From positions 69,516,392-69,580,391 of the forward strand of contig CM059559.1 of assembly GCA_030386875.1 (NCBI GenBank): DNA of 64,000 nucleotides, written 5' to 3'. Source of the stretch: Morinoia aosen. Lineage: Eukaryota; Arthropoda; Malacostraca; Amphipoda; Talitridae. Of this stretch, positions 1 through 64,000 are shown in pieces. Numbering within the stretch: the first letter of the stretch is position 1; every line of letters begins with the position of its first letter. The translations under genes were made by a program, and so were the position numbers. Below the pieces are notes generated by a model. The model saw nothing but the letters and a program-made list of their open reading frames with translations, did not search any database and was not told the origin of the DNA.

Positions 1-2202
1 GTCAGATTCTTAAATAATGATCTTCAACCACTGAAAGCAGAAACTCTTGTCAGAACCACAAGAAAAGAAAAGAAAATAAGAACTACAAGAAAAATTCAGG
101 TGTGCTAAGTGTAACATTTCGGTCGCTATGAACGAACGATGCTTCATAAAAATGTCACAAACAATGTAAAAGCCGCGGTACAGTGTTCCTCTGCCCCGGC
201 ATACTTAGACATTTGAGTGTTAGTAACCTCTAGTTCGAGTCGAATCTTCAACTCCGTAAAAATAATAAGACTTGAGAAAAAGTTCTATGGACCGTTAAGC
301 ATCTTGTTTGGCCATCAAGTGGCGCAGCTGGACGCAAAAATTGCTTGGACTCTTTTCGCTCGTATTTATTATTTTGATCGTGAAGTTTGAAAAGTGGTTA
401 GTTAAAGGAATTCCAGAAAGTATCGTAGACACTATTGAAAGAAAAAAATTGCGCGATAGGACACATTTCGTACACTCAAGGAATATGGCAGCCCCGAATA
501 ATATGTGCGACTCCTTGTTCGCGTCTGACAGCTCGCAATAAACATAAGCCGTGAAATTTTTAATTAACACGCTTCCTGCGTTTCCGCGGTTGTCAACAGT
601 TGATTTGGCTAGGATTTAAGTAGCAAACCTGGGAAATCAACTTTACTGCTCAAATAAATTTTTATCCTCTCTAATTTAGATAAAAAATGCTATTGTACGA
701 TAACATTTAACCTCGTGTGATAACTGTTGTTATTCAAAAAGATGGCGAAACATAAAATGTCATTTATTTACAACGGTACGTGAATGAGCAATTTACCTAT
801 TGGTACACATGTGGCCCAATACGCAGGGAACGTGTTGAAATGCACCATTCACGTTGTGAAGCTGGGTTAGTTGAAATTTTTCATTTAATGACAAGCCGGT
901 AAGTATCTGCGAAACTTAATATCTGGTAAAAAAAAGTTATAACACTGTTCAACCGATAGCGCCTACATTGTTGTGAAGGAAATGCTGAAGTAAATGTTAT
1001 TTCACAACACGCAAAAAAATTTCTGTAATAATATTGCAGTACCAAATCCCTTCGCACTTTATTAAGGGCTTATTTTACTTATCTCGATCTATACTCATTC
1101 ATGTTATCTTACAGATGGACCTGAAGCTCACGAAACTGGGGTGGAGATACTGTCGCATTCTCCTACCCTCCGCTTCTTCAGTGCTAACCCACTAGCTTGT
1201 GGCTTCGCAAATATTACCGATACAGTATAAGGTGGGCTAACGAATGTAATATCTCATTCAAAACTTAATCCCAGATGATGTGAATTTGACAATGTTGAGA
1301 CCAATATTTTCTGTCCTGTTGCAACATGAATGAACGCAGAAAGGCGTAGGTAATTTTTTTCAAGAGAACGCACAGTTCTGTTCATGTTAATATGCTTATT
1401 GTATATGAAACCAATTTGTGAGGGTTAGTAATCAACTATTTTTCAAATACTACTCGCAAACTTTGAAACTTTTCAATGCAAAAATAAATGAATTAGGAAA
1501 AGATAAACATGACCAAAAATAAATAGGATAGTTTCGAAAATATAGTACTAAATTCTCACTACACACGTAGTTGGGCGAAATTCTTTTATGCGATTTGAAA
1601 ATACGATTGCAAAGCCAACTTGCGCTCAACTATTTGAATCGAGATCCACTTTTTATGATTCTCAAGGGTGACGCCTTGCAACAAATCTTTTACACGTGAG
1701 ATTCAAGAAACGGTTTTTTAAACTTGTCAAGAGAATAGAACTTATGTTTGTTTGTAAGGTAGTGCTCCGAGGAGATGTCAGGACCCGAAGTGAACTTTAG
1801 GTGAACCTTCATTTTGTTCATTTGTAATAATCGTCTTTGTTTTCCTTTTTTTAGCACCTACTACATGAGCTATTTCTTAAGAACTCTTTTCCCGGACTGG
1901 CTGCTCATGGATCTGAAAGCACTTTTGCATAAATTCCTTGTTTACGTGCTTACGACTCGTAGATATGAATTCCTTATTTACGACAAACTGGGGCATTTTG
2001 AACCTGAACTGAAAAAAATTACTCATTGCTTCCATGTAAATGGCGAGAGAAAGTTTTAATCTTTTCCTTGGCGCTGTAGACACAGGCTTGATGTAAGAAC
2101 AAGGGGTAGTCTGGCTTCTGGTCATGGTTTTGATCTAAACATGCATTCATTTTCAGTAGAACATTACCGAGGATCGGCCAATTTTTATCGTGCTCATTAC
2201 CC
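1..2202. other. AT-rich sequence without a supported gene
   Basis: No supported gene. An open stretch at 299-541 (+) encodes about 80 residues with one hydrophobic segment (LLGLFSLVFIILIV) but has no ATG near its start; it could be an exon and is treated as a finding. The block at 1773-1860 (TGTCAGGACCCGA...) resembles the start of the 301-bp insertion at 4838-5138, so it may be a fragment of the same repeat. Confidence 0.4.
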
Positions 2203-2660
2203 ATGCATTCATATCGAATATTTCACTATAATGGAAATCACATCAATGCGCTTCATGAATGTGACAAACATGAGATTGAAAAACACGAAAAAAAGAAAAA
2301 AAGAATATTCGGCCGGTTGGAATTAATTTTACCGATAACGCTGTTTTTCGTAGTCACACTTGCCTTGGATGCAAATGGTGAGCAGTTGAAATCTTTTCTT
2401 TTTAACACTTTCTAATCTACATATGTGTTTGAGTTTACCAATTATCTAGTGCCACCGTGTGTGGAACGATTTTTATTGACAAGACTTATCCATCCTAACG
2501 TTTTACAGGTGCCGAAACTTTTGAAACCAGCAAGGCTCTACCAGTCCTACCGTTCTCGTCCATTCTCGTTCTCGATCGGCCCACTGGTTCTGTAGATATC
2601 AAAATGTTCTCAGAAGGTGCCATGGAAGCTGCACGACAACAGGGAAACGAACTTCAGTGA
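2203..2660 (+). CDS. Putative two-exon gene for a 108-residue membrane-anchored or secreted protein
   Basis: Exon 1 runs 2203-2377 from an ATG and exon 2 runs 2509-2660 to a TGA; the 131-bp intron begins GTGAGC, has a CTAAC branch-point match about 10 bases before TTTTACAG, and splits a Gly codon. The spliced frame gives 108 residues: a basic, His/Lys-rich start (residues 1-38), a hydrophobic stretch (about 39-55, ILPITLFFVVTLAL) and a polar C-terminal half of about 50 residues without cysteines or dibasic sites. The hydrophobic stretch could be a signal-anchor, or a late signal peptide if an upstream exon alters the start. A poly(A) signal AATAAA lies at 2774-2779, 114 bases after the stop. 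I do not recognise the family. The intron signals, preserved frame and poly(A) signal are seen; that it is a functional gene is inferred. Further 5' exons are possible because the frame is open for some distance upstream of the ATG. Confidence 0.5.
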
Positions 2661-2773
2661 AAGAATCACGAGTAAAGCCCTGGCCCTTGGTTGAACTAGG
2701 TTTTAATGAGCTAAAAGTTTTGTATCTTGTTTGTAGGTTTTGCAAAGTTCTACAACATATAAAATCACTGACA

Positions 2774-2779
2774 AATAAA
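2774..2779 (+). promoter_or_regulatory. Polyadenylation signal AATAAA of the 2.2-kb gene
   Basis: A canonical AATAAA hexamer lies 114 bases after the stop codon of the two-exon gene, a normal 3' UTR length for a compact arthropod gene. The hexamer is common in AT-rich DNA, so it supports the model only by its position. Confidence 0.4.
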
Positions 2780-2795
2780 ATGTTTCAAGTTCAGA

Positions 2796-3945
2796 TTTTA
2801 CGAGCATTTTATATTTTTTCAAAAATTTCTAAATCAGCATAAGGTCCCCTCATTCAGGCCGTTGAATCTTCTGGCTAGGGTTTAAAGCTTAACAGCTTGA
2901 AATCTAAAAGAAAACATGTGGGCGTACTCAAAAATATCTTTACGTGTTTCTAACTGGAAGAACTCAACGCATGAGTGTTGAGTTCGGTAGCTTTGACCGA
3001 TTTTTTGTCGTTGTTTGAATGCGTTCGCATTTCAAAACCTGATAAATTGTAGTTTGAAACTTTTTCTCGAAGTTACCAAGTTTACTTGGTGATAACTGAT
3101 AGTTTTTCCCAGAAATCGAATTTCAAAATACCCTTGTTTTTTTAAAAATCACAGTTATTGCTGTTCAAAACAAAACATTGAAAAACGTTTCGTCGTACAG
3201 GAGAATTTATTTAACACTTTTTGCTTGTTATTAGTTGGTACATGCGAAGAAACTTTGTAAAGCGATCCCACAGATAGTTTTCAAGATATGAAAAATGTCT
3301 ATTTTTGCACGCACGTGATTTAGACATTTGTTGCCCCCCCATGACGCCCCCTTCTTTACCCTTCAGAGCTTTGTAAAACATGGAATCGTGAAAAGTTATT
3401 CAATTTCCTTAGATTTTTATTGATACAAATTTCGAGTATAAGGACGCTGATGTCATTATTCTTTTTAGTTCGATCAGACCGTTTTGAATTGAATTGCAAG
3501 GTAACAAAGTTTTCCGAAATTTTGGCCTATTTGAGTGCTCGTAGTGCATTTTAATAGCTGCATAGTGTTAGCAGCGTTAATGTTAATTTATATTGATTTA
3601 TTTAATGTATGACGTTGATTTCACGCATATCATATCACACATTTATTTTCGTTTCACAGAAAACTTTAGAGAGAACGAACGTGTTCTGAATTAGTGATTT
3701 ACCTTGCAGCATTGTTTTTTTAATTCTATCGCGTTTGGTAAAAAAATACAATTTCGGTTCGGCAGTCGATTTGTGCTCTATCCATGTATTGATATTTTCG
3801 ACACATTTTCACCTACTTGGCCGTCTTGAATTACAATATCTCATTGAGGTTTGAGATTTGAGGCTCGACTCGTCAGCTACTTTGAGAAGTTGTTAGTTCA
3901 AACAGGTCTAAATAATATATCATGCAATAAGTAGAAAACGACCCC
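2796..3945. other. Intergenic AT-rich sequence
   Basis: No open frame of note, no protein similarity I can recognise and no tandem repeat. It separates the two-exon gene from the hairpin repeat. Confidence 0.4.
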
Positions 3946-3949
3946 AAAA

Positions 3950-4076
3950 GAAATAAACTTGAACTAGAAACATGTCGAGCAAATGATCATTATTGTCATA
4001 CAACATCGCTTGTGGTTGATGTTTGACAATAATTAATGCTCATTTGCTCGACATGTTTTTAGTTCAAGTTTATTTC
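3950..4076. repeat. Near-perfect long hairpin (inverted repeat, about 55-bp arms)
   Basis: Arms 3950-4003 and 4021-4076 are reverse complements with only a few mismatches or indels, separated by a 17-base loop. Weaker complementarity continues outward to about 3940 and 4087. The layout fits a foldback MITE or a long hairpin-RNA precursor. It lies in otherwise unique DNA. Confidence 0.7.
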
Positions 4077-4837
4077 GTTTTTGAGGGAGTATGAGATTTT
4101 AACTTAACAGCACCGTTTCAACAATGCCCTGTTCAACCTGACGATTACGCAAAAAATGTTTTCATTGTCGACACTTCGAAATATGTGGTCAAAAATGCTA
4201 ACATGAAAAATCACAAATCTACTGGCAAGGCGTTTTGGACATTTTCCTATAACTATGTGTTGATTTGAGTTCGCAAGTTTAATGTAGTGGTTTTCGGTAT
4301 TAGGTACAGTAGGGCACATTCGAAAAACTTATCAAAATGAAGAAGAATTCCGTGTTATAAGTGTTGAAATTTGTCTTGTGCATAGATTTTGCAGGTACCG
4401 AAAAATCGTTGAGCAGGGCTATTTGAGCCTATTTTTGTTGTGTTTTCAACAGGTTATTTTGACGTCAGAAATTTGAAATTGGAAAAGCACCAAGTCCAGG
4501 AATTTGAATTTTTATTTCGTAACTAAGAATAACTAATAAAAGCTCAGTTCGGAACGAATCTCTCGTAATTTTCGCTCAAACTCCACGAAAATGGTTCCCG
4601 TTGCGTGCTTCCATTGAACGAGACATTTTATTAGAAGTGAAGTTTGGATGAACTTTTCTCTCAATAATACCTATGATTGGATTGGGACTTGAAATTTCAC
4701 GATCTTCATGACCAGGAACTTGTTAAGGGTACACAAAAAATTCGATCGCCTACAATAATGAAAAATCGTTGTTTGGAGGCCTTTAATCGCTCACCTGGCA
4801 TGTGTAAGTTCCAGCAAATCATTATTTGAGGGGGGAC

Positions 4838-5138
4838 AATGTCAGAGCCCGAGCTGAGAGTTAGGTAGGCCTTCTTTTTTGTTGAAATAAAATGTTTTTG
4901 TTATGTTAAGGACCACCTTTTTTCGGTTCACTGCTGTCCTGTTCTTCAGCTCCTACTACTTTCTTCTTCAACTTTGATCTTGTTTCATAATCTTCTTTCA
5001 CAACTTACTGTTTCTATGCCTTTCTGCATAGATTCCGCATTTCCTTAACTCCATACTAAATGGTGCCTTCCTCTTTCCTCTCTTTGGATCGCATTTGTTG
5101 CTGGGTAGGGAGGCTAAAACTAACGACTAATCTAATCT
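4838..5138 (+). mobile_element. 301-bp retroposon-like insertion with (TAATC)n tail and target duplication
   Basis: A 21-bp sequence with one mismatch, beginning AATCATTATTTGAG, occurs at 4817-4837 and 5139-5159 and fits a target-site duplication. The DNA between ends in TAATCTAATCTAATC, a simple-repeat tail as in SINEs or 5'-truncated LINEs. Its first 35 bases resemble 1773-1810, so the sequence is repeated. No coding frame and no clear Pol III A/B box were found, so the class is uncertain. Confidence 0.5.
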
Positions 5139-5691
5139 AATCATTATTTGAGTGGGGACGTAACATTTTGAGTCGCTAAATGATTGTTAAATGTGGTGAA
5201 CGTGTGTCTCTGATGGCGACTAAATTTCTTGAGGTTATGAGTGTTTCAATTATGTTATTTACGGAATTTCAAGTGTAGAAGATATTTTTTCAACAATTTT
5301 TAAATTCCCTCTCGGCTTTAATGAAAGTTTCTATATCGATCCTTAATAGAAATATCAGAATAGAAGAAGGCGCAAATTGGTCTCATTCATGGCATATTTG
5401 AATTTTGCGAAAAAAGGTGTTTAATAGGAAATTTCACTGTTTCTAAGTTATGTACTATGTTGACAGACGCATTTGTTTGAGAGATGTGAGAAATTTCTTC
5501 AGAAATAATACTGTCTTGATGTAAGATTACTAAGTTTATTTTTTAATGAAGAGATGAATTTCATGGCACTTACAATTTAGAGGGTTTTAGTGAAGTGTAC
5601 AGTGCACCCAAAATTTTACTCGAATGTCAAATTCTCATGAATTGTTCAAAGTTTTTAAGTGATTGTAAGTGGATGCGTTTTTTCTTGGCAG

Positions 5692-5867
5692 TTCCTCAGC
5701 GAGAGCTTCAGATCTCTCCGAGCATTCCGAAAATTAAGAGTTTATTTCTTGGGCGCTCAACTCTTAGCGCGATAGCGCGTTCTATATTCGTTTCCCCATT
5801 TGTGATGCACAGTTGGGAAACTTTGTTGGACCGAGAATTAAGTTCCGCTTTGCTTAGTGTTTTGATG
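5692..5867 (+). CDS. Possible internal exon (58 codons)
   Basis: The interval is preceded by a strong acceptor (TTTTTTCTTGGCAG) and followed by a strong donor (GATG|GTAAGT). Only one frame is open; it encodes 58 codons after a split first codon, ending MHSWETLLDRELSSALL and a few more residues, with a helical look. The other two forward frames contain stops. I recognise no domain and found no partner exon nearby, so this is a splice-signal-based guess. Confidence 0.25.
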
Positions 5868-7103
5868 GTAAGTTGTTTTGGTAATGATTACTCTTTTGTT
5901 ACGGTGTGTCGACCGTAAAAATGTAGGTTCTAATATTCTAAACCTGCCTGCTGCGAAATGATGGAGATTTTGTGTAATGTTTTCCAATTTTCATCGCTTT
6001 GACGTCATTTGTTCGTGAAAACGAATTTCCAATGACTATGTAAGTGTGATGTCATCAATTGTTGATTAGAGCGAAGTGCGGTTGTTATTTTCGAAACAGA
6101 GAAAACGTCTGGTGATGTAAAGCAATGAATAAAGTGAAATATAATGGGCTTCGTCAGAGTGCTTCATGAGATAAGGTTTGTAACATGTTTAACTGGACCC
6201 TAAATCGAAATTGAATGGGGAGTTGTTGCAACTCTCTTCTGTAGGAATAGTTATGGAACAAATTTTCGAGGTTTTAACGGGAGTATAGTAAGTGGTCATT
6301 AGTTAATTTGTTGAAAGAACGTTAGCGCAGATAGAGGTTTGGATTTTGTGAAGAATAAGGGTTAAGGTGTTAGAATAGGATTAAATAAGTGGGACCGAAA
6401 TTTCAACGATAGAATAGGACAGGGCACCCTGGATTAATGCAGTTCAGTTGTATGTATGTTAGTTTAAACTATGTCGAGTATTAAATTCCCGTTAAATATG
6501 AGCAGGATAGGTTAACTTATGTTACATGAAAGTTACCGTAAAGAGGATGAAGGTTTGCTTTAGGTAAGTTTAGATTATGTTTTGTTAGTTGAGGTTAGGT
6601 GACCTTGCCTAAGCTTAGGTTGGGTGAGAGTACCTTATATTACTTTAGATAGTGTTCGTATAGGGTGTGACACGAAAACTGATTTATTGATTGAATAAAT
6701 TGCTACACATACGTTAAGTCAGTCTAATTCCATAAATGAGGGTACCATCGTTTTTGTTGTGCTCGGTTTTTCATGGAAATGGGTTAGCAAAATGATTTCT
6801 CACCAGTTTGTTGGTGGCAGAGTTAGGTCAGGTTTTAGTTGTGTCAAGTTGGTATTGCAAATTTAGTAAATTATGTTGGTGTTAGTATATTAATAAATAA
6901 TATTGCCTTCGATAAAGGAAATGCTGATGGCGTTTTAACATATATTGGTTGATATTGCTATTCCTAAATGAGATGATTGTGGTGCTTGAAATTTCAACAT
7001 GAGCTTCAAGTGATTGGAAAGACATTGTATATATATAATGTTTTGTCATTTGAGACGATGGTGCATCTCATTGCGTTGCTGCTGATCTGTGGTGATTAGA
7101 TAA

Positions 7104-7215
7104 GTGTGCCTTGCATGGGCATGTGCGTGTATATGTGTGTGCATGTGTTTGTGTGAATGTCTCGGTGAGTGTGTGTTGTATGATGCGAGTGTGGATGTCT
7201 GTTTGTGTGGGTTCG
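7104..7215. repeat. Degenerate GT-rich microsatellite
   Basis: The plus strand is dominated by imperfect TGTG/ATGTGTGTG runs. The Cys-rich forward frame and His-rich reverse frame across it are products of the dinucleotide repeat, not genes. Confidence 0.7.
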
Positions 7216-10200
7216 CCCCTCGTGGGCTGTGCTGGTTTATTTGTATTGATGAACTTTTTTCATTGATATTTCTTACGCTGTCACTATTTCGAAAGTAAAT
7301 TTTTAGAAATTCATTCGATGACATATAACCTGTACCTCAACGACTGTATTTTTTTAACGTGATGTGCCCAAACGTACAGATGTAGGACTTTTCATTTCGT
7401 AATAGTAAATGTTAATTCTACCTAAATATTTTTGACGTGTTTGTACATCGTAAGTCAGCAATGGGGCCCTTCCGCAGACTTACGTTGATTAAAACCTTTC
7501 TGAGTCTGTTTTTTATTCGCCTATGCACTACTACAGAATTACTAGCTTTGGTTGGTTAAGGTGCATGAACGCATGATTAATAACTAGCTAATTGTTCTTG
7601 GGTTTATTGTATTTATGTTAGAAAATATTCCTTATTACTCGTGTTAATAAGATTAATAGGAATTTACAGCCTAACTTTTAATACTGAGCATGTCACTTTC
7701 TATGTAGTCGAATGCGAACAAGGGTTCTCAGAATTTTCAGTTGAAATTTTCAAAGTACGGAAATATTGGTTTTCTAAATACTTTCATTGAATGGTTTCCG
7801 GGTAGAGCGTATGTTTTAGTGTTGCGAAAAATTTCGAAGTTATTCGCTGTAAAACGAATTGTGGAAGGAAGTGAGGAATGAGGACCAGTGTATGAAATTA
7901 ATTTGAGTATTTCAATTAATTACACAACTTCTTAATTGCTTGAGTGAAAATTGTATTAGTAACTGAGTATCAGAAAATTATTGGTGTCAATAAAATATGA
8001 TGAATCATGTTAGCAGTTGAATGGCGAAGACTTGTTACTAATGCAATTGTGCATAGTTCGAGGGTCGATTTGAATAATTAATTCTGAACTTTGACGTTCA
8101 TTTATTCAACACTATCAGTGGCTTCCAAATTCATTGAACAAATTATGCATTAGTTTAATATTACTCCTGCAAGCTGGCATATCCATTCTAAATGCTGCAA
8201 ATGATTTCACAAACTAGCGATGAAGATATAATACATGAATGTCGGGGCTGAAGTTTAAATGTCGGAATTCTTCAACAGGATTAACTTTTCGAAACTTTCT
8301 CGAGAATTATTATTACATAGAAAGCAAACGGAAAATTGATGCATAGTCACTCTCATCGTTGTATTTCAACATTTGTAGAGACAGGGGAAGGCTGCACCTA
8401 ACGCAAATGAATTTTGGGTACATTTGTAACCGAAAAACTGAGAGCACAATGAAATACAAGCGTGAAAATTTGTTTCAGAATTTCAGAAAAATTTGCTGTT
8501 GAGAAAATATTCTAAAATCAGTTTTCAACTGTTTTTGAGTCAGAACTCCTCAAGCAGAAGTTCCTGCGATGTCGTAGACCACTGCAAGTGAAACACACAA
8601 GCAAATCCACTTGAAGATTTGATGTAAACGTTTTCGAGGGACGTTATACTGAAACGTGTACTCCTCTACTTATGTAGTTCTCCGGATAGCAATTTGAACA
8701 AAGATATGTGTTACAAAAGATGTGTCAGATGATTCGAATGATACGTTATGAGCAAGCACAAATAGTGAATAAAAAAAGTTAATGTTGAGCATGAAATGGT
8801 GAGAAAGACTCGCTTACAATATTATTCAACCATTAAATTGATTTCTTCATTCATTATTCCTAACAGTCGGCAGAGTTATTAATGGTAGATAACATTAACG
8901 CAAACTGCACTATTACCTGCATTAGTTTTAATAGCAGTGCAAACAAAACTATTTTTGCTATATGAAATGTTTCCACGTCGTGAATGAAATATTCTCAAAC
9001 TGCAGCTGGAGATAGAAATCATTTGATAATTGAAAAAGAACCAGTTGATAACGGACAGAATTATTACAACGTAATTCTGAGGAGAATACATGTGCAACAA
9101 ATTTACCTCAAACGGAAGTATCAGGTTCAGAAATGAGAGAATGAAATGGGAAATTCAAAGCACTGGCACACACCCACACTTGGAACAATACTGTTTATCT
9201 TTGTGTTAATATCAAAATTCTCCATCACATGCGAATAATTTCAATACCTAACAGCCACAATCTGCAGATGCTAAGAACGTTATCATTGCTGAAAAAGAAA
9301 TATGAGAAACTGCAGTGAAACAATCGATCTGACACAAAAAATTACGATGACAAAATAATAAATGGGAGGAGCGTAGTAAACATTGATCAACCAATAGCAG
9401 AGCAGCTTTCAAAAAGTTGTAGGGAGAGCTCCACTGGTGTCTAGTCGAGTAAAAAAGACATTGAATGCAACTCGCTTAGAACCGGTGAAGTCGCCCAGAG
9501 TTGATAGCCTACTAATGCATCCCATCAATGACTTTCGCTGTGACACTATCGTACTCGACTTCAGTCCACTAGTCTAGATCATATTTTTCGAGGGAAAAAA
9601 TGCAATTAGACCACTAAACCTTTCCACCCTTCAATTATTGAACAAATACGTTTGTAAAATATTCATCAACCTATAAAGAAATCCACTTACCATGAGAATA
9701 GTTCTCCAGTAGTGGCCAAATATTTGTATGCAAATCACTAGATGATCATATAGTAAACGATAAATTCGAGAAAATATCTGAAAATAGATTTTCATCACAT
9801 TCCAACATATATTAGACTAATTAAAAACTCAAATAATGTAGAACATTTCATATGTCTGTTAAAACTTATCTTTAACAGATACAAATCGTATCTAACAATG
9901 AACAAGTTCTCACATATATAAATATATACACACAATAAAAGTATTCAAAAGCAACAATGTATTCATATCATATTCAGCATTCAATTTGCTGAAATAGTAA
10001 GGAAATAGCCGACACCCATCAATGTCTCACCATGTGGACGTGATTTTAAGTTATTTTTCATGATTCATGGTCAGAATAATAGGGCCAATTCACATTGGCT
10101 CTCATTTCAACCAGGGCCAACTCAAGCACCATAAATGCAATGGTACACATCAAAGGAATTGAAATAAACCAGGAAATGTTATAGAAAAGCCTATTAAAAT

Positions 10201-10667
10201 ATAATTAGTTGTGTTAAGCAGGCATAAATCAAGGCAACATTATTGAGAACCTGAACTACAATTGAGCAAAAGTTCAATTTTTGTATTCATGTTTGTCATT
10301 TTTTCCACTGGCTTAACATTTTATACATGAACAATTGTTTGCTGAAAGTTTGAAAATAACACCTACTATTACATTAGCAGACAGATGGCATACAATTAAT
10401 ATATGCTAAGGAGGACTATTTTTAACAGAACAATGTTTTGACAGAATAATTTTACAACTTGTATAAATAATTGGATAGTACATTCTCAAAAGAGAAAATT
10501 CAAGTTTGCACAATTTCTTAAAGCCCTTTTATTTAGGCAACTTTGTGCCTGGTGAAAAAATATCTTTCAGAAAAGTAATGATATCTATTAAGAAATCTTG
10601 ATAAATTTCTAGAACAACACACTAATAGATAATTAAATTGTTGATGCTTGTGTTATGGTAACAAGAT

Positions 10668-11449
10668 CAAAATAAACCACTTTTCTTCTATGCACTTTCC
10701 GGCGCAAAGAAGTATTTAAGGAGTTATAGCGGTAACGTAACATAACTTGGCATAACTCAACTCTAGAATGGCCATCTGATCATTTTGACCGGAAACTACT
10801 TTGACTTTATACCAAGGTAAACCTTCAAAAAATGTTGATTCTAAAAAAATCTTACAGAAAATTTTGCACTAATGATTACTTAAACACCTGCTAGTACGGT
10901 AAATCTGAAGGATATGTCAGTTATCGATTTTACACTTTTTGGTGCCTGAACCTAATTAATTGAATCAAAATAAACAAGTTTTCTTCTATGCACTTTCCGT
11001 CTCACATGAGTATTTTACAATTTATAGCGGTAAGTTTAGTTTCGTCATTGATGACAAATGCGCTCGAATAAACAGCTACTCATCGATTTTCAAATATTTG
11101 TTGCTTGAATCATGGTAATAACATAAAAATAAACAACTTTTCTTCTATACACTTTTTTAGTCAAATGAGTATTTAACGAGGTATAGCGGTAGGTTTGGTT
11201 TCGTCTTTGGTTTCTCGCTGGAAGCGAGACGCCATTGCAGTATTGCCATACAACTCGATCGAAGAATTTCTTTCCGCTTCAAACACTGGAGTTGCGGTAA
11301 GTCATTTACCGCTATAACTAATAAAATACTCATTTGAGACGGAAAGTGCATAGAAGAAAACTTGTTTACTTCGATCTAATTTACTACGCTAAGGCATCGA
11401 AATTTACAAAATCGATAACTGACATATCCTTCAGATTTACCGCTAGTAC
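10668..11449. repeat. Repeat cluster with 144-bp inverted arms and extra direct copies
   Basis: Segments 10891-11034 and 11306-11449 are inverted copies of each other over 144 bp. Two additional degenerate direct copies of part of the arm, containing TTTTCTTCTATGCACTTT and TATAGCGGTA, lie at about 10668-10735 and 11126-11195. No ORF is present. The arrangement fits a foldback or other non-autonomous element with subterminal repeats; exact ends and a TSD were not found. Confidence 0.6.
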
Positions 11450-11459
11450 TTTTCCAGTT

Positions 11460-12217
11460 TTTCTTTGAGCCTAAGAAATAGTGCTTCTTTAAGCCCATAA
11501 ATATGAATCTGACAAATAGTATATTAAACACTGCTTGAAATTACAACGCATGAATAAACAATCATCAGAGGGTAATGTCATGTTTATAATTTCTACACAA
11601 CCTAACTTAACACTTAACACTGGATTTAATTTTAAAGTTTTATTCATTATTTAGCACTCGGTTGTTATAACTGCAACATTTTCCATCACGTGCAAGGTCT
11701 AATAATTAGTGAGATTTGCTAGAGATAAAAATTATAATTAAATTTTTATGATTAAATTGTGAGATTTTTTAAATCCTTTTAGAGTCAACTCAACATTATA
11801 TGGAGCCCTGTCTCAAGATGGGAGGCAGCTGTAGGAGAGCTTAGGCCTATAAGAATTAGTTTTTTATATTGTAATTTCATAGGTAACATTTGAAACTTAA
11901 AACACAAATTAAATTCAAACCGAATTTTGAATGTTTTGGTGTTTTTTATTGTCTAGGCCTACATGTTCCAGACACTAAAAACGTTCCAGTCTATCTAACT
12001 AATGGAACAGATACCACTGTGTAGCCAACTTACTAGTTAGAAAAGCTAAAAACGCCCTGATTTTCAATGTATTACGTAAGAAACTTCGTCACTAAATCGA
12101 AGCTTGAAAATTATATCTCAACTGTCCCATAATTCTATCATGATTTGATTACAATCTACCCAGGTGTAGCTATATGTTATTGCTGAACTTGAATCAGGAC
12201 GCACTTTGAGGTGATGT
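11460..12217. other. AT-rich sequence flanking the first retrotransposon
   Basis: No recognisable feature. A 94-codon minus-strand frame at 12118-12402 starts inside the retrotransposon 3' UTR and crosses its tail into the flank, so it is not a gene. Confidence 0.4.
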
Positions 12218-12229
12218 TGCCAGTGTCCC
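12218..12229. repeat. Target-site duplication of element 1, 3' side
   Basis: TGCCAGTGTCCC, identical to 18414-18425, adjoining the (GAA)n tail of the element. Confidence 0.8.
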
Positions 12230-12485
12230 TTCTTCTTCTTCTTTATCGAGGATCCGGAGGGATCTTGAAAGTCGTTGGACTTCTTCAGCAGAAATCCGTG
12301 TAACCTGACAGCTTGTACTTTGGCAGCATAAGCAGGGTCAAGCAAATCCCCCAATACTGCAGCACTTTTCTCTTGAGTCATCAATATTGTGGGACCCCTC
12401 AAGCTGTTATCTGCAGAGGCTGACAGCTTATTGTCTCAAGATCACTTCATTAGAGACAGATATGACACAGTCAAATTCAGGACAT
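12230..12485 (-). other. 3' UTR and (GAA)n tail of element 1
   Basis: The 256 bases between the ORF2 stop and the TSD hold no coding frame of their own and end in about four GAA units (CTT on the plus strand, 12230-12244). Confidence 0.7.
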
Positions 12486-15400
12486 TTATAGAAGCTTACA
12501 TCTATTAGTAGCACCAAGGAAGTTCACCAAGGAGCGGAGAATTGCAAATTGTACACGGGATTGATATTCACCAAATCCTAAGACATTTTTCAGATTTAGT
12601 TCAAGATTAAATTTTACAAAAGGTAGACATAAATGGAGTCTGGCAGCCTCATATTGCGGACAGCTGAGTAAGAAGTGCTCAATGGTCTCTGGAACACCAC
12701 ACTCTGGGCAGAGAGGGCTTTGACACAGGTTAAATCTACTCAAATGAGAAAGAACACCAACATGACCAATTCTAAATCGGCTAATAATACACTGAAATTT
12801 TCGTGGCATGGCGTCACCCAATCTAAACTTTGGTCTACTACACAACTCATACATAAATCTCCCCTTTCCGGATCCCCTCACTTGATTTCCCCAACACTCG
12901 CTCCAGTAGTCCAACATTTTGCTTTTCAGTTGGCTAACCTGCTCCTCATAACTAAGATAAGTGAGTACTGATTTTGAGTTTTGGTGACCCATTTTTGCAC
13001 ATCGGTCCGCTATCTCATTTCCCATTATGCCTGAATGAGCAGGGATCCATTGTAACTGAATCTTGTTATTCGATTGAACAACCATTTTTTGAATTTTTTT
13101 ACTAAAGATCTCATAGGTGGGGTTAGTCAAGTTCAATATAATATCCAGGGAACATTTAGAATCAACAAAAATGACCACATTATGATTTGATAAGTTATCA
13201 ACCGTATAATTTACAGCCTGTAAAATTGCAAATAGCTCTGCTCCCACAATTGAGTGACCTGGGTTTAGGAGCCAAGAAGTACATATTTTTAGATGTGGTA
13301 CATACATAGCAGCGGATGCTGAACCTGATTGTAGCTTGGAGCCATCTGTGAAGATCCTATAGAAGTTACAAAATTTTGATGTTACATACTCTTCAAATTT
13401 ATGATCTACCTCAGCTGCAGAGAGAGATTTAACATCAGGAAATTCAACACACACATTAGATGAGATCTCAATACATGGAGAAGTGAAATATTCAATTTGG
13501 GATCCTGGAGGAAAAAAATTAAACTGAATCTTGCTCATTATTTCTACACGTTTTAGTGCAAGCTCACTTTTTGGAGGAGATCTAAATAGCTCAATTTTTG
13601 CTGGGAACTCATTGGGCTCAGCATCCGAGAAACTGCACCTCAAACACCACTTCAGGAACAAGAAATCAAGGTACAATCTCAGAGGCATAATGAATGCTTC
13701 AGCTTCCATTGAGGAAACTGGAGATGTTTTCCGTGCACCCAAGATAGATCGCAGAGCTGAATTTTGAATCACACCAAATAATTTCATACTACTTTCAGGT
13801 AGCTTTGTGAAGATTATATGTCCATACGTAAGTTTACTTCTAATGAATGATATATATACCTGTCGCAATAATTTTTGAGAAGATCCCCACGAGACGCCAG
13901 ACAATGCCCTGAGAACCTGCAGCCGTCTTTGACACTCTGTTTTAACACTTCGTATATGTGGTAAGAACGTAAGTTTAGGGGAGTCCAATGTTATTCCAAG
14001 TACACGCTGTTCATCAGTTTTATTTATTGGTTTAGAGTTTAATCTGAGGTTAATCAATGGTACATATTTTTTATGTGTAAAGATTTGATACTTCGTTTTA
14101 TCCACATTTATGGCAAGTTTCCACTTTTTCAGCCATTTCGTAAGGCAATTAAGGTAGTTCTGCATCGTTCTCTGGATCTCGATTGGGGATCTCCCACTTG
14201 CAACTATAGTCACATCGTCTGCATATGCAATGCATTGGATGCTCTCCATCTGAGGTAAATCATGAAGCATCACATTGAACAGCAGGGGGCTCAAGACTGC
14301 ACCTTGGGGCAAACCACAAGCAAGAATTTTGCCAGATGAGACAGCATCTGCCACCCTTACCTTAACACACCTATTGCTTAAATATGATCGTAGCCATAAG
14401 ACCATACGAATGTCACAACCAATATTTATTAGCTTATGCAATAGTCCAGCATGCCACACAATATCATATGCATTTTCCAAATCTATATAAACAATCAAAC
14501 AATAAGCTTTTTTGAAGAAGGCCTGTGAGATACAGTTTTTAATTAGAGCAAGAGCATCATATGTAGATCGCTTTCTACGGAACCCTGTTTGATAACAAGA
14601 GAAAACTTTATTTTTTTCCAAAAAATAATCAAGCCTGCGTTTAACAATTTGTTCCATGATTTTTGAGAAACATGATAGCAAAGTGATGGGTCGATACCCA
14701 CTGGGAATCGAATGATCTCTTTTAGGCTTCTTTATTGGACATATAATCCCCAACTTCCATGCTTCTGGGAAATAACCACTAGAGTAACTTTTGTTGAATA
14801 AATAGATTACATGTTCCAGAAATGAATATGGTGCTTTGGTGAAAAAAGCATAAGGAACTTCGTCAAAACCAGGGCTAGTATTTTTTGCATGTTTTAAACT
14901 TTTCTGGAATTCGTGCAGTTCAATTTGAGAGTTTAGATATGTATCTTCTACCTGTACTGCTGCTAAATTTGAGATGGTATTTTCGATTGTTTCAGAAAAT
15001 TCATCACCTAATTTTATCTCGTGTCGACAAAAATGGGCCAGTAATAATTGAGCTTTGTCTGCTGTGCTGTCAGCTATGTCACCAACAGTTGGGCGTGGAT
15101 TCACATAACTGCCCCTCATGGAGCGTATTAGCCTCCAAACATTACCAACACCAGTGTTGGAGTCCAGAGTGCTTACATAACTAGTCCAGCTTTTAATTTT
15201 CTTTTGCTTAATGATTTCTTTGGCTTTGGTTTCACATGCCTTGTACAGATGTAGATTTTCTGCCGTGGGATATTTTGATAACTTGTTGCGTGCTTTCCTT
15301 CGCTGTGCTACAGCCAAAGCGCACTCTCTGTCCCACCATGGTGTCCTCCTCCTAGCTCCCCAAGCTGGGGAAGATTTGGGGATGTACTTGTTAGCTGCAT

Positions 15401-16271
15401 CCTGTAAAGATTTTGTCAACAGTGCATTTAGATCATCAACTGAAAGATTCATTATCTGACTTGTATGGATTTGTGATAGTTTTTCTCTGAATCCAACCCA
15501 GTTTGCATTTTTAATAATCCATCTACAGAGATGGTTTTCAGATTTTTGTATTACAGTACCAAAAGTACATTCAATGGGATAATGGTCACTCCCAAGGTCT
15601 GCACCTCTCTGAAGAGACCCACAAGCAAGGAGAGTTGGAGGGACAATGCACAAGTCTAATGTGGAACTTGTCCCTACTCGAGCGTCTATGTAAGTGGGTA
15701 AGTTGGGAGGGTTGAGTATTCCGAGAGAGTTCTCATCTAGAAGTTTACAGAGATTCTTTCCCGAAGCATTCAGTCGGCCTTTAAAGTCCCACAAAGGCGC
15801 ATGAGCATTCACATCACCAATGAATATAAACAAATCACTCATCTGAACATAATAATGATAAAATTCTTCATAAGTAATACATGCATTAGGATTGTAAATA
15901 TTACATATATCAATATAACCAAAGGAACAGAACACTTTAATTGATGCAATCTCTAATCTACCATTTAAATAACTATCTATATTATTCACAGAAAAATTAA
16001 TATCATTTCTAATAATGAAACATAATCCACCTTTGGCTCCATCATTCCTATGGGACCACACACACTCATAGCCTAAAAATTTAGGCTCCTTAGTTTTGAT
16101 AAATGTCTCACATAAACACAGTACATCAGGTTTCTTAGTATATAGATAGAGTTTCACTTCTGACAATTTAGAAGATAGACCATTACAATTTAGTTGATAA
16201 ACAAGAAGATTTTTTTCCAAAGCACCACTTCTTTTGGTTTTCTGATCACAGATTTTAAAGTTACGCATCAT
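12486..16271 (-). CDS. Non-LTR retrotransposon ORF2: endonuclease, reverse transcriptase, RNase H
   Basis: The 1,261-residue polyprotein carries out target-primed reverse transcription. Residues about 24-235 are an APE-type endonuclease (QLNCNGL, ETF, GDVNAHAPLWD, SDHYPIE). The reverse transcriptase core follows at about 470-740, with GYRPITLLSCFSK, DLENAYDIVW, GLPQGAVLSPLLFN and the catalytic AYADD near residue 682. RNase H begins about residue 970 (FTDGSK, GAELFAI, DSKCS, WIPAHSG...NEIAD). A terminal CCHC zinc knuckle (CPECG...HFLLSC) lies near 1185. Its ATG overlaps the ORF1 stop as ATGA, suggesting coupled re-initiation. No stop or frameshift is present and all catalytic motifs are intact. 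The family assignment is firm; activity is inferred. Confidence 0.95.
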   Translation of the reverse strand: MMRNFKICDQKTKRSGALEKNLLVYQLNCNGLSSKLSEVKLYLYTKKPDVLCLCETFIKTKEPKFLGYECVWSHRNDGAKGGLCFIIRNDINFSVNNIDSYLNGRLEIASIKVFCSFGYIDICNIYNPNACITYEEFYHYYVQMSDLFIFIGDVNAHAPLWDFKGRLNASGKNLCKLLDENSLGILNPPNLPTYIDARVGTSSTLDLCIVPPTLLACGSLQRGADLGSDHYPIECTFGTVIQKSENHLCRWIIKNANWVGFREKLSQIHTSQIMNLSVDDLNALLTKSLQDAANKYIPKSSPAWGARRRTPWWDRECALAVAQRRKARNKLSKYPTAENLHLYKACETKAKEIIKQKKIKSWTSYVSTLDSNTGVGNVWRLIRSMRGSYVNPRPTVGDIADSTADKAQLLLAHFCRHEIKLGDEFSETIENTISNLAAVQVEDTYLNSQIELHEFQKSLKHAKNTSPGFDEVPYAFFTKAPYSFLEHVIYLFNKSYSSGYFPEAWKLGIICPIKKPKRDHSIPSGYRPITLLSCFSKIMEQIVKRRLDYFLEKNKVFSCYQTGFRRKRSTYDALALIKNCISQAFFKKAYCLIVYIDLENAYDIVWHAGLLHKLINIGCDIRMVLWLRSYLSNRCVKVRVADAVSSGKILACGLPQGAVLSPLLFNVMLHDLPQMESIQCIAYADDVTIVASGRSPIEIQRTMQNYLNCLTKWLKKWKLAINVDKTKYQIFTHKKYVPLINLRLNSKPINKTDEQRVLGITLDSPKLTFLPHIRSVKTECQRRLQVLRALSGVSWGSSQKLLRQVYISFIRSKLTYGHIIFTKLPESSMKLFGVIQNSALRSILGARKTSPVSSMEAEAFIMPLRLYLDFLFLKWCLRCSFSDAEPNEFPAKIELFRSPPKSELALKRVEIMSKIQFNFFPPGSQIEYFTSPCIEISSNVCVEFPDVKSLSAAEVDHKFEEYVTSKFCNFYRIFTDGSKLQSGSASAAMYVPHLKICTSWLLNPGHSIVGAELFAILQAVNYTVDNLSNHNVVIFVDSKCSLDIILNLTNPTYEIFSKKIQKMVVQSNNKIQLQWIPAHSGIMGNEIADRCAKMGHQNSKSVLTYLSYEEQVSQLKSKMLDYWSECWGNQVRGSGKGRFMYELCSRPKFRLGDAMPRKFQCIISRFRIGHVGVLSHLSRFNLCQSPLCPECGVPETIEHFLLSCPQYEAARLHLCLPFVKFNLELNLKNVLGFGEYQSRVQFAILRSLVNFLGATNRCKLL

Positions 16272-18049
16272 TTCTTTCTTGGAATTGCTCCCAATCTTTT
16301 GTTTCCTTTAGCATGAGAAAGAGGAATTTTGGAGGGGGTTTTAGAATTTTTTTCCAAAACAGTCTCACCTTTATTTTGAGATTTTACATTACTATGATAT
16401 TCGCTGAGTAGCTGTGCTCCAATTTTTTGGCCAAGATGGTTTCTTATCATTCCCAACAGCAGAAGATTCCTCTCACGCTTGTTTTCATGGTTCAAGTTAG
16501 ATGAAAATGCTTCCATCATGAATTTACCCAGGCGGAAGAAGAAATCCTCAAACATAGTTTGTACCTGGGACTCAATTTTCTTCAGCACTACTTGTATTGG
16601 ATCTTCGTTGGTGACCATTGTTTCTTGCGAAGGCTGACGATCATTAAAATGAGAGGCTAGTACATTCTGCTTAGGCTGGTTGGGTTTGACCTGGGGAATC
16701 CTTCTTGGTATGTAGTAGGACCCTTGAGATTGGTGTACATCAGCTGGAACAGTCACTTGTTTTGGTTGTGTGGTTTTCAGAGATGCAGCATATGTTTTTT
16801 CATTAATCCTTGATTCTGGAATTTGCATTTTTTCTTGCGTAGGGGCAGTTTTTTCCTTGGTCCATTGATTCAGTTGAGAACTTGGCTCATTGTAGGTGGT
16901 TTTGGCTCTTTGCGAGATAGATTCTAGACTATCTGTGGTCTCATATATGATTTGCCTTCGAGCCTCTGAAAAGGAGACGCCTTCTTTCATCAGTGTTTGT
17001 ATTTGAACAGCATTTTGAATATATGGGCATTCTCTAGAGCTGGCCACATGATTTCCCTTGCAGTTAGCACAGAAGGGAGTGGGGGCACTACACTTGTCTT
17101 TTGAATGGCCTCCACCACAGATAAGGCACCTTTCAACAGATGTACACCCAGTAGCAAAATGTCCATGACGTTGGCATTTATAACATCGGATAGGTGGAGG
17201 TGAATACGGATTGACCTTGAAATTCATGTATTCTATTTTAAGTTGTTTTGGGAGATCACTGCCTTGAAATTGTACTTTTACACTGAGGGAATCCTCTTTT
17301 TTTCCATTAGAGAATTTTGGCAGTCTGACCATGTTGATAACTTTGGCATTTTCACAGCTGGCAATTGGGATAAGCTCATTTAAATTTACATCATAGTCAA
17401 TTGGTCTAATAACCCCAAAGGTAGATTGTGAGGATTCTGAGCGTGGTTTATAGCAACTAACTGCAAATTTTCCAACGCTGTTAATTTTCAACAGTCTTGT
17501 TATTTCTTCTTCGGTAGTCTCTTTGAATTCAACTGCAATCAGGTTTCGTCGTTTGTTCACTCTTACCTCTTTAATGTAGTCATAGTTCAGTATTTGTTTC
17601 AGTCCTTGAGCCAGTCCAAATGGGTCATAGGTCATTTTTTTCTTGTTTGCTCCAAGTAATTCATTGCTTGACTCCTGTAGTTGAGTGATCAGCAAGGTAC
17701 ACATTTTCTGTTTGGATGCCATTGTTTTATTAGTTGGGTAAATCTTTTTTGGTTCAAGTGGAGACTGAGTAGTTTTACGCGTCTTTTTTGATGTGTCACA
17801 ATCGGAGTTTGAGCTTGAGAGGCTTACACTGGTTCTTTCTCTTTTTTTTGATGGGATGTTCTCCTTGAACCAAGTCCCTTGTATTACAGATTCATTAATT
17901 TCTTCAGTACTCATTGTTTTCTCTTCGTCGGTTTGCTCTTCTTCACTGGCAGGATTGGCGGCTAGCAACAGCTCTTCTTCGATTTCAGAGCAGGGATCTT
18001 CTGACTCTCTCAAATCACTAAACCGATTTGCCAATGGCAGTTCGGCCAT
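16268..18049 (-). CDS. Non-LTR retrotransposon ORF1: gag-like nucleic-acid-binding protein
   Basis: The ORF1 product packages element RNA. The start chosen is the first ATG, at 18049 (protein begins MAELPLANRF), giving 593 residues; the frame is open further upstream, but only through a non-ATG codon at 18106. An acidic, Ser-rich N-terminus is followed by a folded RRM-like region and then three CCHC-type knuckles at about residues 288-345: CYKCQRHGHFATGC, CLICGGGHSKDKC and CANCKGNHVASSREC. The C-terminal third is Gln/Lys/Pro-rich. The TGA stop (16268-16270) overlaps the ORF2 ATG. Gag identity rests on the knuckle triplet and its position before ORF2. The frame is intact. Confidence 0.9.
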   Translation of the reverse strand: MAELPLANRFSDLRESEDPCSEIEEELLLAANPASEEEQTDEEKTMSTEEINESVIQGTWFKENIPSKKRERTSVSLSSSNSDCDTSKKTRKTTQSPLEPKKIYPTNKTMASKQKMCTLLITQLQESSNELLGANKKKMTYDPFGLAQGLKQILNYDYIKEVRVNKRRNLIAVEFKETTEEEITRLLKINSVGKFAVSCYKPRSESSQSTFGVIRPIDYDVNLNELIPIASCENAKVINMVRLPKFSNGKKEDSLSVKVQFQGSDLPKQLKIEYMNFKVNPYSPPPIRCYKCQRHGHFATGCTSVERCLICGGGHSKDKCSAPTPFCANCKGNHVASSRECPYIQNAVQIQTLMKEGVSFSEARRQIIYETTDSLESISQRAKTTYNEPSSQLNQWTKEKTAPTQEKMQIPESRINEKTYAASLKTTQPKQVTVPADVHQSQGSYYIPRRIPQVKPNQPKQNVLASHFNDRQPSQETMVTNEDPIQVVLKKIESQVQTMFEDFFFRLGKFMMEAFSSNLNHENKRERNLLLLGMIRNHLGQKIGAQLLSEYHSNVKSQNKGETVLEKNSKTPSKIPLSHAKGNKRLGAIPRKK

Positions 18050-18413
18050 TTCAGATTTTAAAGGTAGCCCCAGAAAGGGGCCACCAACACAGAGTATTAT
18101 AAACAATCAGCAGGGCAGAAGTAGAAATTATAAAAAAAGGTAAACAATTACAATATATATATATATATGATTACAGTATAACGTGGTCAGGGGGACGGTG
18201 AAGAATCCAAACAATTAGTCACACCACCTTCCGCACCCCCTCCCACCCCAACCGAATTACCACACCACCTCAGATGGAGAGGAGAGAGCCGGTTGCGCGT
18301 GGAATGGAAAATAATGAATGTTACTAGGATTAATTTTGGAATTACTTTTATCTTTTCACAGGAGCTTGGCACGATACAGTCTTATCTCAACGAACGCAAC
18401 TGTCTCTCTCCCT
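18050..18413 (-). promoter_or_regulatory. 5' UTR of element 1, likely internal promoter region
   Basis: This 364-base leader lies between the 5' TSD and the ORF1 ATG. Non-LTR elements of this type usually start transcription from an internal promoter at their first bases. The sense strand starts GGGAGAGAGACAGTTGCG. An (AT)9 microsatellite lies at 18152-18169. No specific core-promoter element was identified. Confidence 0.45.
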
Positions 18414-18425
18414 GCCAGTGTCCCG
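18414..18425. repeat. Target-site duplication of element 1, 5' side
   Basis: TGCCAGTGTCCC, the second exact copy; it fixes the 5' end of the element at 18413. Confidence 0.8.
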
Positions 18426-18572
18426 AAATGCGCTAGAACGTTATATAAGCTGTTAATATCGTTATGGTACTGTCATACGCAAGTGCGGACAGCAAAAGAC
18501 CTGTGAGAAGTATAAAAAATACTAGCTTGAATATATTTTTACACTCATATATTTTATAAAATTGGAAGTCAA

Positions 18573-18902
18573 CTCTTGTTTGCTGTGAGATGTAAGTCAT
18601 TGAGTGTGAACAGACGTACATGGAGGTGGAATGAGAATAATAACAGATTATGTCGGCAGCGTAATAGTGGAATGGAGGAAACAATTGAGCATTTTGTGGT
18701 GGAATATAGAAAGTATGAGCAAGAGAGAGAAAGTTTCATGAATGTGGTGTTTGAGCAGTATGGAGAGAATGAGTGGTATGCCAGATGTGCTGAAGATGAT
18801 TGCGGTATGAGCTGTCTTGCTGGATTGGATTAGGAGGGTAATTTGAGTATCATTGAAGCCATGAAAATGTTTCTTGTGCGTGCCTGGAGGAAGAGACAGT
18901 GA
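18573..18902 (+). pseudogene. C-terminal relic of another non-LTR retrotransposon ORF2
   Basis: The frame reads WRWNENNNRLC, then METIEHF-type residues (EETIEHFVVEYRKYEQE), then EAMKMFLVRAWRKR. This is the usual C-terminal end of arthropod non-LTR ORF2 proteins downstream of the reverse transcriptase. An in-frame TAG at 18831-18833 interrupts it, and two ligands of the expected CCHC knuckle are replaced (Arg and Tyr for Cys). It is a 5'-truncated, decayed copy in the opposite orientation to element 1, which inserted about 150 bp away. The clade is not determined. Confidence 0.7.
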
Positions 18903-19155
18903 CTGGAATGAGCCAGTCAGGGGGAGTGGGTCGTAATGACCCAATATGCTTGGGGATGGTGTTTTGACACACTGGTTATCCCAGTGATGCCGTCCAATGG
19001 CAGCTTGTGACAAGGATTGGTAGATCCTGAGTAGTTTAGTGGACAAGTCTGGTAACAGGCGCTGAACTCTTTGTGTGAAAATTGTGGAGGGAATTGTAGG
19101 CCGTTACAAAGGCCCCGACGCTGCCGGCCCTCAATTTCAAGTTCAAGTTCAAGTA
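18903..19155 (+). mobile_element. 3' UTR of the non-LTR relic, ending in a TTCAAG repeat
   Basis: This follows the relic stop codon and ends GCTGCCGGCCCTCAA followed by three TTCAAG-like units (19131-19155), a simple-sequence tail. It defines the probable 3' end of the truncated insertion. Confidence 0.55.
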
Positions 19156-19600
19156 CACATATTGTTTGGATATATGGCTATCAGGGGCACTGAAAACTTT
19201 AAACCTTTTTATTTTTAATTAATACGTATTTATTTGCATGTTATTCATTAGTTCACAAAAAACAATAAATCCAGTAACTAATTGAAAACATCACAGAAGA
19301 AACTGAAAATTAATCTACTAAAACCATTTTAGTACCTATGATTCACAGAAAAAAGTTTATTCATTATTATTTTCCATTTCCAATTGTATTGGATCTATTT
19401 TTACAATATTTTGGGTTTCACATACACGTGTACGGATGTACTCAAGCATAAAGAGCCAACTTAATGAAAACGACCAAATACAGCCCATCGGGAGTTCTAT
19501 TACTGCATAATTTCTTCAGGTAGTTCTTTCATATGATAAAATTGTATTGAATGTAATAAAATTAGAAATACAAATATTGAAATTTTCGTGGTCCTCATGC
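19156..19600. other. AT-rich sequence, nothing recognised
   Basis: No coding frame, repeat or terminal structure was recognised between the non-LTR tail and the dispersed repeat copy. Confidence 0.4.
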
Positions 19601-19604
19601 TTAT

Positions 19605-19950
19605 ATATATGTATATTTATTTTTTTCGTGCTTCCTTAAAATGAAATTTTTAACATCTTCCGAAAGAAATGATTCTAATATTATTTCTTGGCGTCAAGAA
19701 CTGCGAAGTTTTATGTCATGTATATGTAAACTGTCAAAAGTGTTCTCAACCCAAAATGAAAATACATCGTCCAGGAAATTATGTTGTCTCTTATAATTAT
19801 TACATGTATCATCAAATGAAGACTTACTAGGGAGCACGTTATAATTATCATTACGTGTATTATCAAATGTAGATTAAGCAAGATTAGGATTACATTGCCC
19901 TCAATCATTTATTTTCGACTAGAGACATGAGTATTACAATATTCGTGTAC
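19605..19950 (-). repeat. Dispersed repeat, copy 1 (shared with 60.5 kb and partly 50.1 kb)
   Basis: On the minus strand this matches 60470-60800 at high identity, including blocks such as AGGGCAATGTA, CTTGCTTAATCTACATTTG, TTTTGACAGTTTACAT and TTTTAAGGAAGCA. This copy contains an internal partial duplication of about 50 bp absent from the 60-kb copy. Both copies end in a TA-rich microsatellite. There are no coding frames. The class is unknown; a non-autonomous retroposon is the simplest reading. Confidence 0.7.
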
Positions 19951-20054
19951 TACTCATCTAAGTACATTAAATTTAAGATATTTTAAAAGCCAATGATGGT
20001 CCAATCCTTCTCCCTGTAATTTCTCCGCTGACAAGACTCTTAATTAAAGAGATC

Positions 20055-21180
20055 CACGTCGCAGTTGGCAATCTCGGAAGTGAGAGCATTTTAGCTGCTC
20101 TACGTAAGAGATACTGGGTTGTAAGAGCGAATTCCTTGACTCGCAAGGTTGTCATCGAATGCTTCCAGTGTCGAAAACTGCAATCAAAACCTCATGATCA
20201 GCTGATGTCTCAGCTTCCAGAAGCTCAAGTGAGCGGAGACTCTCTTCCTTTCACCAACACGGGTGTAGATTTCTTCGGCCCGTTCTACGTTGCCCAAGGA
20301 AGGAAAACTGAGAAAATGTACGGAGTTATTTTCTCGTGCCTGGCCAGCAGAGCTTTTCATTCGGAAATTGCAAGTTCTCTGTCCAGAGATTCGTTCATCT
20401 GTGCTTTGACACGCTTCCTTTGCCGGAGAGGTAAAATAACCTCCTTCATCAACGACCACTGAACGATCTTCGTTTCAGGCAACAAGGAACTAAAAAAACA
20501 TATTGAAGAATGGAATAGTTCCGTGGTGGAAATTAGTTGAGGCAACGAAACATCTCTTGGGTCTCTGATCCTCCTAGTGCCTCTAACTTCGGTGTAGTAT
20601 ATGAAAGAGAAATACGAACTGTCTGGAAAATACTAACGTCACTCTTGAATGAGCAGCACATCAAACTAACACCTTTGCACTTTGATGTGCGAAGTAGAAT
20701 CAATCATGAACGGTCGTCCCTTGACCGCAATTTCAGACGACCTCACGGATGCGGCAGCGCTTACCCCCGACCAGTTGCTGCTTTTGAATTCCGGCCTAAC
20801 TTACCCGCCTGGGCTCTTCAAAAAGGAAGAAAACTACGGCCGGAGATTGTGGCGTCAAGTGCAGTATTTGGCTAACCTATTTTGAACAAGATGGAAAAGA
20901 AATTATCTTTGAAGATGCAGGAACGACAAAAATGGTAAGTTTCAAGAAAATCGAACGCGTGTGGCGACCTGGTGCTCGTAGCCGATGTTCAATTGCTTAG
21001 AAGCCAATGGCCTTTAGGTAGAATTGTTGATGTTAATAAGGATAAATTTGGATTCGTCCCAACAGCGAAAATAAAGATCCCTAAAATTCGAGGAAAATCC
21101 TCGAATAGCTCGGAAATAATTTCATTGTTCGTCCTATTTCTAAGCTCATTTTTTCCCGCTGTAATAATGTGTTGAAAAAT
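20055..21180 (+). pseudogene. BEL/Pao retrotransposon polymerase relic (integrase to C-terminus)
   Basis: The sequence reads through the C-terminal part of a BEL/Pao pol in several frames. It includes an H2C2 zinc-binding region (LRKRYW...CFQC, near 20090-20175), the integrase core start (TGVDFFGPF, 20265), the second catalytic-Asp region where a TGA stop interrupts at about 20459, a MNGRPLT block near 20710, and the terminal DLVLVAD...WPLGRIVDV segment near 20970. At least one stop and several frameshifts make it non-functional. Gag, protease and reverse transcriptase regions are absent from this window. The family assignment is confident; the 5' boundary is approximate. Confidence 0.8.
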
Positions 21181-21206
21181 TTAGTATCTTGGATTTTAGG
21201 CACTGG

Positions 21207-21557
21207 TGTTGCCGCAGACAAAGCAGCGCGACCTTTATGTTCAAATCGATTTGACTTCGTTGTCTCTTTGCCTGTGCTTGTACCACAGTATACATAAGAC
21301 TTGTACTTCGCATTAGTTAGCGCAGGGATCGGTCGCCTAAGCCGGTGTTGCACCTGCTGCACTTCGGTCGAGGCGTCTGTCTCGCTGTACGGTAGCTATT
21401 TTTATTCAATTTCTCTTATTTGCTCTTTGTTCATGTATTGCATATGCGCTTGTGTAAACTTTGTGTATCCCTTTCCAGACCAATATTTATGACCTGTTTG
21501 TGGGACCTATAAACGAGTGCTACTACTCGTGTTTGAAAAGCATTGTAGAACGTAACA
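21207..21557 (+). repeat. Possible 3' LTR of the BEL/Pao relic
   Basis: A 351-bp segment directly downstream of the pol relic starts TGTTGCCGC and ends CGTAACA, the TG...CA form of LTRs. A TATAAA-like motif lies near 21508. No second LTR is in the window to compare, and no clear polypurine tract precedes it, so this rests on position and termini only. Confidence 0.35.
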
Positions 21558-21626
21558 GGTCGTGGAGTACGGGAGATGCGAAGTCGCACGACCTGACAAA
21601 ATCATGACTTCAATGCTTTCCCGGGT

Positions 21627-22080
21627 TTTAGTGCTATCGAGATAAAATTGGTATCAAAAGAAACAGAAATATATTCCCCAGAAATATATTACCCAAAATT
21701 TGAGAAGTGAAAAATTCGAAAATGGAAGAAATTTTTTTTGAGGAAAAGTGAGAAAACTTCGTCCGTTTTCGAATTTTTCACTTTTTCTCATTTTTTCGAA
21801 AATTCAGAAAAACTTCACGTCACTTTGTGGGGAATATATTTCTGTTTCTTTTGTTACCAATTTTATCTCGATAGCACTAAAATTGATTGAGTTCGTTGAT
21901 TTTCCCCACAACCCCCCCATTTTACGGTTTTCTTTGCATAACTCGTTTTCTACGGGGAAAATGAGAAAAGTCCTCGAGGTAAACACTAAATATTTTTCAA
22001 TTTAACATCTGTACACCAATTTTGAATTTGATCGGACAAGTAGTTTAGGAGTTTTAAAAATGGGATAATGCTCCCCTTAA
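21627..22080. repeat. Foldback element remnant ending at TTAA
   Basis: The blocks at 21627-21684 and 21828-21886 are inverted copies, including TGCTATCGAGATAAAATTGG and GAAACAGAAATATATTCCCC. The right edge reads GCTCCCC followed by TTAA (22077-22080), resembling the right end of the TTAA element at 33673-35530 (GATCCCC then TTAA). A matching left terminus was not found, so it may be truncated. Confidence 0.45.
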
Positions 22081-22190
22081 ACTACTTAACTTGGTCCTTG
22101 TGACTCTTAAACTACTTGGTCCTTGTGACTCTTAAACTACTTGGTCCTTGTGACTCTTAAACTTTTCGGTCCTTGTGACCCTTAAACTAT
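22081..22190. repeat. Four-copy 25-bp tandem repeat
   Basis: Units of ACTACTTGGTCCTTGTGACT plus CTTAA repeat at 22081, 22111, 22136 and 22161; the first unit carries a small insertion and the last is diverged. It starts exactly at the TTAA edge of the foldback remnant. Confidence 0.85.
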
Positions 22191-22812
22191 TTTCACTATC
22201 ATACTACCCGTGGCTCTACGGTGCCCTCTTGAAATCATAAGTGATTTAGGTACTATTTCAAGGTGAGCCGGTGGTGATACGAGATTTCCTATTTACGCGA
22301 AATGTGAAAAGGTTCTAGTTTTCTGTTGTGGCTTTTTGTTCTCCCTCAGAATCCTTTGGCGAGCGTGATCTGGATGGGATGCTCCTTTAATTAAGAGGCC
22401 ACTTTCTTTGATTTACCAAGCCTAACTTCTCTTCTCCAACGTGTGTTTCATCTCCAAATTTAATTTCTTCAATTCTGGGAAGTGCCTAGGTTCGTAAGTG
22501 AATACTAATGAAACTTTCTAATTCTGAAATCAAAGTGTTATATGATCTGACGCGGTGGTACCTCATTTAATCACTAATTCATTCCTCCTTATTAAGTTGA
22601 AGTTCTGTGTTGGGCTGGGAGGTGCCGGGACTATAATGGCCTCCAGTTCTCCTTGTTAAACGTCAAGACGTAACAAGATACGCCGTAGAACTTGTTGGGT
22701 CTGCGGCCACTATGAAGACCATTTAATTCTGTGACTTCTCCCGATTGAGCAGCTTAGCGTTGACAATTTTGTCGTGTTGACGAAAAAATAGTACTGCAAA
22801 CGCATTGTGTCG
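22191..22812. other. Unassigned sequence before the C48 peptidase fragment
   Basis: No reliable frame. It may belong to the same decayed element as the peptidase fragment, because that fragment appears to start abruptly, but I see no motif. Confidence 0.3.
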
Positions 22813-23215
22813 CAGAGCTGCTGAAGGTGTGGCGTACGTCCCGCACATCTGTTCGCTGAACGGTGACCCCAGTCCAGATGTTATTGAGTAGATAAAGAAG
22901 GTGTACACAGGCACTAAAGCCATTAAAAAACTTGTGTTTCAGCGCCTAAATGTACAACAACAAATGGACGGTTCAAGCTGTGATCTATTCGCTCTAGCAT
23001 TCTACACGTCTGTAGTGAAAGGAAAAGACCCATGTTTTCTCGCCTACGACGTGCGCAAGATGAGGAAACCTCTTATTTCGTGCTTCGAAGAAAATTCGTT
23101 GATGGATTTTCTACTCATGGCAACGTCTGAAAGCGGCCGCTTTGAACAAGGAAAACTTCTCGGGCTAAATGGACCACGAATTCGAAAAGAATTAATGATT
23201 AAGTGTGGGAGCTAA
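22813..23215 (+). pseudogene. C48 (Ulp1/SENP-like) cysteine peptidase fragment
   Basis: The frame reads SLNGDPSPDVIE, a TAG stop near 22890, then about 104 residues including VQQQMDGSSCDLFALAF and KMRKPLISCFEE. The Q-x5-G-S-x-C-x-L-F-A pattern is the oxyanion Gln and catalytic Cys region of Ulp1-like peptidases found in transposon-encoded or transposon-derived proteins. The usual Gly after the Cys is replaced by Asp, and the His and Asp catalytic region is not visible upstream. It is a broken fragment with no adjacent transposase. There is no ATG: the open segment after the stop begins with GTG. Confidence 0.55.
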
Positions 23216-24440
23216 ATGTTTATACGTAAAATACACGCATATCTACTTTTTAAGGAACAAGATACCGTTTGTTAGATTGGCTACATCCAGGAAGCTGTAT
23301 TATAAATGTTATTTAGACTGTATGATAATGTAATGGGTATGGATCATGTAAGTTATGTTATGCTATGAATGTTGACAGGTTATAAATGTTGATAATTTTA
23401 TCATGTCAATTTCAACAAACTGAAAATTTTTTTGCTTAATTTACTTGTTTAACTTGAGCTCAAATGAAGGCCTGCAAATGTTTCCCAGCAAGTGGTCAAG
23501 GCCCAAATTTCAGTCCCACTGCTCAGAGCATCTGGTCTGCGTGTTGGGGCTGGAATCGAAAGCCGCAACTCAACGAGGCCCACAGAAGAGAACGACCGCC
23601 TGAACTTCATGGCTACACACACTCGACGTCTCTCAGACATTCTCTTATTGGGATTAGTTAGTTCGCTGATAACTTTGAAAATTAAGCGAAGGAGGCAAAT
23701 GGGAGCTGTGCCCCCTCCCCCCCGGTAAGTGCATGCAAAAAATTTATCCAATAGCTGGTCCGCTGGAGAAAAGTATCACTTATAATTCTAATGTAGATTG
23801 ATTGCTCACGGTAGCGCATCTTATCTCAAAATTAAGAGCTAACAAGAGCATAGCCCCCTGTTGTCTGTGAATAATGAAGAATGTTGGCATATGCGATTGT
23901 CCTTAAGAAAATTCGGATATTTTGTTTGAGAGCAATTTGAAGTCGATGAGTGCATTCTTTCAAAAGTTGCGAGTAGGCGAACGCAATTTTTTGTGACGGC
24001 GCGCGAGTCGGATAGGCATATCGAAGAATTTCTGTATTTTTAAAAAACCGTTAGGGTCGTGGCCGCGTGTTTGATATGGGAAAGAGAGAATGTTTCACGC
24101 TTTCATTTAAGAGTAATTTGAAGTCGATGAGTGCATTCTTTCAGAAGTTGCGAGTCGGGAGCTAAAGTCTGAAGTTGCGCGAGTAGGACTCAAGAAATTC
24201 TCAAGAAAATTCTGTACTTCTCACAAACCGTTTCTTGAACCGTCTCGACTGCGGCCTGCCGGTATGTTTTTACGCTATTAGAACTCACCAGTTTGATGTC
24301 TAAGTTTAATTTGGTTAGTTGACAAAACGTTGCACTGTCAACATGCAGCGTTAGCATGCATTTATGGTTTGTTTTTAATATCCTACAATACCTGACGAAA
24401 AGTTTCTCTCAAATAGTAAAAAATGAGGCTTTTATTATTT
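23216..24440. other. Unassigned sequence with a 181-bp tandem duplication
   Basis: An approximately 181-bp segment is repeated in tandem: AATTTGAAGTCGATGAGTGC occurs at about 23934 and 24115. An open frame at about 23492-23728 ends just before a donor-like CCCG|GTAAGT with a hydrophobic stretch (ILLLGLVSSLITL), but no family is recognised. Confidence 0.4.
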
Positions 24441-24444
24441 GAAC

Positions 24445-25169
24445 GAAATAACTACTAAAGTTTAATAATAAATAATAACTCATTTAACGACAGCTTCGGT
24501 CATAAACTATTTAGCTGTCGCTTTGGCATTCAGGCCAAAGTTAAACCACAACAATACAAGTTCACCAATATTTCAGATTACATTACATCGCAAACTGTAC
24601 ACAAAATACATTTCAAAATTCCATACATCTCCTCTACCATATGCAAGTCACAATCGATCCTTGGTATTATAATCCACCACTTCAAGTACACCTGAACACT
24701 TTGGGCAGCCCGACCCCCATGGGGGTTTCAGCTGCCCACCCATTTATGGCCGGGCCCCTTACCCATGCTGAAACCCCCGGGGTATCAACATAGCGCGCCC
24801 GGCCATATTGCGCGTTCATCGTCTATACTGCCAAAAACAAAGATATCCTCTGCTGAAGCAATGAGTATAGTTTAATGGATTACTTTGCATTATTCCACTA
24901 GCTTGGCTAGTCACCATTACAAATAACCGCTTGGTACAATAGGATTGACTCCGCTCTTTTCCATTTGTTCTTATATATTGCCAAATACATTTACTTCCTT
25001 CACATATTCCAGCACTTTGTAGATAGGTCCACCGTCACATAACAGCTTAGCCACACTGACGCTTCCTCCAGTGACTGGTCGGAGTACTCTCTTGTTTGCT
25101 GTAGCGCCGCACACTCCTCCAATACATGCTTCACTGTTAGAACTGCCACTTCACACCATCCGCATACAG
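24445..25169 (-). pseudogene. 3' end of a non-LTR retrotransposon (ORF2 C-terminus and 3' UTR)
   Basis: On the minus strand, about 25000-25165 encodes a C-terminal CCHC knuckle (CGWC...TVKHVLEEC) followed by a short acidic tail and a stop, as in non-LTR ORF2 proteins. The downstream (lower-coordinate) 3' UTR is GC-rich with nested inverted repeats and ends in a TAATAAATAATAA-type simple tail near 24465-24478. Everything upstream of the knuckle is missing because a hAT-like terminus begins at 25170. Clade undetermined. Confidence 0.6.
24721..24806. repeat. Interlocked GC-rich inverted repeats
   Basis: GGGGGTTTCAGC (24721-24732) pairs with GCTGAAACCCCC (24767-24778), and ATGGCCGGGC (24746-24755) pairs with GCCCGGCCAT (24797-24806). 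The two stems interleave, so they could form a pseudoknot-like fold or alternatives. The island lies in the 3' UTR of the non-LTR relic. Confidence 0.7.
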
Positions 25170-25260
25170 CAGGGCTGCCAGTCAACTTTTTCCAAAATCC
25201 CCAGACTGACCCCTGAAATTTCCCCAGATCGTGATAAAATTCCCCAGGTATTACCAAAAG
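25170..25260 (+). mobile_element. hAT-like transposon terminus
   Basis: The block begins CAGGGCTGCCA and continues with repeated TTTTCC/TTCCCC-type motifs (AACTTTTTCCAAAATCCCC, TGAAATTTCCCC, AAATTCCCC). This is the usual look of a hAT-family terminal inverted repeat and subterminal repeats. The opposite terminus (TGGCAGCCCTG) was not found, so only one end is supported. Confidence 0.45.
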
Positions 25261-26303
25261 TGATAAATATGGTATTTATGTTTATCTTAAATACATTTTC
25301 AGGTTTATTCACTATTTCTATCATCAATGCCAGCACGAAAGTCAAGAGATCCTAATTTTTTCAACCTCTTCAGTCAATCTTGGTCTCTTTGATTGACAGC
25401 TCCCCTTAATTCTTAGGCCAGTGATTAAACTTTGCTCAGAACCCCACTCGGCATACTTTGCATTATTTCTTGCCAATTATTGCTTAGCAAGAAGGAGGTG
25501 CTCGGCAGTTTTTGGTCTTAAGGAATTGTTAGTTTTTTATTCAGTTAAGTAGAGAAAATACTTTTCAACAAATGGAGATGAAAGCGCAAGCGAGACAAGT
25601 CATTAAATATGAAAGGATGCCAAATTAGGGTTACCCAAGCCATCTCTCATTTACCTTAAAGATTTCCAATACTGAGGAATTGGGCATGCCCTTACTGATA
25701 GGTCAGCTGCAATTAGGCGGAAGCCTCCTCACGCTGTCTATTTTATTTATATGAGCTTCATCAACAAGCGAGGGAAGTGCCATTTAATTTATTGGTCATC
25801 ATTACCCGTTTCCGCCTAAAAAAATTTTGCGATGTCCACTTTCGACTTCATAAGCCCATAACTTTTTGTGTTTTTCGGATTCCTACTGTTTCAGTAGGGC
25901 AAACTTGTTCACACCTTTGAACATAATATACCAGCACTTACGACTGGCAAGGTTTCGATCTTTACCTTTCTGTAGCCAATCTTTGAATTCGGAATCGTTC
26001 AACCAATCATCTCTGAATATTTAACTGTGCCACATTTTTTAGGTGATTCTATGGTGTTTAACTACAAGCAGATAAAGCAATATGGACACCGCTACCGGTA
26101 GCGCTGGTACCACAGGCGTACACTATTAAAGACATTTAGCATCTCAGCAGTTTAACGAGTGACAGAGCCAGGCGCTGCATCAGGCGCTGTAATTGCGTCA
26201 CTGCGCGCTTCGTTCGGATCTCGTAAAAACTTGTATTGTTCAACCATGATGCGTTCAAGAAGCTGACTCAGGCCTCTTGTATCACTGGGAACCAATACTA
26301 AAG
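25261..26303. other. Unassigned sequence between hAT-like end and element 2
   Basis: No coding frame. A perfect 12-bp palindrome GCTACCGGTAGC lies at 26091-26102 and an AGGCGCTG motif repeats near 26172-26190. Nothing else was recognised. Confidence 0.4.
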
Positions 26304-26316
26304 TTTATCCACGATA
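26304..26316. repeat. Target-site duplication of element 2, 3' side
   Basis: TTTATCCACGATA, identical to 33304-33316, abutting the simple-repeat tail. Confidence 0.85.
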
Positions 26317-26481
26317 ATAATAATAATAATAATAATGAGGGGTGTTGATATAGTCAACATTAAAGCACGGATGCGGGTCCTTTGTTGCTCCCCCCTACGC
26401 ATGTTGTCTGTGACCGAAAGCCCAATTCAACAGTTTATCATTAAAGGTAAGTCAATTGCCAAATAAAGTTGCTGAAAACAT
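26317..26481 (-). other. 3' UTR and (ATT)n tail of element 2
   Basis: A 165-base untranslated region between the ORF2 stop and the TSD, ending in about seven ATT units (sense strand). Unlike the Drosophila I factor, which ends in TAA repeats, the sense-strand repeat here is ATT. Confidence 0.65.
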
Positions 26482-29400
26482 TTAAATTAGGTCATAAGCG
26501 TCTATCACACGAAGATAGTTCATCAATTCTCTAACGTCTAATTGGCGTCCCAATACCGTCTCGACGGTAGGTCGTTGTAGCGTTCGGCAAGCCTTTATAC
26601 AATTTCTACTATTGGTGAGACTTTCACATTCTATGATTAGATGTTTGACTGTTAGTGTTGAGTTATTGCAAAGCTCGCATACTGGTGCGATATCGGGTAC
26701 TTCATTATTCATCAGGTAGCCATGTGTTAAGAGTGTATGTCCTATTCTGAGTCTGTTAACTATTATCTCCTCTTTACGTGATATTTTACCGAAGTCCAAC
26801 TCTATTCCTGGTGATGGTTGTATTTCCCTTAATTTGTCTCTGCAATTTTCCCACCTAGTTTTCCACTGGTTAATCACGGCTTGTCGAATTAATGGTTTCC
26901 AATCTGTGTAGCAAATTAGGATAAATTCTTCGTTTTTTTGGGTTGCGTTCTTGGCTGCAGTATCTGCAGCATCGTTATCGCCTATTCCGACATGAGAGGG
27001 GATCCAGCATATGTTGATGGCTTTGCCGCCTTTTTGTTTTTCGTGTATGTCGTGTTGTATTCGGCGTAGTACTGGATGGTATGTCTCGTACTTTAGGCTG
27101 TTAACGACACTCAAGGAGTCGCAGTAAATTACGAATTTCTTATCTCTTTTTTCATTAATGATGCCAAGGGCCAAGTGGATGGCGTGTATTTCGGCTGAGT
27201 ATATTGAGGCCTCTTTCGGTAGCGTTGCAGAGCGGACAATGGTGCCACATACTGCTGCCGCTCCTGTGCCATTTTCTCCTTTTGAGCCGTCTGTGTATAT
27301 AGTTACATATCCGTCATATTTTTCTTTTGTCATTCTTTTAAACTCTTGACGGATTATGTATTCACGGGTTTCGTTTTTTGGTAGTTCGGTGAGGTCGGTA
27401 TTTATTGTTGGTTTTGTTAGTGCCCATGTGGGAGTATTAATGTTTAGTAGTCGGTATGAAAAGTCTGGTTTAACTCGATTTTTCCGGAGGCCAAATTTTT
27501 CTATCAATATTTGCATTTTAATAGCGAATGTTGGAGTTATTTTCCTATTTTGGAAGAGTAGTCGGTTACTCGGCGTCACAGTGTAATTGAAGGCGGGGTT
27601 TCCATGTTGACTTCGGATTTTGTAGTAATAACAGAGGGATAGATAGTTTCGCCTAATATCGGGAGGCATTTCATTGCAAATAATGTGTAGACTATTTGTT
27701 GGGCTGGATTTGAATGCTCCTGTAGCGATTCGAAGTGCTTCGGATGTAATAGACTCGATGGGCTTTAGAGTTGTTTGGCTGGCAGAGTTATAGATTATTG
27801 ATCCATAATCGAGGATTGATCTTGTAATGCTTCGATAGATTTTGAGGATCGTGGTTTGGTCTGCTCCCCAGCTTTGAGCTGTTATTGATTTTAATAAGTT
27901 CAGGCTATCATTCCCTTTTTTCTTTAAAGCAGTGATGTGTTGTTGCCAGTTCAATTTTTCATCGAAAATCAGGCCGAGGAATTTATGTGAGTTTGTGTAT
28001 TGAATGTTTTCATCATTGAGTTTAAGTATTGGGCTGAGGAAGAGTCCGGGTATGGTATTGAAATGTATTGCTTTGCTTTTACTGGATGAGAATTTGAAGC
28101 CATGATTTTGGGACCACTTAAATATTTTATTAATACAGGATTGCATTTTGTCTTGGATAACCTTGAGGTCTTGGTGGTGGTATCCAACTTGTAAGTCGTC
28201 AACGTATAGTGAGTGGTGGAATTTGTTGTCCGGTGGGATCTGCTTGGCTATGTCGTTTATTTTGAGGGCGAATAACGTGACCGAGAGGACACTGCCTTGA
28301 GGGACTCCGTTTCGCTGTTCGTAAATATTTGAGCTATAGTTGTCTATTCGGACACTTAGTGTTCTACGTTCTAGGAATTTGGCGACAAAAGTTGGTAATC
28401 TGCCCCTGAGTCCAATATCGAATAAATCCCGTATGATCCCATATCTCCATGTTCTGTCGTAAGCTTTTTCAAGGTCGAAGAACACTGAGATGAAGTGTTC
28501 TCTGTTTGCGAATGCTAATCTTATGGTTGAGTCTAGTCTGACCAAATGATCTGTAGTTCTACGCCCCTTTCTGCATCCACACTGCTCTTTACTAATTATA
28601 TTGTGCATATCTAAGTATTCGATCAGTCGATTATTGATCATTCGTTCCATTAATTTGCACAGACAGCTAGTGAGTGCGATGGGTCTGTAGTTATTTGGTT
28701 TACTATGGTCTTTCCCGGGTTTTGGGATTGGTATTATTATCGAGTGCTGCCATTGTGGTGGGAAGTAGCCCGTTGTCCAGAATTTGTTAAAAGTGTTCAA
28801 GATGTATTGTTTAGCTGGTAGTTTTAGGTGTTTGATCATGTCGTATGTTATTTTGTCGTTTCCTGGTGATGTGTTTTTAGTTTTTCTTAGGGCGGATTCA
28901 AATTCATGCATATGGAAAGTTTGGTTATAGATTTCTACGTTTGGCGAACTGAAATGGATCGGTATAGTTTCATTTGCGGTTTTTATTTGTTGAAATTCAG
29001 GGGAATAGCTTTGATCGCTTGACACTTCGCTGAAATTCTCAGCCAGTTTATTCACAATATCAGGGATTGTGCTGTAGTGTATATTGTTTTCGATTAATAT
29101 ATGGACTTTTCTTTGTACTCGACCTTTTATTTTCCTTATTGTTTCGTACACTCTGGCCATTGGTGTATATTTATTAAGTTGGTTTACGAAATTCTTCCAC
29201 GTTTCCTGTTTGCTTGCTCGAATTTTGTATTTATGATTTGCCCTTGCTCGTTTCCAGTTAATTAAGTTAGTAAGATTTTTATTGCGGTGGTATTTCTTGT
29301 AAAGTTTTTCTCTTTCTTCTTTTGATTCTTGGAGTTCTTTTGTCCACCATGGTTTGGGGTAGTATTTTCCTGGTATATAAGTTGGGATGGCTTTTTCAGC

Positions 29401-30210
29401 TGCTGAGTAGAACCGCTGGTATAAGTCGGTGAGTAGTTGTTCGTTATTTGTTGTTGTGTTCAACATCGGCTTGTTCCATGCATTGTTATTGGAATATAGA
29501 TCCCAGTTAGCTTTTGAGTAGTTCCAGATAGTTGATGGGGGTTGGTTGGGACGATTTTCGTTAAGGTAGGTGATCAAAATTGGGCAATGATCGCTATCAC
29601 CCGGCGAGTCGAAAGCAACCCAGTCTAGTAGCACGGCCAATGTAGGTGAGCAAATTGTCAGATCAATAGCTGATTCTGAATTGTATCCTATTCTAGTGGG
29701 TGAACCGGTATTTAATAGGCAAAGGTTATTGTTTGTAATAACAGTTTCTATCAGCTTCCCCCTATTATCTGTATTCTTGCAGCCCCATATGGTGCTGTGT
29801 CCGTTGAAGTCGCCGGCTAGGATGAAAGGATTCGGTAGTTGGTGGATTAGGTTATTTAGTTTTTCGTTTGTGACTGTTTGTCTACCGGGTATGTAGATGC
29901 TGCAGATGGTTATCAGCTGTCCTATGTTTACTTGAATGGCCACGCTTTGTAGTTCAGTCTGTAGATTCAGTTCACAAAAAGGTATTGAGCTATGGACATA
30001 TATTCCAACACCTCCATGGGGGGTTCTGTTGTAATGACCGTGTCGTAGCACATCACTGTAGCCGTTTATTCTGAACTGGCAGTTATCCCATAGCTTTGTT
30101 TCTTGAAGTGCTATTATACTGGGTTGGTGGTTGTTTATTTTTTCCATTAGTTCATCTTTCTTTCCCCTGATGCCTTGGAAGTTCCACTGCAGGATTCCTA
30201 CGTTAGCCAT
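26482..30210 (-). CDS. Non-LTR retrotransposon ORF2 with YVDD reverse transcriptase and RNase H
   Basis: The 1,242-residue protein begins MANVGILQWNFQGI, the first motif of an APE-type endonuclease (also QETK, GDFNGHSTIWG, SDHCPI; residues 1-225). The reverse transcriptase follows at about 470-720, with NYRPIALTSCLCK, DLEKAYDRTW, GVPQGSVLSVTLF and catalytic YVDD near residue 668. RNase H spans about 968-1095 (YTDGSKG, SAEIHAIHLAL, CDSLS, WIPSHVGI...DAAD). A C-terminal CCHC knuckle (CELCN...HLIIEC) lies near 1175. The ATG is in normal context 43 bases after the ORF1 stop. No disabling mutation is seen. Product and role are certain by family; current activity is inferred. Confidence 0.95.
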   Translation of the reverse strand: MANVGILQWNFQGIRGKKDELMEKINNHQPSIIALQETKLWDNCQFRINGYSDVLRHGHYNRTPHGGVGIYVHSSIPFCELNLQTELQSVAIQVNIGQLITICSIYIPGRQTVTNEKLNNLIHQLPNPFILAGDFNGHSTIWGCKNTDNRGKLIETVITNNNLCLLNTGSPTRIGYNSESAIDLTICSPTLAVLLDWVAFDSPGDSDHCPILITYLNENRPNQPPSTIWNYSKANWDLYSNNNAWNKPMLNTTTNNEQLLTDLYQRFYSAAEKAIPTYIPGKYYPKPWWTKELQESKEEREKLYKKYHRNKNLTNLINWKRARANHKYKIRASKQETWKNFVNQLNKYTPMARVYETIRKIKGRVQRKVHILIENNIHYSTIPDIVNKLAENFSEVSSDQSYSPEFQQIKTANETIPIHFSSPNVEIYNQTFHMHEFESALRKTKNTSPGNDKITYDMIKHLKLPAKQYILNTFNKFWTTGYFPPQWQHSIIIPIPKPGKDHSKPNNYRPIALTSCLCKLMERMINNRLIEYLDMHNIISKEQCGCRKGRRTTDHLVRLDSTIRLAFANREHFISVFFDLEKAYDRTWRYGIIRDLFDIGLRGRLPTFVAKFLERRTLSVRIDNYSSNIYEQRNGVPQGSVLSVTLFALKINDIAKQIPPDNKFHHSLYVDDLQVGYHHQDLKVIQDKMQSCINKIFKWSQNHGFKFSSSKSKAIHFNTIPGLFLSPILKLNDENIQYTNSHKFLGLIFDEKLNWQQHITALKKKGNDSLNLLKSITAQSWGADQTTILKIYRSITRSILDYGSIIYNSASQTTLKPIESITSEALRIATGAFKSSPTNSLHIICNEMPPDIRRNYLSLCYYYKIRSQHGNPAFNYTVTPSNRLLFQNRKITPTFAIKMQILIEKFGLRKNRVKPDFSYRLLNINTPTWALTKPTINTDLTELPKNETREYIIRQEFKRMTKEKYDGYVTIYTDGSKGENGTGAAAVCGTIVRSATLPKEASIYSAEIHAIHLALGIINEKRDKKFVIYCDSLSVVNSLKYETYHPVLRRIQHDIHEKQKGGKAINICWIPSHVGIGDNDAADTAAKNATQKNEEFILICYTDWKPLIRQAVINQWKTRWENCRDKLREIQPSPGIELDFGKISRKEEIIVNRLRIGHTLLTHGYLMNNEVPDIAPVCELCNNSTLTVKHLIIECESLTNSRNCIKACRTLQRPTVETVLGRQLDVRELMNYLRVIDAYDLI

Positions 30211-30253
30211 GGGGTGTGTTTGATTTGATTTTGTTATTCAATCGTTCAATTAG

Positions 30254-32797
30254 TTACTTTCTTTTGGGTGATCTATCTCTAATCCTAGAGTCTCGACAGT
30301 AGTATGATTGTTCCTCATCTGAGTAAATTTGTCGTTTATCATGTCTGTTGCGGCTGTAGGTGGGGGATCGTGATTTTGATCGTGATCTTGGTCGCTTCTT
30401 GTTTTGGGTTTTGGGAGGTTTGTGCTGCTTTGGGGGTTTGAATTCGTTGAATATTCGTCTGGCTTCTTGTCTCATAATAGGGTTGCATTCGCTCGTGCCA
30501 TCTTCCTCATTTTCAGATCCTTCGGCTGTAGTTTCAATATTAATTGTGGATTTGAGCAATTGTGTTGGGTTGGGTTTAATGCGGAGTATTTCTTTTTCGC
30601 ATGTTTCGTGGTCGCGTTGTGAAGTTTGCGGTGGTTTGGTTTCTGGTGTATCGGTTGTGTTATCAGTTGTACCTGGTTCGTTACAAAGTGGGGGAGCCAT
30701 ATTTTGTTCGGTGATCGTTTGGTTTTTGGTTGCCGCCATAAAGGGTTGGGGGGTTGGTACTTTGGGTATTTGATCCGTTCGATTTCTGGTTATTTGTGCG
30801 TAGCTTTGATCGAGTTGTGGGGATCGTTTGTGGTATATTATAAGGGCTTGTTCTCTTGATACGTTTTGTTTAGTACGGATAGAAATTAGTTCTTGTTGCT
30901 TGCGTTGTTCCGGGCAAGTCCGGTCTCCAGTTTTGTGATCGTTTCCGCAGTGGTAGCATGTCAAGTTGTTTTCAGTGCAATTTGTTGCTTCATGGCCTTT
31001 TGTTGCGCATTTTCCACACACGAACTCTTCACTGATACATCTTTTAGCAGTATGGTTGTATTCCAAGCACTTTTTACACATCATAGGGCGGTCGAAGTAT
31101 TCATATATCCTACTCTTGCAGTCTTGGCCAAGGATGTCGATATACTCAGGGGGGGTTGAGCCTCTGAAAGTTAGAAGTATTGCTTTTGCATTTGTGTTAC
31201 GGCTTTTTATCCAATTTGCTGGTTCAACATTTTTGATTATATGGTTTTCCATTAAACCTTGTTTGAATTTCTCGAAGTTGGTGAAGTCGTAGTTATAGAT
31301 GTAGGCGAGTCCTTTTGAAAGATTTACATAGTTATTTTCTGTTACTTGCACAGGGATGTTGTTTATGTCTTTGATTTTCTGTATTTCATCTTTTTGTCGT
31401 GTGTGATCTAATTCTACAATAAATGTGTTTTTGCCACCCGATCGAATAGATTTGGGTTTTCCTTGGATTTGGTTTGCAATACAGTTTTCTAGGAGCCATG
31501 GAGTAATTTTCCGCTTTTCGTTTTCCTGCATTGTTATATTGAAATGAGTTGTGGGGGTGTTCGTATCTGATATTGGTATCTCGGAGTGTCCTGTGACTAT
31601 CTGTACAGCACGACGCCTATTAACTCGTTGTTCTTGTTGGACTTTGCATATTTCTGTTTCCATGATATGTTTCGGGCATTCTCTGTGGCCAGTTTCATGT
31701 TGACGCTTGCAATGCATGCAGGAGAGGGCGCTGCCACAGTGTTCGCTGTCATGGCCTGTTTCTCCGCAGCGTTTACAGTTTGCTTCGTTATGGCAGTGTT
31801 TGGCTGTGTGGCCGTAGTTTTGGCATTTGTGGCAGATCATTGGTCTATTAATAAATGGGTATACTATCGTATCTGATTTTTCGCCTGGGATATATATAGA
31901 GTCTGGTGTTGTGTAGCTATTAAAGGTTAGTAGGAGTGGGGTGGTTTGGGAGAATCGAGTTTTAATGAAGCTGGCACGGACAGCGTCACTGATATTGTAC
32001 TGGCTTTTCAGGCCTTCCACAAAATCTTCCATATTATCTACATCGTATTCTTGAATATATATTAGTCCTTTGGATTGATTGTAGTATGGGTGTTCGCTGA
32101 TCTGGCAATTAATGCCGTCGACGTTAGTAAGTCTGGTGATGCGCTCAGATTGGGGTTTGTTTCGAGTTTCTATGATAAAGCTATCTTTACCTGAATAAGT
32201 TATTCTTTTCGCCTTCAAACCAGTTATTTTGACTATTTCTTCTTGGAGGCAAAATGGATTTATTTGGTTTCTCTCTTCGATTTTGAATTTGACCGAGAAG
32301 AACTTTGTATAATGGTCGTTCTTCGTCATTTCTTGGTTCAACGATATGGGTGTGTATTTGTTAGCTTTGCTTTGTTTTCTCACATTTTCCTTCTCGCAGC
32401 CCATGATTTTACTGTTTTTTCCTATGTTCTCCGCTTTCGTCATTTCTAGGATTTTTTCGAGTGTATTTTCGATTTTCCTTATTCGATCGTCTACATTTTG
32501 TGCTTCTTTTTCAACTTCATGTTTATCGGGGTTGATGCATTTGGTTGCATCACCTGCCGCAAGTCTATTCAGCACTTCATTTAATTTAGCCTCCAATTGG
32601 TCCACCTTACAGGTAGCACCGTTTGGTTCCGGTGGAGTTTTTTCGGTTGTTTGGTCAGATGTGTCATTGTTTTCGCTTATCTTCCTGGTGATAGTGTTAG
32701 TTTTGGTGTTTGTTGCACCTACGTTGGTAGCAGTGCTTAGGTTGTTTTTGTAAGAGTTTATTCGTTGTTTTAATTTGTTTTTATTTTTGGCGTACAT
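30254..32797 (-). CDS. Non-LTR retrotransposon ORF1 with an internally duplicated gag module
   Basis: The 847-residue nucleic-acid-binding protein starts at an ATG (MYAKNKNK). An N-terminal coiled-coil-like region (about 64-120) precedes two homologous modules. Module A (about 164-402) carries knuckles at 322-335, 341-354 and 360-374; module B (about 415-655) carries knuckles at 574-587, 594-607 and 614-628. Shared landmarks at a constant offset of about 252 residues are SKGL-YI, LLTF, the F-RPM-C-KC entry to the first knuckle, HTAK-C, and a C-P--R/Q Arg/Gln-rich exit. The C-terminus is Pro/Thr-rich and then ends in an Arg/Ser-rich tail (RPRSRSKSRSPTYSR). Related ORF1 proteins usually carry one module; element 1 in this window has only one. 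The frame is intact. Confidence 0.92.
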   Translation of the reverse strand: MYAKNKNKLKQRINSYKNNLSTATNVGATNTKTNTITRKISENNDTSDQTTEKTPPEPNGATCKVDQLEAKLNEVLNRLAAGDATKCINPDKHEVEKEAQNVDDRIRKIENTLEKILEMTKAENIGKNSKIMGCEKENVRKQSKANKYTPISLNQEMTKNDHYTKFFSVKFKIEERNQINPFCLQEEIVKITGLKAKRITYSGKDSFIIETRNKPQSERITRLTNVDGINCQISEHPYYNQSKGLIYIQEYDVDNMEDFVEGLKSQYNISDAVRASFIKTRFSQTTPLLLTFNSYTTPDSIYIPGEKSDTIVYPFINRPMICHKCQNYGHTAKHCHNEANCKRCGETGHDSEHCGSALSCMHCKRQHETGHRECPKHIMETEICKVQQEQRVNRRRAVQIVTGHSEIPISDTNTPTTHFNITMQENEKRKITPWLLENCIANQIQGKPKSIRSGGKNTFIVELDHTRQKDEIQKIKDINNIPVQVTENNYVNLSKGLAYIYNYDFTNFEKFKQGLMENHIIKNVEPANWIKSRNTNAKAILLTFRGSTPPEYIDILGQDCKSRIYEYFDRPMMCKKCLEYNHTAKRCISEEFVCGKCATKGHEATNCTENNLTCYHCGNDHKTGDRTCPEQRKQQELISIRTKQNVSREQALIIYHKRSPQLDQSYAQITRNRTDQIPKVPTPQPFMAATKNQTITEQNMAPPLCNEPGTTDNTTDTPETKPPQTSQRDHETCEKEILRIKPNPTQLLKSTINIETTAEGSENEEDGTSECNPIMRQEARRIFNEFKPPKQHKPPKTQNKKRPRSRSKSRSPTYSRNRHDKRQIYSDEEQSYYCRDSRIRDRSPKRK

Positions 32798-33303
32798 ACT
32801 CCCGGCTTCAGAGGGGGTTTCCCCGCCTCGAAGTCGGGGTTTGAGGTATTCGCTGATTGTTGCCAGAAGTGCTCAAAGTTTTACTTTGGGATCCAAAGTA
32901 GTAATCCAAAATGGACTATTGGTCTGCGTAACTTAAGTCTATTCTTATAGGTTATTTAAGGGCCCTGGAGTATAGGGCAAATTAAAGAGAAAATAACTAC
33001 GCAAATGAGACCCAAGCTCTGAAGAGCTCGGGCCGCCGCCCGACTTTGTTCTACCCAACAACGGGGATTTGGAAAAAAACCTAAAATCTTAATCCCTCGA
33101 AAGAAAACTCAAAAGATAGAGGAAAGAGCAGTTGGGTATTTCAACGGTACCACCACGAGAAGGTGCCGGGTCAGCTGGATACCTGCTCGTGAGTAGGTAT
33201 TCCTGTATCAATCCTTGTCTACGACTTCTTTCCCTTCACCAAGCTCAATAATTCAATAATTTGGTACCAGTAAAAACTTGGTAAAGGGAACAGCGAAAAT
33301 TCC
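32798..33303 (-). promoter_or_regulatory. 5' UTR of element 2, likely internal promoter
   Basis: This leader of about 506 bases lies between the TSD and the ORF1 ATG. It contains GC-rich hairpins, including CGGGC-CGCC-GCCCG near 33030 and CCCCG...CGGGG near 32823-32841, which could structure the RNA leader. Family knowledge suggests an internal promoter at the 5' end; no motif is diagnostic. Confidence 0.45.
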
Positions 33304-33316
33304 TTTATCCACGATA
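33304..33316. repeat. Target-site duplication of element 2, 5' side
   Basis: TTTATCCACGATA; it fixes the 5' end of the element at 33303. It lies only 21 bp from the Penelope-like element's own TSD. Confidence 0.85.
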
Positions 33317-33337
33317 GCTTGGTGTTCATTCCCTAAC

Positions 33338-33350
33338 GAACATTCAAATT
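33338..33350. repeat. Target-site duplication of the Penelope-like element, left
   Basis: GAACATTCAAATT, identical to 38595-38607. Confidence 0.75.
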
Positions 33351-33609
33351 TTAAAAAGAACAACTCTAGAGTAAAAATATGAGCAAGCTAAGTAAAAAAC
33401 GACGTTTCGACCTTCTACTGTGGTCATCAAAAAGGTATATCTCTGCAAAAACAAAAGACAATTCATACTAAACATGAACGTACAAAGTCTTTGAGTATCT
33501 TAGACTAAATAATTGTAAACAAAAATCAAAACCACAGTAGAAGATCGAAACGTCGTTTTTTACTTAGCGTGTTCATATATTTACTTTAGAGTTGTTCTTT
33601 TTTAAATTT
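33351..33609. repeat. Left pseudo-LTR of the Penelope-like element: inverted copy plus direct copy
   Basis: Positions 33346-33424 and 33531-33609 are inverted repeats of about 79 bp with few mismatches. The spacer 33425-33530 is the reverse complement of about 38450-38555 near the element's 3' end. The motif GTCGAAACGTCG appears directly at about 33543-33555 and inverted at about 33399-33411. Confidence 0.75.
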
Positions 33610-33672
33610 ACGATGAACTAAAATGTGATTTTAGAAAAGCGGAGAAACTATTAAAAACTAACGTAAAATTAA

Positions 33673-35530
33673 GGGGATCATCCGCAGCCCTATTGGGCCC
33701 CGCGGCTCCCCCACTGAAAATTATTTTTTTGTTGAAAAAGGATCCTTAGGGGATGGGGGGTTGTGCCATGAAATTTTATGGCCCTACGGACACTAGAACC
33801 CCCCCCCCCCCAGGGGGGTAAAAAGGGGACAGAAAATGATTTTTAGGCCCAATTTTCTTCTTGTTGAAAAAGGATCCTTAAATCTTTTCAAATATGAAAA
33901 AAGCTAATTTGAGTTTGTTAGAAATGTTTCAAGAATTCTAAAACTGGTTTTGGTTTTGTTCTAGCATCAAAACTCGATGACGAGTCTCGTTTTGAAATAT
34001 CCAAATAAATATACCGAAATACTCTTTTTTCGTCAAAAAAAAAAACTAAGGCATGAATCGAAAAAGTGACACGAGTAAAAAAGGTTTCCTTTCACAAAAT
34101 ACATATACTGGCCAATTTTCAAACAAATCAGACGGAAAAAATTTAAAAAGTCTGAACATGGTGAGTACTGAAATGAAATGTATTATTTTTATTTGCTCAT
34201 AAAAACGATATTTCCTATATGTTTACTTGAAATTCACAAGAAAAATGCTGCTCATTGTTCGTACATCGAAATAGATCATGGAAACTGCATTCATGTACAA
34301 AAATTTCCATTATACTCAAATTCAATAGACATAGTTTGTTTATGGGCTCTAGTGAAAAGTTTACTTTTTTACATTCAAAACGACATCGGTTCTCGAGTTT
34401 TGATGCTAGAACAAATCCAAAGACAGTTTTAGAATCCTTGGAACATTTGTAACAAACGTTTGTTCGGCTTTTTTTCAAATTCGAATTCTTTGAAAAAATA
34501 TATAGCTCTAAACCCCACCAAAAAACTTTGGGTTTAGAAATATTGAAAAAAATCGACAAAATTTTGAAACTTTTCAAATTGGAAAAAATGCCAATGTGAG
34601 TTAGTTAGAAATGCTTCAAGGATTCTAAAACTGGTTTTGGTTTTGTTCTAGCATCAAAACTCAAGGACGAGTCCCGTTTTGAAATATCCAAAAAAATATT
34701 CCGAAATACTCTTTTTTCGTCAAAAAAATAAAAAATAAGGCATTAATCGAAAAAGTGACACGAGTAAAAAAGGTTTCCTTTCACGACATACATATACTGG
34801 TCAATTTTCAAACAAATCGGACGAAAGAAATTGAACAAGTCTGAACATGGTCAGTACTGAAATAAAATGTATTATTTTTATTCACTCATAATAACGATAT
34901 TTTTTATATGTTTACTTGAAATTCAATAGGAAAATGCTGGTCATTGTTCGTACATCGAAATAGATCATGGAAACTGCATTCATGTACAAAAATTTTTCGT
35001 TATATTCAAATTGAAAAAAATTGAAAAAAAGTTAAAAATTTTCCTTTTTTACCATTCAAAACGACATCGGTCCTCGAGTTTTGATGCTAGAACAAATCCA
35101 AAGACAGCGTTAGAATCCTTGAAACATTTGTAACAAACGTTCGTTCGGCTTTTTTTCAAATTAGAATTCTTTGAAGAAATATATATAGCTCAAAACCCAA
35201 AAATTGTTGCTGATTTTTCAAATTTCAAAATTTTTTGAAAAAAATAGAAGAAATTTGAATTCAAAAAAACTGAACGAGCGTTTGTTAGAAATGTTCCAAG
35301 GATTCTGAAACTGTCTTTGTTTTTGTTCTAGCATCAAAACTCAATGAGTTGATACGTCTTGAAATATATATAAAATATACCAAAAAACACATTTTCCGTC
35401 CATAAAAAAAAACTAAGGCCTAAATCGAAAAAACGACATGAGTAAAAAAGGTTTACTTTCACAAAAAACATAAACTGGCCAATTTTCAAACGAATCGGAC
35501 GAAAAAAGGTCTCCAACTCGGATGATCCCC
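33673..35530. mobile_element. 1,858-bp TTAA-flanked element with 12-bp TIRs and internal tandem/inverted blocks
   Basis: GGGGATCATCCG (33673-33684) is the exact reverse complement of CGGATGATCCCC (35519-35530), each flanked by TTAA (33669-33672 and 35531-35534). It interrupts the Penelope-like coding region at a TTAA, and the frame matches on the two sides. Inside, a unit of about 670-697 bp repeats in tandem about 2.5 times (GTTAGAAATG at 33917, 34614 and 35284). Each unit also holds an inverted 85-bp copy of its own start (about 34373-34460 and 35050-35145). There is no transposase ORF. TTAA specificity is known for piggyBac and Kolobok transposons; the superfamily here is undetermined. Confidence 0.8.
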
Positions 35531-36578
35531 TTAAACGCCGATCTAAAATTTTTAAAGTTCTGCCTGGACAATCGGCTTCTCCCAAAGTTTACCAACTTCA
35601 AGCTTTAAGACATAAATGCAGTATCGGAACCAAGTACAGTCAAATTCTAGCAAAATTTAATCGAAAGGGAAACTGAAAAGAAGTAACGCAGTTTGAAAAC
35701 CTCACGTCTTGAATTTACAATGTGCATCCCCAAGCTCAGAAAACAGCTCTCAAGTTTTAAATTTTACGCATGTGTACAGTTACTGTCAAGAATAGTGAAA
35801 CAATGCCAGTCAGACATCCTGCATTAGCACGTGAAAAACTGAAATCTCTATAGCAATGATTTTTACCTACTGAAGACACCCACAATATTTTTAAGCTCTC
35901 GCTCGCATCATGGTCTCGCAGAAAGTGAGGTCTCCGTGCTTCAAAAACGCTTGAATTTTTCAGTGAGCAAAAAATACAGTATGTTGGATCAGAAAATTTT
36001 GATTGAAAGTTCTATATGAGCATATTGGAACGAAGAGACAGAAAGCAGCTATCCATAATAGACAAGGAAAATTTGAAAACTTAACTTGAATACTTGTGAA
36101 TTCGTCACAAACTACCAGTCAGGAAGCAAACTATATATATCTACTAATGAACAGAAAGCATTGTCACAACTGAAGGACAACAAAACAATAGTCATCAAAA
36201 GGCCTGACAAAGGAGGTGGCACCGTTATATGGGATAAGGAAAGCTACGACAAGAAACTAAATACGCTCATCGAAAGCCCAGCTAAATTCCGTCAATGACC
36301 AAGAAAGCAATTGGATACAGTGAAGAAGAAAATCAATGACGCTATACGCCCGCTAGAAGCCATTTACCGAAGAATTTATTACAAGCTCAAGCGCACTGGT
36401 GACTACAAATTCGGACACCTCTACGGACTACCAAAAATTCATAACAACAGACTCGACCCACCACTACGCCCAAGGAAGTTGGATACATGGAACCGGCATC
36501 CCTATCTTTTGCCAGTCAAGCGAGTGAAGCCACTTCTGCCGTCCCAAGCCCCGCCCACCCGGCATTAGGTCCCTGTGT

Positions 36579-36615
36579 GGAGGTGGTGTTGCAGTGGAGG
36601 GGTAGCACCACCTCC
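36579..36615. repeat. Perfect 10-bp stem hairpin
   Basis: GGAGGTGGTG (36579-36588) pairs exactly with CACCACCTCC (36606-36615) around a 17-base loop. It sits in the GC-rich block inside the Penelope-like coding region that does not look like Penelope sequence. Confidence 0.7.
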
Positions 36616-38544
36616 ATCATCAGCGACTGAAGACCGCGCTGTTAAATGGCAGACTTGCGCTACTCTGTGCTATACGTTTTTTTCTTAGGCATATATTTCA
36701 ATTGCGTCTTCGCTGAATGATAAAGAAACTCATATTGAGGAAACTCGTCCTTGACCGCAGCGTGGATTGCGGCGCCCTGTCACGCTGAGTGTCTGACACG
36801 CACTGAGCTCCATCTCCGTGTGTGTGCCCGACTGCCCGTATACCCTACAGCTACCGAAAATTGGCTTCACTTTAGAGCGCTGATGCCGCCTCCATTCTTA
36901 AACCTCCTTGACTACGCCCCATCATTAGCATGACTGGTACAGCCACCCATGAAGTGGCCCAGTGGATCAACGGAACTATCCGCCCATACATCAACCACAC
37001 TTACATGCTTTCCTCCAGCGACCTGCTGCTCATCGTTCTGGGCTCCCTAGAATAATCACCTACTGATAAATTTGACTCATTTGATGTAGAATTCCTGCTC
37101 ACTAACGTACCCGTTCGTGAAACTGTTGAAATAATTATGTCACCATCCATATCTGCCGCCCTCTAGCATTCCGCATGAAATATTCATATATCTGTTGACA
37201 ATTTGCACGAATGAGACGCCATTCCAGCACAATGGTCATACATTCATCCAAACCGGCGATGTGAGCATGGGATCTCCACTGGGGCCAACGTTCGCTGCCT
37301 TCTACATGTCACACCTGGAAGAAAACCTTCTTTGGCAACAAAAAAAATCAAACCCAAAATACTACAAGCGGTATGGGGACGACATTCTGGCAGTATTTTC
37401 AAGTGCTCATCACCTTCATTGTTTCAAAAGAAGAATGCTCAGCAATTCGGTTCTGCGGTTTACTCACGAGGAAATGGAAGAAAACCAGTTTCACTTCTTG
37501 GATATCCGCTTGGAACTAAAAGGAAAACAGTTTTCAACTTCTGTCTACGTGAAACCTACGGATAATGACTCATACACTCACTTCACTTCCCAGGTGCCTC
37601 TGTCTTATAAGAAATTAATTGCTAAGACTCTACTTCATCGCGCATTGAAATATTGCTCGACATGGGAGACATGCACGCAAGAAATCAACCACATTAAGCA
37701 AGTATTAACTAACAACGGTTTCCCCTTAATGGTCATAGATGAGATAGTGAAAACACTTTTAAATAGATACCATGGTTGTGGTCAGAATCGCCCAGCAGAA
37801 ACAGTTGACCTCTACGTCGAACTCCATAACCTCGGAACTTACAAAAAAGATGCAGATTTTCTCACGAATACAGTTATGCAACACACCTGTACAATAGATC
37901 CTTCTAAGAAAATTGTCGTCAGGCCGTATTTCAAGCCACGAAAACTAGTAACTTTTTTCACCACCAGACTTCGAGAACCGGATCTTCGGCACGCGGGCGT
38001 GGTCTACAAGATTACCTGCCTAGAGGATAGCTGTCAGGCTTCCTATGTAGGACACACCACCTGCACGCTGGAGAGAAGAGCAAAACAGCATCGTTATTCA
38101 TCCACCAACATCTTCCAACACTTCAGAGATGATCACCAAAAAGAACCCACAAACTTGGAACCATTTCTTCCAGCTTTCAGCACAATGCACACTTACTCTG
38201 ATACAGCATCAATAAAAATTGCAGAAGCCTTAAAATTAGAAAACATGCACCGATAATAAATGTTAGGTACAATGAATTTTCCAAGTACCTAAACTTGTTC
38301 ACATAGAAACGGAATGCTGAGCACAAGAGGTTACTTAAGGCATCGTCAAGAACTTACGCCGCCAGTCTCATGCCATGCTTCAACCACTGCACTTCTCCTC
38401 GTCTGCTCTGTTTATCAAACTAGCTTCCTAATTTTACCATGAACTACTGAAAGTTTTTGTTAACAATTATTTAGTCTAAGATACTCAAAGACTTTGTACG
38501 TTTATGTTTAGTAAGAATTGTCTTTCGTTTTTGCAGAGATATAC

Positions 38545-38579
38545 CTGGATGATGACCAAAGTAGAAGGTCGAATTGTCG
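38545..38579 (+). ncRNA. Degenerate hammerhead-ribozyme-like core in the Penelope 3' end
   Basis: The sequence CTGGATGATGACC...GGTCGAA resembles a hammerhead core: a CUGAUGA-like box with one extra base, a GACC/GGUC stem, then GAAA-type bases followed by a GTCG. Penelope-like elements are known to carry hammerhead motifs in their terminal repeats. Other copies (33400-33435 inverted, 33531-33555 direct) keep GTCGAAACGTCG but lose part of the first box. This copy has GAATTG in place of GAAACG, so cleavage is unlikely. Confidence 0.3.
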
Positions 38580-38594
38580 TATTTCACTTAGCGT

Positions 38595-38607
38595 GAACAT
38601 TCAAATT
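38595..38607. repeat. Target-site duplication of the Penelope-like element, right
   Basis: GAACATTCAAATT, immediately after the terminal CACTTAGCGT of the element. Confidence 0.75.
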
Positions 38608-39126
38608 GCAGACATTTCTCATGACTGTAAAATGCTCGCAGCTTTTATTGTAAAGATAACAAAACCCGCTTAGCGGGGTCAGAACCATTAAGACAAGCGC
38701 TGTCATTGGTGCGCACGTAGTACCCTACTTCAAGTTTCTAAGTTTCTTTTAAGTTCTTATAACTGGAAAACTAAGGAGTTTTGGGCATTTTATCATTCGT
38801 GAAAATCTTTTTATTTTGAGATTTTCTACCTATTTGAAATTTGTTACCACAATAAAGCACCCAATCTGTGAATACAAAAAGTGGGAGTCGCCGTCAGTAA
38901 TGATTTCTAAATAAAACTTGGGAAAACATTCGTGGTAGCATTTAACGCACACAAAATTCTGCAAGCGAATTAAGAACGTTCATTAAAAAAAAAGAATAAA
39001 TCACCTCAAGAATGAAACGCATTAATTGAGCCTCGACTTTATTCATTACGCGGAAAATTTGCGTACCCGGTCATCATAGAATCACTGACTGCGCCAGATT
39101 ATCAAAGGGCACGAGGAAGCGCTAAC
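38608..39126. other. Short unique sequence between the Penelope-like element and the 39.1-kb exon
   Basis: Contains a small hairpin CCCGC-TTA-GCGGG at 38665-38677 and otherwise AT-rich sequence. It would be the downstream intron of the minus-strand exon at 39127-39244 if that model is right. Confidence 0.4.
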
Positions 39127-39244
39127 CTGCAGCTGCGAGTTGCGCTGCTGCAGCTGAAGCAAGACTTCCTCGTTGTCGATTTCCGCACCTCCGACGAAGC
39201 TCTCACTCCCACCGCCGCTCTCGCTGCTGTCGTATGAATACGTC
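39127..39244 (-). CDS. Probable internal coding exon of an unidentified host gene
   Basis: On the minus strand a branch-point-like GCTAAT and acceptor TCTCCCGCAG precede a 118-bp open block that ends CTGCAG before the donor GTTAGC. After one leading base the block encodes 39 codons: a Ser/Gly-rich stretch (TYSYDSSESGGGSESF) and then a coiled-coil-like EVLLQLQQRNSQLQ. It is GC-rich against AT-rich surroundings and third positions are G/C-biased, as expected for conserved coding sequence. The other minus frames are less protein-like. The exon enters in phase 2 (one base completes a codon) and leaves in phase 0. I cannot name the protein, and the flanking exons are not identified with confidence. 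Confidence 0.55.
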
Positions 39245-41911
39245 CTGCGGGAGATTAGCAAGCTCAGTTATCATACACATCAAATATCGTGCTTGGTATA
39301 ATGCAAGAAAAAAAAGGATATAACCCCTTACCAATCTAACGTACAAAGCCTCAATATAGATATAAAGGTACACAGCAGTTAAGAGAATGCTCGTAAAAAT
39401 TAATGAAGTTAACGAAGGGAATAGACCCGCATTTTTCGACACCCTTAGGCTTTATCCCTAGAAGTAGACTGATCCATCTTTGGGATCGTCAATTATTCTC
39501 AGCCTAGTCGCCGATGTTTTAATCAGTTGGTCATTATCCGGATCAAGACATTGAGGTATGCCAATGCCTCCTACACCTTCAAGCCTTCTCCTAGACACGG
39601 CATCATAGCAATGACATCATCGTAGTAGTCGGAAAATGTCAGAGTTATAAATATTATCGAATAGAGTTAATATGTTGCTCCATCGCGTTTCTATTTGCAG
39701 TTCTTTGATATTGTGAGTACATCCTATACATTGCACGTAATGATACGTATATTCCTAACACATACTCGTGATATTCATTGTGTCCTGTGACGATTGGAGG
39801 GAGGAATTGAGATCGTGATGCTTAGCGATGTGAGTAGCGTTTGGAAGAACAATGAACTGGTAGTAGCCAAGGAAGATTTCAACTCGAAATTCGATTTTGA
39901 GCGAGTTTGTTGTAACTGACGCTTCTTAACTACCTCGTACTGTGAAGACTATATGCAAAGCACAATTGCGTGAAGCAGCCAAACCTTTTGCAACTCCTAT
40001 GCTCCAGGAATGAAATCATAACTTTTTGCAAATACATTGCAAGAAAGTGCGAGGGTAATATTGAAGTTGTTTAAATTATCTAGTCTAATGGTCCGGGCTA
40101 ATTATTTCAGCAGTGACGGGAATAACTCGAAGAAACTGAATTTATTTATACATTAACAAGATATAAAAATTATCTCGGCATATTTACGCAAGTACCGAAT
40201 TTCACAATTCTTGGCTAGCTGGTTAGTTGATTAAAATGCGCACTCTCGATTTATCACGTAAGGCGCGACAGCTTCGATCAAGGCCGCAGCATCCAAGATT
40301 CTATGAGCAGCCTGAAGATGAAGGAAGGATAGGGTGTACCCTGATCTTTTCGTGAATAGATTAGATTATTTGAGCTAGTTTAATATTCCCTAACGACATC
40401 TGAGGCGTTACAAAGGGAGCAAAGCGCAATCTAGTGTGGACTTCAAGGAACGTGAAATATATGCTCAAGGTGTGTTACCACACAAGACTATCTGCATATA
40501 CGAACAGCGAGTTAGAAAAAAGTTAAAAGAAATAAGATAGTTGGAGAAGAGAGCAGTGAACCGAAAAAAGATCGCTCATAACAAAATGAAAACCTAATAC
40601 GTCTCGACAAAAAGTAGGCCCACCTTACCTTATTACCTTACTACAATGACAATTACGTTATTGACATTCTAAAAACAAGCATAAAACGGAATATTGAAGG
40701 TTTATTTCCAATATTTACAAACCTCTTCTTTCCAAGTTGCGATGGTGAAAAATATAACCAGGTGAGGAAAAGATCATTGAAAGTAAGATTTTGAAGCCAG
40801 TGCTGCCGTTCAGACATGAACCATTGATCAGTGTCAAATTTTATTGCATTAAAACGTATAGTTTAAGCCCACACTTAACGCAACATTAAAGGTATAAAAA
40901 CATTAGGAAAGAAATACAGAATCGTCAGGTCGAAAATTTCAGGATTAGACACTTCTATATTCGAACAAATGAACCAGAATGGCGCATTAGGTCTTGGGCT
41001 TTACTTGGTCTTAGTAAAGGTCGAAAAAATGTCAAGTAAAGCAAAATGGGAAAATAAAAGTTTGTAGATTAGTTAAGATCAAACGCTTCACAATGCAAAG
41101 AATTTTAGGTTCATAGCTCTAGATAATTTTACTTTTACCAATGACAAAATTTTTGCAATTGATACCTCCATTGGCTCAGGAAACTTTCGTTTTTCATACA
41201 TGAATCAACCAAGGTTTCAAATTTTACGGAACGACTCGGCGTGTACATGAACATGTTCTTGTGCAGGTTGGCTAGATTTGATAACTTACAACCTAGATTT
41301 ATAAATCTCATTCTTTTTTGTAGTCCTAAATAAAGAACGATCGTAGAACGGTGCTCACCTGCATCGGAGATATTTCTGCCAAATCAGCGAAGCCAACGAT
41401 ACCATTGTTTGAAAATGTTGTTAGCGTTTTTGCCAATATTGAAAGTTGAAATGCAATGATGAAAAGTTGAAGATTTGTGTTTTTTTTAAATCTTTCGAAT
41501 GCTTCTATGTATTCCAAATCTTGTAGTGCTAGGAGTTCGGTGTCTATCTTGTTATGAGGATCGTTAGCTCTGTAATCAGGTCTCGGTCCTTTAAATTAGT
41601 TTATTATTATTAAAACCTTCTAAATAATTTTTTTTAGAATCATGTGCCGAGTGCGATTTCAGACTCCCCAGCCTTTAACCATTCAGTCCATCACTTAATA
41701 TCACAACACAGCATCAGAAAACTTTTGAATACACAGTACAGATACAATAGGAACCAATTCATACAATCTGTTGAAAATCATATCAATAGTCAAACTGTTG
41801 AATTTATCTGTCTACAACTCATAGATACTAAAACCGGAAAATTGAAGAGAAAACATTCTCAAAACTCATCAGTCATTCTATACGCAACAATCTTTCTCTT
41901 CCCAAATAATC
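39245..41911. other. AT-rich, presumably intronic or intergenic
   Basis: No supported frame or repeat. A 96-codon forward frame at 41644-41937 precedes the minisatellite but starts at GTG and runs into the repeat, so it is not called. Confidence 0.4.
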
Positions 41912-43012
41912 TCGGGGACGGTCCAAGCCAGTGATGGGGGAGGGGTGGGAGCGGGGAGTCGAGGACGGTTCGAGCCAGTGATGGGGGAGGGGTGGGAGCG
42001 GGGAGTCGAGGACGGTCCGAGCCAGTGATGGGGGAGGGGTGGGAGCGGGGAGTCGAGGACGGTCCGAGCCAGTGATGGGGGAGGGGTGGGAGCGGGGAGT
42101 CGAGGACGGTCCGAGCCAGTGATGGGGGAGGGGTGGGAGCGGGGAGTCGAGGACGGTCCGAGCCAGTGATGGGGGAGGGGTGGGAGCGGGGAGTCGAGGA
42201 CGGTCCGAGCCAGTGATGGGGGAGGGGTGGGAGCGGGGAGTCGAGGACGGTCCGAGCCAGTGATGGGGGAGGGGTGGGAGCGGGGAGTCGAGGACGGTCC
42301 GAGCCAGTGATGGGGGAGGGGTGGGAGCGGGGAGTCGAGGACGGTCCGAGCCAGTGATGGGGGAGGGGTGGGAGCGGGGAGTCGAGGACGGTCCGAGCCA
42401 GTGATGGGGGAGGGGTGGGAGCGGGGAGTCGAGGACGGTCCGAGCCAGTGATGGGGGAGGGGGGGAGCGGGGAGTCGCGGACGGTCCGAGCCGGTGATGG
42501 GGGGGGGGGGGTTCGGGAGTCGCGGATGGTCCGAGCCGGTGATGGGGGGGGAGGGTTCGGGGAGTTGCGGACCGTCTAGCCGTTTATGAGAGGGGGAGTT
42601 CGGGGAGTTGCGGACGGTCCGAGCCGGTGATAGGGGGGGGGGGGGGTTCGGTTAGTCGCGGACGGTCAGAGCCGGTGATGGAGTGCGGGTGAGGGGGCGG
42701 GGAGTAGCGGACGGTCAGAGCCGGTGATGGAGTGCGGGTGAGGGGGCGGGGAGTAGCGGACGGTCAGAGCCGGTGATGGAGTGCGGGTGAGGGGGCGGGG
42801 AGTAGCGGACGGTCCGAGCTGGTGATGGAGTGCGGGTGAGGAGGCGGGGAGTCGCGGACGGTCCGAGCTGGTGATGGAGTGCGGGTGAGGGGGCGGGGAG
42901 TCGCGGACGGTTCGAGCCGGTGATGGAGTGCGGGTGAGGGGGCGGGGAGTCGCGGACGGTTCGAGCCGGTGATGGGGGAGGGGGCGCGGGTAGTCGCGGA
43001 CGGTCCGAGCTG
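41912..43012 (+). repeat. G-rich minisatellite with 47-bp and 49-bp units
   Basis: Eleven nearly identical 47-bp units run 41933-42449, each containing GATGGGGGAGGGGTGGGAGC then GGGGAGTCGAGGACGG. A diverged middle (42450-42676) follows, then about six 49-bp units (42677-42970) with GATGGAGTGCGGGTGAGGG and GCGGGGAG. The plus strand is strongly G-rich, and each 47-bp unit contains four G-runs separated by 1-3 bases, a textbook G-quadruplex pattern. The proline-rich minus-strand frame at 42715-43029 is a product of the repeat. Confidence 0.97.
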
Positions 43013-46000
43013 GAAGTAACAGAAGACAAAGGATGAAGGATGAGGGATGAGGTGCAGCGGTAGAAGGGAAAGGCTAAGCGACGGAGCTGGATGGTTAACG
43101 AATCAACTCGTTGCTCGGTGATACAACATGTAGTTCGGTTATTGAAATAGAATTATGCCAATGAAAGGAATCTCGGTTAACAATACCCGATAGCACTAGT
43201 CGAGTAATCGACCCCTGGCAAGGATGAAACTAAATTCTTCGAAAGGTTGTAGGGGAGAGATTAGCAAATTTCATCACGAGAAAAGTTCCGTCAAAAAACC
43301 CTTTCAAATGAGTGCAAGCGAAGGGCATGGCATGCCTCTAGTTCACGCGCTATTTTGACACGAACACCTTCCATTTGGTACATCACAAAAATGATAATCA
43401 ATACAAATTCGGTGACGTACGCACTTCCAATGTGTTCTAATTTATCTTTTGAGGGCTCCTTAACCGCATGAAAGGCGTTCCCATAATTAAGGAGATGGAA
43501 GCGTTTAGTTATGTCTACATTCCTGCGTAATCTTTACACGAAGTGAATGGCCCCTTATTTTCTGCGCACAGAACCAGGACAGGAGAATTACAAGGTAGTT
43601 CAAGCACCCTTGTCCAAATACAGGGGTTTCCAAAGTGAATAATTAATAGACCATCCAGGATGGACATGTGCACGATGAATCTATGCACAAGTGTTTTCCA
43701 CACAGGATGTCGGACGCATAGAAATAGCATGTCAAAAAAAATAAAGTACGGAGGTGATGATTGGAGGACTACGTAGGTGCCTAGGAAAATCATGGAAATA
43801 CATCGAAATAGATGACCCACATCAATGAAAAATTGCATTTCAACGACAGTAATAAGTAGCTAACTCAGAGCCCGGGCTCTCGCATTCCCCCCGGGAGGAC
43901 ACGAATTTTTGTCTATGTGGGAAGTAGTGCTCTCAGTACTACTTCCCACATATACAACAACTATACCTCTGAGGACAGCTAGTCAGGAGAGGATAAAATA
44001 ACAAAGAAGCGACGGCGAAAAAAATGTGACGAAACATCCATAGGGGATAAAACAATCAAAGTTGCCAAGTCGATATGTAGGAGAGCATTTAACAGCGCAC
44101 GACACTAGGGACCGTCATCATGATAGTTACGTTCATTACAGAGCGAGAACCAATACATCATTATTGCGATACGGGGAAATTATCTTTCGTGTCAGCTACG
44201 GGCTCAATGAAAAGCGCCACACGGCTCTAATTAACGTAAACGATCAATCCACCAGGAAATTGGAAACCAAGCAAATATGAAAATTATGCTCCAAAAGATT
44301 TCAATATATTTATCCGATAATCAATGCTATTTAGTAACGAAAGAGTACATTAATTTATCTAACCTTGGGAGCGTAAACCCTGGATTAATCTTTGACTTGG
44401 GGCCGGAAGTGTCTTCACTTGGGTTGTTTTTGGACCACACGGGATCAGGATCCGGAAGATGCGTCAAGTTGCGGAGTGTAGGGTTCGCATTTACCGTTGC
44501 GATACTTCTTGGTACTCCGCTTCCTGTAAATTAACAGTTCTTCATCTCTCCGTTGCCCAGGGTCGTTGGCCTGCAATGGTGGAACAAGACCTTAGAATAT
44601 TGTTCGGATAAATTGACAGCGATGCGAGTCCGATAAGTCCAGATTTGCCCCAGTGGAGCTTGTTTTAGTTAGCCATGCAGTTCTGGTAGCAAGGTAACGT
44701 TCGAAAAATGTTTCGCTTAAGGACGATTCATATGAATTTCCAAGTCTCGCTCCAATTTCGGTTTGTCTCTGATGGAATCATCTTGCACGAAGAATTAAAT
44801 TTAGTTTTGTGAAATAAGGCGATGAACTCCGCGATTCACAAGTTTGTCAACAGTTTGCTTCGAGTCGGGGACAAATTTATGAAAGAATGAAGGCAAGGAG
44901 GGGCGAAAAAAAATTTAAGTCGCAACACACCACGGAATTTTACTTTAAATCCTGATTAGTCCTTCAAATGGCTATTCTGTGACTCTACGTCCTTTAGACT
45001 TTGGTTTTATGTTCATTTTGTAGAATCTTCGACATATCCAATTACCTATTAAGGAGTTCAAAGCATGGGCATTTCTGGAGTTAACTACCCCACGCAGCAT
45101 TTTATGGGTCGAGTGCAATTTCTATGAAACTAGCGCAGTGTATATTGAATCGAGTTCAAAACGCATTCCATGATATGTAATTTTTTGCCTATCTTCTTTC
45201 TCTTCAAGAAATAGAAAGATCATGTTGGCTAGTACATTAGAAGACCTTGAGCACTTATTAAATCCTGAAGGGTAGCTATTTGTGTACTTTCTTTATAAAA
45301 ATTTGCAAAATGTGGCACCCAATGCAATTTCATGCTTTGGCTTCAAAAAATTTTCGTGTTTTTGTATTTTGTGAAAAGTTTAATACCACTGTTACCGCAA
45401 GGAGGAAAAGCTTTCCTGAAAGAAGCCATCTTCCAACACCACAAATTTTGAAACATGCATTTTATTAGTGCTTGGAACGTCCTATGACTAATCAGAACAA
45501 TAGGATTTACATCATCGTACAGTTATTATGCCTACATCATTAGGGGGGGTGGGGTTTGTTGGTTCTGGTACCGTATCGTCTAATAATTCACCCACTTGTT
45601 CAACATGGTACGATTCTCATGAAAAATTAACCCTATGAAACTAAACTTGAAACCCATGTCAAACATGGTATTTTTCAAGTTTGTTTTCAAATTTTCCGTA
45701 CAAATCGTAGGGTAGTTCAACTCCTGAAACCACCATGTATGCTAGAACATAAAATTTGCGGTCGTGCAAAATTTTAGCATCAATGCGAAGATACTTTTTT
45801 ATGATTTATTACAGAAAATCCTGTCTGCACTTTCGTCCACTAGGTGCCTTCAACTTTAGAACATTTTCACGCAAAGCCTCAGAGCCACCCGTATCTAATT
45901 TCAGTGCGCCCCTTTTGAGAATTCTTACACACGCATACGGGCATCAGTATCTAATGCTTGTAGCAGCAGTAGCTGCAGCTCGACGATAAACATTTCATTA

Positions 46001-49000
46001 TTTACGTTACGGTTTAGAAAGAATTTGTCGCATTCTTGCAGAATTAATGGCCTCGCTGGCTTGCACGGGATAATTAAGGTTTTTTATGCATTTTCAGACG
46101 AGAAGCTAAATTTAGATTGGCAAAAAACTTCAACACAAAGCTGCAGGAAAATAGCAAAAGTCAACATAGTTAGAATTATATGTGGAAATACTATAACGTT
46201 TCGGGCCTTCAGCTATCGTCAGCAGTAAATCTGGAAGTATATATTGAGAACTGATTTTTATATCTAGAAATTTACTCCTATATCATCGAGAGATGTGAAG
46301 ACAACGTTGATCGTGTAGAGACCGCCAAACACCTATAACATTAACACAAGTGAACACGAAATGATGAATGAAATTCAGAATGGGATTTAGTTTAAAAGGG
46401 AACCACAGAGCGCTCCCCGAAGTTGCTGGCGAACAACCGAAAGCACGGGACGTGCACTGTGCACCTGATCAAGGTTGGGTTGTTCATATGTATATAATAA
46501 GATCCAAGAGATTCAATTGGGTGACATTGCGAGTAGACACTAAAATAGAAAGTTCAGACTCTAAATTTCTAACATCACGCTGTTCCTCTGTACGAGATCT
46601 TATTCCGGTGTGGAGGATGACAGAGCAGAGCCCCGTTTTTAGAACTTGTACGGGTCGTCGACACGAACATTTCATGGACAGGTCGTTTAGCCGACACACC
46701 GAGATGCACACTGTGCACAACTGTATTTAAAGGCACGACTGTAACAGATGCGAAGGAATTTTGTCCTTATACCGCAAAAATAAATCAACGGAAGGTTTTG
46801 AGTAACACGACGGTAAGAGACAGGAGGGAGGAAGGACGATATCTATGACATTAGTTGACGTACCAATTCCACTGACTGCTCACCGGAGTACGGAAGGCGT
46901 ACAAACGTGTTAAGTTAAACAGCTCTTAAGGTAGAGTACACTCTTATTCCTTATTCAAAATACTAACGATCTCGGTATCTATTTGCATGAGATTACAAGC
47001 ATTTTAATTAAAGGAGTCCCGTAAAAAATCGACCTCTGAACGTTGTGCCATGATAGCGGAGCGAATGCGTGGTTAAAACCGAGCGTTCTAATACTATTAG
47101 TTGGAAACTGAAGAGGGCAAAACATAACTTCGTCCTGAAGTAGGAATTAGTATATCACGGTAAACAGACTCAACATTTTGTAGTTTGGTCTAGTTCCACG
47201 AGCGTCAAAAATCATGCAAGTTTGCGATAACTTACGCCTTCCATAGGGAATGTCATTTCATTATTCTTTCTTGAGGTAGCAGATAAACATTGGGCGAACC
47301 TAGAATTAACGATAATCCCATCCCAAGGCCGTTAATTTGTTTGTACATTTTGCCTTGTAAAATGAAGAAAGATCTACTGACAGTTCCTAAGAATATTAGA
47401 ATAAAGACTGCGTTAGACCCAATAAATACGTTACATGAAGCTCAAGCAACGATCTGCAGAAAAATCTTTTCAGGTCATTTGAAATATATTGAATGAATAA
47501 ACTTTTGATAGCACAGAAGGCCATAAAACGTATTATAAGCATCAAATTTATTCAACACTATCTAAAGAGAGGTTAAATATCTTTGAAGTATCATTTCTAC
47601 ACATAGGATATAGCTCACTCTTTAGGACGTACAACATTAAAGACGCTTTGCGTGCAAATGTCGACTTCTACGGGAGAATCAACTTCACGATCCGGGAACG
47701 TCGTGCATGAAAATGACAAACGGACGCGTACCTGTGATGCTAAACGGCTATGCTGAAACGATTTTTGAAGTTAGGTCAGGTAACGTTTGGTTGGTAAATA
47801 AACCAACAAAACTAAGATATGTAAACCTAATATAGCATAACTTGGGAAAAACCGGAACCATTTTCGTGCCGGAACAACAGCGCGGGCTCCAACAATGCAG
47901 TAACGACGCAACCGCCTGTACAGTGTTATCGAAACTAAACGATAGGAGTTACACGACTAATACTAAGCACTTACGAACAGAATGTCATTCGTGTAAGACG
48001 TCTTAGCATGGATCCTATTACTAATTTGTGGGCGCACAGTTCTCAAACCAATTGAATGTACTAGAGAAGATATGGACCTAACATGGTAGGTTTTCAATAA
48101 ATGCATTATAAATTTCCACAATTTGATTGTCGTAGTAACTTACGGCTTACAGGCAGGGACTACGAATTATAGGTTAGCGGTATTAGGAGATGTCACGTTT
48201 GGTCGTAATGGAAATACTTAACAGAACTCACCTTCACGAGCTTCATTGATTTTAGCTATTGATACCAAGCCCCGCTTTTCGCGAAATACCTAGATCTCGC
48301 ACAGCATGAAACCTTAAATGTTCATGAGGAAGGTCTTCGGCACAGGCCTTAGTCAACCTGGTCGTCTCGATCGCTTCGTGTTATTAATGTCACACAGCCA
48401 CAGGTGTTCGGAGCAGGCACGAATTCTGGTTCTTTTTCTTTGCGCTCAAAGAAAGGTGGGTGAATTAAAAGCTCGCAACCCGTCACGAAAAGCACACTTG
48501 CTTAACAGGAATTAACTTACTTCCTGGGAACGATCAAATTTGTTTACAGTAAATTCAAAGATTTAGTGGAGATACATAAACATTTTATTTAAAATTTTTG
48601 AACATTTGATAAAATTTATCGTATAAAGTCTAGGACAGCATGACCAAAATGTTTTTCGTCAATGTACTTATATATGAGATTAGGAAGATCTCTTCTTTTT
48701 TGTTCCGGAAAATTAGCGCATGTGCGATATCCTCTGCTTTGCTTTCTGTTTTAATTGCGGATTAAAGGAATGGTAATTCTAATTTGAAGAAGATCGTGTG
48801 TTGAGCTAGTGAGCTACTGTTTCAAGGAAGAATTAAGTGTCCATCGTCGACTGTGGTGGGAAGCGGCTCTATTTTCTATGATCGTTTTAAGTCATTCATG
48901 GTAGAACTGACGAGTGCACAAATAGGGTTTGAGAAACTTTTCGCTTGACTCATAAGATTATTGGAAGATCTCGGTTGAGATAGGTGTTTTTTGGAACTTT

Positions 49001-49984
49001 CATTTTCCTTGCTTTGAGTGTGTGGCTGTGCTATGACGAATATTGGTATGGGGATCGCCAGAGAAGAGAGAGATGCTCTCGTTGATCTAGTGGAATTATT
49101 CAGCCTTCGCTTTTATAAATCGACAGCTGATCAGTAGATTTTCTACTGATCTATATATCAGCAGAAAATGATGTTGATCTAGTAGAGGTATTTAATTCAT
49201 TTTGCTCTTTTGCTGCATCGTTATAGTATTTAATTTTATCATTTAGGTCATAAGCATTTTTGATGCATGAGCTAGATTGTAAAGTGAGTCTTAGACTCAA
49301 TCTAAGTGCAATTTATTGGCTTTAATGACAGTTTTCTGGGCGCAGTTTAGTTTTCACTACATTTGATGGACTCGAGGCGTTTTTTCCTTTCGTTTATTGA
49401 TAAGGAGACATTGTCCATCACTTAAAATGAGACAGGTTTCGTTAGGCTTACGAAACACCAGAAAGCAGAGGATAAAGGGGATGCATTGCCTAAAAATCAG
49501 GGTTCAAAATAATTTATTTGTGTGCTCCGTGTATGGAAGATCAACGCTTTACATGCTTTAATTGGCCACATAAGGCAGTGCCTCAAGTGCGTGAGGGAAT
49601 GCAGACGCAGGCTTGGTGAGGCAGAACCGAGAGACAACACACCATATAAAGGCTTATTGTACGAGACCTGTGCAGGACACTACTTAACACGCTCAGCATC
49701 TCACTTCTCTCCCGTTGTACGTTATCTGTTCACGAACATTGTCTATAGAGTTGTTTGCTAACAGAGTTATTTAGTAATTTCGTTTGTTAGAAGTCAATTT
49801 TACCCATCTTAAACTGTCATTATAGATTTTTTCAATAATATGAAAAATATGGCACAAAGTTTATTACTGTATTTGATTTTTCAAAACAAGAGAGTTTGCC
49901 ATTTTGTAGTTTCAACCCTGCGGCCACACTGGTTATTTTGACTCCTGTGTTTGCATATGTCTAGCACTGGGGGGTGAAACGGAA
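43013..49984. other. Long AT-rich stretch without supported genes
   Basis: A few frames of 85-120 codons occur (43515-43838 minus, 44277-44534 plus, 46368-46730 plus), but none shows a recognisable domain, splice pairing or composition bias that I can support. A perfect hairpin lies at 43914-43952 and a short palindrome, GATCAGTAGA-TTT-TCTACTGATC, at 49129-49151. Confidence 0.4.
43914..43952. repeat. Perfect 15-bp stem hairpin
   Basis: TATGTGGGAAGTAGT (43914-43928) pairs exactly with ACTACTTCCCACATA (43938-43952) around a 9-base loop. No poly-T run or gene end is adjacent, so its role is unknown. Confidence 0.75.
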
Positions 49985-50150
49985 ACGTAGATGAAAGAAT
50001 AAAAGAGAGAAAAAAACATTTCATTTCTAATAAAGTATAAACATGGAATGTCGATACATTGGTTTTTAAAACACCTTAACATTAACATCCTTAACTGATA
50101 ATAACCCATAGGTACCGTAATACCTGTGTAGAATGTTGAAACAAAAAATT
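49985..50150 (+). repeat. Dispersed repeat, partial diverged copy
   Basis: The sequence from CATTTCATTTCTAATAAAGT through TTGGTTTTTAA to CGTAATACCTGTGTAGAATGTTGAAAC resembles 60190-60240 plus 60462-60535. It therefore shows the arrangement before a MITE interrupted the 60-kb copy at TTAA. Confidence 0.5.
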
Positions 50151-50340
50151 ATTGACACAGACGCACAACAAAAATGAGTTCCCTTCCTTACCCAATCTGA
50201 TTTTGGCAGTGCATTTAAGTATAAGTAATTCAGAGAACACAATCTTCGCGACGCTCATTTGAAAAACACTTTCATTAGTGCGCACATGTATTTAAGTAAA
50301 AGCGAAGAACGCATTCAAATACCTTAGCATAGAGACCCTT

Positions 50341-50530
50341 AATTGCTATTCATACATGGTTAACGTAATAGCCATGTTAAGTGTTGAAACGACTGATTTA
50401 GAACTTTAATTGCTATTCATAAATGGTTATCGTAATACCCATGTTAAGTGTTGAAACGGATGATTTAGGTCCGTAATTGCTATTCATACATGGTTATCGT
50501 AATACCCGTGATAATTGTCGAAACAGGATT
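50341..50530. repeat. 67-bp tandem repeat, about three copies, within a larger duplication
   Basis: AATTGCTATTCATA recurs at 50341, 50408 and 50475 with a 67-bp period, and each unit includes CGTAATA-CC-TG and TTGAAAC. Flanking blocks at about 50200-50300 and 50568-50680 are diverged copies of each other, so the array sits in a higher-order duplication. The unit resembles part of the dispersed repeat at 60.5 kb. Confidence 0.8.
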
Positions 50531-50699
50531 TGGAGAAAAGCACGAAAACAATTCGTTCCTCATCGTTGCGGTAGTCAGATTTCGGTAATGCATTTAAATA
50601 CAAGTGACTAAGAAAACATAATTCATGTGACGCATTGCTGAAAACCCTCTCGTCAGTGCGTACTCGTATTGAAAATAAGAGCATAAGAACAAAGGAGCT

Positions 50700-53600
50700 A
50701 ATGATACGAGCGTGAGGGAGTGATGTTTAGACGTAAAATGAACAGATTTGATTTATTTTGCATCTAGAACAATGAGGTCGACCACCGGGATTCGGGACAA
50801 TTTTTTACACTGACGTAAATAGACACCATACAGTATGCCAATTGTTGAGCTCGGAAATAATATAATATTCACTATAACAAAACAGAAAATGATTATGATA
50901 TTTCTTACTTACGCTAATAGTACTGGCGCAAAGAGTTCATCGGTGTCCAAGACATGAAAAGTATTGTTGTACATAGCTCTCCGTAACATTTTCAACATAG
51001 GTGGAACTGTAGAAAAAGTCAACTATGCAAAATAGTGTTGTCATAATGTATTGATGGATGAGAAGGAGAGTATTAGCCAGCAGTTCACTACAGCGCGGGA
51101 GTCGCTACACAGTTTCAAGAGAACTGTTATAAGTTCAAGAAAATATCAATCTGTTCTGTACGATAAAAATTATATCAACTGAACCCATTTTTAAACTGTT
51201 TTTCACTTTCACGAATGAATGGAGTCGAAAGCACATTCACGGATACTCGGTTATAGTTTGGAGTTTTGTGAACTTTTCATTCCTTCACATTTGAAGAGTT
51301 TAATGCCCCGTTTTCTTGGAGCCTTGATTCGCTTTAGCAACTGAGAGGAAGATACGATGGCTGAAGCCTGCATAAGAAATGGGTACGTGGCATTTTTCAG
51401 CGTGACTACGCACTGCGGAGTGAAACGGTTAGCAAGTGCAAAATGTTTGAATAATATTTAGCGAGCGTGATGAATGTATTCACTGAAATATAGTTATTTC
51501 TGATTAAAAGGTTCAGTGCTAACTGGTCGCAGAGCATTAAATGAATGTAATTGCCAAGACTTTTGGGTTTCGTGTTTTCACCGAAAAATAAATACATGAA
51601 CACTTAAAAAGCTGAAAAAATATCAGAAAACCAACTCATCCTGCAGTGATGATAGTTCACTGTAGTAGAAAGAAATATTTAAGGAAACAAGAAAAGAAGC
51701 ATGACTTAGCTATCGTGAAGATGAGCTAGTTTCTTATTTCCTAACAAAATTGTCAGAAAATTGAGTTTCAGATTAAAAAACAACGATGAAAAACATTTTA
51801 GATTTCACATGCTCTCAGTATTCCCTTTAACAACATGCTGACATGGGTACATTGGGAAAATTAGAGACACCGTGATAGACTGATATCACTTCTAAGGTAC
51901 AAATATCTTCACAATTACAACACACAGAGATTACAAATGAACCTCATTCTGGTTTCATAATCAAGTGCACTCCACCAGCTAAATTTGAAGTCTTCGTTGT
52001 AGGGATAGAAGAATATTATCAAAACTAGCTGGAATAAGTATGAGTATTTCAACTTCGCAGTGGGAAATGCTGACCCTAAAGTCGATGACCGCCCTTGTGA
52101 AGGAGGAATGAGGAATAAGTTGGGAAACATCTCTTCAGTAGGTAATGCTATGTACATATTACAACAAATAAGTTGCCAGGTTAAAAAATTATTAGTAACC
52201 TCAATTAGGTATTGTTGCGTAGAATCTCCATACAACTTTACACTACTATTGTTTCTTGATATTTATTCTATAAAATCAAATGCAGCAGTAAAATCGAAAA
52301 TGAAATAATTTGATTAAAAAATCATCCCATATGAAGAAATTAAGAGTACATCCTCATTTCAACGACAACAATTCAGATACTTTCACACAAGCTAATGAAA
52401 AATACTCGGATGACCTCAGGAAAAATAAGGAGCGTCTGTATATCAGTGGATAATTGATGCATATAGAAGACACTGGGCTAATCGCTGAACGAAAATATTT
52501 ACTTCTTTTAATCGGCTAACAAATTTGTTCGGAAAAAATTACTTTAACTTAGGTACAGAATGTTGCCCATAGTCATTCAAGGCAAAATATTTTCTAATAC
52601 ACATGATGGCTCACGTAAATTTTTAGAGCAACATTGATCTTCAATATGATTGGTAAGAAATATATCAGAAAAAGAAACTTTCTCCATTTCAAATAAAAAA
52701 GCAAGGATAGTCACTCTTAAAATAGACATTATTTCGTAGCGAGCTTCCGAACAAATAAGCCTCTTGCTTCTCCCTCTCAACCCTATGTGCGTGCCATGCA
52801 GAAAAGTGCGACTTGCTAGTTCGTTTAGACGATTTCTAAATAATGGTAACCTTTCATGGTCACACTGATCTTCAAATTTTAGAGTTTTTTTTATCATGAA
52901 AAACAAACCGGTTTTAAATGATGTACAATGTGCCTTAACCTTGCAAAATTCCTGTAGATTTATCATAAATGTTAACTATGTGTATGTATATTTTTTACTG
53001 CTTGAAAATAACCTTGTTTCCTCAGATGCTGAAGATGACCCTTGTAGTCGAAAAGTTCATCTTTCGTGCACATTTTTAGTTGTCCTGACGTATTAAGCTC
53101 GCTGAGAAATAATATCAATTTTAAAAGTGACTATCCTTGCTATTTTATTCATAGTTAGACTTTGCAAACGGCAAAACATTGACGTAAATCTTTTTCTAAC
53201 TTACGCTGCAAAGTAAAGGCAATAGTTTCCTTCATTTAATTTGGCGAAAATTTTCCCAACTTTGTGGACACATTTATGAAAATATAGCTTCTGTAAGCTC
53301 ACACGGTGAATAAACATAAAAAGTTAGTAAGTTCGAACATGACAACCAAATGAAACGCTTGCGGACCGAAATGCTGGAGAGACTGGGCTTAGTCTAGGCC
53401 GGAATTAGATCTTTTGATGGCTTGAAAAAATTTATATCATGAGAGCACATGAGCTGCTGCACTCACACGGAAGATTGAAACAGGAAATTTGCGCACTTGC
53501 AGTGAAGTTTGAAACGTACTCGAATTATTGCCACTCAGAGACTTCGGTTTCATTTCCAGGTGTTGAATGCAGGAACTTTGTAACTTGACAACAGATTTAA

Positions 53601-53754
53601 AAGGCAATACTAGCATTAAAGTACTAAAAAAATTTTATTTCATATAATAGAAACTCGTATTCAAGTGAGTAAGACAAAATAAAGAGACGCTCAGTACACT
53701 TTGATTTTGCAATGAAACGAGTTTCTAAAACACGACCGAATCACTTTATGCTTA
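50700..53754. other. AT-rich stretch with nothing recognised
   Basis: Frames of 65-129 codons occur on both strands (for example 52577-52966 minus) without recognisable domains or splice structure. Confidence 0.35.
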
Positions 53755-53871
53755 CCAAGTCTAACTTTTTCGCCACCTGCATGCATGATTTTCACCGTCT
53801 AAGTGATTTGAGCGGTTAAATCGCTTAGGCGGCAAAAAACATGCATATAGGCGACGAAAAAGTTAGACTGG
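53755..53871. repeat. Long imperfect hairpin, about 55-bp arms
   Basis: Arms 53755-53809 and 53817-53871 are about 80% complementary (GTCTAACTTTTTCG ... CGAAAAAGTTAGAC) with a 7-base loop. Mismatches are spread along the stem, as in a decaying foldback MITE or a hairpin-RNA precursor. No ORF. Confidence 0.7.
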
Positions 53872-54526
53872 ATGGTAGACCTAACACGTTTTACAATATA
53901 GAAGCTCCTAACAGTCAGGAGAGTGAAAGATCTGGGTATTGAGGAGAGAAGTGCTGAATTGTCAGAAGAATCATCGTATGAAGATGCTAAGGTCTTGCAG
54001 CACATGACTAATTCCTATATTAGAAATACGGCACGCTCAGTCTGCTGAAACCACGATCGTTAAGTGCGCTAAACATAGCCTCGTACTTGGACACAACGAA
54101 TTTTTGCAGATTTTCTACAATAATTCCAATTGTTTTAACTCAATTGAACATGTGTACAGTAAATTTCCAAAAAATTATGAATAATTTAGAATAGCATAAA
54201 TAGCATGGTTTACTGAGGACACATTTTCATTTCGTGAAATCATTGAACGTTTGAGAGGCGCTGAATGATAAATTAACTTCATAACTTTACAACATACTAT
54301 TTATTTGGAACGATGCCTATGGTAAATTGTTTTCACTCCATAATGAGTGCTTCCTCTTGCCAAAAAGAAATGAGTGCTCACTGCCTGGTCAATATTGGCA
54401 CCGCATTGCTATTTCCAAAATTTTCTGTTCCCACATATAACACACAGGTTGTAAGGAAATCACACACTGCAAGATTTTCATAAGTTTTTAATTTGGTAAC
54501 GTAACCGAAGACAAGAACGTTGAAGT
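53872..54526. other. AT-rich spacer
   Basis: Nothing recognised between the hairpin and the MITE. Confidence 0.4.
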
Positions 54527-54530
54527 TTAA

Positions 54531-54750
54531 CACGTTAAGTGCGGCGGGTTAAGCTGAAGTTCAAGTTCCAACTCAAATTTAAAGTCAATTGTTCTAAGAA
54601 ATTTCGAAAATAGCAAACATTAACTGGACCATTCCTTTATTTAGCTTTCATTTAGTGTTCATAAAAATTGAGTCAGTGACTGCTGCTCGGTCAGCAGCAT
54701 TATGAAAATATCCTAAGTGACCACCGGTGGGTCACGCAGCACTTAACGTG
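54531..54750. mobile_element. 220-bp piggyBac-like MITE with TTAA duplication
   Basis: CACGTTAAGTGC (54531-54542) is the exact inverse of GCACTTAACGTG (54739-54750), and both are flanked by TTAA (54527-54530 and 54751-54754). A subterminal near-palindrome GTGACCACCGGTGGGTCAC lies at 54717-54735 and an inner hairpin (GCTGCTCGGTCAGCAGC) just before it. TTAA target use and such termini are typical of piggyBac-derived non-autonomous elements. There is no ORF. Confidence 0.8.
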
Positions 54751-54754
54751 TTAA

Positions 54755-55334
54755 CAAAGATTGAGGCAGCAACGGAATCTTATTCCGTTCAGAAATTGGT
54801 TGATAAGGCCTCGCTTCCTCCTAGCTTGCGAGTGTTCGGAGAGAGACTGGAGGTACCGTTTTCAAGTATTGAATGGTACCTCCAGAAGGGTAGGAACCTC
54901 GGACAAAATTAGGAGTCAGATGGGCGCTCAACAAGAATTTAGCGGGGCCGAAATGACGCCCTCATCTGCTGTCGGGTTGGAAGCAGACCGGACCCGGCGG
55001 TAGTTGCGGTATACTGCGCAAAAGAAAACGGTAGTAAGCTTGCGAAATACACAAAACTAGCAAGTTTCTCGCAGCAGTTATTTCAATAAAATTTCAACGT
55101 AGGGCACAAATTTGAAATTTAATACGAGTCAAGTCCTAATGACCCTCACCTAAGGAATTACTTCCCGAGTGAAGCCATTGGAGCTTCTTTTAGAAGGAGG
55201 TTAGGCAAGAGATGGAAAAATAACGAAAAGACGACAGTTGAAGAATGCCATTCAGAGCAAGCATCAATAAGAGTTAACGTTCTTAAGGATGGCCCAACGG
55301 GCTCTTAATACACGAGAGTAGCTTGACAGCTAAG
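54755..55334. other. Spacer between MITE and minisatellite
   Basis: Frames of 61 and 80 codons overlap at 54727-55003 but lack support. Composition rises in GC locally; no domain was recognised. Confidence 0.35.
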
Positions 55335-55504
55335 TAAGTACGGCTCAACAGAACCGGTAAGTAAGTAAGTAAGTACGGCTCAACAGAACCGGTAAGTAAG
55401 TAAGTAAGTACGGCTCAACAGAACCGGTAAGTAAGTAAGTACGGCTCGACAGAACCGGTAAGTTAGTACGGCTCAACAGAACCGGTAAGTAAGTAAGTAA
55501 GTAA
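55335..55504. repeat. Composite minisatellite: ACGGCTCAACAGAACCGGTA blocks joined by variable (AGTA)n
   Basis: Five copies of a 20-bp block ACGGCTCAACAGAACCGGTA (one with a G variant) are separated by one to four AGTA units. The tetranucleotide runs read GGTAAGTAAGTAAG, so each unit contains a good splice-donor-like string. Confidence 0.9.
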
Positions 55505-55804
55505 TGTTAGAGGCGGCTAGAAAGCCTAGTATTTATTAATACCGCTCTGAATGGCTAGTTGAACAAAATAAACATGAAACACACACATTCACACAAACCA
55601 AATCAGGAGCACGGTCAAAGAAAAGAACCAAGATTACGAGAAGGGTGTCGAATGCACAGGCGAAGTGCAGCACTCTGTTACTCCATTAAGGTACAGGACG
55701 AGTACACAGTACAGTTCAAGTCCGTCGTGTAATGGAATTTATTAAGCCTCTCCGCCTCTAAGTCTCTAAGCCTCGTATTTTATGTATAAAAATATCTCAC
55801 CGAC

Positions 55805-55927
55805 ATGGCTTCCTCCTCCGCCCCCGGTCAGCTGAAAGCCTCTAAAGTTCGAACTGTCAAGTACCTGAGAGGCGCACACGGAAATTCTCAACAAGGTTTC
55901 CTTTTCATCGAGGTGGAGGGTGCGTAG
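55805..55927 (+). CDS. Weak coding candidate in a GC-rich island (either strand)
   Basis: A 40-codon forward frame starts at ATG 55805 (MASSSAPGQLKASK...) and ends at TAG 55925; a donor-like GTGCGT overlaps its end. On the minus strand the same island contains TTTCAG|CTGACC...CATGTCG|GTGAGA, a 31-base microexon candidate (55801-55831) whose phase would join the 39127-39244 exon. The composition is coding-like on both readings; neither is established. Confidence 0.25.
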   Translation: MASSSAPGQLKASKVRTVKYLRGAHGNSQQGFLFIEVEGA

Positions 55928-58900
55928 CTCCCCTCACCTCCGTAGTGTTCAATCGATTTTTCAAAGAACATTCATATTAAAAACTTTTCTTTTTAAAATA
56001 TCATACTTAAAATCTTCAAACAAATTTCGATTCAGAGCCTCAAACTTTCATGTTTGCACAAACAACACACAAATTTTCTCTTCATTCTGGACCGAAGGAA
56101 AAATGCTACCCTTATTCTAAGAAAATCTTATGAATACACTGGGGATAAGGGGAGCCTCACGCCTCCCTCCTGGATGGAGAGAAAACTTGAGTGTCGTTTG
56201 TGCAAACAGAATTTTATAAGCCTTAAATTTAATTTAACTAGGAGTATTTAGGAGTGATGGCTTAAAAATTACAACCTATTAAAAATGGGAGTCATTACTG
56301 TTGAAATTCGTGTGAAAATACGTGATTTGACGATTGGTACTGAGCGCGGTCTCAAAAGGCCCGCCGGTAGTATTCACGCACACATTTATGTTGAAGTCAC
56401 CGATATTTTCGATAATATTTTTTTGTGACTGTAACATGGTGTTCGGTGAAAAATAATTAATTGTAAAATAATAAAATAGCTTACAAGGCTTACATAGGTG
56501 AATATTTTCAACGTCTGGCGAGAAAGTTTTTGTTGTATCTATTTCACAATTTTGGCCTCCAGCTAATTGGACAAAAATATCTGCGTAGACTAACTTACAT
56601 GAATTCCACGAGTAGAAGGTTCCCCGATGCAACTTTTAGAGTTCATAAGAATGAAAACATTCCAATCGAAATAATTAAATTCTCAGATTTTTTCGTGACT
56701 AAGTTTTTAAACATTTCACATCGTGGTACCAGTATCGCCAGCCGCAAGAATTATTTTTTCAACAATGGCTATTGGTGATTTATATTACAATATCAAACGT
56801 GAAGTTTTAAGTGCTCTGGATATATGCGTCGAAATCTATTGCTCTAAACTGTTCATAAACTGCAGTTCTGGGTTTTGCAGATGGAAACCAACCATTGCAG
56901 AGACGGCGTGGAGTTTTAGCTAGGCGCCGCAGCCGAGAACAACCTTGCCCAACCTAGAAAGCGTTGGTTCTTCATCGTTATTCCTACTCCTGATGCTGCA
57001 TTGAGAGTTTAACAGATGATGCGAATGAATTATATTGACGCACGAACAACATTGACCAAAATTCAGTTTTTGATCTAATTCCATTATCTGGTATCACTTT
57101 ATTTTTACAGCAGACCAAGAGTTTCTTCAAATGTGTACCATCACACGGTTTTTTACTTACATGTCTTTGTAGTCGTTCTTCATAACTGAGGAAATTTAGA
57201 ACGAGTTATCGTGAAGTCTTAGGAGAGCAGAATCTTTGCCTATCCTGCAAACGAACACTCCTCAGACTCTACAACACGAATATTGCTCTGACACTACAAC
57301 ACGAACAATGAGAGCAGAAGCAGCAGCTCAACTGGCTTAAAATTCTTCCATCCGCAAGACGTGCTTTGTTCCATGAACAAAGTGCTGAGAAGAAGAAATG
57401 AGCTATACGGAACTATACCTGATGAACGCGTCACAAAGTCGAAATGTTTTTGCCAGGGGTAGTTTTCTATTAGGTGGGTAGGCCTACGTTCCTGAGCGTG
57501 TTGTTGTTGAATTTCGCAGGAAGCAGGGAAATGAACCTCAAAACTAACGAGACAACGATAAAACCATTTGAAACAAAACAATTCAACTCAGTCCACAGTC
57601 TACAATATGTATAGATTTTAAATAATAAATAGTATTTCAAATGAAGCCCTGAAAAATTTCAACACTGCATGCTAGTGGGCTGATTTCAAGATACTTATAT
57701 TTGTCTCGAAGAAATTCATTAAAACATATTTTTTTCTTAGAGGTATGGGATTTTACCAATATGTTTATTCCCATTCTTTCTTTATAAAATACAGTTCCTA
57801 AGCTAGTTAAGGACCTGGATATTATTTATTCGCGCCCGCTATTATCGTACTGATGTTGGAATGCTGGAATATATTCGTGCATATTCTAAACGTTTATTAT
57901 ACTCGTAATTATCAAGCAGTCTAGCAATGTAATGTAATCGAATTGCTTATCTCACGTATTTCGCTTTATCCGATATCCTCTATGCACTCAATTGTTTTCT
58001 TTCTCGAGCCATGGCAATATTTTTTATTTTGCTTCATTTTCCAATTTTTCAATCGTATGAATTTTATGGTAGTGTATTTGGCAGCTTCTTTTTCATTAGA
58101 GTTACGAATTTAGATAGTTTTGGTGAAAGTTTTCTAATCTGCAGGCTCGCGTGAGAAATGCGCTGTTAGATCTCATTTCAACCATCATTGTGGCATTTTG
58201 TCTTTTTTACTGATAGAATTTCCAAGTTACGAACATTAGAATCGATTGTCCCCGATTATGCCGTTCTGTGATCCTTTGATCATTAAACGACAAGCATTTA
58301 AACGTCATTCAAGCTAAATACAGTTGAGGTAGCATGTAAAATGATGTCAAGCGAAACGTTATTAAGTGAAATTTCCAACGAATTTACCATAAACCTTTAT
58401 TTTTAAGGCTATATGTGATGGTTGGTATGATCGATGAATGAGCTTTGGCTGCGCACTGAGCGTAATCCGTGCTTTGTGTTCGACTGAGACTACCAGAGTT
58501 GAGACCGCAAAGGAAGTAACAGGATCGGGATGTAGGAACGTGGAGAAGTGTAACTGTAGGTGAAACTACTAAATCAAACTACGGAATGAAACTAATACCA
58601 ACTTCAAGCCACCTAATTCATTTGGAAATTATTTGAAATATAATATAATATATAATATCCCTCTTTCATTACTTTAGGTGTGGACAAAATTACATTCACT
58701 GAATCTGTGAAAGAAAATGAATTCTGTTTGACTTCGTAATTTTCAAATTATAAATTAAACTAAAAATGCACCAAACATTTAGCCAAATACATAACGCAAA
58801 GTATATAGAATTCTTAAAAAGTTATCAGTATTAGCACGAGAAATAGACAAAAATGGAGCTTAGCATCTATAGTTTGATAGAGCCATAGACAAGATGTTTT

Positions 58901-59720
58901 TCGACAAAGAAAATGTCCTTTTATTATTATTTATTTTTGCGAGACAAAGAAATGAAAGCTACACAAGTATTAATTTAATATCGATAAACATAAGTGTCAA
59001 TCAAAAATGGGATATTTGTGGCATGCATAGAAAATAAATACAATTGGACCAAATGCGTAGTAAAATAAGTACTCGGATACCTGAAAAATATCCGTTTGAC
59101 GTTTTGTCGTAAGACCTTATTTCCATTTGAGCTCGTACGGGGTTCCTCCAAGCTTGAAGTATGTCTGACAAGGTTTGAGTTGAATCTCGGTTTATTAATT
59201 TTTTAAAGCACTAAATCAGAGAGGTTCATGGATCGGACATCTGGATTTTCTCCACGAATTTTCTCTTAATAAAGGATTCAAATTTAGTGACTGACTAGGC
59301 CATGTCAGTACTTAGATGTTTATCCCTTGGCACCATTCACGGACTCCCTTGGTGCCATGCAAACGGGTGAACGTCGTGTGAAGACGGCTATTATTTTCCA
59401 AGATATTTTTTACGATAGATTTCTTCAAATGAACCACACCCTAATTATATTTAGCTCTATCCTTAGGATTCTTCCATTATATTCATTTGAGCTGTACCAT
59501 AGAACGGAATGCCCATATTCTATGAAATAATGCTCCGGCCACCATGTTACACAGTTGGAATGGGATTCTATCGGGTGTAAGATGTTCCGCCTTTTCTTCA
59601 AATATTGATGACATCATTACCGTCATTAAACTATGTCATGCTCTTATTAACTAAACGCAAAATTTATTCAAAAAAATATCATCGAGCAATAAATTTATTT
59701 TTGCGGAATTCAAGCTTGAT
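55928..59720. other. AT-rich stretch, nothing supported
   Basis: Frames up to 117 codons (56279-56632 minus) show no recognisable domain. A moderately GC-rich block at about 58440-58560 is open on the minus strand without clear splice sites. Confidence 0.35.
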
Positions 59721-60150
59721 TTTATATTACGTTTCTCCAGTAATGCTGGGGTGGGAGGAAATTGTGCTGTGAATCTTATCCATGAAGGTCATTGCTAACT
59801 GCGTTGCAGGCTGATGTAGCAGCACCTCTGTGACCGATTTGAAGTTAGTTTCTTTCCTGAAAGAAACATTTCTAACCTTAGTTTTTTGTGTGAAATTATC
59901 ATTGGAATATTTTGAGGTGTACAAGTTCTGGAAAATTTTTCCCTAGTCGCACAAATCGTACATTTTTTCCCCAGTGTTACATGAAGCGCTTAAAGAAACA
60001 TTTTGGTTCTTAGAGATGTTTCCATGGCTCATTTTTGTAGTGTGGGCAGAAATAAAATATCCCTTCACATCTTTTGGTCGCTCCTTTTGCTTCGGCATTT
60101 TGTAGTGTCTTTACAAACGTAACACCAACATCAGAATCACCTGATAACTC
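59721..60150 (-). pseudogene. Possible decayed coding sequence, family unknown
   Basis: On the minus strand an open stretch of about 48 codons (near 60150-60005; includes GVTFVKTLQNAEAKG) ends at a stop. A second open stretch of 65 codons (59924-59727; includes TKVRNVSFRKETNF and QPATQLAMTFMDKIHS) follows in another frame. Both have coding-like composition and could be parts of one broken gene or transposon protein. I do not recognise the family. Confidence 0.25.
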
Positions 60151-60164
60151 AACATCACACTATG

Positions 60165-60192
60165 AAAGAAAAAAGAAAGAAAGAAAAAAAAC
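60165..60192. repeat. (GAAA)n microsatellite
   Basis: Runs of GAAAGAAAAAAGAAAGAAAG; it marks the start of the dispersed repeat copy at 60 kb, where a similar A-rich run precedes the 50-kb copy. Confidence 0.7.
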
Positions 60193-60239
60193 TTTATTTC
60201 CAATAGAGATTGTACAATATTACAATCCTTGGTTTTTAA

Positions 60240-60459
60240 CCCTTTAACGTCCGAATTTTTGTACTCATATTACCGTTAACACAACCACCGTCACTAAACT
60301 GGCTCTGGCATCAGGCAGTCACCAATATCAGGATGGGATAGGAACTGCCACCCGGCAGAGAACTTCAAAGAACACATTAGGGAACTAATTAAACAAGAAA
60401 TACAATATATTGAGGGTATTTTTGAAGAGGACACTGGTGTCCTCTGGGGCGTTAAAGGG
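60240..60459. mobile_element. 220-bp piggyBac-like MITE inserted in a dispersed repeat
   Basis: CCCTTTAACG (60240-60249) is the exact inverse of CGTTAAAGGG (60450-60459). The flanks are TTAA (60236-60239) and TTGA (60460-60463), a duplication with one change. A perfect subterminal palindrome GAGGACAC-TG-GTGTCCTC lies at 60427-60444. CCC termini with TTAA targets are the piggyBac hallmark. The related copy at 50.0-50.15 kb lacks this insert, giving an approximate empty site. Confidence 0.8.
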
Positions 60460-60469
60460 TTGAGTATCC

Positions 60470-60800
60470 TAAAGTTAATACACTAAGATGATACACACAC
60501 ATGAGTCTTGTAATACCCATGTCACTAGTCGAAAAGAAATGATAGAGGGCAATGTACTCCTAATCTTGCTTAATCTACATTTGATAATACATGCAATGAT
60601 AATCATAAGAGAAAACACAATTTCATGGACGATGCATTTTCATAGTGGGGTGAAAACACTTTTGACAGTTTACATGTACATGACATAAAACTTCGCAATT
60701 ATTGATGCCAGGAAATAATATATGAATCGCTGGTTTCGGCCAATGTTCAAAAATGTCATTTTAAGGAAGCATGAAAAAAAATTATAAATACATATCCATA
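60470..60800 (+). repeat. Dispersed repeat, copy 2 (matches 19605-19950 inverted)
   Basis: High identity with the reverse complement of 19605-19950 across about 330 bp, from the CATG..CTAGTCGAAAA block to TTTTAAGGAAGCATG. It is followed by a TA/CATA microsatellite (60781-60845). Together with 60190-60235 upstream of the MITE it forms a longer repeat unit. No ORF. Confidence 0.75.
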
Positions 60801-60845
60801 TACATATACACATGTATATATATATGTATATATGTATATATTCAG
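60781..60845. repeat. TA-rich microsatellite ending the dispersed repeat
   Basis: Mixed CATATACA/TATATG repeats; a shorter version ends the 19.6-kb copy at the equivalent place. Confidence 0.7.
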
Positions 60846-61602
60846 TAATTCCAGGTATGAGGGACTGCACGATTTGAGGGACGTTTTCAGCACGAAATGA
60901 AGTACCGACCTCACGATATCAAGTACCCCTAAAAATATTCCTAAAAACAGGATTTAGTGGCCTCCTCATTTTACGGTTACTCGCATAGTATACTACTAGA
61001 GTAAACGTAGTAAACAGAACTTCATAACAAGATGAACTCGCAATGCCATTTTTACCATACTCCAATATGAAACATAGCGAGAACCCTAATCAGTTCATTC
61101 TGTTAAAGAGGAAAAACTAAAACAAAGATATGAGCGAGATTAAGCTATGGCACGTTTCAAACAATTTAAATTTAGAAATTATAAGTTCAACGCACTGACT
61201 AGGTCGCACCCGCAAAAAAATGTATGTGCTAATATCAGTACATTTTGAATTGCTACTTCCCTCTCGTTTAATATATATTATTTTGGTCGTTAAAGTGCAA
61301 AATAAAAGAACATCTATTTTCTCATTGGTGATAAAGAAGCTTGACGCTAACACATCAACTAATGAATGTTAGAGATTTCATCACAAATGCAGCACTTTTT
61401 TTGTTTGCCTCCGAAAATTTTCCTTTCAAATAAGACATACTAGTATAATGCTTCATCAATACCGGTTCTTTTCCAGTGGCGGTGGTGATAATTAGATTAT
61501 TTTTAAATATTAAACGCTTAACTAAACTGTATTGCGATATCTGGCAACTCAATGTAGTTAGGCGATCTTACGACTTCTGGCAAAAAGATGAACTCGGGAG
61601 TC
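60846..61602. other. AT-rich spacer before the hAT relic
   Basis: No supported gene. Two minus-strand frames (61117-61353, 61355-61552) lack similarity to anything I know. Confidence 0.35.
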
Positions 61603-61616
61603 CAGGGGTGCCACCC
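61603..61616 (+). mobile_element. hAT-type terminal sequence
   Basis: CAGGGGTGCCACCC matches the CAGNGNTGCCA-like start of many hAT terminal inverted repeats. It lies about 450 bp upstream of the transposase-like relic in the same orientation; the opposite terminus was not found. Confidence 0.4.
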
Positions 61617-61834
61617 ATACATATTTAATAGCTATATCTAGGTGTTTTTGCTGAAGCCTTGATGTAAAATTTGGAATCTAGATAATAGCTGCAAATCTAG
61701 GTATTTTTTTCAGCGAGCTAGATATTTTCTAGCTAGAATTACAATCAAGCAATGTATATGATATATTACTGTAAATTCGAATTAGGAATTCACTCCAATG
61801 GTTGGTTACAACTTCCTTCTTATTATATATGTTA

Positions 61835-61880
61835 ATTTGCTTAACCAAATTGTCATTTTGCTTAACCAAATTGACATTTT
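61835..61880. repeat. Two-copy 24-bp tandem repeat
   Basis: GCTTAACCAAATTG followed by T/ACATTTT occurs twice in tandem, inside the presumed hAT element upstream region. Confidence 0.7.
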
Positions 61881-62049
61881 TATCATGTTAAGTTCAGTTT
61901 ATGAACCACAACAAGATGGCTATTTGAATGTTTTTGTGCTGCCATAGTGTAACTTCTAATTGTGATTATACGGTTCATTAGTGAAAGCATAGTCTCCAAT
62001 TGCTAAACTAGTGATGTCAAAAATCATGGAATAAAATCCATATACATTA

Positions 62050-62770
62050 TAAAATGTATTGTGGCCTCATTGAAACGAAACTGACCGATGATATTGGCAA
62101 TAATGAGTTCAGTTTATTGTTGGGTGGAGGCAATGTTATTTTAATCATGAAATTACTTCGTGTATCACTTATATACTGAAATCATGCATCTAATAAAGTG
62201 GAACCAACTTACTCAGTAATTGTAAAATTATTAAAAGTGATGCAGAAAGAGCTGTGACAGCCTTGAAACAATTGTTGATAAATAGGAATTTGAGCATTTA
62301 TAATCGCAATGCAATAGAGAATGACAATACGAGTGTCATTGTTGGCATCAATAATGGAGTTTATGCCAAGCTCATAGAAGAAAATTTATATTTAACATTG
62401 ATGATGTGTATACCACTCATTCCAGCTATATTTATGTCCTAGACTTCTGGTGAATGTTTCCAGGAATTTTTGATCGCAGAAACTCATAATTTGCTTGCAA
62501 AATTTTCTTAGACCATGCCAATTCAATTAACTTTATGTATAAGTTAATATTGGTTTACATCCATTGAAAATTCCACCTGCTTGCAAAACACGGTTGTTGT
62601 CCATTCAACCTACTGTGAAAAAAATTGTTGCTCGATGGCAAGATTTGAGAACGCATTTCGAGATTGCAAGGCAAAGTAAAAATGCTATCCTGCTGATATA
62701 TTATTCGAAATATATTCTGATGAGAAAAATCTAGCACTATCATCAAAACACGCAACGTTAACCATCGCAT
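62050..62770 (+). pseudogene. hAT-like transposase relic (DUF4371/ZMYM-type domain)
   Basis: Several short frames line up in order with the middle of hAT-like transposases of the DUF4371 type. They are DDIGNNEFSLL (about 62085), NDNTSVIVGINNGVYAKL (about 62320), then CKTRLLSIQPTV plus RWQDLRTHFEIARQ (about 62583-62672) and CYPADILFEIYSDEKNLA (about 62685-62740). Intact relatives usually read CDN-S--VGINNGVY and C-TRW-S in these places. At least four frame changes or stops separate the blocks, so it is dead. The relic is 5'-linked to a hAT-like terminus at 61603. Confidence 0.6.
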
Positions 62771-64000
62771 GATGAACTAATAACACTATTTTACGTTCTA
62801 TAAATGTTGAACCCGTTTTATATCTCTGAAAAATAAAGAACACTCAGTTCGTTCCGATATATATTTATTTTGATAAATCAGCCTAAATGTGAAGACAATA
62901 TTTGAAAGACTCAGTTTACATAGAAGACAAATGAACGTAAAAAACAATTACAGGTCGCGATGGAAAATTTAGATCGAGAGATGTTTTGATGAAAGAAAGT
63001 CAGCAAACATAGAATTTACAAAAAGCGTTTCGAAAAAATTGGAGGCATAGCAAGAGACACAACAATGTAGTACCCCGCGTGGAGGTAGTGTCATATGGTG
63101 CACGAGAGGAAGACTGAACCCAGTTTCCAGCACACGTACATTCAAGTGTTCGCGGTCTCGTTCTCTGACAGTAATTAATAATAATTATTTACGCTAAGAA
63201 AATAAGCTTAACAGCGATCCGACTAAATGCATTACTTTGCAATAGTAGAGAAATGCATTTCTTCCACGTATTAGAATTTGCGAAGTTGAAATTCAAGAAA
63301 AGAAATCAGATACGTTCTAGAGCATTATGTCGGATGCATATATGATCTTCAAAGAACATCTTGCACATATCAGTAGTATTTTATTAAAATCCGCTGAAAA
63401 ACAACACAGGAAAAATAATAACAATCTCAGTACAGTAACAGAGGTTGTGCATAAAGAAGTAATTAATTGCACCAAACTGACCAGGAAGAATGAAACCGTT
63501 GTAATTAACTAACTATTGTAAAAACCGATCTTGGTTTATGCAGGTTAGTTTTAGTAGCTAAAGGAGTGATACACCATTCAAAGTTATCCACCATAAATAA
63601 ATCAGGGATCAAACATTGGAATTATACAAAATGAATTTCGTCGGCTCACGTTCTAGTCTTTTAACAAACACCGACGTCTTTGCATTTGTAAATAAAAATA
63701 AAAATTTGCATCTAATACAATAACGTCAGACTACATGGCTATTATTTCAGTGCGTATTAATCGATTAATCGGAGAAGAAACTACAAATGAACATAAACCG
63801 CGTCAAATGAATGAGTAGGGAAAGCAGCACACGCAGCACTTCTAGCTATTATATCTATTTCAAACGTCATATCCGAGATCGAATAAAGTTTTAAATCATA
63901 AAATGAAAATAGCGTTTGGACATCCACAACGTAGTACAGCCAGAACCCTTGCATTTCTAAAATTAACCCTCAAATTTATTCCTTCGTCATATTGAAGCAG
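62771..64000. other. AT-rich end of window, nothing supported
   Basis: A slightly GC-richer block at about 63065-63175 has no consistent coding frame. The 61-codon frame at 63327-63512 has an ATG but no recognisable features. Confidence 0.35.

Follow-up and report, generated by a model that had tools for sequence, protein, structure and literature searches.

In the amphipod Morinoia aosen, ORF1 of a young, full-length LINE carries a complete type-I module twice, and this doubled ORF1 belongs to a clade of families rather than to one element. The element lies within a 64,000-nucleotide stretch of contig CM059559.1 (assembly GCA_030386875.1, positions 69,516,392 to 69,580,391), hereafter the window (Table 1). 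The two modules are homologous, descend from a single duplication older than the split of families A (that of the window), B, C and D, and have both been retained under purifying selection in near-identical copies. With modest confidence, we favor an explanation in which this clade of LINEs underwent one in-frame duplication and the resulting modules serve as a non-equivalent RNA-binding pair.

Table 1. Features of the doubled-ORF1 LINE, in window coordinates
Feature	Position	Strand	Basis
5' target-site duplication, ATCGTGGATAAA	33304..33315	.	second copy at 3' end
5' UTR, 506 nt, first letters GGAATTTTC	32798..33303	-	similar 5' end in other copies
ORF1, 847 aa, doubled type-I module	30254..32797	-	ORF and translation
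ORF1 N-terminal region, residues 1-159 (putative)	32321..32797	-	translation
Module 1, residues 160-404	31586..32320	-	alignment, model
Module 1, two predicted RRMs, residues about 164-237 and 243-316	31850..32308	-	AF2 model
Module 1, three zinc knuckles, residues 322-374	31676..31834	-	motifs
Module 2, residues 410-656	30830..31570	-	alignment
Module 2, RRM region, residues about 415-570	31088..31555	-	weak model and homology to module 1
Module 2, three zinc knuckles, residues 574-628	30914..31078	-	motifs
ORF1 C-terminal tail, residues 657-847	30257..30829	-	net charge +11; Arg/Ser-rich stretches at end
ORF2, 1242 aa: endonuclease, reverse transcriptase, RNase H	26482..30210	-	Pfam
3' UTR, (ATT)n at end	26316..26481	-	sequence
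3' target-site duplication, ATCGTGGATAAA	26304..26315	.	sequence

The element is an intact LINE (33303-26316, minus strand) with an exact 12-bp target-site duplication on both flanks. Near-identical copies elsewhere in the genome indicate that it is a young insertion; its full length, target-site duplication, intact ORFs and many near-identical dispersed copies are those of an autonomous target-primed retrotransposon. Four Pfam families matched ORF2 above the cut-off (PF14529, PF03372, PF00078 and PF00075), and the resulting set of APE endonuclease, reverse transcriptase (RT) and RNase H is characteristic of I-group LINEs, to which the element is provisionally assigned by its RNase H domain. 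The I factor and its relatives share this ORF2 content, the A/T-repeat 3' end and the target-site duplication. The usual I-group ORF1 has one module, as do the second LINE of the window (element 1) and 17 of 29 stretches fetched from the genome, in contrast to the doubled ORF1 described here. Outside the modules, ORF1 residues near 100-118 look by eye like a possible coiled coil. The Arg/Ser-rich end of the ORF1 tail resembles an SR-protein tail, and a similar Arg-rich tail closes ORF1 of family D and its two relatives. Upstream of the element, close to its 5' target-site duplication, lies an inverted repeat (window 33346-33609; arms of 79 nt, 92% complementary).

A preliminary description of this DNA, made from the letters alone, had reported a retrotransposon ORF1 of 847 aa containing the whole module twice, with landmarks offset by near 252 residues. 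Both claims were borne out for an ORF on the minus strand: BLASTP aligned module 1 with module 2 over 239 aa (84 identical, 35%, 2 gaps, E 7e-53), and the knuckles start at residues 322/341/360 and 574/594/614, giving offsets of 252-254. The claim had been made to depend on homology outside the knuckles, for which an alignment of module against module was proposed; the pre-knuckle parts alone aligned without a gap (50/152 identical, 33%, E 1e-28), so this homology is real. Alignment scores were far above the maxima of 1000 shuffles for the full module (420 vs 67) and for the pre-knuckle core (230 vs 65). The alignment also extends beyond the knuckles into the helix pair; the short tail after the knuckles was not significant by itself (33 vs a shuffle maximum of 43). 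Retroelements commonly carry CCHC arrays, and two such arrays might resemble each other by chance or composition, but the gapless alignment of the RRM part over 152 aa (E 1e-28) and the recurrence of the arrangement in several families rule this out with near certainty. At four-fold third positions of codons common to both modules, only 8 of 25 matched, which suggests saturation of synonymous change.

In each module, a region predicted to fold as a pair of RRMs is followed by three CCHC knuckles and then by two helices. Structure prediction, also proposed as a check, gave an AF2 model that was reasonable for module 1 and weak for module 2, in which the second RRM was modeled better than the first. 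The three knuckles of the preliminary description stand; its RRM-like region is resolved, in the module 1 model compared with PDB structures, into two RRMs. Module 1 knuckles follow the pattern CX2CX4HX4C twice and then CX2CX3HX6C, and together with the model they place an RRM immediately before the CCHC array, as in type I ORF1 proteins. A Pfam search of ORF1 found no domain above the cut-off, no Gag capsid family stood among the Pfam matches of P0001 up to E 1, and a sequence search of solved structures with ORF1 returned weak knuckle matches only. Among the weak matches was HIV-1 NC (E 0.056 and worse), which likewise has CCHC knuckles; HIV-1 NC has two knuckles and no RRM, unlike the six-knuckle ORF1 of the window, and the two replicate differently.

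A search of the M. aosen genome (2.0 Gb, 29 contigs) with the family A ORF1 gave 53 scored hits, counting the window copy. Every one covers residues 1-847 at 99-100% identity, and 51 are free of internal stops; since these searches score the best candidates only, intactness is overstated and the counts for families A, B and D are lower bounds. Over 2544 nt, the 29 other fetched copies each show 9-19 differences from the window copy, and all 30 keep the six knuckle motifs. A like 5' end was found 503-508 nt upstream of ORF1 in 26 of these 30 copies, with 25 distinct flanks. In two copies (L024 and L035), ungapped similarity to the window copy reaches only about 110 and 195 nt beyond the 5' end of ORF1, possibly through 5' truncation or internal deletion. 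Two others on different contigs (L012 and L013) carry the same 5' flank, as after a segmental duplication or insertion into a repeat.

Both modules are under purifying selection. Among the 30 family A copies used for this count (out of 53), pN/pS was 0.13 for module 1 (Fisher P = 9e-6) and 0.22 for module 2 (P = 0.001), compared with 0.29 for the N-terminal region (P = 0.002) and 0.44 for the C-terminal region (P = 0.07). The zinc ligands, said earlier to have been kept in both copies, are indeed invariant (24/24) in five representatives (A, B, D and two D relatives). In family C, one copy (L056) matches all six knuckle motifs and a decayed copy (L064) has lost ligands in two.

Doubled ORF1 proteins were found in the same genome in family A, in families B (L054, L061), C (L056, L064) and D (L055, L062), and in two relatives of D (L066, L067). 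The duplication is thus more widespread than the preliminary description supposed: its contrast with the single module of element 1 (ORF1 at 16268-18106, minus strand) holds, whereas doubling is common to several families. A six-frame recount of 29 stretches, located either at ORF1 hits or on the upstream side of hits to RT or endonuclease, gave 8 doubled, 17 single and 4 without a module; as the sampling was steered by searches, this split does not give genome-wide proportions. The count of one versus two modules was repeated across whole stretches in all frames. Four stretches with no module-like hit in six frames (L044, L047, L051 and L065) were dropped before the counts, which include stretches with broken frames (L040, L042, L045, L048, L056, L061 and L063) or a lost knuckle motif (L060, L061 and L064). 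Stretches from the RVT_1 list had single modules or none, and the doubled relatives came via the endonuclease family search.

All 57 scored hits to family B cover both modules (the least covered spanning 21-790 of the 790-aa query), and 51 are without stops. For query D, 32 of 58 rows are full-length (24 without stops), 13 have 63-64% identity and cover at least 33-829 (12 without stops), and the remaining 13 are partial. The genome search with element 1 ORF1 comprised 75 rows and included a near-identical copy (100% after rounding), so this element is also young. The last four bases of its ORF1 are also the first four of its ORF2 (window 16268-16271), which suggests coupled re-initiation. No confirmed relative of ORF1 appeared in viral_contigs (P0001, A1, A2) or genome_contigs (A2), which says little because these records are viral and prokaryotic.

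Modules in the same position are more alike across families (38-74% identity; 38-43% without the close pair B-C, which share 69-74%) than modules in different positions between families (31-37%) or the two modules within one family (32-34%). In a tree of 20 modules, with one row per family for most families, all second modules form one clade (support 96/96), and all modules of doubled families group together against single ones (92/96). First modules also group together in the best tree, without support (48/6). Forcing the two window modules to pair was rejected (p-AU 9.8e-5), and a 16-module tree likewise rejected within-family pairing, both in family A (P = 1.3e-4) and in family D (P = 8e-5). 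Because second modules form one clade and pairing of the window modules is rejected, we conclude that one duplication preceded the families; the duplication is therefore old, as the preliminary description held from the divergence of the modules. A tree of the endonuclease, a different gene part encoded in ORF2, also unites the doubled families (95/96), but this support is weaker than it looks, since the tool warned of long branches meeting, naming joins of the window's side and of the element 1 row.

Two other histories were weighed. The closest single-module family sampled for ORF1, L057, might descend from a doubled ancestor and have lost one module, making the duplication older than inferred. 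Endonuclease identity to P0002 is similar for L057 (38.7%) and doubled family D (39.3%), and grouping L057 with first or second modules was not rejected either in the 20-module tree (p-AU 0.057 and 0.061) or in a separate analysis (p-AU 0.19 and 0.14). As L057 also has a long branch, module loss is possible, but we consider it improbable: L057 falls outside all doubled modules in the best module tree (92/96) and outside the doubled clade in the endonuclease tree. Likewise, the second module could have been captured from the ORF1 of a related element via recombination or template switching. Such fusion would fit the low identity between the modules (35%) and the exchange of ORF1 among LINE lineages proposed in PMC4120745. 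It is nonetheless unlikely, as the modules of doubled families all group against the sampled single-module families (92/96), and in the best tree no sampled single-module family sits with only one module type.

We propose that the common ancestor of this LINE clade duplicated a complete type-I module once and in frame, the duplicated unit probably being the RRM pair, three CCHC knuckles and helix pair. As in other type-I LINEs, ORF1p would coat the element RNA, with its two modules, covalently linked, forming a non-equivalent pair. A single ORF1p molecule would then offer two RNA-binding units, providing two RNA sites, or one for RNA and one for target DNA or ORF2p. The modules are presumably specialized and not fully interchangeable, and two RNA-binding specificities or altered particle assembly, as suggested in the preliminary description, may follow. 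The main rival is that the modules are functionally equivalent, the second one merely doubling RNA-binding capacity or mimicking a dimer. Both modules have the same element order and the same ligands, conservation between families is similar (38-74% for module 1, 38-69% for module 2), and although each module type has columns conserved in itself only, just two (F277/W529 and R396/Q650) hold a different fixed residue in each type. Free exchange of equivalent copies would be expected to homogenize them, however, and the low likeness of modules within a family, the greater likeness of same-position modules across families and the rejection of within-family pairing for A and D all make equivalence somewhat unlikely. 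A more specific form of the non-equivalent pair, which we put forward tentatively, is a fused heterodimer whose two full modules split the work, are both needed and give these families a copying edge. Such a split might, for example, assign cis packaging of element RNA to one module and target DNA, ORF2p or a second RNA site to the other, a suggestion that is equally tentative.

According to PMC4120745 (Metcalfe and Casane 2014), which concerns the Jockey superfamily, type I ORF1 proteins are defined by one or more RRMs directly preceding CCHC motifs; the maximum tabulated there is two RRMs and three CCHCs, and subtype IB has one such set. Like subtype IB of the Jockey lineage, each module here has paired RRMs followed directly by three knuckles, and hence the novelty lies in the doubling. 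With two complete sets and six knuckles, the window ORF1 departs from the members tabulated as subtype IB, while the type I definition still fits. The two-ORF layout with endonuclease and RT in ORF2 is also that of Jockey-lineage LINEs. RNA binding and packaging are attributed to the RRMs and knuckles of type-I ORF1 proteins in the same source and in PMC3905857. The preliminary description had allowed that relatives might all share the doubling and that it might already be described. Sharing extends to families B, C and D and the two relatives of D, and searches of an open-access library, with passages of PMC4120745, PMC3905857, PMC11203168 and PMC5940361 among the texts consulted, yielded no paper recognized as describing a doubled type-I ORF1; it may already be cataloged elsewhere, for instance in Repbase. 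How type-I ORF1 proteins pack RNA is little understood, ORF1 being the less understood ORF according to PMC4120745. As a naturally occurring tandem that outlasted the divergence of several families, the doubled ORF1 would allow the roles of the modules in retrotransposition to be tested directly, and it suggests whole-module duplication, beside domain shuffling, as a route of LINE ORF1 evolution.

Two further features of the window lie apart from these elements. Penelope-like elements encode an RT followed by a GIY-YIG endonuclease. An ORF on the plus strand (window 37195-38256) has a weak RT match below the Pfam cut-off, and the sequence after this match looks by eye like a GIY-YIG endonuclease. 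At window positions 41912-43010, a GC-rich unit of 47 bp is repeated about 23 times; the G+C content of the window is 38%.
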